In this document: positions 1 to 64,000 of the stretch, one piece after another | Layout: each line of letters starts with the position of its first letter | Position numbering within the stretch: the stretch's first letter is position 1 | Origin: Sulfitobacter noctilucae | GTDB lineage: Bacteria; Pseudomonadota; Alphaproteobacteria; Rhodobacterales; Rhodobacteraceae | NCBI RefSeq assembly: GCF_000622365.1 | Contig: NZ_JASC01000014.1 | Span: forward strand, 1,364,001-1,428,000 | DNA length: 64,000 bases | Direction of reading: 5' to 3' | Notes under the pieces: generated by a model | Database searches by the model: none | Told to the model about the DNA's origin: nothing | What the model saw: only the letters and a program-made list of their open reading frames with translations | Program-made: the position numbers and the translations under genes

Positions 1-248
1 TGGTGATGTTCGTGTTCCGCGAAGAATACTACAAAGAGCGCGAAAAGCCCGGCGATCACGATCTTGAAGCCATGGCCCGTTGGCAGGAAGAGATGGAGCG
101 CCTGCACGGTAAGGCGGAAGTCGTTATCGGCAAACAACGCCACGGCCCCATCGGTACTGTCGATCTCAGCTTTGAAGGGCGCTTCACCCGCTTCGGCAAC
201 CTGGTGAAGCCATGGCAGCAGGGCGGCGACAACGATCAGGAATTCTGA
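1..248 (+). CDS. dnaB: Replicative DNA helicase DnaB, C-terminal end (partial)
   Basis: About 81 codons of the C-terminus of the hexameric helicase that unwinds DNA at the replication fork; the rest lies left of the window. The reading frame enters at base 3. The MFVFREEYY segment and the following Lys-Gln-Arg-His-Gly-Pro-x-Gly motif (residues about 43-50 of the fragment) are typical of the end of the DnaB RecA-like ATPase core, where the Arg finger and DNA-binding elements lie. It ends in a short acidic tail. dnaB followed closely by alr and radA is a familiar Rhodobacterales order. The family call is secure; the length cannot be judged. Confidence 0.93.
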   Translation, partial: VMFVFREEYYKEREKPGDHDLEAMARWQEEMERLHGKAEVVIGKQRHGPIGTVDLSFEGRFTRFGNLVKPWQQGGDNDQEF

Positions 249-280
249 TCCCGCACCTGTCTTATCCACAGTCGAAAGAA

Positions 281-308
281 AAGGCCCGCCCCCGAAAGAG
301 CGGACCTT
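281..308 (-). terminator. Probable intrinsic terminator of the minus-strand hydrolase gene
   Basis: A stem of 9 positions with one mismatch (281-289 against 300-308) is followed on the minus strand by a T-rich run (TTTTCTTT). It lies 85 bases past the stop of the hydrolase gene. There is no T-run on the + strand, so it is not an obvious terminator for dnaB. Confidence 0.55.
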
Positions 309-345
309 GGAAATTGAAAAACATTCCCGTTACAAGCGAATAGCC

Positions 346-379
346 GGCGTGGTTCATCTTACCAGAAGATGAACCCGCC
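346..379 (-). repeat. Strong inverted repeat just past the hydrolase stop codon
   Basis: The arms GGTTCATCTT (351-360) and AAGATGAACC (366-375) match perfectly around a 5-base loop. They extend by GGCG/CGCC with a one-base bulge, giving about 14 pairs. The hairpin lies 13 bases downstream of the hydrolase stop and has no T-run, so it may stabilise the 3' end or work with the terminator at 281-308. Confidence 0.6.
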
Positions 380-392
380 ATTGCGCCGGGAA

Positions 393-1715
393 TTACTCCC
401 CCGACTTAACCTCATAACGTAGACCCTTCGCAGTGCCTTCCGCAAAGCCGCTCCAATAGCTGTGGTCATCCTTGGGCGTGCCATCCTCATTCATCGACCA
501 GACACCGTCATTGGATGTCTCAACCAGATCAAGAAATTCGCCTTTCGCTTCATCGCCTTTGAGGTGCACATCCATCCAAGCTGTCACGAAATGCTGCGCG
601 ATGTTGTTCATCCTAGAAGTGTCCCAGACCGCATCGGTATAGTGATCCGAGATGTTAAAGCCCTTCTCCTCATTGAAATAATAGCTTTCAACAGGAGCTG
701 GCATCGGGGCCGCGGCATTGTGGCCGGCGTTCTCGAAGGTCAGCAAAGCGTGCGGCAGATCTGAGGCATTTTCCCAGATCGCCCGCACCCCGCGTTCGTA
801 GAGCGATGTATCGTCCTGCGAGCCTGCAATGAACAACATCGGAATGCCGATGCCCGAAAGACCTTCTGCGTCCCAGAAGCCGGTGTTCATCCCCCAAGGA
901 CCGATCGCCACAGCGGTTTTAATCCGGGCGTCAGGCAGATCATTGTGGGTTTCGCTGCCTGCAAGGTGGATGCCCAGCGTCCCATGCGGCCCGCCCCAGG
1001 CATAATCGACCGAAGCCTGTGTCACCCCGCCGCCGGCGGTGATGATTGCGCCGTAGCCGCCCATCGAATAGCCCATGACGCCCGTGTTATCTGCATCAAA
1101 AAGCCCTTCGAACGTGCCACCTGCCGCGCTCATGTTCGCCAGTTCTTCCAGCACAAAAAGCTGGTCCAGCGAGCGGTTCACCAGCGTGGAGCCAAAAGCC
1201 GCCTGCGTGCGGTAGGTGCTGTCCGTGTGGTCAATCGAGGCCACCACATAGCCTTTGGAAGCCAGGTTCTCCGCCAGATGCGACAGCAAGAACCGGTTTC
1301 CGGGATAACCGTGGCTGATGAGCACAAGCGGATAAGCCGCATCAGGCACCGCATGAGCAGCATCACGTACCGCCTGCCCCGCAATCGTGACCTCGGTGGT
1401 GCCATCGCGCAAATATGCCTTGAATGTGGTGTCGCCTTCGGCACTGGCTTCGGCCGGATACCACATCTCGACCGTCAACGGTCGGTCGTATGTCGGCAGC
1501 GTTTCTGGTTTGGGCGCAGACGGATCAATTGCCAGGATGTCGATCTGGCCGGGGTTGACCAACTCCAACTGGCGCACGCCCACGGGCAAATCCCCGTAAG
1601 CGGCCAGTTCGGGTGCATTCGGCAATTGGGTGTCGATGCGGTTCTCGGCCATCGCAGCACCTCCGGCAAAGCCGATGGTCAAAGCCAATGGCAGGGATGT
1701 AAGGGCAGTCTTCAT
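393..1715 (-). CDS. Secreted alpha/beta hydrolase (dienelactone hydrolase / PAF-acetylhydrolase-like)
   Basis: A 440-aa predicted periplasmic hydrolase. The chosen ATG at 1715 follows GAGGAGG by a normal distance and opens a classical signal peptide (MKTALTSLPLALTIGF, predicted cleavage after AMA near residue 23). An upstream in-frame ATG at 1751 would bury that signal. The nucleophile elbow GYSMGG (Ser), a following Asp in SQDD and a late His in AGHN fit the Ser-Asp-His triad of the predicted dienelactone hydrolase group (COG4188). The HGYPG segment fits the oxyanion hole region. Substrate is unknown; esters of short acyl or phospholipid type are typical of relatives. It is transcribed alone, antiparallel to its neighbours. 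Confidence 0.8.
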   Translation of the reverse strand: MKTALTSLPLALTIGFAGGAAMAENRIDTQLPNAPELAAYGDLPVGVRQLELVNPGQIDILAIDPSAPKPETLPTYDRPLTVEMWYPAEASAEGDTTFKAYLRDGTTEVTIAGQAVRDAAHAVPDAAYPLVLISHGYPGNRFLLSHLAENLASKGYVVASIDHTDSTYRTQAAFGSTLVNRSLDQLFVLEELANMSAAGGTFEGLFDADNTGVMGYSMGGYGAIITAGGGVTQASVDYAWGGPHGTLGIHLAGSETHNDLPDARIKTAVAIGPWGMNTGFWDAEGLSGIGIPMLFIAGSQDDTSLYERGVRAIWENASDLPHALLTFENAGHNAAAPMPAPVESYYFNEEKGFNISDHYTDAVWDTSRMNNIAQHFVTAWMDVHLKGDEAKGEFLDLVETSNDGVWSMNEDGTPKDDHSYWSGFAEGTAKGLRYEVKSGE

Positions 1716-1934
1716 GGGTTTCTCCTCCTCTGATGCGCACAGACTAGGCACTGTCTACCCGAGAGCAAGAAAGCATTTACTGACGTTACGAAACCTTCAT
1801 CTTTGGCCTGAAGACGGGACAGCGCCGTCTGCTTGTTCCCCTGCTTTGGTTTGGATAGACCTCCAAAGAGCGCAGACCGTTCTCGCCTCACAAAGCCTCG
1901 TGGCCAAACCGCCTACATTTCAAGGGACACCCCG

Positions 1935-2969
1935 ATGAGCACCGCCACCCTGACCATCGACCTGAACGCCATTACTGCCAATTGGGCGGCACTGGACCGG
2001 ATGACCGAATGCGAGACAGCGGCCGTGGTCAAGGCCGACGCCTATGGTCTGGGCGTTGCCAAAGTCGGCCAGGCCTTGGCCAAGGCAGGTGCAAGGCTAT
2101 TCTTTGTCGCCGTAGCGGAGGAAGGTATCGCGCTGCGCCGCGCCCTTGGTGCAGGGCCGGCGATCTGTGTTTTCTCAGGGCATATGGCGGGTGATGCGGA
2201 TATGATCCGGTCCGCCAACCTGACTCCGATGATCAATTCTGTCGATCAATTGCTGATGCATGTCGAAAGCCTGCCGGGCCATCCCTTTGGTCTGCAACTT
2301 GATACCGGTATGAATCGTCTGGGGATGGAGCCTGCCGAATGGGCAGCCGTGCGCGATATCGCCATCGCCCAACGGCCAGAGCTGATCATCTCACATCTGG
2401 CCTGCGCAGATGAACCCGATCACCTGATGAACCAACTTCAACTCAACAGCTTTAACGAGATGACGGAAGGGCTTGATATCCCAAGGTCTTTGGCCGCAAC
2501 GGGGGGTATTCTATTGGGACCTGACTATCATATGGATCTCACGCGTCCTGGCGTCGGACTATACGGCGGACTGCCATTTGTAGACGCTACACCTGTGATC
2601 GCGCTGGACGTACCTGTGGTTCAGGTGCGCGATGTGGCACCGGGTGAAAGCGTGGGCTATGGCAATGCCTTTGTCGCCAAATCCGCCACCCGTGTGGCAA
2701 CCGTATCTGCAGGCTACGCAGATGGGTTAATCCGAGCCATGGGTGGAGGAGCTACGCTGACCCATGAAGGGCGAAAACTGCCGGTGATCGGACGTGTCTC
2801 GATGGACCTGATCACGGTGGACGTCAGCACTATTTCGCAGGTGCCTGAACATCTCCAACTGATCGGACAGCACCAGTCTGTCGATACCGTCGCAGGCTTT
2901 GCGGGCACGATCGGATACGAAATCCTCACATCGCTCGGCGCGCGCTATGATCGGGTCTATCTGACATGA
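1935..2969 (+). CDS. alr: Alanine racemase
   Basis: A 344-aa PLP enzyme that interconverts L- and D-alanine in the cytoplasm, supplying D-Ala for peptidoglycan. The PLP lysine is K33 in [10 protein letters not shown]. The second catalytic base, Tyr, is in SAGYADG (residue about 256), and RVSMD lies in the C-terminal beta domain, all standard for Alr. The start at 1935 matches family length; an upstream in-frame ATG at 1833 would add 34 unconserved residues. Its last four bases overlap the next gene (ATGA), implying translational coupling to the PqiA-like gene. The Lys-Tyr pair is intact, so it should be active. Confidence 0.95.
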
Positions 2970-3430
2970 TGCCAAGGCCGCTGTTGCCAGCGCTCCTGAA
3001 TCTGGCGCTGTTATTGCTCTATCCTCTGTCTTGGTGGGCGCCCATGCTGCGTGCCGGTCTGTTGCCGCTGTTTTCCCTTAACGAGATTTCAGTGCTGACC
3101 GGTCTGCAATCGCTTTGGTCTACAGACATCTTTCTTGCACTTGTGGTTACCGTCTTTGCACTCTTTGCCCCCTACCTCAAAACAATCGGGTTCGCGCTTT
3201 TGCATTTCGGCCTGCTCAAACCTGCTGCTTTGCCTGCCCTGCATCTGCTGGGCAAACTGGCCATGGCGGACATTTTCCTGATTGCGCTTTACGTAACATT
3301 GGCCAAGGGCATCGGCATCGGCCGCATCGAAGTCGCCTGGGGTCTCTATCTGTTCACAGCCTGCATATTGGCATCGCTTTGGATCAACTGGCAGACCGGA
3401 CAATCCCGGCGCACAATCAGGGATTGTTAA
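2966..3430 (+). CDS. PqiA-like inner membrane protein
   Basis: A 154-aa protein with about four predicted membrane segments, belonging to the paraquat-inducible protein A family. The segment [15 protein letters not shown] (residues about 92-106) matches the signature in which a cytoplasmic-edge motif precedes the last helices. Larger PqiA proteins have two such modules and zinc ribbons; this one has a single module and no Cys-rich ribbon, as in other alphaproteobacterial alr neighbours. It starts inside the alr stop codon (ATGA). PqiA proteins of enterobacteria work with MCE proteins in envelope lipid traffic; no MCE partner is adjacent, so its role here is open. Confidence 0.75.
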
Positions 3431-3569
3431 CCTAGCCGCAACAATGCCCGTCAGAAGTGTTGTATTTCAAACAAGATGTTCGAATAAACCTCGCAATTTA
3501 AATTTTACAATAGAGAATCGCGGCAATCGGCATAAACTTGCTGAGTATGAGACTCCGGGGGGATGTCCT

Positions 3570-4346
3570 TTGTCGACCGTTCGCGCAGTTGCGCAGCTTA
3601 TCCAGTATTTGATGCAACGTCTTGCATTTGCCGCCTTCATCCTAGGCGCACTGGCCTTGTGCGTGGCAGCTGTCATGGCAGCCGTCGGGCAATGGGGCTG
3701 GATCGAAATCAATATCAGTTATGGCGGGCAGCCTGTTGAGAACGCAGGCATTTATGTTCAGATCGGCTTGACGCTTCTTGCGGTCGGGTTGTGCTTTTTT
3801 CTTCCCTCCAATCGTCGCATTATGCAGCTTGAAACCTCGCACCGCAGGTTCTCCATTGGGATGGATGATGTGGCCCGCGCCTATGCCGCCGTTCATGCTG
3901 CTGACCGCGAACGGACTTTCCGGCTTTCTTCCGAATTTGATGCGGTGCGCGAGCGTCTGGCCTATCTGCGCGACCATCCTGACCTCAGCACGCTGGAGCC
4001 CTCCCTACTGGAAGTTGCCGCTCAGATGAGCCACATCAGCCGCGAATTGGCTGAAGTCTATTCCGACAAAAAAATCAGCCGTGCTCGTAATTTCCTGAAG
4101 GAACGACAGCAGGAGATTGCCCTGTTCGACGCGCGATTGGATCAGGCAAAAAGCATCTCGAACGATCTGCGCCATTGGGTGCGCGAAGTCGAACTGGAAG
4201 AAAGCGTCGCGGTCGCGCAACTTGAGCGCCTGCGCGCCGAAATGCAGGAGATTCTGCCCGAACTGGGGCTGGAACGCCGCATCGAGCAAGAACAAACCGC
4301 CGTGGATAACACGATTGTCGATCTGCAACCCAAGGCTGCCGAGTAG
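3570..4346 (+). CDS. Membrane-anchored coiled-coil protein next to radA (function unknown)
   Basis: About 258 aa. Two N-terminal membrane helices (residues about 15-40 and 60-80) are followed by a long, highly charged helical region (about 90-240) rich in Glu, Arg and Ala heptads, likely a cytoplasmic coiled coil. The same protein next to radA in Rhodobacterales is often labelled DNA repair protein, apparently only because of position; no repair domain is visible. The start is uncertain: a TTG at 3570 is preceded by a GGGGGGA ribosome site, while ATG at 3612 lacks one and ATG at 3444 seems too far upstream. Expression is set apart from radA by the two hairpins at 4356-4397. Confidence 0.7.
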   Translation: MSTVRAVAQLIQYLMQRLAFAAFILGALALCVAAVMAAVGQWGWIEINISYGGQPVENAGIYVQIGLTLLAVGLCFFLPSNRRIMQLETSHRRFSIGMDDVARAYAAVHAADRERTFRLSSEFDAVRERLAYLRDHPDLSTLEPSLLEVAAQMSHISRELAEVYSDKKISRARNFLKERQQEIALFDARLDQAKSISNDLRHWVREVELEESVAVAQLERLRAEMQEILPELGLERRIEQEQTAVDNTIVDLQPKAAE

Positions 4347-4355
4347 CGCCACCGA

Positions 4356-4397
4356 AAACTTTCAAAGTTTCCGGGCCGTTTTCTTTGCGAGAAAACG
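4356..4397 (+). repeat. Two inverted repeats in the radA leader
   Basis: AAACTTT-C-AAAGTTT (4356-4370) is a perfect 7-base palindrome around one base. It is followed by CGTTTTCT (4377-4384) and AGAAAACG (4390-4397) around a 5-base loop. The second hairpin ends 60 bases before the radA ATG. They may end the upstream transcript or structure the radA leader; neither has a clear T-run after it. Confidence 0.5.
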
Positions 4398-4457
4398 ACG
4401 TCCGCCCATGGCATTTTCTCTTTGACGCCCTCTCTGCACTCGGCCACAAGCAGGCTC

Positions 4458-5825
4458 ATGGCAAAACCCGTCAAAACCTTTTCCTGCACCGCCTGCGGGG
4501 CCAGCTTCAACAAGTGGTCCGGGCGCTGCGATGGCTGTGGCGAATGGAACACCATTCAGGAGGACAAAGGCATTTCCGCGGGGCCGCCCAGCAAGTCATT
4601 GGGTGCAAGACGGGGCAGTGCCATGCAGCTGTCCGATCTGTCCACGCAAGAAGCGCCCCCCCCGCGCAGCCAGTCCGGCATTGCAGAGCTGGACCGCGTC
4701 CTCGGCGGTGGTCTGGTCCCCGCCTCCGCGATCCTCGTTGGCGGCGATCCGGGCATCGGCAAATCCACCCTATTGCTTCAGGCTGCCGCCCATTTTGCCA
4801 AGGCGGGGCTCTCCACCATCTATGTAAGCGGCGAAGAAGCCTCCGCACAGGTCCGCATGCGCGCCCAACGTCTCGGCCTCTCGGATGCGCCGGTCAAACT
4901 CGCCGCCGAAACCAATCTGCGCGATATTCTGACCACCTTGGACAAGGAGCGTCCACAACTGGCGATCATCGACTCGATCCAGACCATGTGGGCCGATAAT
5001 GTCGAATCTGCCCCCGGTTCCGTTAGCCAGGTCCGCGCTGCCAGCCACGAGCTCACCGCTTTCGCCAAACGCACCGGCACCTCCGTGATCCTCGTGGGTC
5101 ATGTCACCAAGGAAGGGGCCATCGCAGGCCCGCGCGTGGTCGAACATATGGTCGATACCGTGCTTTATTTCGAGGGCGAGCGCGGTCACCAATTCCGCAT
5201 CCTGCGCAGCGTCAAGAACCGCTTTGGCCCCGCAGATGAAATCGGTGTATTCGAGATGACAGGCCGTGGATTGGCCGAAGTCACCAACCCCTCTGCCCTG
5301 TTCCTGTCCGAGCGTGGCCAACCCGCCGCAGGCTCGGTTGTCTTTGCGGGCATTGAAGGCACGCGCCCCGTCCTTGTCGAGCTGCAAGCCCTCGTGGCCC
5401 CCTCGCCCCATTCGCAGGCCCGCCGCACGGTCGTGGGTTGGGACGGCGGACGCCTTGCGATGATCCTGGCGGTGCTCGAAGCGCGATGCGGCATCCCCTT
5501 TGCGGGGCTTGACGTCTATCTGAACGTCGCCGGTGGCATGAAAATCTCGGAGCCTGCCGCAGATCTGGCTGTCGCCGCCGCCTTGCTGAGTGCCCGAGAA
5601 GACACAGCCCTGCCCGCCGAGACCGTTGTTTTCGGGGAAATCAGCCTTTCGGGCGCACTACGTCCGGCGTCTCAGACCGAAAATAGGTTGAAAGAGGCGC
5701 AAAAACTTGGTTTTACCAGCGCTATCGCTCCTGCGGGAGGCAAAGCCGCAGCGGCCACCGGCATCACGCTCAACACCATGAGCGATCTGACCGGTTTTGT
5801 TGGTGAAATTTTCGGCGCAGGGTAA
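4458..5825 (+). CDS. radA: DNA repair protein RadA
   Basis: A 455-aa RecA-related ATPase that drives branch migration of recombination intermediates. The N-terminal zinc ribbon has C10-x2-C13 and C24-x2-C27. The Walker A is GGDPGIGKST (about 96-105), the RadA-specific KNRFG motif is at about residue 255, and the C-terminal Lon-like domain fills residues about 280-450 (GGMKISEPAADLAVA). Start at ATG 4458 places the zinc ribbon at the usual distance; an in-frame ATG at 4422 adds 12 residues. The gene is followed after 30 bases by cvpA. All motifs are present, so it should be functional. Confidence 0.97.
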   Translation: MAKPVKTFSCTACGASFNKWSGRCDGCGEWNTIQEDKGISAGPPSKSLGARRGSAMQLSDLSTQEAPPPRSQSGIAELDRVLGGGLVPASAILVGGDPGIGKSTLLLQAAAHFAKAGLSTIYVSGEEASAQVRMRAQRLGLSDAPVKLAAETNLRDILTTLDKERPQLAIIDSIQTMWADNVESAPGSVSQVRAASHELTAFAKRTGTSVILVGHVTKEGAIAGPRVVEHMVDTVLYFEGERGHQFRILRSVKNRFGPADEIGVFEMTGRGLAEVTNPSALFLSERGQPAAGSVVFAGIEGTRPVLVELQALVAPSPHSQARRTVVGWDGGRLAMILAVLEARCGIPFAGLDVYLNVAGGMKISEPAADLAVAAALLSAREDTALPAETVVFGEISLSGALRPASQTENRLKEAQKLGFTSAIAPAGGKAAAATGITLNTMSDLTGFVGEIFGAG

Positions 5826-5855
5826 TGCGCTATTGAGGCATGAAGGCAGACGCAG

Positions 5856-6410
5856 ATGGATGGATTCACGATTATCGACGGCGTTGTAGCGCTTGTCATC
5901 ATCCTCTCCGCGCTACTGGCCTATGGACGGGGCCTTGTGCGAGAAGCCATGGCGATTGTCGGCTGGATCGCCGCTGCGGTACTGGCCTTTCTTTTCGCCC
6001 CGCAAGTCGAGCCGCTGGTCCGCGAATTGCCCGTTGTCGGCGAATTCCTCGCGGATAGCTGCGAACTCTCCATGATCGGCGCTTTTGCAATCGTCTTTGC
6101 CATCGCTCTGATCGTGGTCTCCCTGTTTACCCCGTTGTTCTCGTCTTTGGTTCAGCGCTCTGTACTGGGCGGGCTTGACCAGGGGTTGGGCTTCATCTTT
6201 GGCGTCGCACGCGGCGTGTTGTTGGTAGCTATCGCATTTTTTGTGTACAAGACCGTGATGACCGGACAGCAATTCACCATTGTGGATGAAAGCCGGTCTG
6301 CGGTTGTATTTTCGCGTTTCACCGGACAGATCGAAGAACAAAACCCCGAAGCGGCGCTGGGTTGGATTACCACCCGCTATGAAACGCTTGTCGGAGCCTG
6401 CGGCGAGTAA
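5856..6410 (+). CDS. cvpA: CvpA family membrane protein
   Basis: A 184-aa inner membrane protein with four predicted helices (about 8-27, 31-50, 68-90, 105-128) and a short C-terminal cytoplasmic tail. It opens with MDGFTIIDGVVALVI, typical of CvpA. In E. coli cvpA is named for colicin V production and lies upstream of purF; here purF also follows, separated by a sensor kinase gene. The molecular role is poorly known, with links to envelope homeostasis. It lies 30 bases past radA in the same direction and is probably co-transcribed. Confidence 0.88.
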   Translation: MDGFTIIDGVVALVIILSALLAYGRGLVREAMAIVGWIAAAVLAFLFAPQVEPLVRELPVVGEFLADSCELSMIGAFAIVFAIALIVVSLFTPLFSSLVQRSVLGGLDQGLGFIFGVARGVLLVAIAFFVYKTVMTGQQFTIVDESRSAVVFSRFTGQIEEQNPEAALGWITTRYETLVGACGE

Positions 6411-6441
6411 AGCGGTAGAATTCACCTGATTGGTGTCCTGA

Positions 6442-6456
6442 TTAAAGGCACATTAA
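6442..6456 (+). promoter_or_regulatory. CtrA-like box upstream of the PAS histidine kinase
   Basis: TTAA (6442-6445), seven bases, TTAA (6453-6456) is an exact match to the full CtrA half-site arrangement TTAA-N7-TTAA. It ends 40 bases before the GTG start of the kinase, in the 86-base gap after cvpA, where a promoter is expected. The motif is short, so chance occurrence cannot be excluded. Confidence 0.45.
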
Positions 6457-6496
6457 TCTTTGGATTATAGCACTGGGCCCAGAAAAGGGACTTAGT

Positions 6497-7627
6497 GTGA
6501 GCCAAACCGATATTTATGCGGCGTTTGATCTGATCTCGGCACCGGTGTTTGTGTTGGAAATCGACGATCAAGGCGCGCCTGTTTATGTGGCCTTCAATGA
6601 ATTCGCGCGCTCTGTGTCCGGTCGACCGCTGACGGATTACGTCGGGCGGACCGCACTCGAGATTTATCCGGGTGTCTTTGGCCGGACCGCCTATGCACAC
6701 CACTGCGCGGCACGCGACCGTGCTGCGACGATGACATATCAGCTTGATCTGCCTGTCTTCGGGATTGCACGCACAATCCGAACCACGCTGCGCCCCGAAA
6801 CGGATGAGGCAGGCAAGGTCCTGCGCCTTATTGGCACTTCAACCGACATGACGATCGAAAAACACGCACTCGAAGCCAAGGTGCAGCTTGATACGATGTC
6901 CTCCGAGATGGAGCAGTTCGTGGCCCTCGCCGCCCATGATTTGCGCGGCCCCATGCGCAATATCGCCTTGATCGCAGATATGCTCCGGGATGAGTTTGTC
7001 GATCATGGGGACGGCAAACTCGAATTGATGGATACTCTGGAAAGCATCGCCCTCAAGACGATGAGCCTGATCACAGAGGTGCTGAGCCATGTTGAAACGG
7101 TGGCGGTACAAGCATCGAAGACTGTTTTCAGCTTTCCCGCCATGTGCCACGACATCGTCAGCACCCTTGACCCGCATCATCAGCATGTCGTCGTCAGCAC
7201 GCCTGCAACAGTGGAAACCGACCGCACCGCACTTCAGATCGTGTTGCGGAATCTACTGGAAAACGCCATGAAACATGGCGGCATCCCCCATCTGCATATT
7301 CAGGTCGATGTCAAGATCGGCATGGCCGGGATGCTGGATGTGACGATCACCGACAACGGCCAAGGGTTCGAGAAAGACGCGCTTAAGGTCATGAACAGAT
7401 CAGAGATACGCGCCGAGTCGGGCTATGGTCTATTTGGGATCAAACGTCTGATCTCCGCCCGCGGCGGTACGTTGGCCGCACTCAATCTACCCGATGGTAG
7501 CGGCGCAATGATCCGCTTTTCTTTGCCCGGCTCCTATGTCGACAGCAACGCTTCTTTGCACCAGGCTGAGGCTTTCACGCCGAAGATCCCCGTTGTTCCC
7601 CTGCGCGGAACGGAAAACCGCGTCTGA
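6497..7627 (+). CDS. PAS-domain sensor histidine kinase
   Basis: A 376-aa soluble kinase. A PAS-type sensor fills residues about 9-118. A dimerisation/phosphoacceptor helix carries H147 in ALAAHDLRGPMRN. The ATPase domain follows with N-box LRNLLENAMKHGG (about 250-262), the G1 box DNGQGF and the G2 region GYGLFGIKRL (about 315-324). There are no membrane segments and no receiver domain, so it must hand its phosphate to a separate regulator, and none is encoded nearby. The GTG start follows AAAAGGGA at normal spacing. It is placed between cvpA and purF and may have its own promoter with a CtrA-like box. The PAS ligand is unknown. Confidence 0.88.
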   Translation: MSQTDIYAAFDLISAPVFVLEIDDQGAPVYVAFNEFARSVSGRPLTDYVGRTALEIYPGVFGRTAYAHHCAARDRAATMTYQLDLPVFGIARTIRTTLRPETDEAGKVLRLIGTSTDMTIEKHALEAKVQLDTMSSEMEQFVALAAHDLRGPMRNIALIADMLRDEFVDHGDGKLELMDTLESIALKTMSLITEVLSHVETVAVQASKTVFSFPAMCHDIVSTLDPHHQHVVVSTPATVETDRTALQIVLRNLLENAMKHGGIPHLHIQVDVKIGMAGMLDVTITDNGQGFEKDALKVMNRSEIRAESGYGLFGIKRLISARGGTLAALNLPDGSGAMIRFSLPGSYVDSNASLHQAEAFTPKIPVVPLRGTENRV

Positions 7628-7645
7628 TAGCAATGCTCTGACACC

Positions 7646-7673
7646 GGGTCGTTCATGACATGAACAGTGACCC
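7646..7673 (+). promoter_or_regulatory. Nested inverted repeat in the kinase-purF gap
   Basis: GTTCATG-A-CATGAAC (7651-7665) is a perfect palindrome with 7-base arms. It is flanked by GGGTC (7646-7650) and GACCC (7669-7673), which can pair outside it with a 3-base bulge. It lies 160-190 bases upstream of the chosen purF start. It could be a terminator hairpin for the kinase (no T-run) or an operator for purF. Confidence 0.45.
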
Positions 7674-7833
7674 AGTAAAAGCAGTGCACGCGCACGAAGT
7701 TCCCGCACCTTTGCGGAATTCCTCGCTCCATGAAGCGCTGCGGGGTGACACCCGCTGCCATTCGCCCTAAGTACTGGTGCGACCCGCAATGGATTCGGAG
7801 CTGCTCCCCTTGTCCGACCTCACATCCAAGATC

Positions 7834-9318
7834 ATGCCGCCTGCTCATCCTTTTGACACGTCCTATCTGCGCGATGATGGGGACGAGGATAAACTGAAAG
7901 AGGAATGCGGCATATTCGGCGTCATCGGCGTCTCTGATGCGTCGAACTTCGTGGCCCTCGGGCTGCACGCCTTGCAACATCGCGGCCAAGAGGCCGGCGG
8001 CATCGTCAGCCATGACACCGAGGTCGGATTTCAGTCTGCCCGCAAGTTTGGCTATGTGCGCGACAACTTCACGTCAGAGACAGTGATGAAGCACCTGCCC
8101 GGCGAACTGGCCATTGGCCATGTGCGTTACTCTACCGCCGGATCGAAAGGCCAGACCGCGATCCGCGATGTGCAGCCGTTCTTCGGTGAATTTGCCATGG
8201 GTGGTGCCGCAATTGCGCACAACGGCAACATCACCAACGCCAATGCCTTGCGCCGCGAGCTGATCGAGCGTGGCTCGATCTTTCAGTCCTCGTCAGACAG
8301 CGAATGTATCATCCATTTGATGGCCCGGTCGCTACAGCGCAACATCCCCGAGCGGATGGAAGACGCGCTGCGCCGTGTCGAAGGTGCGTTTTCCGTTGTC
8401 GCCATGACCCGCACCAAGCTGATCGGCGTCCGCGATCCCTTGGGCGTGCGGCCGCTGGTGTTGGGCCGTGTTGGCGATGGCTGGGCCCTCAGTTCCGAAA
8501 CCTGTGCGCTGGATATCATCGGTGCCGAGTTCGTGCGCGAGATTGAACCCGGAGAGATGGTTGTCATCAACGATAAGGGCGTCGAATCGCACTTCCCCTT
8601 CCGCCGCCAGAAATCGCGTTTCTGCATTTTCGAACATGTTTATTTCTCGCGGCCCGACAGCATCCTTGGCGGACGTTCGGTCTATGAAACCCGCGAAGCG
8701 ATTGGCCGTGAGCTGGCCAAGGAAAGCCCAGTCGAAGCTGATCTTGTCTGTCCCGTACCTGATTCCGGCACGCCCGCTGCCATCGGTTTCTCGCTCGAAT
8801 CCGGTATTCCCTATGCGATGGGCATCATCCGCAACCAGTACATGGGCCGCACCTTTATCGAACCGACAGAGCAGATCCGCAACATGGGTGTGCGCCTCAA
8901 GCTGAACGTCAACCGCGCGCTGATCAAAGGCAAGCGGGTGATTTTGGTCGATGACAGCGTGGTGCGTGGCACGACCAGTCGCAAAATCAAGGAAATGATC
9001 CTCGATGCCGGTGCGAAGGAAGTCCATTTCCGCATCGCGTCGCCGCCCACCGCCTGGCCCTGCTTTTATGGCGTCGACACACCCCAGCGCGAAAAATTGC
9101 TGGCCGCGACCATGACCGAAGAAGAAATGCGCGATCATCTGAATGTGGACAGCCTCAAGTTCATTTCCCTCGAAGGGCTTTACCGCGCCGTGGGCGAGAC
9201 GGAGGGCCGCAATGCCAAATGCCCGCAATACTGCGATGCCTGTTTTTCCGGTGAATATCCCGTCACCCCCGCCGACCAGCTCGAGCAGGGATTCGAAATG
9301 AAACCCGCAGCGGAATAA
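7834..9318 (+). CDS. purF: Amidophosphoribosyltransferase (PurF)
   Basis: About 494 aa. It catalyses the first committed step of purine synthesis, PRPP plus glutamine to phosphoribosylamine. The catalytic Cys in EECGIFGVIG follows a short N-terminal region that is removed in this class. The PRPP loop is VILVDDSVVRGTTS. Cysteines in RFCIFEHV, WPCFYG and CPQYCDACFSG match the iron-sulfur-ligand positions of the Bacillus-type enzyme, so an oxygen-sensitive [4Fe-4S] form is likely. The start is chosen at ATG 7834 (MPPAHPFD); TTG 7810, ATG 7789 or ATG-containing extensions from 7777 are possible. It stands downstream of cvpA as in other proteobacteria, with a kinase gene inserted. Confidence 0.96.
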   Translation: MPPAHPFDTSYLRDDGDEDKLKEECGIFGVIGVSDASNFVALGLHALQHRGQEAGGIVSHDTEVGFQSARKFGYVRDNFTSETVMKHLPGELAIGHVRYSTAGSKGQTAIRDVQPFFGEFAMGGAAIAHNGNITNANALRRELIERGSIFQSSSDSECIIHLMARSLQRNIPERMEDALRRVEGAFSVVAMTRTKLIGVRDPLGVRPLVLGRVGDGWALSSETCALDIIGAEFVREIEPGEMVVINDKGVESHFPFRRQKSRFCIFEHVYFSRPDSILGGRSVYETREAIGRELAKESPVEADLVCPVPDSGTPAAIGFSLESGIPYAMGIIRNQYMGRTFIEPTEQIRNMGVRLKLNVNRALIKGKRVILVDDSVVRGTTSRKIKEMILDAGAKEVHFRIASPPTAWPCFYGVDTPQREKLLAATMTEEEMRDHLNVDSLKFISLEGLYRAVGETEGRNAKCPQYCDACFSGEYPVTPADQLEQGFEMKPAAE

Positions 9319-9364
9319 AGTCGTTTTCAACGTCTAAGGTCAGTATTCTATGCTACTGTAGCGC

Positions 9365-9787
9365 ATGACAAATGATCCGACGCTCTTCGCCAATCACATC
9401 GCCGACTGGTCCGCGCCCGCGCAGAAGGCTGCGCAAACTTGCCGAGCCCTCTTTGCGCAGATCGCAACGCAGAACGGCATCGGCACAAAAGACGAATCAC
9501 TCAAATGGGGACAATTGTCGTGGCGGCCAGAGCGCCCCCGCACTGGATCGACCCTGCGCATGGTCTGGGCACCAGACACTCCCGATACACTATCGCTCTT
9601 TGTCGATTGCAAAACCGACCTAGCCAGCCGCATGTCGACGCTCTATCCCGATGTAGCAGGCAATGACGGGCGGCGCTGCATCACCTTTGATCTGACAGCC
9701 CCCCTGCCGGAGCAGGCCGTGGCGCATCTGGCGCAGATGACCTTTACCTATCATCTTTCCGCCGATCCGTCGGCCAAACGCCGCTGA
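9365..9787 (+). CDS. DUF1801 domain protein
   Basis: A 140-aa small soluble protein. The ESLKWGQLSW segment (residues about 44-53) is the hallmark of the DUF1801/YdhG-like family, a compact alpha-beta fold of unknown function. The remainder shows no catalytic motif. The start lies 47 bases after purF with no strong ribosome site. It is on the same strand as its neighbours and may be co-transcribed with purF, but the family gives no clue to a link. Confidence 0.72.
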   Translation: MTNDPTLFANHIADWSAPAQKAAQTCRALFAQIATQNGIGTKDESLKWGQLSWRPERPRTGSTLRMVWAPDTPDTLSLFVDCKTDLASRMSTLYPDVAGNDGRRCITFDLTAPLPEQAVAHLAQMTFTYHLSADPSAKRR

Positions 9788-9868
9788 GCAAAAGCACCCC
9801 TCTTTCGGCCTAGATCAGAGCTTGCTAGCCACCGCGCAACGCCCTGCTAAACCCCGAAAGCACCCGCC

Positions 9869-10135
9869 ATGAGCAGCACCGACATCCAAGAACCAACGCC
9901 CGAAAATGTGGCCGATCTGGCCACTGAAACGATATCGCTACCGAAACGCGCCCTGATCGGGATCTTCGGGAGCGAAACAGCACCCGCCGCCCTGATCCGT
10001 GACACGCGCGGTGACATTCACCGTGTCACCCCCGGTGATACCGTCGAAAAACGAACCGTTGCCGCCATCGGCACCGACCGCGTCATCCTTTCCAAAGGCA
10101 GCCGCACGGAAACTCTCCTGTTGCCGCAAAGCTAG
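9869..10135 (+). CDS. Small PilP/GspC-like domain protein
   Basis: An 88-aa protein. The region from residue about 25 (RALIGIFGSETAPAALIR) through a GDTVEKRTVAAIGTDRVIL segment resembles the beta-barrel homology region shared by GspC and PilP, with the pattern of a Gly-Asp turn followed by an Ile-rich strand. No signal peptide or membrane anchor is visible, unlike true GspC/PilP, and no secretion or pilus genes are nearby. Similar stand-alone proteins occur in Rhodobacterales. The assignment is by fold-like pattern only. Confidence 0.55.
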   Translation: MSSTDIQEPTPENVADLATETISLPKRALIGIFGSETAPAALIRDTRGDIHRVTPGDTVEKRTVAAIGTDRVILSKGSRTETLLLPQS

Positions 10136-10176
10136 CGCCTCTTGACCCTTGTGCCGGCAACAGGCACATCCCCCCC

Positions 10177-10812
10177 ATGACAAAAACAGCATTGATCACC
10201 GGCGCCTCGCGCGGTCTGGGTGCCGCACTGGCCGAAGCGCTGGCGCCGACCCACCACATCATCGCAGTGGCCCGCACCACCGGCGCGCTAGAAGAGCTCG
10301 ATGACCGCATTCAGGCCAAAGGCGGTGCCGCCACCCTCGCCCCGATGGACGTCACCAATGCAGATGCCATGGCAACCCTGTGTCGCGGCATCTTTGACCG
10401 CTGGGGCACGCTCGATCTATGGCTCCACACGGCCGTACATGCAGCCCCATTGGCCCCGACCGATCACATCGACGCCAAGGATATGGCCAAGTCCGTCGCC
10501 TGCAACGTTACAGCCACGGCCACACTGATCACCTACATAGCCCCTTTGCTGGGCCAAAGCGGGTCGGCTGTGTTCTTTGACGATCCCCGCGCCGGACAGA
10601 AGTTTTTCGGAAGCTACGCCGCAACCAAGGCCGCGCAAATTGCCCTCGCGCAAAGCTGGGCTACTGAGACCGCATCAATCGGCCCCAAGGTCCATATTAT
10701 GACGCCCGATCCTATGCCCACAGCAACCCGCGCGCGCTTCTTTCCGGGCGAAGATCGCACCCCGCTGGCCGATCCCCACGCACAGGCCGCTGCGGTTTTG
10801 GCGCAACTCTAA
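10177..10812 (+). CDS. Short-chain dehydrogenase/reductase
   Basis: A 211-aa NAD(P)-dependent oxidoreductase. The nucleotide motif TGASRGLG is at residues about 8-15 and the catalytic YAATK at about 150-154. It is shorter than the usual 240-260 aa, missing part of the substrate-binding C-terminus, but both key motifs are intact. No clear ribosome site precedes the ATG at 10177, where only a run of C is seen. The substrate cannot be predicted. A copy of the AT-cored repeat starts 3 bases after its stop. Confidence 0.85.
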   Translation: MTKTALITGASRGLGAALAEALAPTHHIIAVARTTGALEELDDRIQAKGGAATLAPMDVTNADAMATLCRGIFDRWGTLDLWLHTAVHAAPLAPTDHIDAKDMAKSVACNVTATATLITYIAPLLGQSGSAVFFDDPRAGQKFFGSYAATKAAQIALAQSWATETASIGPKVHIMTPDPMPTATRARFFPGEDRTPLADPHAQAAAVLAQL

Positions 10813-10815
10813 CCC

Positions 10816-10839
10816 TTCACCCTTTTAAAAATACCCGAC
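10816..10839 (+). repeat. AT-cored dispersed repeat, copy 1
   Basis: Core CCCTTTTAAAAATACCC preceded by TTCA and followed by GAC. It lies directly behind the SDR stop codon and 54 bases before surE. Identical to copy 3 at 30067-30090 over all 24 bases. Confidence 0.75.
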
Positions 10840-10893
10840 CCCACGCTTGCTGCGGCAAGGCCCCTCACCTATCAAGGCGCAAAGGGGCCAAAC

Positions 10894-11679
10894 ATGCGCA
10901 TATTGATCACCAACGACGACGGCATCACCGCACCGGGGCTGGCCGTGCTTGAACAGATCGCCAGAGATCTTGCCGGACCTAAAGGCGAGGTCTGGGTCGT
11001 GGCCCCGGCGTTCGAGCAATCTGGCGTGGGCCATTGCATCAACTATGTCCATCCTACGATGATCAGCGAAATCAGTCCCCGGCGCTTTGCCGCCGAAGGC
11101 TCTCCGGCTGACTGCGTGCTCGTGGCTCTACATGATCTGATGCGCGACGGTCTGCCCGATCTGGTACTCTCGGGCGTCAATCGCGGCAACAACTCTGCTG
11201 AAAACACGCTTTATTCCGGCACCATCGGTGGCGCAATGGAAGCGGCCCTTCAGGGTCTGCCGGCCATCGCCCTGTCCCAATACTACGGCCCCGGGAACCG
11301 TGATCTGGAGGATTCCTTCGAAGCAGCCGCGACCCATGGCGGCGATGTGATCCGCCGCATCCTGGCTGCCACCCCATCCGAGACCGCAGACTACCGCCTG
11401 TTCTACAATGTCAACTTCCCTCCCGTGGCCGCCTCTGATGTGCAGGGCATTAAACTCGCCCCACAGGGCCGCCGCCCCGGCGTGGTCTTCGGGACCGAGC
11501 CCCATACAGCGCCCTCGGGCCGACGGTTCTCCTGGATCAAGGGCGGCGATCAGCAGGTGATGACAGCCCCTGGCTCCGACGCCGCCGTCAATCTCGAAGG
11601 CTACATCTCGGTCACGCCGATGAGGGCCGATCTCACAGCGCATGAGATGATGGACAGCCTTGCGGGAATTGCCACATGA
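10894..11679 (+). CDS. surE: 5'/3'-nucleotidase SurE
   Basis: A 261-aa metal-dependent phosphatase acting on nucleoside monophosphates. The N-terminal [16 protein letters not shown] carries the metal-binding Asp pair, and [18 protein letters not shown] (about 90-107) is the second signature with the metal-binding Asn and catalytic Ser. The ATG follows AAGGGG. Its stop overlaps the pcm start (ATGA). The surE-pcm-nlpD order is widely conserved in proteobacteria and is linked to stationary-phase survival in enterics, though rpoS does not follow here. Confidence 0.96.
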
Positions 11680-12332
11680 CCGAAGAGGCCGACGCAGGCG
11701 CGGAACGCAAGATGCAGTTCCTCTATGCCCTGCGTTCCAAAGGGGTGACCGACAATCGCGTATTGGGCGCGATGGAAAGCGTTGATCGCGGTCCCTTCAT
11801 CACCGGCCTTTTTGCTGAACGCGCCTATGAAGACATGCCGCTGCCGATTGCCTGCGGGCAAACCATCAGCCAGCCCTCGGTGGTGGGCCTGATGACCCAG
11901 GCTCTCGAAATCTCACCGCGCGACAAGGTGCTCGAAATCGGCACCGGATCAGGCTATCAGGCCGCAATCCTCAGCAAACTGGCCCGCCGCGTCTATACGA
12001 TCGACCGTCATCGCCGTCTGGTACAGGAAGCGCGGCAGATCTTTGCGGACCTTGATCTGAACAACATCACCGCCATTACGGGCGACGGTAGCTATGGCCT
12101 TGAAGAACAGGCCCCCTTTGACCGCATCATTGTGACCGCTGCGGCCGAAGACCCCCCCGGTCCGCTCCTCGCGCAGCTCAAGGAAGGCGGCATTATGGTC
12201 CTGCCGGTCGGCCAATCTGATGCCGTTCAACATCTAATCCGTGTCCGGAAAACATCGGATGGGCTGGAATATGACGAAATGCGCGCCGTGCGCTTTGTTC
12301 CGCTGCTCGAGGGCTTGGGCAAAGACACCTGA
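11676..12332 (+). CDS. pcm: Protein-L-isoaspartate O-methyltransferase
   Basis: A 218-aa SAM-dependent repair enzyme that methylates L-isoaspartyl residues in aged proteins. [13 protein letters not shown] (about 62-74) is the PCMT signature and [13 protein letters not shown] (about 86-98) the SAM-binding motif I. It overlaps surE by four bases, so translation is coupled. It is followed after 63 bases by the NlpD-type lipoprotein, completing the classical trio. Confidence 0.96.
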
Positions 12333-12395
12333 TGGGGTATCATTCCGGCCAAATTCCGGGATACACGGAAACGGCAGTGTGATGAGGTCAAGCAG

Positions 12396-13634
12396 ATGAA
12401 TTTTTCCACAATCAAAACCCGCGCCCGTTTGAGCCTTGCGGCAGGAACCAGCGCGATGGTGCTCGTCGCATGTGGCGGACAACCGCTTGATTTCGATTTG
12501 CGCGGGTTGGGCGGTGGGTTCAGCACCGCTGAAGCCGCAACCGGCCCGCTTGCCGAGCGCCCGAACCCGGACAACCGCGGCGTCATCTCCTATCCGAATT
12601 ATCAGGTCGCCGTGGCCCGACGCGGCGATACGCTTAATGACGTGGCAACCCGTGTCGGAGTGGATGTGGCAAGCCTGGTACGGTTCAACGGCATTGATGC
12701 AGATGTGCCCCTGCGCAAGGATGAAATTATCGCCCTGCCCACCCGCGTCGCCGAACCTTCGCCCGCCACCGGTGCCGCCAGCACCGGCCCGATCCAGCCC
12801 GTGGACATCACCAGCCTTGCCGGCAATGCCATCGACCGTGCACCGGAAACGCCGGGCGTACAAACCGCAGCCCTGCCGCCCGTCACCGGCGCAACGGCAC
12901 CGACACAGGCGCAAAGCGGCAAGGAACCGATCCGTCACAAGGTCGAACGCGGCGAAACCGCCTATACCATTGCGCGTCTTTACAATGTTCCTGTCGCGGC
13001 ACTGGCCGAATGGAACGGCCTTGGCGCGAATTTCGCAATCCGCGAGGGGCAGTTCCTGCTTATCCCCGTGCCACAGCAAAACCCGCCTGCCCGCGCCGCC
13101 GCACCAGCCCAGACCGCTGCGGTGCCGACACCTGCGCCCGGCGCTGGCTCGCCTACGCCGACACCTCCCTCCGCGGCCAAACCGCTGCCACAGGACGATA
13201 CGGCCAAGCCACTCCCGACAGACACCGGGGCTGCCCCCGCCGCGCCGGTTGCGGATGTGGGCCGCACCACCAAGCCGGCAAAAGCGACCAAGATGGTCAT
13301 TCCCGTTCAAGGCAGCATCATCCGCAGCTACGCCAAGGGCCGCAACGAAGGCATCAACATCAAAGCCGCCGCCGGTGCGCCCGTGAAAGCTGCGGACAGC
13401 GGTACAGTGGCCGCAATCACCAAAAGCGCAGAGGGCGTGCCCATCGTCGTGGTCCGCCATGCGGGCAACTTGCTGACAGTCTATGCAAATGTCACCGATG
13501 TGAGCGTGGCCAAGGGCGACAGTGTCGGCCGGGGCCAGCAAATTGCCAAACTTCGCAGCGGCGATGATGCCTATGTGCATTTCGAGGTACGCCAGGGCTT
13601 TGACAGCGTCGACCCCGCACCCTTTATTGAATAA
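12396..13634 (+). CDS. nlpD: NlpD-like LysM/M23 lipoprotein (amidase activator type)
   Basis: A 412-aa outer-membrane-type lipoprotein. The lipobox is LVAC near residue 26 after a signal peptide. Two LysM peptidoglycan-binding modules are at about 68-117 and 182-228, then a long Pro/Ala-rich linker, and an M23 (LytM) domain at about 295-410. The usual metal ligands are lost: NEGINIKA stands where active enzymes have His-x3-Asp, and VHFEVR keeps only part of the HxH. This matches NlpD/EnvC, which activate amidases instead of cutting peptidoglycan. A GAGG ribosome site precedes the ATG. It is the third gene of surE-pcm-nlpD. Confidence 0.9.
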   Translation: MNFSTIKTRARLSLAAGTSAMVLVACGGQPLDFDLRGLGGGFSTAEAATGPLAERPNPDNRGVISYPNYQVAVARRGDTLNDVATRVGVDVASLVRFNGIDADVPLRKDEIIALPTRVAEPSPATGAASTGPIQPVDITSLAGNAIDRAPETPGVQTAALPPVTGATAPTQAQSGKEPIRHKVERGETAYTIARLYNVPVAALAEWNGLGANFAIREGQFLLIPVPQQNPPARAAAPAQTAAVPTPAPGAGSPTPTPPSAAKPLPQDDTAKPLPTDTGAAPAAPVADVGRTTKPAKATKMVIPVQGSIIRSYAKGRNEGINIKAAAGAPVKAADSGTVAAITKSAEGVPIVVVRHAGNLLTVYANVTDVSVAKGDSVGRGQQIAKLRSGDDAYVHFEVRQGFDSVDPAPFIE

Positions 13635-13945
13635 TGCGGCATCCGTATGAACAAAGATACACGCGCAGGTTCAATTCGCGATAAAATAACCCAGAAATTA
13701 TCCAGTTTGCGCCTTATTCAATCTAATGCCGCCACATCTTCGCCATGTTTCGGGATTAGAAACAATGCAAGCGTTTAGGTTCCATTGATCAAGCTCTCTC
13801 GGGAGCAGCGTAAAAAAGGGCACCGATCTCAGCGGTACCCTGCCCGGCCTGCATACCTCATGTCGTTGCAGGCACGACGGCGAACACATGCGACGGCCCC
13901 CTCCAGCCGTCGCATGGCGCAGTCCCTACAAATGAGATGCCTTCT
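13635..13945. other. Gene-free gap between nlpD and the DUF815 ATPase gene
   Basis: A 311-base convergent gap. No tRNA, small RNA or credible ORF is recognised. The only structure seen is the inverted repeat at 13887-13916. Confidence 0.6.
13887..13916. terminator. Hairpin between convergent genes
   Basis: CATGCGACGGC (13887-13897) and GCCGTCGCATG (13906-13916) form an 11-bp perfect stem with an 8-base loop. It is placed 30 bases past the end of the minus-strand ATPase gene and 253 past nlpD. There is no T-run on either side, so it is terminator-like but unproven. Confidence 0.5.
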
Positions 13946-14794
13946 TCAGCGCAATGCCACGCCTTTGCGCCCTGCCAAATCAGTGAAGTACTGCCACGCC
14001 ACCCGGCCCGACCGCGAGCCGCGCGTGGCCTGCCATTCGATGGCCTCGGCCCGCAGGGTTTCATCGTCAATCTGCACGCCATGCGCATCGCAATAGCCCC
14101 GGATCATCGCCAGATACTGGTCCTGATCGCAGGCGTGAAATCCCAGCCACAGCCCGAAGCGGTCCGAAAGAGAGACTTTTTCTTCCACCGCTTCGGCCGG
14201 GTTGATGGCCGAACCGCGCTCGTTCTCGATCATATCACGGGGCATCAGATGTCGCCGGTTCGATGTGGCATAAAGTACCACATTCTCTGGCCGCCCTTCG
14301 ATGCCGCCGTCCAGCACCGCCTTGAGTGACTTGTAATGCGCATCATCATGGCCAAAGCTCAGATCATCGCAGAACAGGATAAACCGTTGTGACGCGCCGC
14401 GCAAAAGGTTCAGCAACCGCCCCACCGAAGGCAGATCCTCTCGCTGAAGTTCAACGATCCGCAAAGCTTCATGCGTTGCGCAAACATCCGCATGGATCGC
14501 CTTGACAAGGCTGGATTTTCCCATACCCCGCGCGCCCCACAAAAGTGCATTATTCGCGGGCAATCCTGCAGCAAACTGGCGCGTGTTCTGCACCAAGGTA
14601 TCGCGGGCACGCTCAACCCCCACAAGCAAATCCAAAGCCACGCGCGACACTTCGGCCACCGGCTCCAGCCGGTCCGGCTCCGTATGCCAGACAAAGGCTG
14701 TCGCGGCATCAAAGTCGGGTGCCGCCAAAGGCACCGGCGACATACGCTCAAGTGCCGCTGCAATGCGGTCCATCGGATCGTCGATCATCGGCAT
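13946..14794 (-). CDS. DUF815 family AAA-type ATPase
   Basis: A 282-aa ATPase of the DUF815 family. Walker A is ALLWGARGMGKSSLV (about 85-99), Walker B is ILFCDDLSF (about 140-148). The N-terminal 60 residues are helical and the C-terminus ends in an Arg/Lys-rich patch. Relatives are predicted AAA+ proteins of unknown cellular role. It overlaps the tatC stop by one base (TAATG), so it is the last gene of a tatA-tatB-tatC-ATPase unit, which suggests, without proving, a role near protein export or the envelope. Confidence 0.82.
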   Translation of the reverse strand: MPMIDDPMDRIAAALERMSPVPLAAPDFDAATAFVWHTEPDRLEPVAEVSRVALDLLVGVERARDTLVQNTRQFAAGLPANNALLWGARGMGKSSLVKAIHADVCATHEALRIVELQREDLPSVGRLLNLLRGASQRFILFCDDLSFGHDDAHYKSLKAVLDGGIEGRPENVVLYATSNRRHLMPRDMIENERGSAINPAEAVEEKVSLSDRFGLWLGFHACDQDQYLAMIRGYCDAHGVQIDDETLRAEAIEWQATRGSRSGRVAWQYFTDLAGRKGVALR

Positions 14795-15672
14795 TACTTC
14801 AGATCATCCTCGTCTTCGTCGAATTCCGCCAAAAGCGCGTCTTCGTCATCGTAATAACCTTCGGCCCGCAGCTTTTCTTCGCGCTTGCGCTCCACACGTT
14901 TGACCAGCTGAATCGAGATCTCATAAAGCCCGTACACCACCACAAACAGGATCACCTGCGTGATCACATCTGGCGGTGTCACCAGCGCGGCCAGCACCAG
15001 AATGGCGACCATCGCGTATTTGCGCACGTTGCCCAGACCCTCAGCGCTGACCAGCCCGGCCTTGCCCATCAAGGTCAGCAAAACCGGCAGCTGGAAACAC
15101 AGACCGAAAGCCACGATAAACTTGATTGTCAGGCTCAGGTATTCCTGCGCCGATCCCTGAAAGGCAATCGCCGCCACACCGTTGTCCACGACCGTGGCGT
15201 TCGATCCTGTCAACGATCCTTGCTGGAAGCCCAGAAAGAAGTCGAACGCCAGCGGGGTCACCACATAGAAGGCAAAAGCCGCACCGATAAAGAACATGAG
15301 GGGCGAAGAAATCAAAAAGGGTAGAAAGGCACCCTTCTCGTTCTTGTAAAGCCCCGGTGCCACAAACCGCCACAGCTGGTAGCTGATGTAGGGAAAGCCC
15401 AGCACCAACCCGCCCAGCAAAGAGATCGAGATGGCGACAAAGAAACCTTCCTGCAGCTTGATCAGGATCAGCCCGCAATCTTCCTGCCCCCGCTCGGCCA
15501 TGGCAGAACACAATGGATTGGTCAAAAAGTTGAAAATGGGGTTCCAGACCGTAAAACAGATCACCATCCCGATAATAAAAGCGATCACCGAATGGATCAG
15601 CCGCGTGCGCAACTCTGCCAAATGCTCAATCAGCGGTGCTGCGCTGTCGTCAATATCGTCCGTAGCGCTCAT
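14794..15672 (-). CDS. tatC: Sec-independent translocase TatC
   Basis: A 292-aa inner membrane protein, the twin-arginine signal receptor of the Tat translocase. Six membrane helices are visible. [12 protein letters not shown] (about 19-30) is the conserved N-terminal motif that contacts signal peptides. A soluble loop of about 25 residues between early helices is longer than in E. coli, and the last 30 residues are an acidic tail ([16 protein letters not shown]). The start lies 3 bases beyond the tatB stop and the stop overlaps the ATPase gene. Confidence 0.95.
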
Positions 15673-15675
15673 GCT

Positions 15676-16263
15676 CTATTCTTTCTTCGCCGCTGCCTTC
15701 TTGGCTGGCGCTTTCTTGGCCGCTGGGGCTTTCTTCGGGGCTGCCTTCGCCGGGGCCTTCTTGCCTGCGGGTTTTGCCGCTGCAGCCTTTTTCGGTGCCG
15801 CTTTCTTTGGCGCGACTGGCGTATCCGGCTTCAAAGCCGCCTCTGCCGCCACAGCCCGCGCCTCTGCCTCTGCCGCCTCGCGTTTCAACCGTTCCGCCCC
15901 GGACCGCGCCGAACTTGCCTGAACCTTTTTAAAGTCCTCGGCCTTCTTCGCTGCCAGCTTGCCGGTTTCGCTTTCCGGATCCAGATCGGTCAGTGATTTG
16001 GTCGCGGATTTGACGCTGTCCATTGCGCTGCCGACAGGGTTGGTCGCCACCTTGAGCGATTTGTTGATCGAGGTAGACATCTCGCGCATGCCGCTCTCGT
16101 CAGCCGCGTCGTTCATTGCACTCGAGAACTCGCGGGCCATGCCCTTGGCCTTGCCCACAAACTGCCCGACCTTGCGAAACATCATCGGAAGGTCTTTGGG
16201 CCCGACGACAATCAGGGCCACGATCCCAATAAGCAGTAATTCGGTCCAACCCAGATCGAACAC
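15676..16263 (-). CDS. tatB: Tat translocase subunit TatB with Lys/Ala-rich tail
   Basis: A 195-aa protein. [21 protein letters not shown] is the single N-terminal membrane helix, with the conserved Glu at position 8, followed by a Gly-Pro hinge and an amphipathic helix (about 22-60). The remainder is charged, and residues about 145-195 form repeated Lys-Lys-Ala-Pro-Ala blocks like histone-H1 tails. E. coli TatB is 171 aa and lacks such repeats. It lies between tatA (3-base gap) and tatC (3-base gap). Confidence 0.92.
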
Positions 16264-16266
16264 GGC

Positions 16267-16518
16267 TTATACCTGCGTCTTGTCGGACTTCAGGTCGGTC
16301 TTGGGGTGCGTGCCTGTGTCGGTGTGCGATGGCAGCTCGGCGCTCTCGATCTCGCTGGCTTTCGTCACATCCTCGTCGCCCTCGCTCACGCCTTTCTTGA
16401 AGCTGGTGATGCCCTTGCCGACCTCACCCATCAGGCTGGAAATCTTGCCACGGCCAAAAAGCACCAGAACCACGACCGCAATCAGCAGCAGGCCCGGCAA
16501 TCCAATATTATTCAACAT
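16267..16518 (-). CDS. tatA: Tat translocase subunit TatA
   Basis: An 83-aa pore-forming subunit. An N-terminal membrane helix ([19 protein letters not shown]) is followed by the amphipathic helix [19 protein letters not shown] and a short polar tail. The FGRGK hinge is typical of TatA. ATG 16518 follows GGGAGA; an upstream in-frame ATG at 16548 would add ten unusual residues. First gene of the tat unit; its promoter must lie in the 170-base gap shared with the divergent WYL regulator. Confidence 0.93.
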
Positions 16519-16663
16519 CTCACGTCTCCCATAGGTCAAAGCAGGCAAGCCCGCATATCGTCAGCTTCTTCTTAGGAAATCACCCGGCGCGCGCAAAGCC
16601 CCAAAGGCCAGCGCAGTCCGATCTCGCCACTTGAAGAGCAATAGAATCTCACCTTGCCGCACC

Positions 16664-16687
16664 CTCCTGACAGGTTTATGTCAGGAG
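16664..16687 (+). promoter_or_regulatory. Palindrome covering the ribosome site of the WYL regulator
   Basis: CTCCTGACA (16664-16672) and TGTCAGGAG (16679-16687) are perfect 9-base arms around 6 bases, ending one base before the regulator's ATG. The right arm contains the ribosome site AGGAG. The symmetry suits a dimeric HTH regulator, most simply self-repression; as RNA, the same arms would hide the ribosome site. Confidence 0.7.
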
Positions 16688-16688
16688 C

Positions 16689-17387
16689 ATGACCCGTAAG
16701 GACCGCCTTTTTGCTCTGATCGACCATTTGCGTGACGGGGACACCCACCGCGCGGAAACGCTGGCTGCGCGCTTTGGGGTCTCAGTCCGCACCATTTACC
16801 GCGATATGGACAGGCTCGCGGCCTCCGGTCTCCCCCTGCGCGGTACCCGCGGCAGCGGCTATCAACTGGTCCCCGGCATCAGCCTGCCTCCCCTCACTTT
16901 GTCTGAAGATGAACTGGAAGCGCTGAACCTCGGCCTCGCCATCGTGGCGCAGGCCGCCGACAACAGACTGCGCCGCGCCGCCGACAGCCTGACCGCAAAG
17001 CTGGACACGGCATTGCCTACGAAAACAATCGCCGAAGCGGCGCAATGGGCCGACGTCCTCAGCCCCTTTGCCGATCCCACCCGCAATCTGCGCCATATGC
17101 CATTGCTACGCTCTGCCCTCGAAGCCCGCCAAAAAGTCCGGCTGACCTACACCGGCACAGAGGGCACCGTCACCAGTCGCATCATCCGCCCTTTGCATCT
17201 AGGCTACCTCGGCCGTATCTGGACCCTGACCGCTTGGTGCGAAACCCGCGACGCCTTCCGCGTCTTCCGCCTTGATCTGATGGAAAGCGCCGAAGCCCTG
17301 CCAGAGCTTTTCACCGATGAACCCGGCAAACGTCTGGCCGACTACGCCCCGGATCAGCGCACCCCACCCCCGGCTTCACCCTTTTAG
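16689..17387 (+). CDS. HTH/WYL-domain transcriptional regulator (YafY type)
   Basis: A 232-aa regulator. The N-terminal DeoR-like winged helix (about 1-60) shows LAARFGVSVRTIYRDMDRL. The WYL domain (about 135-220) follows with AWCETRDAFRVFRLDLM. WYL domains bind ligands or nucleic acid and control diverse stress and catabolic genes. A 24-base palindrome lies directly on its ribosome site, indicating autoregulation. The divergent tatA gene shares the upstream region. The stop codon lies inside copy 2 of the AT-cored repeat. Target genes other than itself are unknown. Confidence 0.87.
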   Translation: MTRKDRLFALIDHLRDGDTHRAETLAARFGVSVRTIYRDMDRLAASGLPLRGTRGSGYQLVPGISLPPLTLSEDELEALNLGLAIVAQAADNRLRRAADSLTAKLDTALPTKTIAEAAQWADVLSPFADPTRNLRHMPLLRSALEARQKVRLTYTGTEGTVTSRIIRPLHLGYLGRIWTLTAWCETRDAFRVFRLDLMESAEALPELFTDEPGKRLADYAPDQRTPPPASPF

Positions 17388-17394
17388 AAATACC
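17375..17394 (+). repeat. AT-cored dispersed repeat, copy 2 (degenerate)
   Basis: CCCTTTTAGAAATACC preceded by TTCA; one base differs in the core and the final CGAC is lost. It overlaps the stop codon of the WYL regulator. Confidence 0.6.
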
Positions 17395-17400
17395 AAAGAG

Positions 17401-17769
17401 CTACTTCCGCAGCCGCCACCCGGTCTGCGGCGACAGAAATGCCTCGACACTGGCCTGCGCGATCACGATCGTATCGCCGCCCGTCGGCACATTCAGCCCG
17501 CCCGGCACCGCCGTCACCTCCGCCTTGCCACGCGGCAGTTGCGCGGTCAAAGCCTCCAGATCGACTTTCCCGGGTTCCTGAACGCCAACAGTCACAAGCA
17601 CACGCATTTCCGCATGCGCCACTTCCGTGACAGCGAAGAGCGGCAGCGACGAGTGGCGCAGGGCGTCTTCAATTGCCCGTCCGGCCGCCTTGGTGTAATC
17701 CATCCCGTGCAGGTCATTGCCCATGCCCATCTCAATGATCACCCGGTGCGTCGCGCTCACATCATCCAT
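17401..17769 (-). CDS. Lin0512 family protein, second of a tandem pair
   Basis: A 122-aa soluble protein of the Lin0512 family (PF09585), of unknown function. It shares with its upstream neighbour the pattern IIEMGMGNDLHGMDYTKAA, AIEDAL and VGVQEPGKVD, showing a tandem duplication. The ATG at 17769 overlaps the end of the neighbour by eight bases; longer in-frame starts (17862) run back into it and are unlikely. It probably forms a hetero-oligomer with the neighbour. The C-terminus ends at 17401, just before the convergent regulator. Confidence 0.78.
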   Translation of the reverse strand: MDDVSATHRVIIEMGMGNDLHGMDYTKAAGRAIEDALRHSSLPLFAVTEVAHAEMRVLVTVGVQEPGKVDLEALTAQLPRGKAEVTAVPGGLNVPTGGDTIVIAQASVEAFLSPQTGWRLRK

Positions 17770-18124
17770 CGGCACGCTCCATGTCAAACCCGACCGAAAG
17801 GGCGACATTCGCCATAATCGTCGGATGACCGTCGCCTTCCTGCCCCATGGGGCGCGGCACATCCAGGCCGCCTTTGGACACGCGTACGGTCACATGGCCA
17901 TAGGGAAAAACAGACTTCAAAACCTCTACATCAACCTGGTCAGGCTCCTGAACTCCGATATCAAGTGTGATCTGCATGTCTTTCTTATCAAACCCGAAAA
18001 GCTCTGCCAGATTGATCGAGTTGTGCCACAACGCATCGCGCACGGCCCGTTCGGCAGCCTGCGTGTAATCACCGCGTCGCAAAGAAGATCCCATCCCGAA
18101 TTCCACCAACAAAGTCTCAGCCAT
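17762..18124 (-). CDS. Lin0512 family protein, first of a tandem pair
   Basis: A 120-aa protein of the Lin0512 family. LVEFGMGSSLRRGDYTQAAERAV at the N-terminus matches its paralogue, which shows the family's Glu-x-Gly-Met-Gly motif near residue 10. The ATG at 18124 overlaps the stop of the ABC ATPase gene by one base (TGATG), so the three genes form one translation-coupled unit. Function is unknown; no enzyme motif is seen. Confidence 0.8.
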   Translation of the reverse strand: MAETLLVEFGMGSSLRRGDYTQAAERAVRDALWHNSINLAELFGFDKKDMQITLDIGVQEPDQVDVEVLKSVFPYGHVTVRVSKGGLDVPRPMGQEGDGHPTIMANVALSVGFDMERADG

Positions 18125-19212
18125 CACGTCTCCCTTTCAGGAAATACAAAACACCGGTCGCGCGGAATTGTCAGCCACATCACGGCCCCCGGTTGCGGCA
18201 AAAATACATTGGGTACTGTAGCCCGCAAACTTGATCCGTCATGGTCCATCACGAACTCGACAAGGCTCTCCGACCCCATAAAGCGCGCCCGACTGACCAC
18301 TGCCCGCGCCGGTGTGCCTTCCTTGGCAGTGGGGTTCGGCCCCTTGCCCGCCCGGTCAAAATCAATCCGCACATGCTGGGGCCGGAACACGATCTGAACC
18401 TGTGTGCCATCGGCAACGCCGGGGGCCAGAAACCGACCAAAGGCAGTCTGGGCCAGCGCCCCCTGCACCGTAGCCTCCACAACATTGGCATCACTGAAAA
18501 ACGCCACCGCCGCCCGGTCGATGGGCCGCGTATAGACATTATAGGGCGCGCCTTGCTGCACAATCACGCCGTCGCGCATGAGCGCAATCTCGTCGGCCAT
18601 CCGCATCGCCTCGTCAGGCTCGTGGGTCACAAGCAATACGGCGGTGTCTTCCTCCTTGAGGATGCTCAGGGTCTCGTCACGGATGCCGTCCCGCAAACGG
18701 TTGTCCAAGCCCGAAAACGGCTCGTCCATCAACATGATGCGCGGCCTGGGGGCCAATGCCCGCGCCAGCGCCACGCGCTGCTGCTCTCCGCCCGACAGCT
18801 GGTGCGGATAGCCGTCGATGAACCGCAGCAGATCCACCCGCTTTAGCAGTTCCTCGACGCGGGCGCGCTTTTCAGCCTTGGTCCCCTTCAGCCCGAAAGC
18901 CACGTTGTCAGCCACGCTAAGATGCGGAAACAGCGCGAAGTCCTGAAACATCAGGCCAATCTCGCGGCGCTCCGGCGGTACGCGAAACACGGTATCGCAG
19001 ATCAGATTGCCATCCACATGGATCGTGCCGCTGTCCTGCATCTCGACCCCCGCGATCATCCGCAAGGTCGTGGATTTACCGCAACCCGATGGCCCCAGCA
19101 GACAGGTCACCTGCCCCGGCATGATTTTGAGCGAGACGCCATCCACCACCGCGCGGCCTTGATAGCTGCGGCGCAGGTCTTTGATCTCGAGGCGTGGGGC
19201 GAGTGAAGTCAT
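18124..19212 (-). CDS. ABC transporter ATP-binding protein (FbpC/PotA type)
   Basis: A 362-aa ATPase of the iron(III)/spermidine/sulfate importer class. Walker A GPSGCGKST (about 40-48), Q-loop, signature LSGGEQQRVALARAL (about 140-154), Walker B IMLMDEP, switch His in LLVTHEPDEA. A C-terminal TOBE-like domain fills residues about 245-355. No permease or binding protein gene is next to it; its partners must lie elsewhere or it serves several permeases. It leads a unit with two Lin0512 genes. Confidence 0.9.
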   Translation of the reverse strand: MTSLAPRLEIKDLRRSYQGRAVVDGVSLKIMPGQVTCLLGPSGCGKSTTLRMIAGVEMQDSGTIHVDGNLICDTVFRVPPERREIGLMFQDFALFPHLSVADNVAFGLKGTKAEKRARVEELLKRVDLLRFIDGYPHQLSGGEQQRVALARALAPRPRIMLMDEPFSGLDNRLRDGIRDETLSILKEEDTAVLLVTHEPDEAMRMADEIALMRDGVIVQQGAPYNVYTRPIDRAAVAFFSDANVVEATVQGALAQTAFGRFLAPGVADGTQVQIVFRPQHVRIDFDRAGKGPNPTAKEGTPARAVVSRARFMGSESLVEFVMDHDGSSLRATVPNVFLPQPGAVMWLTIPRDRCFVFPERET

Positions 19213-19302
19213 TGATACCCGATAGATTTACTCAGGCTCAGCTATCAGCCCTGCCGCAGCGCTGCAAGCGCTCCGGCCCTGCCTGCGACCATCAGGACCG
19301 GG

Positions 19303-20424
19303 TTATTGGACCAGATCAAATCCGGCGCGTGCCACATCAACCCCGTTAACCTGCAACACGACCGCATGTGCACCGGGATGAAGCGTGAAAGTCGTCGCAT
19401 TTCCCTTCAACAGATGCCGCTTTGACAAAACGAGCTGCGTGCCGGCAGTGATCCTAGCCGCCTTCAGCTTGAAAACTTTCTCGGCTTGATTGCCTCCCGG
19501 CCGGGCAAAGACTATCCGGTAGTCGACCATCACCGGTACGTCGGTTTCCGCCTGCAGGGTGCAGAAAATCTCCAACCGCTCCCCGATCCGCACAACCTCT
19601 GCGCCCAGCGACAGGTCCGCTGTCACCGGGACATCACGCCGGTAGCCCAAAAGCGCCAGCGCCCCCGTATGGCCTTGCTTGACGAGCACCCGCAGCGCAT
19701 GGCGGGTCATCCACTCCAGCTCCTTTGCCTCCTGCGCGCCCGTTTTGGACCAGTCCCGCAGCAGATCAAGCACGACCTCAGGCTCTGCCTTCGCAATGTC
19801 ATTCAGATGATTGGCAACCGAGCGCGTCACGAACCGCGTTCTGTCCGCATACAGCTCTTGCAACAAAGGCACCCGCTGGGCTGTTTCCAATTGCACGGCC
19901 TTGGCCCAAGGCAAACGCGGTCGCGTGCCTTCGCTGACCAACCTGCGAACGTGGTAGTTGTCGTCCTTGGCCCAGATTGCCAACCGCGCCAGCGTTTCCT
20001 CAGGCCAGCGGTTCAAAAAAGGGCGAATGTAGAATTCCATCGAAAACCGCTGCGTTGCGCGATACAGCAACTCAAGCGCCCGGTCCCGATGATCTTCCAA
20101 CCCGTGCCGTACGGCCAGTATTCCCGGCAGTGCGTGGATGAAATGGCCAAAATCATCGTCGCGAAGGGATGGGTCCAGCGGCGCGGGCATGGCTGCTTCA
20201 AGCTGGTCGGCCATCGTTGCAAAGTCCGGTGCCAACTGCCGCTCCAGACAATCAGCCATCCAGTCCAGCCGCGCCAGCAATTCCCGCTCTGCGAACCCTG
20301 CCAGCGCGTCGGCTTTGAACCGCGCCGCGTCGAACCCCGGCATGCCAGCGGCATATTCTGCCGCCAGCTGCCCGACAGTTTCGGCGTTAAAAAGATGGTC
20401 TTTCAGTGAAAACCGGTTTTCCAT
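19303..20424 (-). CDS. alkC: DNA alkylation repair protein AlkC-like, with Ig-like C-terminus
   Basis: A 373-aa predicted 3-methyladenine DNA glycosylase. Residues about 1-270 are HEAT-like helical repeats with the motifs LNRWPEETLARLAIWAKDDNYHVRRL and SVANHLNDIAK. Residues about 275-373 are beta-rich (TADLSLGAEVVRIGE...), like the immunoglobulin-type domain of some AlkC enzymes that enhances DNA binding. ATG 20424 overlaps the stop of the SDR gene by one base; the longer in-frame start at 20499 would lie within it. Coupled expression with an SDR is unusual for a repair gene. Confidence 0.8.
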   Translation of the reverse strand: MENRFSLKDHLFNAETVGQLAAEYAAGMPGFDAARFKADALAGFAERELLARLDWMADCLERQLAPDFATMADQLEAAMPAPLDPSLRDDDFGHFIHALPGILAVRHGLEDHRDRALELLYRATQRFSMEFYIRPFLNRWPEETLARLAIWAKDDNYHVRRLVSEGTRPRLPWAKAVQLETAQRVPLLQELYADRTRFVTRSVANHLNDIAKAEPEVVLDLLRDWSKTGAQEAKELEWMTRHALRVLVKQGHTGALALLGYRRDVPVTADLSLGAEVVRIGERLEIFCTLQAETDVPVMVDYRIVFARPGGNQAEKVFKLKAARITAGTQLVLSKRHLLKGNATTFTLHPGAHAVVLQVNGVDVARAGFDLVQ

Positions 20425-21203
20425 CACATCGTCAGGTTTGTGGCTCCGCCATCCAGCAACAGGTTCTGCCCGATGATAAACCCGGCATGCTGCGAGCATA
20501 GGAATGCACAGGCCTGTCCGAACTCCTCGCGCGTGCCGTAGCGCCCTGCCGGAATACCCGCCGCGCGTTCGGCGCGTGCCTCGTCCAGCGTGATACCCTT
20601 TTGCTTGACCACACCGCCATCCAGCGCATCGGCGCGGTCCGTTGCGTGGATCCCCGGCAGGAGGTTGTTGATCGTCACACCTTTGCCCGCCACCTGACGG
20701 CTGGTGCCCGCCACATAGCCGGTCAGACCCGTGCGGGCCGAATTGCTCAGCCCCAGAACGCCAATGGGCGCGCGCACGGATTGCGAGGTGATGTTGACCA
20801 CCCGGCCCCAGCCACGGTCCATCATGCCCGGCACCAGTGCCTTGATCAGCGCGATCGGGGCCAGCATATTGGCGTCCAACGCCTTGATGAAATCCTCACG
20901 GTCCCAATCGCTCCACATGCCGGGGGGCGGCCCACCTGCATTGTTGACCAGAATATCCACATCACCCGCCGCTTCGATCACCATCGCCTGACCTTCTTCG
21001 GTTGCCACATCCGCAGCAACTGTCGTGATCGTAACGCCGTACTCCTGACGCAGCCGTTCGGCCGATGCCTCCAATGCTTCCGCGCCCCGTGCATTCATGA
21101 CGAGGTCAACGCCTGCTTCGGCCAACGCCTCTGCACAGCCCAGTCCCAACCCTTTTGATGATGCGCAAACCAGCGCCGTCTTACCTTTGATCCCAAGATC
21201 CAT
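20424..21203 (-). CDS. SDR-fold protein without the usual catalytic Tyr-Lys (BKR-like)
   Basis: A 259-aa SDR-like protein. The nucleotide region CASSKGLGLGCA (about 11-22) departs from TGxxxGxG by having Cys first, and the active-site stretch reads LSNSARTGL where canonical enzymes have Tyr-x3-Lys; Ser and Arg replace the pair. This fits the BKR-like SDR subgroup, which is known to lack the full tetrad. The ATG follows GGAGGA. It is translation-coupled to alkC. Whether it is an enzyme with other residues or a binding protein is undecided. Confidence 0.82.
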   Translation of the reverse strand: MDLGIKGKTALVCASSKGLGLGCAEALAEAGVDLVMNARGAEALEASAERLRQEYGVTITTVAADVATEEGQAMVIEAAGDVDILVNNAGGPPPGMWSDWDREDFIKALDANMLAPIALIKALVPGMMDRGWGRVVNITSQSVRAPIGVLGLSNSARTGLTGYVAGTSRQVAGKGVTINNLLPGIHATDRADALDGGVVKQKGITLDEARAERAAGIPAGRYGTREEFGQACAFLCSQHAGFIIGQNLLLDGGATNLTM

Positions 21204-21340
21204 GACCGATTCCTCCAATTGTTGCACAAGAGTTAACCAGCTTCCGACCCAACTGCCAGCAAAACACCCCGCGCTTGACCCAAGCCTGTCACAATCCTAG
21301 CCTAAGCCGCTGCCAACGCCCTCAGTCCGAAAGGTGCCCC

Positions 21341-22354
21341 ATGGCCCGTTCCCGTCCCGCGCCTGCGCAAAGTCTGCCTGTCTACCGTGCCGCGGATTTC
21401 ACCTGCACGGACGGGGCCAATATGGGTGATCCGGTGACCATCGCGTCTGAATTGCTGCTGGATGACATCTATGAACTGCCGTTCGGGCAGGACCTGCAGC
21501 GGCTGTCGGTTATTGCCGACAGCACCGGCCCTTTCCGCGTGTCATCCGAAACCGCAGTGGGCACGCCGCAGGCCGTTTTACATATCGACTGCGCGCTTAG
21601 CTTCATGTCACCCGACGGCATGACCCATGAAACACTTTTGCTAGTCGAGGTCGACGAAGACGGTACCATCGCCGATATCTATCTGCTGCCACTTTCAGCT
21701 TTGAAAAGCAGCGTCGAATACCGGCTCGTCGGCATCGACACCACGACGGCACGCCAGAAGTTCGCGCAGGTCGCCTGTGTCTCCTTCACCCGCGGCACCC
21801 ACATCACGCTGGCTTCCGGCGAACAGCGCCTGATCGAAGAGCTCGAAGTTGGCGACCGCGTTCTGACCCGTGACGACGGCGTGCAGAAAATCCGCTGGAT
21901 CGGGCAATCTACCGTGCGCGCAGTGGGCGAATTCGCCCCGATCAAAATCCACGCAGGCACGCTGCACAACGAAAACGACCTGATCGTCAGCCCCGACCAC
22001 CGCCTGTTCATCTACCAACGCAGTGACGAACTGGGCGCAGGCCAATCCGAAATCCTGGTGAAAGCCCGCCATCTGGTCAACGGCTATACCGTTACAGTTA
22101 TGGACGGCGGTTTTGTCGACTACTTCCAGCTTTTGTTCGACAGCCACCAGATCATCTATGCCGAAGGCATCGCCGCCGAGACGATGCTGATCGACACCCG
22201 CACAAAATCTGTCCTCCCCGCCGACCTCTCCGCCGCCATGGGCGACGTGATCCCCGGCCACTCCGACCTGCCTCACGCTGGTCTGGACGTTAACGAAGCG
22301 CTGCTGAGGCGACCCGATGCAGCAGAGTTGCTGCGCAAAGCGTCGAGCCGGTAG
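21341..22354 (+). CDS. Hint-domain protein
   Basis: A 337-aa protein. A domain of the Hint_2 type (hedgehog/intein fold) lies at residues about 145-285: CVSFTRGTHITLASGEQRL opens it with the conserved Cys, followed by LEVGDRVLTRD and the SPDHRLFI block. Such proteins are abundant in Roseobacters and are thought to act in processing or surface anchoring. No haemolysin-type repeats or signal peptide are visible. ATG 21341 follows AAGGTG; in-frame 21275 adds 22 unlikely residues. Missing a C-terminal extein with Asn-Cys, so splicing is not expected; self-cleavage is possible. Confidence 0.8.
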   Translation: MARSRPAPAQSLPVYRAADFTCTDGANMGDPVTIASELLLDDIYELPFGQDLQRLSVIADSTGPFRVSSETAVGTPQAVLHIDCALSFMSPDGMTHETLLLVEVDEDGTIADIYLLPLSALKSSVEYRLVGIDTTTARQKFAQVACVSFTRGTHITLASGEQRLIEELEVGDRVLTRDDGVQKIRWIGQSTVRAVGEFAPIKIHAGTLHNENDLIVSPDHRLFIYQRSDELGAGQSEILVKARHLVNGYTVTVMDGGFVDYFQLLFDSHQIIYAEGIAAETMLIDTRTKSVLPADLSAAMGDVIPGHSDLPHAGLDVNEALLRRPDAAELLRKASSR

Positions 22355-22555
22355 CACTAGGCCAAGTTTACGACATAGATTAAACGCGCAAATACTGCCG
22401 CCTCACCGCAGACCGGCCTTAGATATATGTCAAACCCTTGCCCTCGCCCGTATGTAAGGTATGTGTACGCTCGGTGTGCGTTGGGTGACTATTTACGCTT
22501 TGTACATCTTTGAACTGCCCTTTCGGGTACACTCACATCAGGAACGCCGTGCAAG
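22355..22555 (+). promoter_or_regulatory. Gap upstream of prfC, probable promoter region
   Basis: A 201-base AT-richer gap. No hairpin or named operator was recognised. It must hold the prfC promoter because the upstream gene ends at 22354, but no consensus boxes are clear. Confidence 0.35.
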
Positions 22556-24175
22556 ATGCTGGATAGCAACCCAAATCGCCCCGAGCTGCCACCCGAAATC
22601 GCACGGCGCCGGACATTTGCGATCATCAGCCACCCGGATGCCGGCAAAACCACGCTGACCGAGAAATTTCTGCTGTTCGGCGGCGCGATCCAGATGGCAG
22701 GGCAAGTCCGCGCCAAGGGCGAAGCACGACGCACGCGCTCTGATTTTATGGCTATGGAAAAGGACCGTGGCATTTCTGTCTCTGCCTCCGCAATGTCCTT
22801 TGATTTTGCCAGCCGGAACAAGAACTTCCGTTTCAATCTTGTGGATACACCGGGGCACTCGGATTTCTCTGAGGACACCTACCGCACGCTGACAGCCGTT
22901 GACGCCGCGGTGATGGTCATCGACGGTGCCAAGGGCGTTGAATCCCAAACGCAGAAACTGTTCGAGGTCTGCCGCATGCGAGACCTGCCGATCTTGACCT
23001 TCTGTAACAAGATGGACCGCGAAAGCCGCGATGTCTTTGAGATCATTGACGAAATACAACAGAACCTCGCCATCGATGTAACACCTGCAAGCTGGCCCAT
23101 CGGCGTCGGCCGCGACTTTATCGGCTGCTACGATATTCTGCGCGACCGTCTGGAACTGATGGACCGCGCCGACCGCAACAAGGTGGCGGAGAGCATTGAA
23201 ATCAACGGCTTGGACGATCCGGCGCTGGCCGAACACGTCCCCGCCGCATTGCTGGAAAAACTGCGCGAAGATCTTGAGATGGTGCGCGAGTTGATGCCAC
23301 CGCTTGACGCCGATTTGATGGCCGAAGGCTCGTTGACTCCCATCTGGTTCGGCTCGGCCATCAACTCTTTCGGGGTGAAGGAATTGATGGAAGGCATTGC
23401 CAAATTCGGACCGGAGCCGCAGATCCAGAACGCCACACCAAGGCAGATTCTCCCTGAAGAACCAAAGGTTTCGGGCTTTGTCTTCAAAGTTCAGGCGAAC
23501 ATGGATCCCAAGCACCGCGACCGCGTGGCCTTTGTGCGCCTTGCCTCGGGGCATTTCCTGCGCGGCATGAAAATGACCCATGTGCGCACCAAGAAGCCTA
23601 TGACCATTTCCAACCCTGTGATGTTCCTCGCCTCCGACCGCGAATTGGCCGAAGAGGGCTGGGCCGGCGATATCATCGGCATCCCTAACCACGGCCAGCT
23701 GCGCATTGGCGACACATTGACCGAAGGTGAGGCTCTCCGGGTGACCGGCATCCCCTCCTTTGCGCCGGAGCTGTTGCAGGGCGTCCGTGCGGGTGACCCT
23801 CTAAAGTCAAAACATCTCGAAAAAGCTCTGATGCAATTCGCAGAGGAAGGGGCCGCTAAGGTTTTCAAGCCTTCCATCGGCTCCGGCTTTGTTGTGGGCG
23901 TTGTTGGCCAGTTGCAGTTCGAAGTGCTGGCCAGCCGGATCGAGCTTGAATACGGCCTGCCGGTACGCTTTGAACCCTCGCAGTTCACCTCTGCTCGTTG
24001 GGTGAACGGAGACAAGCAAGCCGTTGATAAATTTACCGAAACCAACAAGCAACACATCGCCCACGACCATGATGGAGACATTGTTTATCTGACCCGCCTG
24101 CAGTGGGATATTGACCGGGTGGAGCGCGATTATCCGGATGTGCGATTGACGGCCACGAAAGAAATGATGGTGTGA
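22556..24175 (+). CDS. prfC: Peptide chain release factor 3
   Basis: A 539-aa GTPase that recycles release factors 1 and 2 from the ribosome after termination. The G1 motif ISHPDAGKTTLTEK is at about 24-37, the G3 DTPGHSDF at about 96-103, and NKMD at about 150-153. Domains II and III follow (about 275-530). Full length for the family. Its stop codon overlaps the GTG start of the next gene, so translation is coupled to a glycosyltransferase. Confidence 0.96.
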   Translation: MLDSNPNRPELPPEIARRRTFAIISHPDAGKTTLTEKFLLFGGAIQMAGQVRAKGEARRTRSDFMAMEKDRGISVSASAMSFDFASRNKNFRFNLVDTPGHSDFSEDTYRTLTAVDAAVMVIDGAKGVESQTQKLFEVCRMRDLPILTFCNKMDRESRDVFEIIDEIQQNLAIDVTPASWPIGVGRDFIGCYDILRDRLELMDRADRNKVAESIEINGLDDPALAEHVPAALLEKLREDLEMVRELMPPLDADLMAEGSLTPIWFGSAINSFGVKELMEGIAKFGPEPQIQNATPRQILPEEPKVSGFVFKVQANMDPKHRDRVAFVRLASGHFLRGMKMTHVRTKKPMTISNPVMFLASDRELAEEGWAGDIIGIPNHGQLRIGDTLTEGEALRVTGIPSFAPELLQGVRAGDPLKSKHLEKALMQFAEEGAAKVFKPSIGSGFVVGVVGQLQFEVLASRIELEYGLPVRFEPSQFTSARWVNGDKQAVDKFTETNKQHIAHDHDGDIVYLTRLQWDIDRVERDYPDVRLTATKEMMV

Positions 24176-25098
24176 CAAGCTGGGGTCTGAGTGCAACGAT
24201 CAAGGCCCCCACGCCCGAGATTCTGCGCTTTGTCGCCTACCATCTGGAGGCCGGAGCGCAGCGGCTTTATATCTATCTCGACGATGACAACCGCAATGCG
24301 TTTGACGCGCTGAAACCCCACCCCAAGGTACGACCTGTTCTGTGTGACAGCGATTGGTGGAACGGCAAACCGCCTAAAAAGCATCAGGTCAGGCAAAGCC
24401 GCAATGCGACGCATGCCTACCACCGCCGCGACACCCCAGATTGGCTGATCCACATGGATGTGGACGAGTTTCTGATCACAGAGCGGCCCGTCGCGGACAT
24501 TTTGGCGGCCCTGCCCGCGGACCAACCCATCGCCCGCATCCGCCCGATGGAACAGCTCGCCGGCGACGGCAGTGCCTTCAAAGCTTTCGTGCCCAACGGT
24601 CCCGATCGCACCCGCATCGTCGATGCCCTTTATCCGACCTATGGGGCCTATATCAAAGGTGGTTTCTTAAGCCATCTGGCCGGAAAGCTGTTTGTGCGCA
24701 GCGGTTTGGACGATGTGCGTATCCAGATCCACAATGCGTTCCAACACGACACAATGCTGCCTGGTCCCGAAGACACCGACGGGATCGAGCTTGCTCATTG
24801 CCATGCCAAGTCTTGGGACGACTGGCTCTCTGCCTATCGCTACCGGTTGGAAAAAGGATCCTACCGCCCCGACCTCGCCCCCAACCGCCCCCGCGACAGG
24901 GGTGGGCTCTCGATGCACGAAGTATTCTCGATGATCGAAGCCGAGAGTGGCGAAGCGGGCCTGCGTGCCTTCTTCGACGAAGTCTGTGCCGATACGCCGC
25001 TATTGCGCGACCGTTTGGCGCAACACGGTCTGCTGCGGCGGGCGAAACTTGATCTAAATATCACAATGGCGCGACATTTTCCCGACCACACAGCCTAA
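24172..25098 (+). CDS. Glycosyltransferase family 2-like protein
   Basis: A 308-aa protein of the Glyco_tranf_2_4 type. EILRFVAYHLEAGAQRLYIYLDDDN (about 15-39) is the nucleotide-sugar region, and IHMDVDEFL (about 95-103) carries the metal-binding Asp-x-Asp. The GTG start overlaps the prfC stop in GTGA. No membrane segments. Such enzymes decorate exopolysaccharide or lipopolysaccharide; no other glycan genes are adjacent, so the acceptor is unknown. Confidence 0.8.
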   Translation: MTSWGLSATIKAPTPEILRFVAYHLEAGAQRLYIYLDDDNRNAFDALKPHPKVRPVLCDSDWWNGKPPKKHQVRQSRNATHAYHRRDTPDWLIHMDVDEFLITERPVADILAALPADQPIARIRPMEQLAGDGSAFKAFVPNGPDRTRIVDALYPTYGAYIKGGFLSHLAGKLFVRSGLDDVRIQIHNAFQHDTMLPGPEDTDGIELAHCHAKSWDDWLSAYRYRLEKGSYRPDLAPNRPRDRGGLSMHEVFSMIEAESGEAGLRAFFDEVCADTPLLRDRLAQHGLLRRAKLDLNITMARHFPDHTA

Positions 25099-25213
25099 CA
25101 GGCGTTCTGTTTGACGCCACGCGCCCGAGTTGCTATGCGGACACAACATATCGCGGCAGTTGCCGCCCAATGGGCCAATCGGGCCGGTATGAACCACGCA
25201 GCGGGCCAAGTCA

Positions 25214-25234
25214 GTGTCCGCAAACATCGGACAC
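25214..25234 (+). promoter_or_regulatory. Hairpin directly before the RNA helicase start codon
   Basis: GTGTCCG (25214-25220) and CGGACAC (25228-25234) pair around a 7-base loop, ending two bases before the ATG. The octamer CGGACACA also occurs at 25138-25145 as a direct repeat. There is no obvious Shine-Dalgarno in the gap, so the stem could control translation. Confidence 0.5.
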
Positions 25235-25236
25235 AT

Positions 25237-26796
25237 ATGACAAAATTCTCTGATCTCAAGCTCAGCCCCAAAGTGCTTAAAGCCATCGACGAGGCTGGCT
25301 ACGAAAGCCCGACCCCCATTCAGGCGGGTGCTATTCCCCCTGCCCTCGAAGGCCGCGACGTTCTAGGCATCGCCCAGACAGGTACCGGAAAAACCGCCAG
25401 CTTTACGCTGCCAATGATCACCATGCTGGCCCGTGGCCGCGCCCGCGCACGGATGCCGCGCAGCCTTGTACTCTGCCCGACGCGTGAGTTGGCTGCACAG
25501 GTTGCCGAAAATTTCGACACCTATGCCAAACACGTCAAGCTGACCAAAGCGTTGCTTATCGGCGGCGTCAGCTTCAAGGAACAGGACACCGCCATAGACA
25601 AAGGCGTGGATGTGCTGATTGCCACGCCGGGTCGCCTGCTCGACCATTTCGAGCGTGGCAAACTCATTCTGAATGACGTGAAAATCATGGTGGTGGATGA
25701 AGCCGACCGGATGCTCGACATGGGGTTCATTCCCGACATCGAACGCATCTTTGGCCTGACGCCGTTCACCCGCCAGACGCTGTTCTTCTCGGCCACGATG
25801 GCACCCGAGATCGAGCGGATCACCAATACCTTCCTCAGCAATCCCGAGCGGATCGAGGTTGCACGTCAGGCGACGACAAACAAGAACATCACCCAAGGCG
25901 TGCTGATGTTCAAAGCCTCGCGGAAAGATCGTGAAGCGACGGAAAAGCGTAAAGTGTTGCGCGCGCTGATCGACGCCGAAGGCGACAAATGCACCAACGC
26001 GATCATCTTTTGCAACCGCAAGATGGACGTGGATACGGTTGCCAAGTCTTTGAAAAAGTACGGCTATGATGCCGCGCCGATCCACGGGGACCTGGATCAA
26101 AGCCAGCGCACCAAGACGCTCGATGGCTTCCGCGCCGGCGATCTGCGTTTTCTTGTCGCCTCTGACGTTGCCGCCCGTGGCCTTGATGTGCCGGCGGTCA
26201 GCCATGTGTTCAACTTCGATGTGCCCAGCCATGCCGAAGATTATGTGCACCGCATAGGTCGCACTGGCCGTGCCGGACGTGACGGGGCGGCGATCATGAT
26301 CTGTTCCCCTCGGGACGAAAAGAACCTCGCTGACGTTGAAGGCCTCGTGCAGCATGAAATCCCGCGGTTGGACAATCCGCTGGGTGGTAGCAAACCTTCC
26401 GAAGAGGTGGCGGCAAAGCCTGCCGATGCGGCGGAAAAGACCGAAAAGCCCAAGCGCACCCGGTCGCGCAGTCGGAAATCCGACGATGCGCCCAAACCGG
26501 CCGAGACCAAAGCAGACGCGCAGGCCGAAGCACCAAAGGCCGAGGCCTCCGTCGAAGCCAAGCAGCCGGACGACAAACCAAAATCCGACAGCCGCAGCAG
26601 ATCGCGCAGCCGCGATGACAACAAGCAGCGTGACGACCACAAGCAACAGAACGAGAAGCGGGATAACAACCGCAGCCGCAATGACAATCGCGGCGGCCGG
26701 GGCGGGAATGACCGCGGAGGCAATCAGGTTGTCGGGCTTGGCGATCACACGCCAGAGTTCATCGAGTTGAGCTTCGAGGACCGTCCAAGCAACTAA
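25237..26796 (+). CDS. DEAD-box RNA helicase (RhlE-like)
   Basis: A 519-aa ATP-dependent RNA helicase. Q motif and Walker A AQTGTGKT (about 44-51), DEAD box VVDEADRMLDMGF (about 152-164), SAT motif FSATM, and HRIGRTGRAGR (about 340-350). The C-terminal 140 residues are disordered: Lys/Glu/Ala-rich, then an Arg/Ser-Asp-rich stretch and GGRGG-type repeats, suiting RNA binding and condensate formation. ATG 25237 begins the conserved core; the upstream in-frame ATG at 25111 adds a non-conserved stretch. It faces rnj across a shared terminator. Confidence 0.92.
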   Translation: MTKFSDLKLSPKVLKAIDEAGYESPTPIQAGAIPPALEGRDVLGIAQTGTGKTASFTLPMITMLARGRARARMPRSLVLCPTRELAAQVAENFDTYAKHVKLTKALLIGGVSFKEQDTAIDKGVDVLIATPGRLLDHFERGKLILNDVKIMVVDEADRMLDMGFIPDIERIFGLTPFTRQTLFFSATMAPEIERITNTFLSNPERIEVARQATTNKNITQGVLMFKASRKDREATEKRKVLRALIDAEGDKCTNAIIFCNRKMDVDTVAKSLKKYGYDAAPIHGDLDQSQRTKTLDGFRAGDLRFLVASDVAARGLDVPAVSHVFNFDVPSHAEDYVHRIGRTGRAGRDGAAIMICSPRDEKNLADVEGLVQHEIPRLDNPLGGSKPSEEVAAKPADAAEKTEKPKRTRSRSRKSDDAPKPAETKADAQAEAPKAEASVEAKQPDDKPKSDSRSRSRSRDDNKQRDDHKQQNEKRDNNRSRNDNRGGRGGNDRGGNQVVGLGDHTPEFIELSFEDRPSN

Positions 26797-26816
26797 CCCT
26801 TAGATCGTTAGTCCAC

Positions 26817-26852
26817 AAAAAAGGCCCCGCAGATCGCTGCGGGGCCTTTTTT
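26817..26852. terminator. Bidirectional intrinsic terminator
   Basis: The stem GGCCCCGCAG / CTGCGGGGCC (26823-26832, 26837-26846) has a 4-base loop. It is flanked by six A on the left (26817-26822) and six T on the right (26847-26852), so it can end transcripts from both strands. It sits between the helicase stop (26796) and the rnj stop (26873). Confidence 0.93.
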
Positions 26853-26872
26853 GCATCTGCCTGAGAAACAGC

Positions 26873-28540
26873 TCAGCTCAAGCGGCTGACTACGACTGTC
26901 ACTTCGGGCTTCTTGCCAATCTCTTCCTGACCGGACTGGCGCACCACCCGCTTCAGGCCTTCGTTCAGTTTGTTGTCATCGCGCAATGTGGCGGCTTTGG
27001 ACCGGCCCAGAAACTGGCTCAAGTCTTCTTCCATCACGTCAACCAGCGCCGTGCCCGACTTGCCCGTCTCGGGCAGGCCCATGCAATCCACCCAAGGATC
27101 ACCGAGAGGCTCGTCATTGTCATCCATGATCACGGTCACGGTGACATGACCGTTCAACGCCATGCGGATCCGGTCGCGCACAACGCCGTCCAGCGCACCA
27201 ATCTGAACAGAGCCGTCCAGATACGTCCGCCCGCTTTCGATGTATTCCGCGACCTTTGGCTTGTTGCCCGACAGATCAATCATCATCCCGTTCACAGCCA
27301 GCACGCCAGTAAAGCCTTTGCCTTCCGCGATTTTCACATGCTCGCGCAGGTGGCGATGTTCGCCATGCATCGGGATCAGGATTTGCGGTTTCACCACATC
27401 ATGCAGCGTCTCAAGATCGGGGCGGTTGGCGTGACCAGACACATGGTAATGGCCGTTGCTGTCATCCACCACATCAACGCCCAGTTCAGAGAACTGGTTC
27501 ATGATACGGATCACGCCCTTTTCATTGCCGGGGATCGTCTTGGACGAGAACAGGAACAAATCGCCCTGCTTCATCTCGATGCCCTGATATTTGCCCCGTG
27601 CCAACTGCGCGCTCGCCGCGCGGCGTTCGCCTTGGGATCCGGTGACCAGAAGCATGAGGTTTTCACGCGGGATGCCTCGCGCTTCCTCGGCGCTGACAGT
27701 CTTCGGGAAATCCTTCATCACGCCGGTTTCAAGCGCCGCTTCAACCATGCGGTTCATCGCACGGCCCAGCAGCACGATTGAGCGTCCCGCCTTGTCGCCC
27801 GCCACAGCCAGCGTTTTGACACGCGCCACGTTGGAGGCAAAGGTGGTCGCCACGACCATACCTGCCGCCCCGCTCACCAATTCCTCAATTGCCGGACCGA
27901 CAGTCGCCTCTGACCGGCCGGCCTTGGGGGAAAAGACATTCGTGCTGTCACAAACCAGAGCCTTAACCCCGTCCTTGCACACGTCGGCCCAGAGCTCGGG
28001 GTCATAAGCCTCGCCCACACCCGGTGTCACGTCGATTTTGAAGTCCCCGGAATGCACCACGCGCCCCTCTGGGCTGTCAATTACCAAGGCAGAGCTTTCG
28101 GGGATCGAATGGGAAATCGGCAGAAATCCAACTTTGAACGGTCCTGCCTCCACCTGCTCGGGCCAGGCACCGACGATCGTCAAGGCGCTGTCCGGGATGT
28201 TGTATTCATCCAGTTTCCGCCGGGCGATGTTGCCGGTGAACTTGCGCGCATAAATCGGGGCTTTAAGGTCTGCATAGGTGTGCGCTACGGCACCCACATG
28301 ATCCTCATGCGCATGGGTGATAAACACCGCTTCAATCCGGTCGCGGCGTTCCTTCAGCCATGTGATGTCGGCGATGATCAAATCAACGCCGGGGCTGCCA
28401 TCCATATCCGGGAAAGCCACGCCAAGGTCGACTACGATTAGCCGTTCTTTTCCAGGCTTGCCGTAGCCATATACATAGGCATTCATGCCAATTTCACCCG
28501 CCCCGCCGAGGGGAAGGTAGATCAATCTCTCACTGCTCAT
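26873..28540 (-). CDS. rnj: Ribonuclease J
   Basis: A 555-aa metallo-beta-lactamase/beta-CASP nuclease with 5'-3' exo- and endoribonuclease activity in mRNA decay and rRNA maturation. The zinc motif HAHEDH is at residues 76-81, a further His at about 150 in LPISHSIP, and SGHANR (about 370-375) is in the beta-CASP region. Full family length. It overlaps coaX by four bases (ATGA). The nuoN-birA-coaX-rnj order is conserved among alphaproteobacteria. Confidence 0.95.
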   Translation of the reverse strand: MSSERLIYLPLGGAGEIGMNAYVYGYGKPGKERLIVVDLGVAFPDMDGSPGVDLIIADITWLKERRDRIEAVFITHAHEDHVGAVAHTYADLKAPIYARKFTGNIARRKLDEYNIPDSALTIVGAWPEQVEAGPFKVGFLPISHSIPESSALVIDSPEGRVVHSGDFKIDVTPGVGEAYDPELWADVCKDGVKALVCDSTNVFSPKAGRSEATVGPAIEELVSGAAGMVVATTFASNVARVKTLAVAGDKAGRSIVLLGRAMNRMVEAALETGVMKDFPKTVSAEEARGIPRENLMLLVTGSQGERRAASAQLARGKYQGIEMKQGDLFLFSSKTIPGNEKGVIRIMNQFSELGVDVVDDSNGHYHVSGHANRPDLETLHDVVKPQILIPMHGEHRHLREHVKIAEGKGFTGVLAVNGMMIDLSGNKPKVAEYIESGRTYLDGSVQIGALDGVVRDRIRMALNGHVTVTVIMDDNDEPLGDPWVDCMGLPETGKSGTALVDVMEEDLSQFLGRSKAATLRDDNKLNEGLKRVVRQSGQEEIGKKPEVTVVVSRLS

Positions 28541-29316
28541 CTGTCAGCTAATTCCTTGTTATACTTATAAATCACGGTCAGGCCGTGCATTGTCAGATCA
28601 TCTTGGTATTCATCAAAAAGGTCGGCGGCCTGCTGAAACAGCGGGGCCAGACCCCCGGTGGAAATGACGCGCATCTCGCGCTCGCGTTCCGCCTTTATCC
28701 GCGCACATATCTCACGAACGAGACCAACGTAACCCCAGAAAATTCCCGATTGCATACAGGCGACCGTATTGGTCCCAACGACCTGCTGGGGCTGGGTGAT
28801 ATCGACATGCGGCAAGGCGGCGGCGGCACTGTGCAACGCCTCAAGGCTCAGGTTCACACCTGGCGCGATCACGCCACCGACATAGGCGCCATCCGCCGCG
28901 ACCACGTCAAAAGTCGTCGCCGTCCCGAAATCCACGATGATCAGGTCCGGCCCGAAAAGATCGTAGCCCGCCACGGTATTCACCAACCGGTCCGGGCCTA
29001 CTGCTGTCCCTTCGTCCACCCGCACCTCGACCGGCAGCGCACAATCAGGTTTACCGACAACCATGGGCCGCGTGTCGAAATACCGATCGGCAAAGACCCG
29101 CAGGTTGAAGACAACGCGCGGCACCGTGGACGAGATGATAACGTCAGTGATCTCTGCCTCGATCTTTTGAAATTTCATCAGCGTGCTCAGCCAGACATAG
29201 TACTGATCCGCGGTGCGCTGCCATTCGGTCGCCGTGCGCCAGGTCGCGATAAAGCTTTCGCCGTCCCAAATCGAAAACACCGTGTTGGTATTGCCGCAAT
29301 CAATCGCAAGAAGCAT
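28537..29316 (-). CDS. coaX: Type III pantothenate kinase
   Basis: A 259-aa cytoplasmic kinase, first step of coenzyme A synthesis. DCGNTNTVF (about 6-14) is the phosphate-binding motif, GPDRLVN (about 104-110) and DFGTATTFD (about 125-133) are the family signatures. This type is not inhibited by CoA and needs a monovalent cation. It overlaps rnj by four bases and starts 13 bases beyond birA. Confidence 0.95.
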   Translation of the reverse strand: MLLAIDCGNTNTVFSIWDGESFIATWRTATEWQRTADQYYVWLSTLMKFQKIEAEITDVIISSTVPRVVFNLRVFADRYFDTRPMVVGKPDCALPVEVRVDEGTAVGPDRLVNTVAGYDLFGPDLIIVDFGTATTFDVVAADGAYVGGVIAPGVNLSLEALHSAAAALPHVDITQPQQVVGTNTVACMQSGIFWGYVGLVREICARIKAEREREMRVISTGGLAPLFQQAADLFDEYQDDLTMHGLTVIYKYNKELADR

Positions 29317-29328
29317 GGGTCTGTCCCC

Positions 29329-30063
29329 CTAGAAAAACACATCCGCAGCCGTGATCGCCACAGGGCCCGCCGCCGTGCCCAGGATCAGGTTGCCGCTTTC
29401 ATCGACATCTTCAAACGTGCCGACGGTCTCATCACGCATGGTGCGGGCGGTAATCACCTCACCCAGCTTTGCCGCATGGGCCAGCCAGGCCCGCCGAATA
29501 GGCGCAAAGCCCTGATCGAGGAATTGCGCCTCAAGCGCCGCATATTCTGTCGCCAATGTATCAAGGAAAACTTCGGGCGGCACTGTGAGCCCCAGTTCAC
29601 TCTTCAAGCTCACCGGACGCAATGCGCGTTCCTCCACCTCTGCGGCAGAGGGGGCATGCACGAGGTTGACGCCTATGCCGATGATCAGGTGGTCGCCCAC
29701 ACTCTCTAACAGAATGCCCGCCACCTTGCCCCCACGGAGCAATACATCATTCGGCCACTTCAGGGCAAAGACGTCCGGCCTGCCGGTCACAGCATCAAAA
29801 GCGCGGTAGAGCGCCAAAGCCGCCAGAAAGCTGCGCAGCGCTGCCACGCCGGGTTCCTCAGCGCGCCGCATGATCAACGTACCTGCGAAATTACACCTTG
29901 GCGTGGCCCATGCTCGCCCGCGCCTCCCGCGTGCCGCTGTCTGCTCTGAAGCGAAAATCCAGGTCGGCCCCGAAAGCGTCGGCAGCATTCGCTGCGCTTC
30001 GGACAGGGTTGAATCTACGGTCTCCAACACATGGCGGCCATAGCCCTGGGGCCAGCCCGTCAT
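29329..30063 (-). CDS. birA: Biotin--[acetyl-CoA-carboxylase] ligase
   Basis: A 244-aa enzyme that attaches biotin to carboxyl carrier domains. TARGRRGRAWATP (about 42-55) is the biotinyl-AMP loop motif and KWPNDVLL (about 100-107) the catalytic Lys region. The N-terminal HTH repressor domain of E. coli BirA is missing, so it is a pure ligase. A potential client, the BCCP domain of methylcrotonyl-CoA carboxylase, is encoded at 54 kb. Copy 3 of the AT-cored repeat, read on the minus strand, puts an AAAAGGG ribosome-like site just before the ATG. Confidence 0.92.
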   Translation of the reverse strand: MTGWPQGYGRHVLETVDSTLSEAQRMLPTLSGPTWIFASEQTAARGRRGRAWATPRCNFAGTLIMRRAEEPGVAALRSFLAALALYRAFDAVTGRPDVFALKWPNDVLLRGGKVAGILLESVGDHLIIGIGVNLVHAPSAAEVEERALRPVSLKSELGLTVPPEVFLDTLATEYAALEAQFLDQGFAPIRRAWLAHAAKLGEVITARTMRDETVGTFEDVDESGNLILGTAAGPVAITAADVFF

Positions 30064-30066
30064 GGT

Positions 30067-30090
30067 TTCACCCTTTTAAAAATACCCGAC
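30067..30090 (+). repeat. AT-cored dispersed repeat, copy 3
   Basis: Identical to copy 1 over 24 bases (core CCCTTTTAAAAATACCC). It lies between the nuoN stop and the birA start, both on the minus strand, yet keeps the same + orientation as the other copies. On the minus strand it gives AAAAGGG in front of birA. Confidence 0.75.
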
Positions 30091-30115
30091 ACTGCCCGCT
30101 GACACAGACACGCGA

Positions 30116-31558
30116 TCAATTGACCAGCGCACCCGCCGCCGCCTGTGCCGCAGCTTCCACGCCGAACATGTTGATGATACCCAACACCATGATCAAGGCC
30201 GAGGCCGTCAGGAAGATCGGCAACACACGCCCCCTGCCCTGGTCCAAGCGGTCGCTGCCGTCTTCGCCAAAATACATGAAGAAAACGATCCGCAGATAGT
30301 AGTAGGCACCGATCACCGATGCCACAACACCCGCAATTGCCAACCAGGCCAGACCCGCATCATAGGCGGCACGCAGTACGTAGAATTTGCCAAAGAACCC
30401 GAGCATCGGCGGCACACCTGCCAGTGAGAACAGCAAAACCAGCATCGCCAAGGCGCGCCCGGGATTGTTCTTTGCGTACATGTTCAGCGCAGAGATGTCC
30501 GAAACCGGCGCGCCGTCTTTCTCCATCATCAGAATAAAGGCGAAGGTGCCCACATTCATGGTCACATAGATCGCCATATAGACCAGCATCGCCTGAACGC
30601 CAAAGGCTGTACCCGCAGCAAGCCCCATCAGCGCATAGCCCATGTGGGCGATGGATGAGAATGCCATCAGACGTTTGATGTTGGTCTGGCCAATGGCCGC
30701 TACACCGCCAAGGAACATCGACAGGACCGACAAAAGCGCCACGATCTGCTGCCAGTCCCCGACCGCTTGGCCGAAGGCATCGTGCAACACCCGTGCAAAC
30801 AGTGCCATTGCGGCGACTTTGGGGGCAGTGGCAAAGAAAGCTGTAACCGGTGTGGGCGAGCCTTCATAAACGTCTGGCGTCCACATGTGGAACGGCACAG
30901 CCGACACTTTGAATGCCAAACCAGAAATCAGGAACACAATACCAAAGAGCAGCCCCAAGGATGTCTCACCCGCCTGTGCGGTCGTGATGATCCCGGAGAA
31001 CAAGGTCGTCCCGGTGTAGCCATACACCAGCGAGGCACCGTAGAGCAGAATGCCCGAAGACAGCGCGCCGAGTACAAAATACTTCAGACCCGCTTCGGTT
31101 GAGCGCACGGAATCACGGCGCAAGGAGGCCACCACATAAAGTGCCAGCGATTGCAGCTCCAACCCCATATAAAGCGCCATCAGATCGCCTGCTGAGACCA
31201 TCATCATCATGCCCACAGCGGCCAGTGCAACCAACATCGGATATTCAAACCGCAACAGCCCACGTGCCTGCATATACCCTTCGGACATGATCAGGACGGC
31301 AGCGGCAGACAGCAGGATCGTGACCTTCGCAAACCGTGCAAAGCTGTCCTCGATGAACATGCCGTTAAAGGCGACCTCAGTGCCCTCACCCGTCAGACCA
31401 ATCCACGCGGCCAGCGCCACGAAAACCACCGCCGTGGCCCAGACCAGCAAGCTGCCCATTCTGTCTTTGGTGGTGTAGACGGCCGCCAGAAGCCCCACCA
31501 GCGCAAAGGCCGCCAGCAGAATTTCGGGCAGAATGACGTTCAGATCAGCGGAAATCAT
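30116..31558 (-). CDS. nuoN: NADH dehydrogenase subunit N
   Basis: A 480-aa antiporter-like membrane subunit of complex I, one of the three proton-pumping modules (L, M, N). Fourteen or so membrane helices are visible. The central Lys and Glu residues of the fold are in [10 protein letters not shown]-type and VPFHMWTPD segments (about 225-305). It starts 12 bases past nuoM; after its stop a 52-base gap with a repeat leads to birA, so the operon may continue. Confidence 0.96.
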
Positions 31559-31570
31559 CGCGCGTGTCCT

Positions 31571-33133
31571 TTAGTTCAAAGCTTCGGCGGTCTGGACGGC
31601 CGTTTGGCCTGCCTCTACCGCGCTTGCGTAATTTTCAACCAGCGCCGTTACGGACGGCCCGATCATGTCCAGCACCAGCGCCGGGTAGATGCCCAGAAGC
31701 AGTGTCATCACCACGAGTGGAGCAAAGATCCACTTCTCGCGGGCGTTCATGTCTTTGATCGCCTTCAGGCTTTCCTTGATCAACTCGCCCATCACCACAC
31801 GGCGATAGAGCCACAGGGCATAGGCAGCAGACAGGATCACGCCGGTGGTCGCAACCGCCGCCACCCAGGTATTGACCTGGAAAGTGGCCATGAGCGTGAG
31901 GAATTCACCGACAAACCCGGAAGTGCCCGGTAGGCCTACATTTGCCATCGTGAAGAGCATGAAGATCATCGCGTACACCGGCATCCGGTTGACCAGCCCG
32001 CCGTAGGCGTCGATCTCACGGGTGTGCATGCGGTCATAGACCACGCCAACACACAGGAACAATGCGCCCGAGATGAAGCCGTGGCTGATCATCTGGAAGA
32101 TCGCACCGTCTACCCCTTGCTGGTTCGCTGCAAAGATACCCATGGTGACAAAGCCCATATGCGCAACGGATGAATAGGCAATCAGCTTTTTCATATCGTC
32201 CTGCACCAGCGCCACAAGGCTGGCATAGACGATGGCGATGGCAGACATCCACAACACAACCGGTGCCATCACATCAGATCCCACCGGGAACATCGGCAAG
32301 GAGAACCGCAGGAAGCCGTAGCCCCCCATTTTAAGCAGGATTGCCGCCAGCACCACTGAGCCGGCCGTCGGGGCCTGAACATGCGCATCCGGCAACCAGG
32401 TGTGCACCGGCCACATCGGCATTTTCACTGCAAAGCTGGCAAAGAACGCCAGGAACATCAGCGTCTGCATCCCACCGATGACTTGCACCCCAAGAACAGA
32501 GAAGGTTTCGGAGCCGAAGGTGTGGTTCAGCAAGCTGACATCACAGGCCCCGATACAGGTCGTGCCTGCATCCGAGAACATTGCGACCATTGCCACAAGC
32601 ATCAGGACCGAGCCGAGGAAAGTATAAAGAAAGAACTTGAAGCTGGCGTAGATGCGGTTCGCCCCGCCCCAGATGCCGATGATCAGGAACATCGGGATCA
32701 GGCCCGCTTCGAAGAACAGATAGAACAAGATCAGATCCAACGCCATGAAGACGCCGAGCATCAGCGTTTCCAACAGCAGGAAGGCGATCATGTACTCCTT
32801 GACGCGGGTGTTCACATCCCACGAGGCAGCGATGACCAGTGGCATCATAAAAGTAGTCAGCATGACGAAAAGGATCGAAATGCCATCCACGCCCATTCGG
32901 TACTTCAGCCCCAACAGCCAATCGGATTCCGTTACAAACTGGAAGCCCGTGTCATGTGGATCGAACTGGAACAGCACGAACAGCGAAATCACAAAGGTCG
33001 CTGTTGTGGTGATCAGCGCCAGCCACTTGGCATTGCGGTGCGCGGCTTTATCGTCGCCACGCAGGAACACCGCCAGGATAACTGCAGCAAAGGCAGGCAG
33101 AAATGTAATGATGGAGAGCAGGTGCGTATCCAT
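31571..33133 (-). CDS. nuoM: NADH dehydrogenase subunit M
   Basis: A 520-aa antiporter-like membrane subunit, homologous to NuoL and NuoN. The proton channel motifs [14 protein letters not shown] (about 240-253) and [11 protein letters not shown] (about 315-325) are present, with the conserved Glu in the fifth helix (FFEAGLIP, about 143). Full length. It overlaps nuoL by one base at 33133 and precedes nuoN by 12 bases, fitting one polycistron. Confidence 0.97.
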
Positions 33134-35232
33134 TAGTTCGCTCCTCCGGTCATCGTCATCCAGGTGACGAGCACGGCAATGCCGATCACCATCGCGAAGG
33201 CATAGGTAAAGATATAACCGGACTGCGCCTTACCGGCGAGCCGCGTGAAGAAGGGTATGATCCCCATTGCGATCCCGTTCAGGGCCCCGTCGATGACGCT
33301 GCCGTCACCACGCTTCCAGAGGAAGCGACCAATCGCTTTGGCTGGTTTGACAAAGACCACATTGTAGATTTCGTCAAAGTACCACTTGTTCAGAAGGAAC
33401 TGGTAGAGCGGTTGCTGGTTTGCGGCCAGACGACCGGGCAATGTCGGGTTCCAGATGTAGAACCACAGCGCCATCACAAGACCCAGCAGCATGGCGATGA
33501 AGGGCGATACCTTGACCCAGATTGGCGCACCATGTGCGTCTTCCAGAACATGGTTTTCGGGCGCAAAGTACAACGCCCCCTCGCCCGGCGCACCGCCAAA
33601 GGCAGCATGATGCGCCTCATCCGAGCCGTGTCCGTCTTCGGACGTACCGTGGTTGTCTTCGGCACCATCAGCCTGCGCATCCGATCCTTCGGCCATTTCG
33701 GCCAATGGGATATTGTAGAACTCAGCAACGTATTTGTGATCGCCAAAGAACGGCTTGTACCAGATCATACCGGCAAAGATCGCGCCCAATGCCAGAACGC
33801 CCAGCGGCACCAGCATCACTGTGGGCGATTCATGTGCATGTTCATGCGTATGCTTGTTGCCACGCGGCGCACCAAAGAAAGTGAGGAAGATCAAACGCCA
33901 GCTGTAAAAGCTTGTCATCGCGGCAGCGACAACCAGCAGCCAGAAGCCATACATCGACCCGCCTGCCCAAGCGCTTTCAATGATCGCGTCCTTCGACAGG
34001 AAGCCGGCAAAACCGAAGTGCGTCAGCGGGATGCCGACACCGGTGATGGCCAATGTGCCGACCATCATCGCGGCAAAGGTATAGGGGATCTTTTTCCGCA
34101 AGCCGCCGTAATTATTCATGTCCTGCTCGTGGTGCATCGCGTGGATGACCGACCCGGCACCAAGAAACAGCATCGCCTTAAAAAAGGCGTGGGTGAACAA
34201 GTGGAACATCGCCGCCGAATACATCCCGACGCCAGCAGCCACGAACATATATCCCAGCTGCGAACAGGTTGAATAGGCGATCACGCGCTTGATGTCGGTT
34301 TGGACCAGGCCCACGGTCGCGGCAAAAAAAGCGGTCGTGGCACCGATCACGGTGACGAACATCATCGCTTCCGGGGCAAATTCCATCACCGGCGACATGC
34401 GGCAGACAAGGAAGACACCCGCCGTCACCATTGTCGCCGCATGGATCAGCGCTGACACGGGTGTCGGGCCTTCCATCGCGTCGGGCAACCATGTGTGCAG
34501 GAACAATTGTGCCGATTTGCCCATCGCACCCACAAACAGCAGGAAGGCAATCAGATTGGCCGCATTCCAGTCGGTCCAAAGGAACGAAATGGTCTGCTCT
34601 GCCAGATCAGGTGCAACGGCAAAGATATCATCAAAGCGGATGCTGTCCGTCATCAGGAAAAGCGCGAATATCCCAAGCGCAAATCCGAAGTCCCCGACCC
34701 TGTTCACCACGAAAGCCTTGATCGCAGCGGCATTTGCGCTTGGCTTTTTGTAGTAAAAGCCAATCAGCAAGTAAGACGCGACACCCACGCCTTCCCAGCC
34801 GAAGAACATCTGGATCAGGTTGTCTGAGGTCACCAGCATCAGCATCGCGAAGGTGAAGAACGACAGATAGGCAAAGAAACGTGCGCGATAGTTCTCGTGC
34901 TCACCCGCGAAATTGTCGTCATGGGCCATGTAGCCAAACGAATAGAGATGCACGAGCGCCGAGACGCTTGTCACGACGATCAACATGATCGCAGTCAGCC
35001 GGTCCATTCGGATCGACCAATCCGTGCTCAAGCTGCCCGATTCAATAAAGCGCAGTATCTGGATATGCTCGGTTGGACCGTCCAGCGTCAGGAAAACAAC
35101 CCAGGACAGGGCCGCCGCCAGAAACAGCAGGCCCGTGGTGATCCACTGGGCCGCAGCCTCGCCAATGATTTTCCAGCCAAAGCCGCCGACGAGGGCGCCG
35201 ACGAGTGGGGCGAAAAGGATGATGGTTTCCAT
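33133..35232 (-). CDS. nuoL: NADH dehydrogenase subunit L with His/Asp-rich insertion
   Basis: A 699-aa distal antiporter-like subunit, with the long lateral helix near the C-terminus. The core motifs [14 protein letters not shown] (about 245-258) and [12 protein letters not shown] are present. Between late helices, residues about 508-545 form a polar loop rich in Asp, Glu, Gly and His ([19 protein letters not shown]), which most NuoL proteins lack or have shorter. The start lies 6 bases downstream of the nuoK stop. Confidence 0.96.
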
Positions 35233-35238
35233 GTGCCT

Positions 35239-35544
35239 CTAGCCCTTCATTACGTTGACGTCTTCAACCGCGATCGTGCCACGGTTGCGGAAGAAACAAA
35301 CCAGAATAGCCAGACCGATCGCCGCCTCGGCTGCAGCGACTGTCAGAACGAAAAGCGTGTAAACCTGTCCGACCAGATCGCCCAGAAAACTGGAGAAGGC
35401 GACGAAATTGATATTCACCGCCAAAAGCATCAATTCGATGCTCATCAGGATGATGATCACGTTCTTGCGGTTCAGGAATAGCCCGAAGATGCCAATGACA
35501 AACAGCGTCGCCGCTACTGTCAGGTAATGTTCAAGTCCGATCAT
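35239..35544 (-). CDS. nuoK: NADH dehydrogenase subunit K
   Basis: A 101-aa membrane subunit with three helices. [15 protein letters not shown] (about 34-48) holds the conserved Glu in the second helix needed for proton translocation. It starts 80 bases after the 24-codon ORF and ends 6 bases before nuoL. Standard length for the family. Confidence 0.97.
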
Positions 35545-35593
35545 GTCGTCCCTCGGTTCTTTTGCCCGTTATCGGGGCTTTTAGTATCTTTGC

Positions 35594-35613
35594 GTCCCGC
35601 TTGCCAACGGGAC
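35594..35613. repeat. Inverted repeat in the nuoJ-nuoK gap
   Basis: GTCCCG (35594-35599) and CGGGAC (35608-35613) form a perfect 6-bp stem with an 8-base loop, about 50 bases before the nuoK start and just past the 24-codon ORF. There is no T-run; it may be an mRNA processing or stabilising structure. Confidence 0.45.
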
Positions 35614-35623
35614 ATGCGGTGGT

Positions 35624-35698
35624 TCAGCGGGTAAATCCGTAGCCGCCCAAAACGATGATCAGCACCACCACCAACACCACGATTGTATTTCTCGACAT
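35624..35698 (-). CDS. 24-residue hydrophobic microprotein between nuoJ and nuoK
   Basis: An ATG ORF reading MSRNTIVVLVVVLIIVLGGY and ending GFTR: a basic tip, one predicted membrane helix, a short polar end. AAGGA lies at ribosome-site distance before the ATG. It fills the otherwise unexplained 212-base gap between nuoJ and nuoK. The pattern (Arg/Asn, Val/Ile/Leu run, Gly-Gly-Tyr) is that of small one-helix subunits such as those of cytochrome oxidases. No homologue is recognised from memory. The call rests on context, ribosome site and composition. Confidence 0.6.
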   Translation of the reverse strand: MSRNTIVVLVVVLIIVLGGYGFTR

Positions 35699-35756
35699 GT
35701 TGTCGTCCTTGTTTCCTGCCGTCCAAAAGCGGCCAGCAGCCATCTGTCTTTCGGGG

Positions 35757-36359
35757 CTAGAGCCCCTGCCCCGGTTTCACATCTTTCAGTTCCATCGTCT
35801 TGGTCGGGTCACGCATCATCTGTGCTACGACATCCTGCCGCTTTACATCCACGCGGTGGCGCAGGGTCAGCACAATGGCACCAATCATCGCCACCAGCAG
35901 GATCAGACCTGCAAGCTGGAACAGCAAAAAGTAGTCGTCATAAAGGATCAGCCCCAGCGCCGCTGTGTTCTGCACATCGGGGCTTGTCACCTGCGCGCGC
36001 AGCCCTTCCGCCGCCGCGTTGCTTTCCCAAGCGCCAAAGGCCATCACAAACTGCATCAGGATGATCAGGCCGATCAACAACGCCAATGGCATGTATTTCG
36101 CCATCTCCGCCTTCAGCTCTGCAAAATCAACGTCGAGCATCATCACCACGAACAGGAACAGGACCGCAACAGCGCCCACATAGACGATGATCAACAGCAT
36201 CGCGACAAACTCGGCCCCCAAGAGCACGAAAAGCCCTGCCGAAGAGAGAAAGGCGAGGATAAGCCAAAGCACAGAGTGCACCGGATTGCGGCTGATCACT
36301 GTGAACAGACCGCCTGCGATCACGCAGATCGCAAACAGATAGAATGCAAAGACACTCAT
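35757..36359 (-). CDS. nuoJ: NADH dehydrogenase subunit J
   Basis: A 200-aa membrane subunit of about five helices that contributes to the quinone/proton coupling region. The helix with [21 protein letters not shown] (about 48-69) carries the conserved Glu and the pi-bulge region with Tyr and Gly. It overlaps the carboxymuconolactone decarboxylase-like gene by four bases upstream. Confidence 0.96.
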
Positions 36360-36757
36360 GCGTCGCCCTCTTTTTCGTCAAAGACCTGCTGTGCGAGTTC
36401 CATCGCGCGGGTCATGGCAGGCAGGCCAGCAAAGACCGACATCTGCGCAATTGTTTCTTTGATATGCTGCTCGGTCGCACCTGCAGTAATCGCGTGGCGC
36501 ACCGTTTGGCGCATGACTGTATCGTTCTGCGCCCCCTGCATCGTCAGACCCGCAAGCGTCAACAACAACCGCGTCCGCGCATCCAGACCGTTTTCATTGA
36601 TGGAATTGCCGAACATCATTTCCATCATGTCTTTGGGCATGGTGCCCATCATCGCCTCGAACACCTTGGGCGAAAACGCATCCATCGAAGGCATGGCCTT
36701 CGCCATCTCCTGCGCCTGCTTCATCATCGCTTCAAAGGGGTTTACGGGGTCACTCAT
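36356..36757 (-). CDS. Carboxymuconolactone decarboxylase-like protein inside the nuo locus
   Basis: A 133-aa protein. An N-terminal Met-rich helix ([18 protein letters not shown]) is followed by a CMD/AhpD-like fold at about 55-125: [22 protein letters not shown] and [18 protein letters not shown]. The Cys-x2-Cys of AhpD is absent, so peroxidase activity is not expected. ATG 36757 overlaps nuoI by four bases, and its own stop overlaps nuoJ by four bases. Embedded by ATGA on both sides, it must be made with complex I. Confidence 0.8.
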
Positions 36758-37248
36758 CGGTAGGGCGCATCCATCTCGAGGTTGCGGGCAATCTCGGCTT
36801 CCCAACGCTCGCCGTTGTCGAGCAGCTTTTCCTTGTCGTAGTACAGCTCTTCGCGCGTCTCGGTCGAAAACTCGAAATTCGGCCCTTCGACAATCGCATC
36901 CACAGGGCAGGCTTCCTGACAGAAACCGCAGTAGATGCATTTGGTCATGTCGATGTCATAGCGCGTCGTGCGGCGCGAACCGTCGGCGCGCGGCTCCGCA
37001 TCAATGGTGATCGCCTGCGCAGGGCAGACCGCTTCGCACAGTTTGCACGCAATGCAGCGTTCTTCCCCGTTGGGATAGCGGCGCAAGGCGTGCTCTCCAC
37101 GGAAACGAGGCGACAATGGCCCCTTTTCGTGCGGGTAGTTCAAAGTAGCCTTAGGCGCAAAGAAATAGCGCATGCCTAGCATGAACGCCTTCACGTAGTC
37201 GGTCAGCAGGAAATATCCGGCTTTGCGGGAGAAATCTGTTTGGCTCAT
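36754..37248 (-). CDS. nuoI: NADH dehydrogenase subunit I
   Basis: A 164-aa peripheral-arm ferredoxin-like subunit that binds clusters N6a and N6b. [16 protein letters not shown] and [16 protein letters not shown] (about 64-79 and 103-118) are the two [4Fe-4S] motifs, each with the following remote Cys. ATG 37248 begins [11 protein letters not shown]; the in-frame start at 37275 would overlap nuoH. Four-base overlap with the next gene. Confidence 0.97.
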
Positions 37249-37255
37249 ATCATCC

Positions 37256-38290
37256 TCACATCGGCCAGCGGGCATAGATGCCCCAGAACCATTCGAATTT
37301 TGCCGCGAAGGCCACGAATACCACCCAGAAGAGCGAGAACGGCAGGAAGACTTTCCAGCCCAGACGCATCAATTGGTCGTAGCGGTAGCGCGGCGTGATC
37401 GCCTTCACCATGGAGAACATGAAGAAGACGCCGAGCATCTTAATGAACATCCAGAAGAAGCCATCCGGCAGGAAAGCCACAGGCGACAGCCATCCGCCAA
37501 GGAACAGCAGTGATACCAGCGCACACATCAGCACCACGGCCACCAGCTCGCCAATCATGAAGAGCAGGAAGGGTGTGGACGAATATTCAACCTGATAGCC
37601 CGCCACCAGTTCTGATTCCGCTTCCGGCAGGTCAAACGGGGGCCGGTTGGTTTCTGCCAAGGCCGAGATAAAAAACAGGATCAACATCGGGAAGTGTGGC
37701 AGGAAATACCAGTGCAGGATGCCGCCGCCGCCCTCTTGTGCGGCCACGATGGATCCGAAGTTCATCGAACCGGTCGAGATGATCACACCGATGATGATCA
37801 AACCGATCGAGACCTCATAGGAGATCATCTGGGCTGCAGAGCGCAGCGAGCCGAGGAAGGGATATTTGGAGTTTGACGCCCAACCGCCCATGATCACGCC
37901 GTAGACCTCAAGCGAAGAGATTGCGAAGACATAGAGGATGGCGACGTTGATGTCGGCCAGGATCCAACCATCATTGAACGGGATCACCGCCCAGGCAATC
38001 ATCGCCATGACAAAGGAGATCATCGGGGCCAGGAAGAACACGGCGCGATCCGCGCCGGCGGGCACCACGACTTCTTTGACGATATATTTCAGGAAATCCG
38101 CAAAAGATTGCAGCAGACCGAACACACCAACCACATTGGGCCCGCGCCGCATCATCACGGCGGCCCAGATCTTGCGGTCTGCGTACATTAAAAAGGCCAG
38201 CGCCAATAGCAAAGGCACCACCAAGAGCAGGACCTGCCCCACCAACAACAGCCCCATACCCAGGCCGGTTTGCGTAAAGAATTCAGCCAT
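37256..38290 (-). CDS. nuoH: NADH dehydrogenase subunit H
   Basis: A 344-aa membrane subunit of eight helices that forms the quinone chamber with NuoB and Nuo[19 protein letters not shown] (about 48-65) and [25 protein letters not shown] (about 210-234) are the highly conserved loops. Full length. Six bases separate its start from the stop of the upstream lipoprotein gene. Confidence 0.97.
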
Positions 38291-38296
38291 TGTCCC

Positions 38297-38680
38297 TCAT
38301 ACCCTCGGAATGCCTTTTTCGACGCAGTTGGCTACTGTGACTTCGGCATCGATTGTCTTTATGCCCCGCGGCAGGCTCGGCGAGATCGTATAAACAGCAT
38401 CGCCCCGCCAAAGGCCAGCCTCTTGGGCCACATTTGTGCGCACATGTCTTGCGAATCCGTAACCGCGAATGAGCGTATATTGCGCAGCCGCACATTCGGC
38501 ATAGTCGGCCACGTCCTGACCGCTTTGCGCTTTGGTCATGGTCACCTTGAACTGCACCAGATCACCGTCCAGCAGTGCGGTTTCTACCCCTTTGTAATCA
38601 GGGATAAAATCCGATGCCAGAGGCACCTGTGGTTCGCATGCGCCCAATGCCATGAGAGCAAGGGCCGCCACGATTCTCAC
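38297..38680 (-). CDS. Putative lipoprotein inside the nuo locus
   Basis: A 127-aa secreted protein. [17 protein letters not shown] gives a signal peptide with lipobox LGAC, Cys at residue 15. The rest is a small mixed alpha-beta domain with three Cys ([15 protein letters not shown]). It overlaps the nuoG stop by four bases (ATGA) and precedes nuoH by six. No family is recognised. Position and coupling suggest that it is made in step with complex I, perhaps an assembly or periplasmic-face factor. Confidence 0.72.
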
Positions 38681-40692
38681 TCAGCCGCCATCGGTTGCGC
38701 AGCCCGTGCCGCCGCATTCGCCGAAAGCTCAGCCATCAGCTGGCTGGCCCGTGCAATCGGATTGCTCAGATAGAAATCCGCAATCGCGGTGCCAAAGGCC
38801 GCTGTGCCCATCTCGGCTTGCGGTACTGCCTGCCACTCATTCTGTGCAACGACATCCACATCACCCAGATGCGGCACCTCTTTGACCAAGGCCCGGCGCA
38901 ACGCGGCGAGTGAGTCGTAGGGCAAGGTTGCCTCCAACTCGGCCGACAAGGCGCGCAAGATCGCCCAGTTTTCTTTGGCCTGTCCAGGGGCAAAGCTGGC
39001 ACGCAGCGCCAGTTGCGGCCGCCCTTCGGTATTGACGAACAGCCCGCCCTCTTCGGTATAGGCGGCACCCGGCAAGATGATATCGGCGCGGTGTGCGCCC
39101 CGATCGCCATGGCTGCCCTGATAGATCACGAAAGGACCGGCAGGAATGTCGCCCTCATCAGCGCCAAGATTATAAATCACATCAGCGCCCAGCACATCGG
39201 TGATCCCGTTCTCGGACGTGGCACCGATATCCATCGCGCCAACACGGCCTGCAGCAGTGTGCAGCACCAAAAGCTTGCCGCCCGACTTTTCACAGATCGC
39301 CTGAACGGTAGCCAGAACCGCTGCGCCATCTTCGGCAGCCAAAGCGGCCTGCCCGACGATCACGATCGCGTTCTGCTCGGCCATCGACGACATATCGAGA
39401 TCAAGCACATGGGCAAGTGCTGCGCGGTCCGTGCCCATATGTTCATAGTCATAGGTCAGGTTGCCCGCCTCACCGACCAATGTCACATCAGCGCCCCGTG
39501 ACCAGGCCTTGCGGATGCGTGCGTTCAGTACGGGCGCTTCAACCGCCGGGTTTGTCCCGACCAGCAAGATCTTATCGGCCAGATCAATGTCCTCGACCGT
39601 GGCGGTACCCACATAGCCGGAACGGTTGCCCGCAGGCAGCTTGGCACCGTCTGTGCGACATTCAACAGAACCGCCCTGCCCTTCGATCAGGGTCTTCAGC
39701 GCATAGGCTGCTTCGACCGGAACCAGATCACCGATCAGGCCGCCGACCTTCTTGCCCTTAATCGCCGCTGCTGCAGCGGCGAGTGCTTCGGGCCACTCCG
39801 CTTTGCGCAGCTTGCCGTTCTCGCGGATATAAGGCGTGTCGAGACGCTGACGGCGTAAACCATCCCAGACAAAGCGTGTCTTGTCGGAAATCCATTCCTC
39901 GTTCACGCCATCATGGTTCCGCGGCAGAAACCGCATCACTTCACGGCCCTTTGTATCGACGCGGATGTTCGATCCCAGCGCATCCATAACGTCGATGCTT
40001 TCGGTCTTGGACAATTCCCAAGGCCGCGCCGTGAAGGCATAGGGTTTCGACACCAGCGCCCCGACCGGGCAAAGATCAATGATATTGCCCTGCAGGTTCG
40101 AATCGAGTGTCTCACCCAGATAGGACGTAATTTCGGCATCTTCGCCGCGGCCCGTCTGGCCCATCTTGTGAATGCCCGCGACTTCGGTGGTGAACCGGAC
40201 ACAGCGCGTACATGAAATGCATCGCGTCATATGTGTTTCGACCAATGGCCCCAGATCAAGATCTTCGGTCGCCCGTTTCGGCTCGCGGTAGCGGCTGAAA
40301 TCGACGCCATAGGCCATCGCCTGATCCTGCAAATCACATTCGCCGCCCTGATCGCAGATCGGGCAATCCAGCGGGTGGTTGATCAACAGAAATTCCATCA
40401 CGCCTTCGCGGGCCTTTTTGACCATCGGCGAATTGGTTTTCACGACAGGCGGCTGGCCCTCGGGACCGGGACGCAGATCTTTGACCTGCATCGCGCAAGA
40501 GGCCGCCGGCTTGGGCGGGCCGCCCACAACCTCGACCAGACACATCCGGCAATTCCCGGCAATCGACAGCCGTTCATGGTAGCAAAAACGCGGGATTTCG
40601 ACCCCCGCCTCTTCACAGGCCTGAATCAGCGTCATCGCCCCTTCAGTCTCGATTTCCTTGCCGTCGATAATGATCTTGCGGATGTCGCTCAT
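38677..40692 (-). CDS. nuoG: NADH dehydrogenase subunit G
   Basis: A 671-aa iron-sulfur subunit of the electron input arm. The [2Fe-2S] motif is at about 34-60 with [10 protein letters not shown], the [4Fe-4S] motifs include [14 protein letters not shown] (about 110-123) and [11 protein letters not shown] (about 155-165). Residues about 220-670 are a molybdopterin-oxidoreductase-like domain without cofactor. The length is the short, mitochondria-like form. It starts 4 bases after the DUF5333 gene. Confidence 0.96.
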
Positions 40693-40696
40693 ATGC

Positions 40697-41098
40697 TCAC
40701 TTCGCTCTCAGTAACGAACCGATCCGGCTCGATTTTTGAATTTCTTCCATCCCAAGCACACAATAGCTTTGCGGGTCGGAAGTATCGACCCCTCTCGCCT
40801 GGAAAAATGTTGCGGCTTTGCGGCGCAGGCGATTCTTTTCGGCGTCGCTGTCGGTATAGGCTTCGATCTCGGCCTCAGTATAGCCCAGATCGCGGGCCTG
40901 ACGTTCCAGATTGCGTACATACCCGATGGCTTTGAACATACGCGGCGCGATGGTTGGACAGTTCTTGCGTACGATGTCGGCGATGCCAAGATCAAAGAGC
41001 GCGTCGTCAATCGCCGCGACCTCGCGCAGCGGCGTTTTAGCCATCACCGGAGTGGCCAATATCGCGGCCCCCAAAACTGCTGCAACCAATGTCTTCAT
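40697..41098 (-). CDS. DUF5333 family secreted protein
   Basis: A 133-aa protein with a signal peptide ([20 protein letters not shown], cleavage after VMA). The mature part is mostly helical with [27 protein letters not shown] and two Cys (KNCPTI, SYCVLG), matching the Rhodobacterales-specific DUF5333. It ends 4 bases before nuoG. It is repeatedly found in nuo loci of this order, which suggests a complex I related role at the periplasmic face, still unproven. Confidence 0.8.
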
Positions 41099-41216
41099 GT
41101 CTCTAAGTCCTCATCTGCTCAGGCGGTTTTTGCCCCTGCGCAACATGAGTATCAGTCCCTTTGATATGCAATATCAGGCGACCAGCCTGACTGGCTTCGG
41201 CGTCTTATTGCGCATT

Positions 41217-41549
41217 TCAAAGCTGAGGGCAAACCCCCTGAAACACCAATGTATTATCAACGATCCGCAGCTGTTCAGGCGGCGTATCGGGCCCCACTGC
41301 CCAGGCGATGTCAGAGCTGCCGTAGGTTTTGACACAATAGCTGTTGCCGGCGTGCCGGCCGGCCTCGCGCGCGCCGTCAAGAGACTGGGCCACGTCACGG
41401 ATGCGCACGGTAAAGACGTCGCGCTGGCGGTCGACCTTGCTGACCTTGGTCCGATAGTAGTGACCATCAAACGTCAACCTGTCCGCCCTATTGGTGCAGC
41501 CCGCCAGAATGCCGAGGGCCATCAGACCTGCAACTGCATATTTTATCAT
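41217..41549 (-). CDS. Putative lipoprotein
   Basis: A 110-aa lipoprotein with the lipobox LAGC at residue 18 after MIKYAVAGLMALGI. The mature part reads like a small beta-rich domain (DGHYYRTKVSKVDRQRDVFTV) with two Cys near SYCVKTYG and GVCPQ, probably a disulfide. It overlaps the methyltransferase gene by four bases upstream and is separated by 118 bases from DUF5333. Function is unknown. Confidence 0.7.
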   Translation of the reverse strand: MIKYAVAGLMALGILAGCTNRADRLTFDGHYYRTKVSKVDRQRDVFTVRIRDVAQSLDGAREAGRHAGNSYCVKTYGSSDIAWAVGPDTPPEQLRIVDNTLVFQGVCPQL

Positions 41550-42259
41550 TTTTGTACCCTCGAATGCGTCGGTCTTTGCACCGCCGCCTTGTCAATCACC
41601 ACAATAGAATCGTGCACATGCACGCCGCTGAATTCTTGTGCAAGTTCCGGCAAGGCCAGCCCTTTTTTGCCGTGATACCAACTGTGCATGTCATCAATCA
41701 TATGTCGCACCGTATTAAAGAAATTCGCGCGCTCCTTAAACCCCCCGCCGAAACGCGGGTAATAAGCGGTGTGCAGATCCTCGATCATATAGGTGCCGCC
41801 CTCGGTCAGCATAGGAAAAAGCACGCGCAGGGATTTCTCGATATGGGGCATCCGGTGGCTGCCATCATCCAGCACAACATCGACACCGCCCATTTCCTTG
41901 ACGACCTCAGCCAGAAATTCAGGATCGTCTTGCGATCCGATCCGCACCATGCCCGACTGCCCGTCGTATTGCGCGCAGTCGGGGTTGATATCGATCCCGC
42001 ACAACATCGCGTCCTTCCCCAGATACCGCCGCCACATCTGCAAAGAGCCGCCGTTATTCACCCCGATCTCCAGAAACTTGACCGGCGTGTCGCGATACTG
42101 GCCGAAATAGCGATCATAAAGTGGCAGGTAATGATGCCACTTGTGCACCTTCACGCCCTCGTTGCCCGCGTAGATATCAAGCAGATCACCATCAAAACCA
42201 TAGCGGTCGCGGATATCTGCAGCCACATCGCCATCTTCGGGAAAGCGAAATTTTTTCAA
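41546..42259 (-). CDS. Class I SAM-dependent methyltransferase
   Basis: A 237-aa protein. FLEIGVNNGGSLQMW (about 63-77) is motif I for SAM, GIDINPDC motif II, VDVVLDDGSHRMPH (about 128-141) the acidic post-motif. DVVLDDGSH resembles the group of sugar O-methyltransferases and cephalosporin hydroxylase-like proteins found in polyketide and glycan genes. The substrate is unknown; not obviously linked to respiration. Its stop overlaps the next lipoprotein gene. Confidence 0.82.
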   Translation of the reverse strand: MKKFRFPEDGDVAADIRDRYGFDGDLLDIYAGNEGVKVHKWHHYLPLYDRYFGQYRDTPVKFLEIGVNNGGSLQMWRRYLGKDAMLCGIDINPDCAQYDGQSGMVRIGSQDDPEFLAEVVKEMGGVDVVLDDGSHRMPHIEKSLRVLFPMLTEGGTYMIEDLHTAYYPRFGGGFKERANFFNTVRHMIDDMHSWYHGKKGLALPELAQEFSGVHVHDSIVVIDKAAVQRPTHSRVQK

Positions 42260-42386
42260 GGGCCTGCTCCTGCTGCGGTTGGGGTTATCCCCTTATGGCC
42301 CCCATATTTGCGATTATTGCAGTTCAGGCAAGCTCTGTGTCGCGACATCGATGGGTTTGATGCATTGTTGCCTGCTTAAGGTACTG

Positions 42387-42683
42387 CTACCCAAAGGCAT
42401 GATCGCTGTCGCCATGGCGCTCTAGATGTTCGAGCTGCGCCATGCTTTCCCAAACGCTCAAGGTCGAAGCCATCCGCGGGTTGGCCCCCATGTTACCTGT
42501 ATCGCTGGTCTGTTCGAACTCCATCTCGTCGGATGCCATCATCCAGACGAAACCAGGACTGCGCATCGCCGCCGCATTCACCAGATCAAGCCCGTTTACA
42601 AAGTCCTGCACCCTTGGGTCTTCCCAGTCGTACTTCAGGATGCCAAGGTTCAATTCCGCAAGGTGATACCCTTCTTGCTGCAT
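42387..42683 (-). CDS. DUF3291-type protein with an internal in-frame deletion
   Basis: A 98-aa ORF. Residues about 5-55 (HLAELNLGILKYDWEDPRVQ, NGLDLVNAAAMRSPGFVWMM) match the start of DUF3291 proteins. Residues about 76-98 (SVWESMAQLEHLERHGDSDH) join the middle SVWES motif directly to what looks like the family's C-terminal end. The intervening His- and Trp-rich segment of some 45-50 residues is missing. Full members have about 145-150 residues. Probably a remnant. ATG 42683 follows the MAPEG stop by four bases. Confidence 0.6.
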   Translation of the reverse strand: MQQEGYHLAELNLGILKYDWEDPRVQDFVNGLDLVNAAAMRSPGFVWMMASDEMEFEQTSDTGNMGANPRMASTLSVWESMAQLEHLERHGDSDHAFG

Positions 42684-42687
42684 CCGC

Positions 42688-43098
42688 CTAGAATATCGCG
42701 GCACTGATTGTCATGATCGCAAGCGCAATGACGCAAATCCAGCCGATCATCCAGGCGACCGACCGCGCGGGCTGGATTTCCGTACCGATGTGTATCGCTG
42801 CCATGACGATGCGCGATACGATAAAGACAGACGCCAGCACGTTGACCCAGAACGGCGCGACGCCAATCAGGATCGCCGCGACGGTCGCGCCGATGAAGGG
42901 ACCGGACATCTCGATCGCATTGGCAAAGGCGCGGCTTCGACGGTAAACGATATTTGAATAATCTCTTTTCGGATGGCCGCAGGCACAGCGGTTCTCGGGC
43001 GTGCGCCCGATTGTCGAAAGCATCCCCAAGACAAGGCTGATCAATGACCACAGCGCCAATGAGGTAATCGCGTGGCTGTAGGCGGCAAATTCTTCCAT
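42688..43098 (-). CDS. MAPEG family membrane protein
   Basis: A 136-aa four-helix inner membrane protein with the MAPEG pattern: SGPFIGATVAAILIGV and RIVMAAIHIGTEIQPARSVAWMIGW. Bacterial members are often of unknown activity; eukaryotic ones use glutathione or lipid substrates. The helix-2 loop contains RTPENRCACGHPKRDYSN, with the family's Asn and Arg. ATG 43098 follows AAGGA; in-frame 43200 would run into the nuoF terminator. First gene after the nuoF terminator. Confidence 0.78.
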   Translation of the reverse strand: MEEFAAYSHAITSLALWSLISLVLGMLSTIGRTPENRCACGHPKRDYSNIVYRRSRAFANAIEMSGPFIGATVAAILIGVAPFWVNVLASVFIVSRIVMAAIHIGTEIQPARSVAWMIGWICVIALAIMTISAAIF

Positions 43099-43170
43099 GA
43101 AATCATTCCTTTTGAATTGGCCAAATGGCCCTGTCTGAATTGTATGCATGCCTACCACGGACGCGGCAAC

Positions 43171-43197
43171 AAAAAAGGGCCGCAGAAACTGCGGCCC
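43171..43197 (-). terminator. Intrinsic terminator after nuoF
   Basis: On the minus strand GGGCCGCAG, TTT, CTGCGGCCC is followed by six T (43176-43171). Position 26 bases past the nuoF stop. It should end, wholly or partly, the nuoA-nuoF transcript before the MAPEG gene. Confidence 0.92.
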
Positions 43198-43222
43198 CAA
43201 TTTGAGAGAAAGTCGTGTTGGC

Positions 43223-44518
43223 TTATTCCGCCGCGACAGCGCTCACACGACCTGTCCGCTTATGCTTGATCCGGTCCTCGATCTCGTCCCGGAAATGCCG
43301 GATCAGACCCTGGATCGGCCAGGCCGCCGCATCACCCAGCGCGCAGATTGTGTGGCCTTCGACCTGCTTGGTGACATCCAGCAGCATGTCGATCTCTTCC
43401 GGTTCCGCATCGCCGGTCACCAGACGGTCCATGACCCGCATCATCCAGCCCGTGCCTTCGCGACACGGCGTACACTGGCCGCAGGACTCGTGCTTGTAGA
43501 ACTTCGCCAGACGCCAGATCGCTTTGATTACATCTGTCGAATTGTCCATGACGATGACCGCCGCCGTGCCTAGACCCGACCGCTGCTCGCGCAGGTAATC
43601 GAAATCCATGATCGCGTCTTTCATCTGTGCGCCGGGGATCATCGGAACAGAAGATCCGCCAGGGATCACAGCCTTGAGGTTATCCCAACCGCCACGGATA
43701 CCGCCGCAATGTGTCTCGATCAGTTCTTCAAAGGTGATGCTCATCGCCTCTTCAACAACACAGGGGTTGTTCACATGTCCCGAAATCGCAAAAAGCTTGG
43801 TGCCTGCATTGTTTGCACGGCCAAAGCCCGCGAACCACTCTGGACCACGCCGCAGGATCGTTGGCACCACGGCAATCGATTCCACGTTGTTCACAGTCGT
43901 CGGGCACCCGTAAAGACCCGCGCCCGCAGGGAACGGCGGCTTCATGCGCGGCATGCCCTTCTTGCCTTCAAGGCTTTCCAGCAGAGCCGTTTCCTCACCG
44001 CAGATATAGGCACCGGCACCATGCGCGAGATAGATGTCGAAATCCCAACCGGACCTGCAGGCGTTCTTGCCCACCAAGCCTGCGTCATAAGCCTCGTCAA
44101 TCGCGGCCTGCAGCGCCTCTTTCTCGCGAATGTACTCGCCGCGAATATAGATGTAGCAGGCATGTGCGTTCATTGCGAAAGACGCGATCAGACAGCCTTC
44201 AATCAGCGTATGCGGGTCGTGGCGCATGATCTCGCGATCCTTGCACGTCCCCGGCTCGGATTCGTCGGCGTTAATTACCAGATAGCTGGGACGGCCATCG
44301 CTCTCTTTGGGCATGAAAGACCATTTCAGACCCGTCGGGAAACCAGCCCCGCCACGCCCGCGCAAACCGGATGCCTTCATCTGGTCCACAATCCACGGCG
44401 CACCTTTTTTCAGGATATCTGCCGTGCCGTCCCAATGGCCACGCGCCTGCGCTCCTTTGAGTGTACGGTCATGCATGCCGTAAATGTTGGTAAAAATCCG
44501 GTCCTGATCTGCAAGCAT
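43223..44518 (-). CDS. nuoF: NADH dehydrogenase subunit F
   Basis: A 431-aa NADH-oxidising subunit with FMN and the N3 [4Fe-4S] cluster. [16 protein letters not shown] (about 52-67) binds [20 protein letters not shown] (about 170-185) binds FMN, and [15 protein letters not shown] (about 347-361) ligates the cluster. Full length. The intrinsic terminator follows after 26 bases. Confidence 0.97.
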
Positions 44519-44564
44519 CGCTGCACCCTACTCTTTTATCATCCCAGCCCGATCGTGGGACTGA

Positions 44565-44792
44565 TTAATCTTTCTTCTGGTCTTGTCTGACCTGCCACAT
44601 TTGCCAGATCACCACCATGGCCCAAATCAACGCAGCCAACGCCGCGAAATCGAACAACAGCGCATAGCGCCCCGGTAAGCCAAGCTGCGGCCCCGCAAGG
44701 TTCGCAATCAGCCACAAAACCATCGTAATCGCGATCACCAGACCAACAGTCTGGCCCTTCTTCGCAAGGGCTTTGTCGCTGTGCTCACTCAT
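44565..44792 (-). CDS. DUF5337 family small membrane protein
   Basis: A 75-aa protein with two predicted membrane helices (about 16-36 and 44-64) between a charged start (MSEHSDKALAKKG) and a basic end (RQDQKKD). The pattern ALAKKGQ, GLPGRYALLFD and WQVRQD matches the Rhodobacterales DUF5337. It lies between nuoE's neighbour and nuoF. Its repeated presence in the locus suggests an accessory role in complex I, still unproven. Confidence 0.78.
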   Translation of the reverse strand: MSEHSDKALAKKGQTVGLVIAITMVLWLIANLAGPQLGLPGRYALLFDFAALAALIWAMVVIWQMWQVRQDQKKD

Positions 44793-44809
44793 TCCCGGGG
44801 CCGCTTTTC

Positions 44810-45739
44810 TTATTTCTTCTTGCGCGAGGATGCGGTCTCGCCACCCTCGGCCAGTGTTTTGGCCTGGCTCATCCAGTCATCGCGGATGATCCTGCCCTTG
44901 AACCGAAGTCGGGCATCGACCCATGCGATCTCGCTTTCACCCCATGTGGCGACCTGATCAAAGCGGTAGATGCCCAGATCGTTCAGCGTTTGCTCAAGCT
45001 TCGGCCCGACCCCGCTGATGAGCTTCAGATCATCTGCACCCTCTGCAGGCGCGGCGTCGAATAGCTGCGGGGCTTCTTCGATAACAGTGCCTGAAGAGGC
45101 AACCACTGCCTTTTTCTCTGGCTTGGCTGCCGGAGCGGCCGTTTCTCCCGCAGGGATCGCTTCGGACTTCTTATCTGCAGCAACAGGTGCGGCGGCTTTC
45201 TTGGCCGGAGCCTTTTCAGCTGCTGGTTTCGCCGTGTCCTTGGTTGGGTTCTCGTACTTCCAATCACCTTTGCGGCTGGCGAGCTCTGCCTGACCGGCCA
45301 AGGGTTTGGAGGGCTTGATCGCATGACTTTTCTGCACTGGTGCAGCAACTGCGACTTCCGGTGCGGCAGATGCCGCAGGCGCAGTGCTTGCATGTGCCGC
45401 AGGAGTGGCATCCGCTGCCGCCGCCACGGGTGCAGCGGTAGCCGCAGCCGGAGAAGATGCCGCAGTTGTCGCTGCACTGCTGCGCCCGGCCGTATTCACT
45501 TCCGCTTCGCGCGCAGAGCGCTGTGCCGGCATTTCTTCCACCGCCGCAGCTTGACCGCGACAGACAAACAAGTTCAGCACAAAGCCGAGCACAAGGGCAA
45601 CAATCACGCCCGTAGAGAACGCTTGAATGCCGCCGAAGCCGCTAAAGAAATAGAGCAAGGCCATCGTCACAAAACCGACAGCCCCCGCAATCAACCAGCA
45701 CTTTCCGGTGCATCCCAAACCATTTTGTTCTTGTGTCAT
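44810..45739 (-). CDS. Membrane protein with helix-hairpin-helix-like C-terminal domain
   Basis: A 309-aa protein. Two membrane helices (about 14-31 and 37-56), a long Ala/Pro-rich linker (about 65-230), and a C-terminal domain (233-305) beginning DDLKLISGVGPKLEQTLNDL. That GVGPKLE helix-hairpin-helix-like motif is repeated with high identity at the end of the adjacent NuoE. Homologues in Rhodobacterales are sometimes named endonuclease or complex I protein, from position or the domain only. No catalytic residues of a nuclease are seen. Confidence 0.8.
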   Translation of the reverse strand: MTQEQNGLGCTGKCWLIAGAVGFVTMALLYFFSGFGGIQAFSTGVIVALVLGFVLNLFVCRGQAAAVEEMPAQRSAREAEVNTAGRSSAATTAASSPAAATAAPVAAAADATPAAHASTAPAASAAPEVAVAAPVQKSHAIKPSKPLAGQAELASRKGDWKYENPTKDTAKPAAEKAPAKKAAAPVAADKKSEAIPAGETAAPAAKPEKKAVVASSGTVIEEAPQLFDAAPAEGADDLKLISGVGPKLEQTLNDLGIYRFDQVATWGESEIAWVDARLRFKGRIIRDDWMSQAKTLAEGGETASSRKKK

Positions 45740-45771
45740 CGTCGTTTACTTCCCTCCTGGTGGCAGCGCCC

Positions 45772-47064
45772 TCAGGTATCGCCGCCATAGCGCCCGTCTG
45801 TGCGGGCCTTCGCGGAAAAGGCTGTCTCTTCGCCCGCCGCCAGTTTAGACGCCTGATCCACCCAGTTGTCGCGGCTGACACGGCCTTTGAACCCTTTGAG
45901 GTTGAGATCCGCCCAAGCGATTTCCGCCTCGCCCCATTTGGCGATTTGGTCAAAATGGAAAATGCCCATTCCGTTTAGCATGTTTTCCAGCTTCGGGCCT
46001 ACACCCTTGATCATTTTCAGATCGTCCGCCCCGGAATCGCGCGGTGCCGATAGGCTCTCGGGTTTTTCGCCCACGGAGATCGGCCCGTTATCTGCCAGCG
46101 CTTCGGCGGGTGTGGTCGTGGGTTTGGCCGGTTTGCCAGAAGACGCTGGCGCGGCGCTGCCGGTCTCGGGTTTGGCGATGGCTTCGGCATCCCCTTCTTC
46201 CCCCGGTGCTTCGCTGCGGCCATCCGAACTCGCCCCGACATTACGCGGTGCGGCGTCTTCGGTCTTGCTGCGACCACCCTGTTTGCCGTCCGGCCCTTCC
46301 GGCGGCATCATGTCGTCACGCTTGGCCTCGGGAGGTTTCTCGTCGGTGTTGGCACCTTTGTCCTGCCACGGCATCAACAGCGGCACCTCGGTTCCGTCGA
46401 TCCGCTTGACCGTGTCGCGGATATCAACCGCCAGCTGGGCGGAGGCGTTGTACGCGGGTTTGCCGCTTTCGTGGTCTTTCAAACTGGTCAGACCGCTCAA
46501 AGGTTCAGAGGCGAAGCGACCGTTTTGCGGCCCCGGTGTCGGCACCTTGCCCGCTGCCAGATCATCCAGCAGTTGCACCAGCGTTTCAGCGGTCAGGTCT
46601 TCGTAGTAATCCTTGCCGATCTGGGCCATCGGCGCATTGGCGCAGGCACCCAGACATTCGACCTCTTCCCAGGAAAATTTGCCGTCCGCGCTCAGCTCAT
46701 GAGCGTTCTTGGCGATCTTTTCCTGACAAACGGAAACCAGATCCTCGGCCCCGCAGATCATGCAGGTCGTCGTGCCGCAAATCTGGATATGTGCCACAGA
46801 ACCAACAGGTTGCAACTGGAACATGAAGTAGAATGTCGCGACTTCAAGCCCGCGAATATAGGCCAGCCCCAACATCTCGGAGACATGTTCGATTGCCGGA
46901 CGGGTCAGCCATCCCTCCTGTTCTTGAGCACGCCACAACAGCGGGATGATCGCAGAGGCCTGCCGCCCCTCGGGGTACTTCGTCATCTGGCCTTCGGCCC
47001 AGGCCTGATTGGCAGGGGTGAAAGCAAAATTCTCGGGTTGGTCGGGGTGTAGTCTGCGCAACAT
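45772..47064 (-). CDS. nuoE: NADH dehydrogenase subunit E with C-terminal helix-hairpin-helix-like extension
   Basis: A 430-aa protein, far longer than the roughly 160-240 aa of most NuoE. The thioredoxin-like domain (about 20-180) binds one [2Fe-2S] through CGTTTC and CLGAC. Then a linker rich in Pro, Glu and Ser (about 225-340) leads to a domain at 344-420, [20 protein letters not shown], closely similar to the adjacent membrane protein's end. It is preceded by a 90-aa secreted protein gene and followed by the membrane homologue. Confidence 0.93.
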
Positions 47065-47082
47065 AATCTGGTTCCTAGCGCT

Positions 47083-47355
47083 CTATGCCTTACAAGCCGG
47101 AGGCAAGAGCATCAGCGTTTTATCGTCATCCGCGAAAGCCACAACGCCTTCCGCGATCATATCAGCCAAAGCCATGCGGGCGGCATCTGGAGAAATCTTG
47201 TGTTTCGGCAATTCCCGCCCCGCGATGGCGTTGGTCATTTGGCAATCGTTGTTCTGCATGATCTCGACCAACGCGTGCTGGTGACCGTGTGCAGCATGTG
47301 CCGCAGCTTGGCCCCCGGTCATCGCCAGAGGGATCAGGCTGACCGCCAGTCTCAC
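47083..47355 (-). CDS. Small secreted protein between nuoD and nuoE
   Basis: A 90-aa protein with a signal peptide ([20 protein letters not shown]) and a His-rich start of the mature part ([12 protein letters not shown]). Two Cys (NDCQMT, PPACKA) could form a disulfide. It overlaps nuoD's stop by four bases (ATGA) and ends 19 bases before nuoE. Not recognised. The His cluster might bind a metal. Confidence 0.68.
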
Positions 47356-48599
47356 CGGTCAATCTCTCCGAACACCACGTCCATCGTGCCAATGATGGCG
47401 GCAACATCCGCCAATTGGTGTCCCTTGCTCATGTGATCCATTGCTTGCAAGTGCAAGAACCCCGGTGCGCGCAACTTTGCGCGATAGGGTTTATTGCTAC
47501 CATCCGCCACAAGGTACACACCGAATTCACCTTTCGGCGCTTCCACAGCACAATAGACCTCACCCTCAGGCACGTGGAAGCCTTCGGTATAGAGCTTGAA
47601 GTGATGGATCAGGCTTTCCATGTCCTGCTTCATCGCAGTCCGGCTTGGCGGGGTGATCTTACCGCGCGCCAGAATGTCGCCTTTGCCCTCGGGCGCACGC
47701 AGTTTTTCAATCGCCTGCCGGATGATGTGGACCGACTGGCGCATTTCTTCCATGCGGCACAGGTAGCGGTCAAAGCAATCGCCGTTCTTGCCGACGGGCA
47801 CCTGGAATTCGAATTCGTCGTAGCATTCATAGGGCTGCGAACGACGCAAATCCCACGCCATGCCAGAGCCGCGCACCATCACGCCGGAGAAGCCGAAGTT
47901 CAGGATGTCTTCTTCGGTCACGATACCGATGTCGACATTGCGCTGCTTGAAGATGCGGTTCTCGGTCAGCAGCGCGTCGATATCGACCATGAATTTGGAC
48001 ATGAACTGGTCCGCCCAAGCCTCGATATCGTCGAGCAGTGCATCGGGCAGATCCTGATGCACGCCACCCGGCCGGAAATAGGCCGCGTGCAGGCGTGCGC
48101 CGCATGCCCGTTCATAGAAAACCATCAACTGTTCACGCTCTTCAAAGCCCCAGAGTGGCGGGGTCAATGCACCAACGTCCAAAGCCTGTGTGGTCACGTT
48201 CAGCAGATGGTTCAGAATACGACCGATCTCGCAATACAACACGCGGATCAGCGAAGCACGTCGCGGCACCGGAGTTTTGGTCAGCTTTTCAATCGCCAGA
48301 CACCAGGCGTGCTCCTGGTTCATCGGCGAAACATAGTCAAGACGGTCGAAATACGGCAGGTTCTGCAGGTACGTCCGGCTTTCCATCAGCTTTTCAGTAC
48401 CACGGTGCAGCAGACCGATATGAGGGTCGCACCGCTCCACAACCTCGCCATCAAGCTCAAGCACCAAACGCAAAACACCGTGCGCCGCAGGGTGCTGCGG
48501 GCCAAAGTTGATGTTGAAATTGCGGATCTTCTGTTCGCCAGTCTCGAAATCGGTCGAGCCGTCGTCATAGGTGTTCACGCGAATGTCGCCATCCATCAT
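47352..48599 (-). CDS. nuoD: NADH dehydrogenase subunit D
   Basis: A 415-aa subunit forming the quinone site with Nuo[22 protein letters not shown] (about 33-53) holds the conserved His and the hydrogenase-like loop; the C-terminus reads [10 protein letters not shown]. It starts inside the preceding 41-codon ORF's stop (ATGA), so translation of the small ORFs leads into it. Confidence 0.97.
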
Positions 48600-48721
48600 T
48601 TGCGCCCTTTCAACTGCCGCTCACCGGGCCGCCTGTCGTCTTCATCCACACGGACGGGGATCGCAATTTCGTCGCGCACACCGAATATCTTGGCCATAAG
48701 TTCTTCTAGATAGGCAATCAT
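48596..48721 (-). CDS. 41-residue charged microprotein between nuoC and nuoD
   Basis: An ORF starting [20 protein letters not shown], then a basic/acidic tail ending RQLKGRK. The first 20 residues can form an amphipathic helix; there is no membrane helix. Its ATG overlaps the stop of the preceding 57-codon ORF (ATGA) and its stop overlaps the nuoD start (ATGA). The back-to-back overlap chain is the main evidence of coding. No family is recognised. Confidence 0.68.
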
Positions 48722-48891
48722 AGCTTCTCCAATTCTTGCAGGCGCATCCCCATCCACCACAGTAAGGCAATTGTGCCAAAGGGGACCAGACAGGCCGCAG
48801 CCCAGTATTTGTTGATGCCGAAGAACGGCAGCAGTTTCAGCATGGGGATCGCGGTCAGCGCAGAAAGAACCAGCCACCAGAACCCACCCAT
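48718..48891 (-). CDS. 57-residue membrane microprotein between nuoC and nuoD
   Basis: An ORF starting [17 protein letters not shown], with two predicted membrane helices (about 4-23 and 31-50) and a short charged end (RLQELEKL). The ATG overlaps the nuoC stop by one base (TAATG) and its stop overlaps the next ORF's ATG. It has the look of a small accessory membrane subunit. Trp is frequent (five residues). No family is recognised. Confidence 0.72.
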   Translation of the reverse strand: MGGFWWLVLSALTAIPMLKLLPFFGINKYWAAACLVPFGTIALLWWMGMRLQELEKL

Positions 48892-49511
48892 TACTTCGCT
48901 CCCGCCTTGTCGTCGGCAGCCTTGTCATCGCCCGGCAGGATGTATTCCGCTCCCTCCCAGGGGGACATGAAATCAAACTGGCGGTATTCCTGAACCAGCG
49001 AAACGGGTTCATAGACCACACGCTTTTGCGCTTCGTCATAGCGGACTTCGGTATAACCCGTGGTCGGGAAATCTTTGCGCAGCGGATAGCCCCGAAAGCC
49101 GTAATCCGTCAGAATACGGCGCAGATCGGGATGCCCCGAGAAGAGGATGCCGAACATATCGAACACTTCCCGCTCGAACCAGTTGGCGCTTGGGTGCACA
49201 TCAACCAGCGAAGGCACCATGTCTTTCTCACGCACAGCTACCCGAAGCCGGATACGGTGGTTTTGGTACATGGAGAGCAGGTGATACACCACGTCGAACC
49301 GCTTGGCCCGGCCTGTGTAATCAACGGCCGTAATATCCACCAATGTGGAAAACTGGCAGGTCGCATCCCCCTTGAGGAAATCAACCAGCCCCGCGATGTT
49401 GGCCAGCGTCACATCCAGGTTCAACTCGTCCCGGCTGACATCCCATGCAAGCACACAATCGGGCCGTTTGGCCTCGATATAGGCACCAAGTTCTTGAAGC
49501 GCATCAGTCAT
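48891..49511 (-). CDS. nuoC: NADH dehydrogenase subunit C
   Basis: A 206-aa subunit of the peripheral arm (30-kDa type). [37 protein letters not shown] (about 112-149) is the family signature. The C-terminal 20 residues are a Lys/Asp/Ala tail. It overlaps nuoB by four bases upstream and the 57-codon ORF by one base. Confidence 0.96.
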
Positions 49512-50053
49512 CGTACAATAGTCCCCGTCCGACGCATCTTTTTCTGCAACTGCAGGATTCCGTAAAGCAGCGCTTCCGCCGTCGGCGGGCAGCCCGGCAC
49601 ATAGATATCGACCGGCACGATCCGGTCACATCCGCGCACAACGCTGTACGAATAGTGATAGTACCCGCCACCGTTCGCACATGACCCCATCGAGATCACA
49701 TAGCGTGGTTCCGGCATCTGGTCATAAACCTTGCGCAGCGCCGGTGCCATCTTGTTGGTCAGCGTCCCTGCCACGATCATCAGATCGGACTGGCGCGGAC
49801 TGGCGCGTGGTGCGGTACCGAACCGCTCCAGATCATAGCGCGGCATCGAAGTATGCATCATCTCGACCGCGCAACAGGCCAGACCAAAGGTCATCCAGTG
49901 AAGCGATCCTGTACGCGCCCAGTTGATCACATCCGCCGAGGATGTCACCAAAAAGCCTTTGTCCTGCAAAGCTGCGTTCAGCTCCTGAGTGGCAACTTCG
50001 CGGTCCGGTCCGGCCTTGTAGCCTCCGATCGCCCCTGCGTCTGTTACTGCCAT
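49508..50053 (-). CDS. nuoB: NADH dehydrogenase subunit B
   Basis: A 181-aa subunit that binds cluster N2 next to quinone. The ligand Cys pair is in [11 protein letters not shown] (about 56-66), with further Cys in GSCANGGG and [10 protein letters not shown] 50053 (MAVTDAGA) lies in an overlap of ten bases with the nuoA end and follows GGGGC; the longer in-frame 50074 is less likely. Four-base overlap with nuoC. Confidence 0.97.
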
Positions 50054-50409
50054 TCCAGTGCCCCTTTCTTCCATTCATAGGCGAAACCGGCCGTCAGCAC
50101 CCCGAGGAACACCATCATCGACCAGAAGCCGACCATAGATATGTCCTTGAACGCCACGGCCCAAGGGAAAAGGAAAGCGATTTCCAGATCGAAAATAATG
50201 AAGAGAATTGAAACCAGGTAGAATCGCACATCGAATTTCATCCGCGCATCGTCGAAAGCGTTGAAACCACATTCGTAGGCCGACACCTTTTCAGGGTCCG
50301 GATTACGCACAGCGACGACCACGGCAGCAAGGATCAGGACAAGCCCCAAACCAATGGCAACGGCCAGAAAAACAAGGATCGGCAGATATTCCCGCAACAT
50401 GTCGTCCAA
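50044..50409 (-). CDS. nuoA: NADH dehydrogenase subunit A
   Basis: A 121-aa membrane subunit with three helices. [22 protein letters not shown] (about 45-66) is the conserved loop with the Cys that faces the quinone pocket. It is the first gene of the locus; the 217-base region before it is where the main promoter is expected. Confidence 0.96.
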
Positions 50410-50626
50410 GGGAGGCTCCTCTTATTTTGGGCACACACAAATTGGCGCAACCCGACGCATATGTCTTGGAACTCGTCTAAACCCATCGCACAGGAGGGTC
50501 AACGGGATGAGGGTGGGGAATTGGTCGCAGGGGTTCGAATGCAGCATGGTGTAAAGCGGCTGCCTAATTCCTCCCCGGTTCATGCAATAACAGCCTTAAA
50601 GGCACCCGCCCTCACGGTACCTGAAT
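50410..50626 (-). promoter_or_regulatory. Region upstream of nuoA with a weak promoter candidate
   Basis: A 217-base gap. On the minus strand TTGACC (50502-50497) and TTTAGA (50481-50476) are spaced by 15 bases, a poor sigma-70-like match. No terminator for the upstream ABC gene and no FNR or CtrA box was seen. A promoter is required here; its exact place is uncertain. Confidence 0.3.
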
Positions 50627-51610
50627 TCACGAGGGCACAACCTTGGCCATCCATTTGGCAATCATGTCATGCTGCACCCGCGCCTGCTCGGCCACGCGGT
50701 AGAACCCGACCAGTTCGCGCACCGGTCCACTGATCCGCTCGAACCCCGAAATAAAGGCCACGATCACGCCGACCTGCGTCTCGCCCTGCATCACAAGGTA
50801 ACCGCCATAGATCAGCACCGAAAGCGGCCCCAGTGCGTTCATCAGGTTCAGCGCCGCCTTCAGCGTGAACTTCAACAGGTTGAACTTCATCCGGTTGGAC
50901 AGGATCTTGGCCAGAATGGGCGGACCGCCCTCCTGCATTGGCGTGTCCATTTCAGAGATATGGTCCCCAAGCGAACGAAGATATGACACCCGCTTTTCCA
51001 CCAGCTCGTTCAATCTGCGCTGCATGAAAGGCGTCAGCACGATCTGCGGCACCATGAAAGCCAGGGCAAAAAGCGCAATCGCGGGTTCGACCACGAACAT
51101 ATAAGTGATCACCCCCAGCAGTATGGCCACATTGGCACAGGCCTGTGAAAGCGCCTCGCCAACAAAGCCTGCCAGTTTTTCCACCTCGGATCCAACAATA
51201 GACACCACCTTGCCGGCGCCACTCTCCGTGTCGTCCTCTCCCCCCACATTGGCTCCGTAAAGGCGCAGCAGATGACGGCGGGTATAATTATTGGTGCTTT
51301 CGATCAGCCAGCCCTGATACATGCGCAGCCCGAACTTCGACAGCTGGTGCAGCACGACCACTGTTAAATAGGCCATCCCGAACTGCAGCAAGAGCGCCAC
51401 ATTCTGCGTCTCGACCACCTCGTTCACGATGCGACGTTGCAATTCGATGGGCGCAAGGTTCAACACGGCCACACCCACAGCGATCAGGCAGGCCACCACC
51501 TGATGCCACCCTGTCATCCGCCAGACAAACCCCCAGACGCTGGACGCCGCCGTGTCATCACCGGTGCGCGGCACATCACGCGGATGGAAGATTCTGAACA
51601 GCAGGCTCAT
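50627..51610 (-). CDS. ABC exporter-type membrane domain without ATPase
   Basis: A 327-aa protein with six predicted helices in the ABC_membrane fold. WGFVWRMTGWHQVVACLIAVGV is the first, and GMAYLTVVVLHQLSKFGLRMYQG follows. The chain ends after the sixth helix at AKWMAKVVPS, with no nucleotide-binding domain. No ATPase gene adjoins it. ATG 51610 (MSLLFRIFHPRD) is chosen because the longer 51709 runs back into the liuC end. It lies 20 bases after the enoyl-CoA hydratase gene. Confidence 0.78.
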   Translation of the reverse strand: MSLLFRIFHPRDVPRTGDDTAASSVWGFVWRMTGWHQVVACLIAVGVAVLNLAPIELQRRIVNEVVETQNVALLLQFGMAYLTVVVLHQLSKFGLRMYQGWLIESTNNYTRRHLLRLYGANVGGEDDTESGAGKVVSIVGSEVEKLAGFVGEALSQACANVAILLGVITYMFVVEPAIALFALAFMVPQIVLTPFMQRRLNELVEKRVSYLRSLGDHISEMDTPMQEGGPPILAKILSNRMKFNLLKFTLKAALNLMNALGPLSVLIYGGYLVMQGETQVGVIVAFISGFERISGPVRELVGFYRVAEQARVQHDMIAKWMAKVVPS

Positions 51611-51629
51611 CCGGCCAGAGGCCCGACTG

Positions 51630-52412
51630 TCAAGGCATCCACCGCGCTTTGCGTTTGGCGAAGAATGCGCCGATCCCTTCGGCAGCCTCTTCCGACTCCC
51701 AGCGCGCACTCAGCGCATCAATCGACATGGCCACCGCTTCATCGGTCGCAATTCCACCCAGATCCAGCGCGAGCTTTTTGGCGGCCGCAACAGCACCCGG
51801 CGCGCAACTGAGATAGGGAACCACTTCGCGCTCGACCGCTGCATCAAGGTCCTCCGCAGATACGGCATGGGCCAGCAGGCCCAGGTCCACCGCCTCGGAC
51901 GCATCAAACAACCGTCCCGACATGAAGACCCGCCGCGCACGTCCCTCACCCATGCGGGCGACCACATAAGGGCCGATGGTCGCAGGGATGATGCCCAGCC
52001 GTGTCTCTGTCAGTCCCATCTTAAGGCTGTCGATACCAATCGCCACATCGCAGACCGCCGCCATGCCAACGCCACCGCCAAAGGCATTGCCCTGTACCCG
52101 GCCAATCAGCGGCTTGGGCAAAGTATTCAGTGCGCCCAACATGGTCGCCAGTTTGCCCGCCTCAACGGCCCTCGTCTCGGCATCCATATCGCGCTGATCG
52201 CGCATCCAGCCCAGATCACCACCCGCGCAAAAGCTCTTGCCTGCGCCTGTCAGCACCACAACGCGCACGGCTTCATCGTTGCCCAGATCAGCGGCAGCCT
52301 GCGTCAACTCCGCCAGCATCAGCGCCGACATGGCGTTGTGCTTGTCTTCCCGCGCCAGTGTCAGCGTCGCAACACCGCGACTGTCTACCGCCATTTTGAT
52401 GGTCTCAAACAT
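51630..52412 (-). CDS. liuC: Enoyl-CoA hydratase/isomerase family protein (LiuC-like)
   Basis: A 260-aa crotonase-fold protein. FCAGGDLGWM (about 61-70) is the CoA/oxyanion hole region, and GNAFGGGVGMAAVCD (about 108-122) the second. In the context of the surrounding genes it probably hydrates 3-methylglutaconyl-CoA to HMG-CoA. The Glu of canonical hydratases appears in GLTETRLG. It follows the HMG-CoA lyase gene and precedes an ABC domain. Confidence 0.85.
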   Translation of the reverse strand: MFETIKMAVDSRGVATLTLAREDKHNAMSALMLAELTQAAADLGNDEAVRVVVLTGAGKSFCAGGDLGWMRDQRDMDAETRAVEAGKLATMLGALNTLPKPLIGRVQGNAFGGGVGMAAVCDVAIGIDSLKMGLTETRLGIIPATIGPYVVARMGEGRARRVFMSGRLFDASEAVDLGLLAHAVSAEDLDAAVEREVVPYLSCAPGAVAAAKKLALDLGGIATDEAVAMSIDALSARWESEEAAEGIGAFFAKRKARWMP

Positions 52413-52445
52413 GGGCCACCTTCCCTAATACCTGCCGACCCGCAC

Positions 52446-53300
52446 TCACCCGCGCATGCCCCGCGCCATCTCGGCGGCCTCTTCCAGCACCGCGGCATCG
52501 AGGCCCGTCTCATACCCCAAGTGTGTCAGGTGGGCATGCACCGCCTCTGTCGCGACATTGCCCGGCGCGCCCGGCGCATAGGGACAACCGCCCAAGCCGC
52601 CGATAGCTGCATCAAACACCCGCACACCAAGGCTGAGCGAGGCATCAATATTCGCCATCGCCCGCCCGCCTGTGTCGTGAAAATGCCCTGCCAACCGCCC
52701 CACCGGGACCACATCGCGCACCGCCAAAAGCATCCGCGCCACACTGTCAGGCGTGCCAGCCCCAATGGTGTCACCCAAAGATATCTCGTAACACCCCATG
52801 GCAAAGAGCTTGTCCGCCACCAAAGCCACCGCAGCCGGGGCCACAGCGCCATCATAAGGGCATTCCACAACGCAGGACACATAGCCGCGCACCGGAATAT
52901 CGCGGTGCCGCGCTTCCTCCAATATCGGCGCAAAGCGCTCAATACTCTCGGCAATGCTGACGTTGATGTTCTTTTGGCTGAATCCTTCGGAAGCCGAACC
53001 GAAGACAGCGATCTCGTCAACACCGGCCGCCAAGGCATCCTCATAGCCGCGCATATTCGGCGTCAAAGCCGCATATCGCACGCCGTCGACTCGCTTGATC
53101 GCTGCCATCACTTCGCCCGATCCGGCCATCTGGGGCACCCATTTTGGGCTCACGAAACTCGCGCATTCGATCCGCCGAAACCCTGCCGCGCTCAACTGGT
53201 CGATCAGCGCCACCTTCTGCGCCACCGAGATCTCGCCCGCCTCGTTCTGCAAACCGTCGCGCGGGCCTACCTCAAAAATCTCACATGGTCCCAAAGTCAT
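52446..53300 (-). CDS. mvaB: Hydroxymethylglutaryl-CoA lyase
   Basis: A 284-aa TIM-barrel enzyme that splits HMG-CoA into acetoacetate and acetyl-CoA, the last step of leucine degradation. VGPRDGLQNE (about 11-20) is the substrate site and GLGGCPYAPGAPGNVATE (about 228-245) the family signature with catalytic Cys. ATG 53300 starts MTLGPCEIFEV. Copy 4 of the AT-cored repeat lies just upstream. Confidence 0.95.
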   Translation of the reverse strand: MTLGPCEIFEVGPRDGLQNEAGEISVAQKVALIDQLSAAGFRRIECASFVSPKWVPQMAGSGEVMAAIKRVDGVRYAALTPNMRGYEDALAAGVDEIAVFGSASEGFSQKNINVSIAESIERFAPILEEARHRDIPVRGYVSCVVECPYDGAVAPAAVALVADKLFAMGCYEISLGDTIGAGTPDSVARMLLAVRDVVPVGRLAGHFHDTGGRAMANIDASLSLGVRVFDAAIGGLGGCPYAPGAPGNVATEAVHAHLTHLGYETGLDAAVLEEAAEMARGMRG

Positions 53301-53316
53301 CGCATATCCCCCTCGA

Positions 53317-53339
53317 TTCACCCTTTTAAAATACCCGAC
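53317..53339 (+). repeat. AT-cored dispersed repeat, copy 4
   Basis: TTCA then CCCTTTTAAAATACCC, then GAC; one A fewer than copies 1 and 3. It lies between the GST stop and the HMG-CoA lyase start (both minus strand), in the same + orientation as the other copies. Confidence 0.75.
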
Positions 53340-53351
53340 ACACCGCCAGCG

Positions 53352-54017
53352 TCACTCGACTGGCGAGGGTGGATAGAAGTCCTTTGTAAAAATCCCGTCC
53401 TCCTGCGGCAAAGCCCTCCGGAACCCCTCTCGTTCGGATATTCGCTCGTACCAGTCCGCCACCGCCGGATGCTGGTCAAGCGTTACAAAGTAGCGTGACA
53501 TATAAACCGCCTGCCCGCACGAAATATCCGCTGCCGAAAAGCCGCTTGTCAGCAAATAGTCCCGGTTTTCGACCGGTGTGCTTAGCCGCGCCTCAAGAGC
53601 ATCGTAACATTTGGCCACTCGCGCCGCCTCCAGCTTCATCACAATGGGGGATCGCATCGAATCCTCCCGCAGCGCAACATGCTGCTGCGTCAACGCCGCC
53701 GTGTGCTGGCTGAGGGTCTCAGCAAAATGCACCCAAACCAGCCAGGCCATCCTGTCCGGACTGCCGACCGAGCGTCCCATACGGTCAGGCGAGAACCGCT
53801 CGCAGAGATATTCCGTGATCGCCCCTGTCTCGAACATCCGCTCCCCGTCGATCTCCAGCGCAGGCACCCGCCCCGCAGGCGACAGGGTCAAATATTCAGG
53901 ATCGCGCAACGACCGGTCAAAGGCATGCACCCTGACCTGAAATTCTACATCCAACTCGTTCAACAACCAAAGCGTGCGCATGGAGCGGGTTTGCGGACAA
54001 TGATGAAGCGTGATCAT
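53352..54017 (-). CDS. Glutathione S-transferase family protein
   Basis: A 221-aa protein. The N-terminal thioredoxin-like domain reads ITLHHCPQTRSMRTLWLL (about 2-19) with the Cys/Ser at the glutathione site, and the helical domain follows (about 85-215), including the N-cap box region SAADISCGQAVYMS. Its stop lies 12 bases before the repeat. It overlaps the mccA stop by four bases (ATGA), so it is made with the carboxylase. Its role in leucine breakdown is not obvious, perhaps detoxifying reactive acyl-CoA products. Confidence 0.83.
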   Translation of the reverse strand: MITLHHCPQTRSMRTLWLLNELDVEFQVRVHAFDRSLRDPEYLTLSPAGRVPALEIDGERMFETGAITEYLCERFSPDRMGRSVGSPDRMAWLVWVHFAETLSQHTAALTQQHVALREDSMRSPIVMKLEAARVAKCYDALEARLSTPVENRDYLLTSGFSAADISCGQAVYMSRYFVTLDQHPAVADWYERISEREGFRRALPQEDGIFTKDFYPPSPVE

Positions 54018-55963
54018 GCGGCCACCTCCGCATCGTCCGCTTCAAGCCGCACAAGGGCCGCCCCCGCCTCAACCTGATCCCCGGTGGATGCGAGGACTTC
54101 GGCCACAACCCCGTCACGCGCCGCTAACAGAGCATGTTCCATCTTCATCGCTTCCAATACCGCCAACCGGTCACCCTTCTGCACCATCTGCCCCACTTCA
54201 GCCTCCATGACACGCACCAGCCCCGGCATCGGTGCCTCGATCAGATTACCATCGCCCTGCGCACCTGCGGCCCGCTCCAGCGGATCAATCACCTCAAAGA
54301 CCATGCCGTAGTTTTCGAACACGGTCACAACACCGTCCACAGCGGCCACCGCCGCTGCGCGTTTGCCACCGATGATCCAATGCGCGCCACGCCGCAGCGC
54401 CTCGACCTCCGTACCGCCAACGACCCAGACCTGCCGCGCTGCATCCATCACCCGCACTTTGACCAGATGTTCCTCACCATCAAAGCGCAACAATACCGAC
54501 CTTACCAGCGGATCCCACAGCGCAAAGCCGGTCTGACCACGCGGCTCCAGCAGATCAAGCGCGGCCATCCCGGCCAGCGCGACATGCCGCGCTTCCACCT
54601 CTGGAACAGCGGTCAGCGCCTCAATATCCCGGGCGATCAGACCGGTATCCACATCACCTTTGCCAAACCCTTCATGCGCCGCGAGCGCACCCAGAAACGC
54701 CAGATTGGTCACCGTGCCGCCGACATGACAGCCTGCCAGCGCCGCGCGCAACTTGGCCAGAGCCACATCCCGCGTCGCTCCGTGAACGATCACCTTTGCA
54801 ATCATCGGATCGTAGAATGGTGAAATCACATCGCCCGCCCTGACCCCTGAATCAGCCCGCGTTTGCGGCGTAAATGCCAGGTCCGTCAACTTGCCAGTGG
54901 CAGGCAGAAACCCCGATGGCACATCCTCCGCATAAAGCCGCGCCTCGAACGCATGACCCGAGATCGACAGTTCCTCTTGCTGCTTCGGCAAAGCCTCTCC
55001 GGCCGCCACGCGCAGCTGCCATTCAACCAGATCAACACCGGTGATCGCCTCCGTGACCGGATGCTCCACCTGCAAACGCGTGTTCATCTCCATAAAGAAA
55101 AACCCGTCTGGCGACAGACCGTCCGAGCCATCGACGATAAATTCCACCGTCCCGGCACCTGCATAGCCAATCGCCTCGGCCGCCTTGACCGCCGCATCGC
55201 CCATCGCCTGACGCATCTGGGGTGTCATCCCCGGTGCCGGTGCCTCCTCGATCACCTTCTGGTGCCGCCGCTGCAACGAACAATCCCGCTCGAACAAATG
55301 CACAGCACGGGTGCCATCCCCAAAGATCTGCACCTCGATATGCCTTGGTTTGGATACAAACTTCTCAACCAATACATCCGCATTGCCAAAGGCCGTTTTC
55401 GCTTCGGACCGCGCACTCTCCAAAGCGGCCTGAAACGCGCCCGCCTCCTCGACCAAGCGCATGCCCTTACCGCCACCGCCCGCGACTGCTTTGATCAACA
55501 CCGGATAGCCGATCTTGCCCGCCTCCCCGGCCAGCAACCCATCATCCTGATCGCTGCCATGATAGCCCGGCACCACCGGCACGCCCGCCTCGATCATCAG
55601 TGCCTTGGCCGCATCCTTCAGACCCATCGCCCGAATGGCCGACGCGGACGGCCCGATAAAGACCAAACCCGCCGCCTCGACCGCCTCAACAAAATCGGGG
55701 TTCTCGGACAGAAATCCATAGCCCGGATGCACCGCTTGCGCACCGGTGTCCAATGCCGCCTGAATGATGACATCACCGCGCAAATAGCTTTCTGCGGGCG
55801 CAGATCCGCCAATATGCACCGCCCGATCCGCCATCGCGACATGTTTGGACGTCGCATCCACATCCGAGTATACCGCCACACAACGCACACCCATCGCCTG
55901 CGCGGTCTCCATCACACGGCAGGCAATTTCTCCCCGGTTGGCAATCAAAATCGTGTCAAACAT
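54014..55963 (-). CDS. liuD: Methylcrotonyl-CoA carboxylase alpha (biotin) subunit
   Basis: A 649-aa enzyme subunit joining biotin carboxylase (about 1-445) and a C-terminal biotin carrier domain. FDTILIANRGEIACRVM opens the chain, GGGGKGMR (about 163-170) binds ATP, and EAMKMEH (about 613-619) holds the biotin Lys. ATG 55963 follows GGAGTGG; a GTG at 55972 is possible. Together with the beta subunit it carboxylates 3-methylcrotonyl-CoA. Its biotin may come from the BirA encoded at 29-30 kb. Confidence 0.94.
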   Translation of the reverse strand: MFDTILIANRGEIACRVMETAQAMGVRCVAVYSDVDATSKHVAMADRAVHIGGSAPAESYLRGDVIIQAALDTGAQAVHPGYGFLSENPDFVEAVEAAGLVFIGPSASAIRAMGLKDAAKALMIEAGVPVVPGYHGSDQDDGLLAGEAGKIGYPVLIKAVAGGGGKGMRLVEEAGAFQAALESARSEAKTAFGNADVLVEKFVSKPRHIEVQIFGDGTRAVHLFERDCSLQRRHQKVIEEAPAPGMTPQMRQAMGDAAVKAAEAIGYAGAGTVEFIVDGSDGLSPDGFFFMEMNTRLQVEHPVTEAITGVDLVEWQLRVAAGEALPKQQEELSISGHAFEARLYAEDVPSGFLPATGKLTDLAFTPQTRADSGVRAGDVISPFYDPMIAKVIVHGATRDVALAKLRAALAGCHVGGTVTNLAFLGALAAHEGFGKGDVDTGLIARDIEALTAVPEVEARHVALAGMAALDLLEPRGQTGFALWDPLVRSVLLRFDGEEHLVKVRVMDAARQVWVVGGTEVEALRRGAHWIIGGKRAAAVAAVDGVVTVFENYGMVFEVIDPLERAAGAQGDGNLIEAPMPGLVRVMEAEVGQMVQKGDRLAVLEAMKMEHALLAARDGVVAEVLASTGDQVEAGAALVRLEADDAEVAA

Positions 55964-56020
55964 GGTTTCCACTCCGCTGCATCATCGTTTTCTCTTTTTG
56001 GCCTTATATCCCGCGGGGTC

Positions 56021-56035
56021 CGGGGCAGAGCCCCG
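56021..56035. repeat. G/C hairpin between ASCH and mccA genes
   Basis: CGGGGC and GCCCCG pair around AGA in the 85-base gap (56021-56035). There is no T-run. Such short GC hairpins are common intergenic elements; it may also be a weak terminator or mRNA stabiliser. Confidence 0.45.
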
Positions 56036-56048
56036 AAATATCCCGCCG

Positions 56049-56462
56049 TCAAAACCGCTCCACGACCTCGAAGGTCTCTACCAACATCGCCACATCACGA
56101 GCGAAGAGCCCTGCCCGCGTCAGATAGGCTTCATACCCTCTGCGCCAGTCTGTCAGATCGCTGAATTCACCCTGCGGGACGATGAGCGGCTCTGACATCT
56201 CGTCAAACGGCACAATGTCTACCGCAAGGGTTCGCACCGCCGCCACTGGCCTGCCCGTCCAATCCAGCGCCACATCCACACGGCCCAGAACAGGCTTCGC
56301 CTCTCCGCGCGCCTCGAACGCCGCAACGGCATCACAAGTCACCGTCTTTTTACCTATAAGCACCAATTTCAGTATCTCGGCGTTCAGTTTGGCAGAATCG
56401 CCGTATTTAAAGCTGACGGCCCCCGGATACCGCGCCAGGGCTTCTGTCTCGGTGATCATCAT
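56049..56462 (-). CDS. ASCH domain protein
   Basis: A 137-aa small protein of the ASCH (RNA-binding PUA-like) superfamily. FKYGDSAKLNAEILKLVLIGKKTVTCDAV (about 16-44) is the beginning of the fold with the Gly-Lys-Lys motif. ATG 56462 follows GAGG. It lies between the two carboxylase subunits. ASCH proteins bind RNA or act as amidohydrolases on N4-acetylcytidine; either could apply. Its place in the leucine pathway operon is unexplained. Confidence 0.8.
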   Translation of the reverse strand: MMITETEALARYPGAVSFKYGDSAKLNAEILKLVLIGKKTVTCDAVAAFEARGEAKPVLGRVDVALDWTGRPVAAVRTLAVDIVPFDEMSEPLIVPQGEFSDLTDWRRGYEAYLTRAGLFARDVAMLVETFEVVERF

Positions 56463-56508
56463 TTGCCCTCCGTTTCCTTGTCTCCGCCCCGCCGCACGCC
56501 GTTTCGGA

Positions 56509-58113
56509 TCACATCCGGAACACACCAAACTTCGTCTCCTCAATCGGCGCATTCAGCGCGGCAGACAGGCTCAAGCTAAGCACATCGCGGCTCTTGCGCG
56601 GATCAATGATCCCGTCATCCCAAAGCCTTGCGCTGGCATAAAGCGGATGCGACTGCTCCTCGAACATATCAATCGTCGGCTGTTTGAACCTGGCTTCATC
56701 CTCAGCCGACCACGTTTCGCCCGCCCGTTCAATCGCATCACGCTTCACTGTCGCCAGAACGCCTGCGGCCTGCGGCCCCCCCATCACGGAAATCCGGCTA
56801 TTCGGCCACGTCCACAGGAAGCGTGGCCGGTAAGCCCGCCCCGCCATCCCGTAGTTACCCGCCCCGAAGGATCCGCCCACCAGCATGGTGATCTTCGGCA
56901 CATTCGTAGAGGCCACCGCCGTCACCATCTTGGCCCCGTGCCGCGCAATCCCTTCGTTCTCGTACTTACGCCCGACCATAAAGCCGGTGATGTTTTGCAA
57001 GAAAACCAAGGGGATATTCCGTTGCGAGCACAGCTCCACAAAGTGCGCACCCTTCTGCGCCGCTTCCGAAAACAGCACACCGTTGTTGCCGATGATCCCG
57101 ACAGGGCAGCCTTTCACATGGGCAAAGCCCGTCACCAGTGTCTCGCCAAACCGCGCCTTGAATTCGTCAAACCGCGAGCCATCCACCAGCCGCGCAATGA
57201 CCTCGCGAATGTCATAGGGCGTGCGCAGGTCCGCAGGCACCACCCCCAAGAGCTCGGATGGATCATAGGCCGGTTCCTCTGGGCTTTCCCACTGAACTGT
57301 CACGGGCTTGGCCCGGTTCAGCTGCGCCACAGCCCGCCGAGCCAATGCCAGCGCATGGGCATCATCCTCGGCCAGATAATCCGCCACTCCCGATAGGCGC
57401 GTGTGCACATCGCCGCCGCCCAGATCTTCCGCCGTGACCACCTCGCCCGTTGCCGCCTTGACCAAAGGCGGCCCCGCCAGAAAGATCGTCCCCTGTTCTT
57501 TGACGATTATCGTCACATCCGACATCGCGGGCACATAAGCCCCGCCCGCTGTGCAAGACCCCATCACCACGGCAATCTGCGGAATACCTTTAGCGCTCAT
57601 CCGCGCCTGATTATAGAAAATCGCGCCGAAATGATCGCGGTCGGGAAAGACCTCATCCTGCTGCGGCAGGTTCGCGCCGCCGCTGTCGACAAGGTATACG
57701 CAAGGCAGGTGGTTTGCCTCTGCAATCTCCTGCGCGCGCAGGTGTTTCTTGACGGTCATCGGGAAATACGTCCCGCCTTTCACAGTGGCGTCGTTGCACA
57801 CGACCATGACCTCCTGACCTTGCACATGCCCGATCCCCGCAATCACGCCGGCACAAGGCGCGGCATCGTCATAGAGCCCATACGCCGCAGTGGCCCCTAT
57901 CTCGAGAAAGGGGCTGCCCGGATCCAAAAGGTTCGCCACGCGTTCACGCGGCAGCATCTTGCCCCGGCTTTCATGTCGGGCGCGGGATTTCTCGCCGCCG
58001 CCCAATGCTGCTGCTTCGGCCGCTTGCTGAACAAGACCCAAAGCCTCCAAATGGGCCGCTTCATTCGCTTTGTAAGCCTCGGATGATGGTAATGCCTGCG
58101 ATGCTAGTTTCAT
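56509..58113 (-). CDS. liuB: Methylcrotonyl-CoA carboxylase beta (carboxyltransferase) subunit
   Basis: A 534-aa subunit transferring CO2 from biotin to 3-methylcrotonyl-CoA. [17 protein letters not shown] (about 43-59), [19 protein letters not shown] (about 148-166) and [20 protein letters not shown] (about 231-250) are typical for this rather than propionyl-CoA carboxylase. Full length. It overlaps the acyl-CoA synthetase gene by four bases. Confidence 0.94.
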
Positions 58114-59633
58114 ATCTGTCCCTCAACTTCCCGCGTTGCACGCGCCTTCAATTCCCGCCGGATCACCTTGCCTGTGACTGTCATCGGCAAAGCTTCCAGA
58201 AACTCGATTTCCCTCGGGTATGAATAGCTTGCCAGCCGCTCTTTAACCCACACTTGAAGCATGTCCGCCGTTACATCTGTTCCCGATTTACGTACAACGT
58301 AGGCTTTGACCACCTCTGTGCGCAACGCATCAGGCTTGCCCACCACCCCACAGGTGGCGACGGCAGGATGGGTCAGCAGGCAATCCTCAATCTCGGCCGG
58401 CCCGATCCGGTAGCCGGCCGAAGTGATCACATCATCCTCGCGCCCGACAAAGCGCAGGTAATCGCCTTCCCAGATGCCGCGATCTCCGGTCACCAGCCAA
58501 TCGCCACGAAACTTCTCTGCCGTGGCCTCAGGGCGCTGCCAATACCCCAACATCATCGACGCCGACCCCCGGCGCACGGCCACATCACCTTCTTCCTGTG
58601 TCGGGGTGCCTGCCGCATCAATTACAGCCACATCATGGCCGGGCACGGCTTTGCCGATGCAACCGGGCTGCACCTCAATCACCGCGCCGCAGGACGAGGC
58701 CACCATGTTGCATTCCGTCTGGCCGTAGAACTCGTTGATCTGCAACCCAAATGCCTGCTGCCCCCAAGCCAGCATCTCGGCACCCAGCGGTTCGCCCCCA
58801 CTGGCGACAGAGCGCAAACCGGGTAGCGACACATCCGCCGCCTTGAGCATTCGCAATGCCGTGGGCGGGAAGAAGACGTTGCGCACGCCGCCGCGTTCGA
58901 TCACATCCGCGCATCCCTCTGGTGTGAATTTCGTCATCCGCGCCGCCACCACCGGAATGCCCAGCGCCAGACCCGGCATCAGCACGTCGAACAAGCCACC
59001 AATCCAGGCCCAATCCGCGGGCGTCCACAAGCAATCACCGGGCTGGCCCAACATGTCATGGCTCATCGCCACGCCGGGTAAATGACCCGTCAAAACGCGG
59101 TGGCCGTGCAACGCACCCTTGGGGCTGCCGGTGGTGCCGGAAGTATAGATGAGTACCGCAGGGTCTTCGGGTCCGGTGTCTGCAAATGCCACAGGCGAGC
59201 CGTCCGCCGTGAGGTCTTCGACCAGCCAAGCCTCTGCCAGATCGCCCAGAAGTGCTGCGCCTTCGGCATCCGTCAGCACGATCTCGCAGCCCGCGTCGCC
59301 GATCCGCGATGATAGCGCGTCGCGCTTAAAGAGTTTGAACAAAGGCACTGAAATCGCGCCGGCTTTCCAGATCGCCAGATGTGCTGCCGCACAGTCGACC
59401 GACTGACTGAGCAAAACACCGACCCGCGCTCCGACCTTCATCCGCGCCTGCAACGTGCGGGCAATCGCATCGACCCGCTGCGCCAGTGCGCCAAAGCTGA
59501 CATCCCGCCGTGCGGTCCCGGTCAGATCAATGAGCGCTATATGCTCTGCGGGATGCGCCAAACATTGCGCCGCCATGTTCAACCGTTCCGGCACGTCCCA
59601 TGCGCCCTGATCTGTCAGCCCCGGCAAAGTCAT
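58110..59633 (-). CDS. AMP-dependent acyl-CoA synthetase
   Basis: A 507-aa enzyme. The AMP-binding motif [18 protein letters not shown] (about 159-176), [10 protein letters not shown] (about 298-307) and [10 protein letters not shown] (about 395-404) are present, with the catalytic Lys in [13 protein letters not shown] near the end. It activates a short or branched acid to its CoA ester, here possibly isovalerate or acetoacetate. ATG 59633 overlaps the stop of the upstream one-TM gene (ATGA). An in-frame start at 59918 would run antiparallel in composition and is rejected. Confidence 0.9.
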
Positions 59634-59935
59634 GTCTGTGGTCCTTCCAGTGCGTCGCCTTCGATCAAGCGTCCAAAGCGGTCCACACGATATTGCACGA
59701 TATGCGCCGCCCCGCCGCAGTTCACCACCAGCCAGACGCCCTCCTCCTGCCCCGGCACCGCCGCGCAGTCGGTCACCCGCGCGCCTTCCGGTCCTTCGGC
59801 GACGTAAATCGCCGCATAATGGTTGATCACATCTGTCTCTGTGATCTGCGCTGCCACATAGCCCTGACGGTATGCCAACAATCCGGCCACCACCGTCAGC
59901 ACCACAAGGGGCATCCACCAGAGCCAGCGCGGCAT
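59630..59935 (-). CDS. Small one-TM membrane protein of the liu cluster
   Basis: A 101-aa protein. MPRWLWWMPLVVLTVVAGLLA is one membrane helix; the rest, about 70 residues, is soluble, likely periplasmic, with ITETDVINHYAAIYVAE and two Cys (TDCAAVPG, VNCGGAA). Not recognised. It starts 3 bases after the ivd stop and overlaps the synthetase gene by four bases, so it is made within the operon. Confidence 0.75.
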   Translation of the reverse strand: MPRWLWWMPLVVLTVVAGLLAYRQGYVAAQITETDVINHYAAIYVAEGPEGARVTDCAAVPGQEEGVWLVVNCGGAAHIVQYRVDRFGRLIEGDALEGPQT

Positions 59936-59938
59936 CGT

Positions 59939-61102
59939 TTACGCCATCACGGCCATCATTTCGCGCCCGACCAACATGCGCCTGATCTCCGAGGTGCCCG
60001 CGCCGATCTCCATCAGCTTGGCATCGCGGAAAATACGGCCCACGGGGTTGTCGCTTAGGTATCCTGCGCCGCCCATTGCCTGCACCGCCTGATGCGCCTG
60101 TTTCATCGCCTCTTCAGAAGCATAAAGACAGCAGGCCGCCGCATCTGCGCGGGTCACATCGCCGCGATCGCAAGCCTGCGCCACGTTGTAGACATAGGCA
60201 CGAGCAGAGTTCATCGCCGTATACATATCGGCCATCTTGCCCTGCATCAGCTGGAAGTTCCCCACCGGCTGCCCGAATTGCTTGCGCTCGGCCATATAAG
60301 GCATGATTTCGTCCAGACAGTTGGCCATGATGCCCAACCCGATGCCCGCAAGCACTACACGTTCGTAGTCCAGCCCCGACATGAGGACTGCCACGCCGCG
60401 CCCTTCCTCGCCCAGGACATTCTCGAAAGGCACCTCGACGTCATCAAAAATCAGCTCGGCTGTGTTTGAGCCGCGCATCCCCAGCTTGTCGAAATGCGGC
60501 GAGGTCGAGAACCCCTTCATATCCTTGTCGATGAGAAAGGCCGTGATCCCTTTGCTGCCCGCATCCGGGTCAGTCTTGGCATAGACAACGAGGGTCTGCG
60601 CATCCGGCCCGTTGGTGATCCAGTATTTGTTGCCGCTCAAACGGTAGTGATCGTTGCGCTTTTCCGCCCGCAGCTTCATCGACACCACGTCGCTGCCAGC
60701 AGACGGTTCGGACATGGCCAGCGCACCGATGTGTTCACCGGAACAGAGTTTCGGCAAGAACTGTTTTCGCTGCTCCTCCGTGCCGTTCAGGCTGATCTGG
60801 TTCACGCAAAGGTTGGAATGCGCGCCATAGGAGAGCGAGACGGAGGCCGATGCCCGTGCGATCTCCTCAACCGCGACGGTGTGCGCGACATAGCCCATGC
60901 CAGAGCCGCCGAATTCTTCGTCCACTGTCATGCCCAACAGGCCCAATTCGCCCATCTCGGTCCAGAGTTCGGATGGAAAGTCGTTCTTGCTGTCGATCTC
61001 GGCGGCCATCGGCTTGACGCGCTCTTGCGCCCAGCGGTGGACCATCTCGCGCATGGCTTCAACGTCTTCGCCCAGATCGAATTTCATGCTTGCTGTGAAC
61101 AT
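59939..61102 (-). CDS. ivd: Isovaleryl-CoA dehydrogenase
   Basis: A 387-aa FAD enzyme oxidising isovaleryl-CoA to 3-methylcrotonyl-CoA in leucine breakdown. [20 protein letters not shown] (about 130-149) is the acyl-CoA dehydrogenase signature. The catalytic Glu is in [12 protein letters not shown] (about 240-251), the position special to this enzyme, and no Glu replaces the Gly at the usual GAGYL site (about 358-362). ATG 61102 follows GGGGAGA; ATG 61087 is possible. First gene of the liu cluster. Confidence 0.95.
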
Positions 61103-61127
61103 CCAGTTTCTCCCCAGAACCGATTTA

Positions 61128-61143
61128 ATGAACGCTTGTTCAT
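61128..61143. promoter_or_regulatory. 16-bp palindrome upstream of ivd, possible operator
   Basis: ATGAAC-GCTT-GTTCAT (61128-61143) lies 26 bases before the ivd start codon in the 183-base gap shared with the divergent stress-type gene. The 6-base arms and 4-base centre fit a TetR/MarR-type dimer site. No regulator gene is adjacent. Confidence 0.5.
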
Positions 61144-61285
61144 ATTCTTACCTTTGCCCAACTCACCCGTCAACAGGCACGGCCCTGTCGCCCGTGAAGG
61201 CGACCCCGTGCAAAGCCAACTTGGAACCGCATGATACGGGCCAGCGTTAAGCTGGCAACACATCTTACACACAAGGTAGACCATC

Positions 61286-61762
61286 ATGACCGATCACATC
61301 AAAAAAGAATTTCTCGACCGTCTTGAAGACACCCGCGTCGGCATGTTGTCCGCCGGAAATGCACGCGCAGTCCCGATGAGCCATTATTTCGACGATGATG
61401 ATCCCAAGGCGACCTTGTGGTTCATCACCGCCAAACAGACCGATCTGTCACAAGTTGCTGCGACGGGTGCCGAGGGCACGTTCATCGCCAGCAGCAATAA
61501 CGAGTCTCTTTACGCCCGCGTGAATGGCACACTGAGCGTCTCGCAGGACAAAGCCAAGCTCGATGAAATCTGGAACAAGGTCGCTTCGGCTTGGTTTGAG
61601 GGCGACCAACGCGATCCCGACGTTCAATTGCTCCGCTTTGACCCAAGCGAGGCCGAGGTTTGGATCACAGGTGGCAGTCTTAAGTTCATCTACGAGATTG
61701 CCAAAGCCAATCTGACAGGCAGCAAGCCCGATATGGGCGATCATGCAGTGCTTAGGTTCTGA
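61286..61762 (+). CDS. Pyridoxamine 5'-phosphate oxidase-like (general stress type) protein
   Basis: A 158-aa split-barrel flavin-binding protein. RLEDTRVGMLSAGNARAVPMSHY (about 10-32), LWFITAKQTDLS (about 44-55) and AEVWITGG (about 125-132) match the general stress protein 26 group. It likely binds FMN or heme; substrate unknown. The start follows AAGG by about ten bases. It is divergent from ivd. A terminator follows at 61773-61806. Confidence 0.83.
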   Translation: MTDHIKKEFLDRLEDTRVGMLSAGNARAVPMSHYFDDDDPKATLWFITAKQTDLSQVAATGAEGTFIASSNNESLYARVNGTLSVSQDKAKLDEIWNKVASAWFEGDQRDPDVQLLRFDPSEAEVWITGGSLKFIYEIAKANLTGSKPDMGDHAVLRF

Positions 61763-61772
61763 ACAGTTCAAA

Positions 61773-61806
61773 GAAGGCCTCCGATGAATTCACGGGCCTT
61801 CCTTTT
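61773..61806 (+). terminator. Intrinsic terminator of the stress-type gene
   Basis: GAAGGCC (61773-61779) pairs with GGCCTTC (61795-61801) around 15 bases, followed by CTTTT. It overlaps the stop codon of the converging DegT gene. It may act from both sides because A-rich bases precede it. Confidence 0.75.
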
Positions 61807-62998
61807 ACGCGCTTTGAAAGATCGCACCGACCTCTGCTTTGATAATCCGCGCAATCAGCGCACATTCATCAAGGCTGAGGGTCAGTGGCACACGCATATC
61901 CATGATCCCTGCCAGCACTGCATCACTTGCAGGCATGGGCGGGGCATCAACATACCGCCAAGAATCGTAGCGACTGGTAAAGCCCACGGGCTCAGCTGCG
62001 CCGAACCATTTCAATTCTACCCCGCGTTTCAGGCACCGGGCCAACACATCCTGGACGGACGATGCGGTCCAACCTTTCAGCAAAAACTGGATAGAAGAGC
62101 CGACGATGGTCTCCTCGGCAGGGCGTTCAATCACAGTTAGCCCCGGCGTATCGCGCAGCCCCGCCTCAACCGCACGATACCGCCCATTCCAGCGCTCCCG
62201 CTGTGCGTCAAGATTTCGCAGCTGCGGCCGAAGGATGGCGGCCCGCAGATTGTCCATACGGCCCGAGATATTCGGGGTTACAAATCGGATTGCTTCGAAT
62301 GCCTCTTTCGGCGGTCCGGCCAGATGCTTTTCATACATCATATAAGAGCCGGACAGCATGACGGCCCGTGCCGCCACCTCTGCATCATCCGTCACAAGAA
62401 GGCCGCCCTCGCCTGCGTTCACATGTTTGTAGGTCTGGCAGGAATAGCAGCCGACTTTCCCCTGCGTGCCAGAGGGCACATCCTTCCAAGCGGCCCCCAT
62501 GGTATGGGCGCAATCCTCGATCACGGTAATGCCTGCGCTATCACACAGCGCCATCAATGCTTCCATATCTACCAGATGCCCCCGCATATGGCTGAGCAAT
62601 AGAACATCCGCCTGGTTTGCCTTGGCCTTGAGGTCATCCAGATCAATCACCAGTTGGTCGGTCACGCCCACAAAAATCGGTTCAGCGCCGACTGCCGCAA
62701 TGGCCCCCGGCACCGGGGCCAGCGTAAATGCATTGGTCAAAACCTTGTCGCCGGGCTTTACCCCAATCGCCCGCAGGGCCGTCGCCATCGCGTAGCCGCC
62801 TGAGGCCACTGCAAGGCAGTATCTGGCACCGACCTGCGCGGCGAACTCCTGCTCCAACAGTACGGTTTCGGCGATCTCTCCGGGCGCGGTATTGTAACGG
62901 TGCAACCGGCCCGAGCGCATCACCGCCACCGCAGCCTCGATACCCTCTTCGGGGATCGGCTCTTGCTGGGTGAAACTGCCGGTGAAGACCTCTGTCAT
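61805..62998 (-). CDS. DegT/DnrJ/EryC1/StrS-family aminotransferase
   Basis: A 397-aa PLP protein of the sugar aminotransferase superfamily. ASGGYAMATALRAIG (about 65-79) binds phosphate, EDCAHTMGAAWK (about 157-168) is the PLP Asp region, and YKHVNAGEGG (about 188-197) holds the PLP Lys. The family aminates nucleotide-linked ketosugars. It overlaps the phosphatase gene by four bases (ATGA). No sugar-nucleotide gene is adjacent except glmU, divergent. Confidence 0.87.
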   Translation of the reverse strand: MTEVFTGSFTQQEPIPEEGIEAAVAVMRSGRLHRYNTAPGEIAETVLLEQEFAAQVGARYCLAVASGGYAMATALRAIGVKPGDKVLTNAFTLAPVPGAIAAVGAEPIFVGVTDQLVIDLDDLKAKANQADVLLLSHMRGHLVDMEALMALCDSAGITVIEDCAHTMGAAWKDVPSGTQGKVGCYSCQTYKHVNAGEGGLLVTDDAEVAARAVMLSGSYMMYEKHLAGPPKEAFEAIRFVTPNISGRMDNLRAAILRPQLRNLDAQRERWNGRYRAVEAGLRDTPGLTVIERPAEETIVGSSIQFLLKGWTASSVQDVLARCLKRGVELKWFGAAEPVGFTSRYDSWRYVDAPPMPASDAVLAGIMDMRVPLTLSLDECALIARIIKAEVGAIFQSA

Positions 62999-63669
62999 GC
63001 TGCCTTCCCGATCAGCTGCGCCACAAGACCGTCAAGATCATTGTAGTGGTTCAACAAGCCTTCCGGAGCCAGAGCAGCCATATCGCCGCCGGCCGGACCG
63101 AAGGTGACCAACACACAAGGTACACCTGCGGCGCGGGCAGTCCTGCGGTCGGTATCCGTATCCCCCACCAGCAGGCATTGCGCCGGATCACCACCCGCCC
63201 GGCGCGCGGTCTCGAACAGATGTTCGGGGTCGGGTTTGCGGATCGCCAGCGTATCGGCACCCAGCATCGCATCAAACGCATGCCGCACACCGAGCCGTGT
63301 CAACAACGTTTCCGCCAGCCCTTCGGGCTTGTTGGTGCAGATCGCGACGAAATAGCCGTCGGCTTTCAACCGCTCCACCGCCGCCATCGCACCATCATAA
63401 AGCACCGTATGCGTGTCGATATCACGGGCATAAGCCTCCAGCAGCTTGGGATAATAGGCATCAATCGTCGCCACATCCTGCGCACGGTTCAGCCGCTCCA
63501 TCCCCAGCCGCAACATCGCACGCCCCCCGCGCAAGGCAGTTGCCGCGTCGGTGGCCGCCGACAGTTGATCCCCTGCGCCCATCTCGCGGAAACAGGCATT
63601 GGCCGCCGCTATCAGATCACCACTGGTGTCGGCCAATGTCCCGTCCAGATCGAATACCACTGTCTTCAA
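62995..63669 (-). CDS. gph: HAD-family phosphatase (phosphoglycolate phosphatase-like)
   Basis: A 224-aa enzyme of the haloacid dehalogenase family. The nucleophile motif VVFDLDGTLADT (about 4-15), motif II ICTNKPEG (about 111-118) and motif IV LLVGDTDTD (about 166-174) are all present. 2-phosphoglycolate is the likely substrate, but other phosphosugars are possible. It overlaps the aminotransferase gene and lies divergently from glmU, with 139 bases between. Confidence 0.85.
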   Translation of the reverse strand: MKTVVFDLDGTLADTSGDLIAAANACFREMGAGDQLSAATDAATALRGGRAMLRLGMERLNRAQDVATIDAYYPKLLEAYARDIDTHTVLYDGAMAAVERLKADGYFVAICTNKPEGLAETLLTRLGVRHAFDAMLGADTLAIRKPDPEHLFETARRAGGDPAQCLLVGDTDTDRRTARAAGVPCVLVTFGPAGGDMAALAPEGLLNHYNDLDGLVAQLIGKAA

Positions 63670-63808
63670 AGCCCGGTCTCCCCTGCCCTTATGCGCGGAA
63701 CACCGCCCGCTGATGTTGCAACACGCAACCTAGTTTGATCCGGCCCAGTCTTGCGCCTTTGTGTTAACCGCGTAAAGAGGGGCCAACAAACGGTAGTACG
63801 AGCATCAT
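63670..63808. promoter_or_regulatory. Divergent promoter region gph / glmU
   Basis: A 139-base gap between divergent genes that should hold both promoters. It includes GTTGC-AACAC-GCAAC (63714-63728), a short inverted repeat. No named operator recognised. Confidence 0.35.
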
Positions 63809-64000
63809 ATGAAAACCGCCCTGATCATCCTTGCCGCGGGCAAAGGCACACGGATGAATTCGGACCTGCCCAAGGTTCTTCACCCCATCGCAGGCGAGCC
63901 GATGTTGATCCACGCGCTGGAAGCGGGCGCATTGCTTGAGCCCGAACGCTCTGTCGTGGTGGCGGGCCATGGTGCCGATATGGTGCGGGATGCCACGCTG
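63809..64000 (+). CDS. glmU: Bifunctional N-acetylglucosamine-1-phosphate uridyltransferase / glucosamine acetyltransferase, N-terminus (partial)
   Basis: The first 64 codons of the enzyme making UDP-N-acetylglucosamine for peptidoglycan and lipopolysaccharide; the gene continues to the right of the window. LAAGKGTRM (residues about 8-16) is the nucleotide-binding signature, followed by KVLHPI. ATG 63809 is chosen because the conserved motif begins eight residues later. It is divergent from gph. Only the N-terminal pyrophosphorylase fold is seen. Confidence 0.95.

Follow-up and report, generated by a model that had tools for sequence, protein, structure and literature searches.

A predicted membrane hairpin encoded between nuoC and nuoD in Rhodobacteraceae as a candidate accessory component of complex I

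The window analyzed here, a 64,000-nucleotide stretch of Sulfitobacter noctilucae DNA, carries on its minus strand a nuo operon in which nuoC and nuoD are separated by a spacer of 291 bases (48890-48600). A preliminary description of this DNA had claimed that the spacer is filled exactly by two overlapping microprotein genes, a Trp-rich frame of 57 codons with two membrane helices (ORF1) and a charged frame of 41 codons (ORF2), linked to each other and to their neighbors through the junctions TAATG, ATGA, and ATGA. The filling and the junctions are confirmed to the base, 5 of the 57 ORF1 residues are tryptophan, and ORF2 is indeed charged. The features of the locus are collected in Table 1. 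The same 1-nt offset between nuoC and ORF1 is found in 53 of 80 named loci (the best 80 of 133 relatives). A Shine-Dalgarno-like tetramer, assigned by the usual motif rule, stands before ORF1 at 30 of 32 loci, before ORF2 in each of 15 aligned rows, and ahead of the expected start of nuoD at 26 of 32 loci; these are raw counts without a chance expectation, taken at start positions that were set by homology and that include several expected nuoD starts with no start codon.

Table 1. Genes, junctions, and putative ribosome-binding sites at the nuoC-nuoD junction (window coordinates).
Feature	Position	Strand	Family match
nuoC, NADH-quinone oxidoreductase subunit C, upstream partner	48891..49511	-	NCBIfam NF004733 E 2e-102, Pfam PF00329
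nuoD, NADH-quinone oxidoreductase subunit D, downstream partner	47352..48599	-	NCBIfam NF004739 E 2.5e-183, Pfam PF00346
ORF1, 57 aa predicted two-helix membrane hairpin, founding member of the nuoC-nuoD hairpin family	48718..48891	-	
ORF2, 41 aa charged microprotein, weakly predicted N-terminal helix	48596..48721	-	
TAATG junction, nuoC stop / ORF1 start, 1-nt overlap	48889..48893	-	
ATGA junction, ORF1 stop / ORF2 start, 4-nt overlap	48718..48721	-	
ATGA junction, ORF2 stop / nuoD start, 4-nt overlap	48596..48599	-	
GGGAG Shine-Dalgarno-like site of ORF1, within the last nuoC codons	48899..48903	-	
GGAG Shine-Dalgarno-like site of ORF2, within the ORF1 codons for ELEK	48727..48730	-	
AAGG Shine-Dalgarno-like site of nuoD, inside ORF2	48606..48609	-	

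ORF1 is a real coding gene. Among 13 species in which all four genes could be compared, its pN/pS ratio is 0.115, against 0.091 for nuoC and 0.092 for nuoD, in a comparison for which pS is near saturation. The closeness of these ratios indicates that ORF1 is constrained nearly as tightly as the core subunits. A 30-row comparison gives 0.168 for ORF1 and 0.136 for nuoC, with pN/pS = 0.095/0.568 for ORF1 in the 30-row alignment. Twelve residues are invariant across 22 diverse ORF1-type members, whose C-terminal end reads KLQELEK; invariant positions include P16, K19, G25, W30, P37, and W45. Within the window genome the family profile matches ORF1 only, even at E<=10. The AlphaFold2 model of ORF1 has helices at residues 2-23, 28-35, and 37-56 and a mean pLDDT of 94.3, so that the two-helix protein of the preliminary description is confidently predicted to be a helical hairpin with a proline break in its second arm. 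This hairpin presumably sits in the membrane.

Neither ORF1 nor ORF2 has a match at E<=1 in Pfam-A or NCBIfam, and the earlier remark that both could be missed in annotation is a fair one as far as family annotation is concerned. A search of 38 ORF1-family members against Pfam gave only weak, scattered matches, the best with E 0.006. The ORF1 family profile has no match at E<=10 among 177,635 PDB sequences (hmmsearch), Foldseek finds no match to the ORF1 model in the PDB at E<=10, a wider hairpin profile finds just short fragment matches there (E 0.69 and above), and tblastn of ORF1 against annotated plasmid records gives none. By hhalign, the ORF1 family aligns with an unnamed superfamily of two-helix hairpins over 67 columns that include both helices, with a probability of 99%, a value that is partly circular since the superfamily members came from the ORF1-family profile search or its hits. 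In other Alphaproteobacteria the consensus of this superfamily is P-x-W-x-I-x-x-R-x-G ... P-x-x-N-x-x-x-L-W-x-L-A-F-x-x-W-P; its hairpins end in AFxxWP, unlike ORF1-type members, and those examined lie mostly away from nuoC and nuoD. ORF1-type members form one clade (0.987 SH-like) in a hairpin tree that, being built from sequences of ~57 aa, is too weak for counting acquisitions, and the hairpin subtypes named below rest on this tree and on reading the short sequences by eye. The same operon also encodes DUF5337 (PF17272, 44565-44792), likewise a small protein of Rhodobacteraceae nuo operons with two hydrophobic stretches by eye. Homology between ORF1 and DUF5337, considered for this resemblance, was rejected, the hhalign probability being 0.5% and ORF1 having no Pfam match. 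In open-access full-text literature, we found, among the papers listed, no title or abstract start on nuoC-nuoD reading frames in Rhodobacterales. Older papers on the Rhodobacter capsulatus operon are said to report unidentified reading frames in nuo. The novelty of the ORF1 family is judged here against Pfam, NCBIfam, the PDB, and open-access papers, and an earlier mention in print may exist.

Within the genus of the window, a search with ORF1 (E<=1e-3) finds a match in 42 of 58 genomes. Across the family, the same query at a loose threshold (E<=0.1) reaches 63 of 198 genomes, many of the weakest matches being unrelated, and a whole-genome search with the family profile yields 49 matches in 46 of the 198, so that roughly one in four of the sampled Rhodobacteraceae genomes has the family. 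The matches listed contain no internal stop codon; for ORF1, the signs that the preliminary description had named as speaking against it, namely a missing frame in relatives or accumulating stop codons, were not seen. Between nuoC and nuoD lie 46 of the 49 matches. One directly follows nuoC at a contig end (G061), another (L303:7609-7824) is a second superfamily hairpin of genome G130, placed between nuoF and nuoG (both named by eye) in addition to the hairpin between nuoC and nuoD, and the one match situated elsewhere is in G180 (contig 12). Thus 48 of the 49 are in or directly beside nuo genes, in a search that is biased towards nuoC-nuoD members since the profile was trained on them. When the best 80 of 133 named relatives are considered, 79 loci are flanked by both nuoC and nuoD and the 80th is cut by a contig end; they include Sulfitobacter, Roseobacter, Ruegeria, Tateyamaria, Sedimentitalea, Primorskyibacter, and Phaeobacter records, the closest being an uncultured Sulfitobacter whose ORF1 is 98% identical. 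One genome (G099, L006:1489-1859) carries an ORF1-type hairpin in tandem with a Gly-rich PFW-type hairpin between nuoC and nuoD.

A class-wide profile search matched 13 of 240 genomes, two of them from the genus of the window. In G323, which belongs to a different alphaproteobacterial family, the hairpin lies exactly between nuoC and nuoD, and the other 10 matches have no nuoC or nuoD match in their ~1.5 kb flanks; by eye, the neighbors of hairpins away from nuoC and nuoD are rlmN-, purB-, or argG-like genes, among others. Six of 60 genomes of the G323 family match, and the nuoC-nuoD arrangement is present in all three sampled genomes of the G323 genus and absent from the other three. The hairpins of this genus overlap nuoD by 4 nt, and its nuoC is only ~52-55% identical to that of the window, which suggests that its nuo operon is probably native. 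At L191, one of these 10 and from another alphaproteobacterial family than the window, two membrane proteins are encoded between genes that by eye resemble nuoF and nuoG; of the two, a protein of 199 aa (1084-1683) matches the hairpin profile too weakly (E 9e-4) to be counted as a homolog.

Sixteen of the 58 same-genus genomes lack an ORF1 match, and nuoC was found in 14 of these. In 9 of the 14, nuoC and nuoD are directly joined, so complex I presumably works without ORF1 in these strains. The other five comprise one genome with another kind of hairpin, whose end reads AFKRWPGD, two with a peptide of one helix that carries a PL(L/F)K motif (all by eye), and two with something else.

The junction between nuoC and nuoD is a hot spot for inserts. 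We compared 147 nuoC-nuoD gaps, one from each of 147 of the 198 family genomes and spanning 146 genera; 30 of these loci were included as best ORF1 matches, so that the set is somewhat enriched for ORF1, and the rest had nuoD among the matches listed. Two nuoD genes at contig edges, two loci without a nuoC match, and one duplicate genome were left out. The gap is shorter than 60 nt in 47 of the 147 genomes. Iterated profile searching places an ORF1-like hairpin in 39 gaps, and, some in combination, a sulfotransferase-like gene is present in 45, an NTF2/lumazine-binding-like gene in 12, a GFA gene in 7, and some other insert in 14. The sulfotransferase-like gene, of ~290 aa, is a recurrent and odd insert in a core respiratory operon (L084, L062, L089, L037, L013, and others); its label derives from a Pfam match below the cut-off, E 5e-4, for the one gene examined. 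Another kind of microprotein is found repeatedly downstream of ORF1 or immediately downstream of nuoC (L211, L213, L215, L234, L267, L316, L320), has one hydrophobic helix and a P-[LF]-[FL]-K-[KN] end, as in MIPFLTEVLELAAAVLLLAGAMPLFKK, and appears by eye to be a family of its own.

Exact chaining of these frames had been called hard to obtain by chance. We scored loci for a full chain of reading frames from nuoC to nuoD, limiting junctions to offsets of -4, -1, 0, +1, or +2, and compared the counts with those from 40 dinucleotide shuffles of each spacer. A full chain is present at 27 of 28 same-genus ORF1 loci (null mean 5.8, maximum 9) and at 64 of 79 named loci (null mean 12.3, maximum 19), two sets that were picked for carrying ORF1 and that may share species. 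Among the 100 of 147 family loci with a gap of at least 60 nt, the count is 58 (null mean 15.6, maximum 22). The chaining exceeds chance, more weakly so family-wide, where edge-to-edge translation of inserts is not universal.

ORF2 is best read as a genuine coding gene that is a young and dispensable companion of ORF1. In a 15-row alignment its pN/pS ratio is 0.49 (codon bootstrap 0.38-0.60), while neutral star simulations (n=300) give a mean of 0.86 and a minimum of 0.70, with 0 of 300 as low as the observed value. Hence the excess of synonymous over nonsynonymous change that the preliminary description had proposed looking for is strong in ORF1 and, in ORF2, lies beyond the neutral expectation. 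Third positions hold 212 of the 438 differences from the ORF2 consensus, all indels in the alignment, which was made on proteins, are whole codons, and the alternative frames contain 43 stops in +1 and 19 in +2. One antisense frame has few stops and a ratio of 0.54, similar to that of ORF2 itself, and part of the coding argument is therefore carried by the preserved start, stop, and junctions. Relatives of ORF2, located by position, occur at 14 of 28 further same-genus ORF1 loci in addition to the window. Among the best 80 of 133 named relatives, ORF2 is present in 9 by pattern and in one more (L222) by eye; nine of these 10 records are labeled Sulfitobacter and the tenth is a Rhodobacteraceae MAG. 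Among the genomes examined here, ORF2 is seen only in Sulfitobacter-type genomes, and a sequence search of the 198 family genomes (E<=1e-3) matches the window's own genome only (1/198). Conservation at the syntenic place is therefore narrow for ORF2. In species without ORF2, ORF1 runs straight into nuoD by TAATG, or different frames fill the slot. AlphaFold2 predicts only a helix at residues 2-18 of ORF2, with low confidence (pLDDT 64); this N-terminal helix may lie at the membrane surface.

The preliminary description had suggested that the two frames encode unknown subunits or assembly factors of complex I. For ORF1, a role with complex I is the most likely one to judge from its genomic association, and ORF2 may have such a role as well. 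Our best explanation is that ORF1 serves complex I as an accessory membrane component specific to certain lineages, most likely as a supernumerary subunit bound to it, and we give this reading about an even chance of being right. It draws together the association with nuo genes (48 of 49 family matches), the core-like constraint, the chained layout, and the hairpin in the same slot of a distant genus, which jointly suggest that ORF1 acts with complex I. Counting against such a role, hairpins are missing from most family genomes, and other superfamily hairpins lie away from nuoC and nuoD; moreover, soluble-enzyme genes (sulfotransferase-like, 45 of 147) occupy the same junction, so position alone is no proof. 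A published study reports that overlaps of 4 and 1 nt couple translation and show an enrichment among heteromeric-complex subunits, and that termination-reinitiation coupling is nearly abolished by gaps of ~20 nt (PMC10666635). In the mechanism that we propose, ribosomes ending nuoC would re-initiate at the overlapping start of ORF1, next at ORF2, and next at nuoD, by which ORF1 would be made in step with NuoC and NuoD, and translation of ORF2 would keep nuoD coupled across the insert. We infer the association of ORF1 with complex I from the genomic association, and we likewise infer its translational coupling, its membrane insertion, and its binding to complex I.

Much of this evidence would also suit an assembly factor or membrane chaperone that binds the NuoC/NuoD (Q) module, or else a membrane subunit, while the enzyme is being put together and leaves it once finished: the genomic association would be the same, ORF1 adjoins the genes of the Q module, and its patchy occurrence is what one sees for helpers. 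However, constraint at a near-core level and the coupled layout point to production in stoichiometric amounts, as would be somewhat more natural for a subunit, and we regard an assembly factor, the next most likely reading, as rather unlikely. ORF1 could instead be a passenger: a membrane protein that does something else, benefits from the constant expression of the operon, and does not involve complex I. A junction that accepts so many unrelated inserts (the sulfotransferase-like, NTF2/lumazine-binding-like, and GFA genes noted above) would readily house one, and hairpin relatives in other families mostly lack nuoC and nuoD in their ~1.5 kb flanks. Against this reading stand the position of nearly all family profile matches in or directly beside nuo genes and the finding of hairpins in a distant genus, again within its nuo operon, as well as at another nuo junction, and we consider it improbable.

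Selection might also act on the translation of the insert, with any edge-to-edge frame keeping nuoD coupled to nuoC and the peptide mattering little. Such a relay would account for frame chains that are kept despite differing inserts (27 of 28 loci in the genus, 64 of 79 in the named set), and for an ORF2 that is weakly constrained (pN/pS 0.49) and replaced or absent in relatives. It fails for ORF1, however, whose amino acids are constrained almost as those of nuoC, with 12 invariant residues over 22 members; it is needed only after an insert is present, 42 of 100 family-wide inserts lack such a chain, and the amino acids of ORF2 are constrained beyond neutral as well. As an explanation of the locus the relay thus seems to us quite improbable, and as a partial account of ORF2 it is likely; for that frame, we consider a subunit role and a translation relay combined with some minor function of the peptide equally likely. 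That both frames are chance openings in a noncoding spacer would agree with their small size and with the lack of a family model matching either, and is extremely improbable against their conservation, purifying selection, exclusively in-frame indels, and chained junctions. For ORF1, a chance open frame is refuted by conservation and constraint.

The preferred reading of ORF1 as an accessory component of complex I can be extended to the junction as a whole. We tentatively suggest, holding it somewhat less probable than its opposite, that the junction serves as a docking site within the operon, where accessory microproteins of complex I are gained, swapped, and lost time and again in Rhodobacteraceae. 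The plugged-in parts would be ORF1-type, PFW-type, and WPGD-type hairpins (three apparent types), peptides with a single helix, and members of the ORF2 family; most of them would have been trimmed to overlaps of 1 or 4 nt, letting translation run through. If this is true, complex I in these bacteria has a variable, lineage-specific set of small membrane subunits, which has been overlooked in structures from model species.

Electrons enter respiration mainly through complex I, for whose mitochondrial form the alphaproteobacterial enzyme is the closest model, and some marine roseobacters are genetically tractable. Very short membrane proteins are known as subunits of other respiratory enzymes, such as CydX of cytochrome bd and the small Ndh subunits of cyanobacterial NDH-1; the likeness to ORF1 lies in their size and membrane location, and we claim no sequence relation. 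If ORF1 is what we propose, it adds an accessory membrane component to an enzyme that is thought to have few of them in bacteria, and it shows how new subunits can enter a complex through its operon. In Paracoccus denitrificans, the eukaryotic-type supernumerary subunits NDUFS4, NDUFS6, and NDUFA12 together with the methyltransferase CI-PIMT are found as extra proteins of complex I, as stated in the structural report (PMC11522691), and mitochondrial-type accessory subunits have been surveyed across prokaryotes (PMC12361115). Like these extras, ORF1 is proposed to be a protein beyond the 14 core subunits of an alphaproteobacterial complex I; they are known from structure, whereas ORF1 is a predicted membrane hairpin of 57 aa encoded inside the nuo operon. 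Comparing subunit names only, we found no ORF1-like hairpin named in the passages on the P. denitrificans structure (PMC11522691).

The nuo operon of the window has other features of note. A 90-aa reading frame between nuoD and nuoE (47083-47355) overlaps nuoD by 4 nt and has no Pfam match at E<=0.01. The nuoE gene itself (45772-47064) has a long C-terminal extension, and the end domain of the next frame (44810-45739), which encodes 309 aa with a hydrophobic N-terminal region, matches the same NCBIfam nuoE-extension region, as if the nuoE extension had been duplicated there. Finally, the gap of ~2.5 kb between nuoF and nuoG (40693-43222, nuoG by eye) contains DUF5333, a lipoprotein-like frame of 110 aa, a methyltransferase, and a DUF3291 frame, and from these contents looks like another insert site in the same operon.
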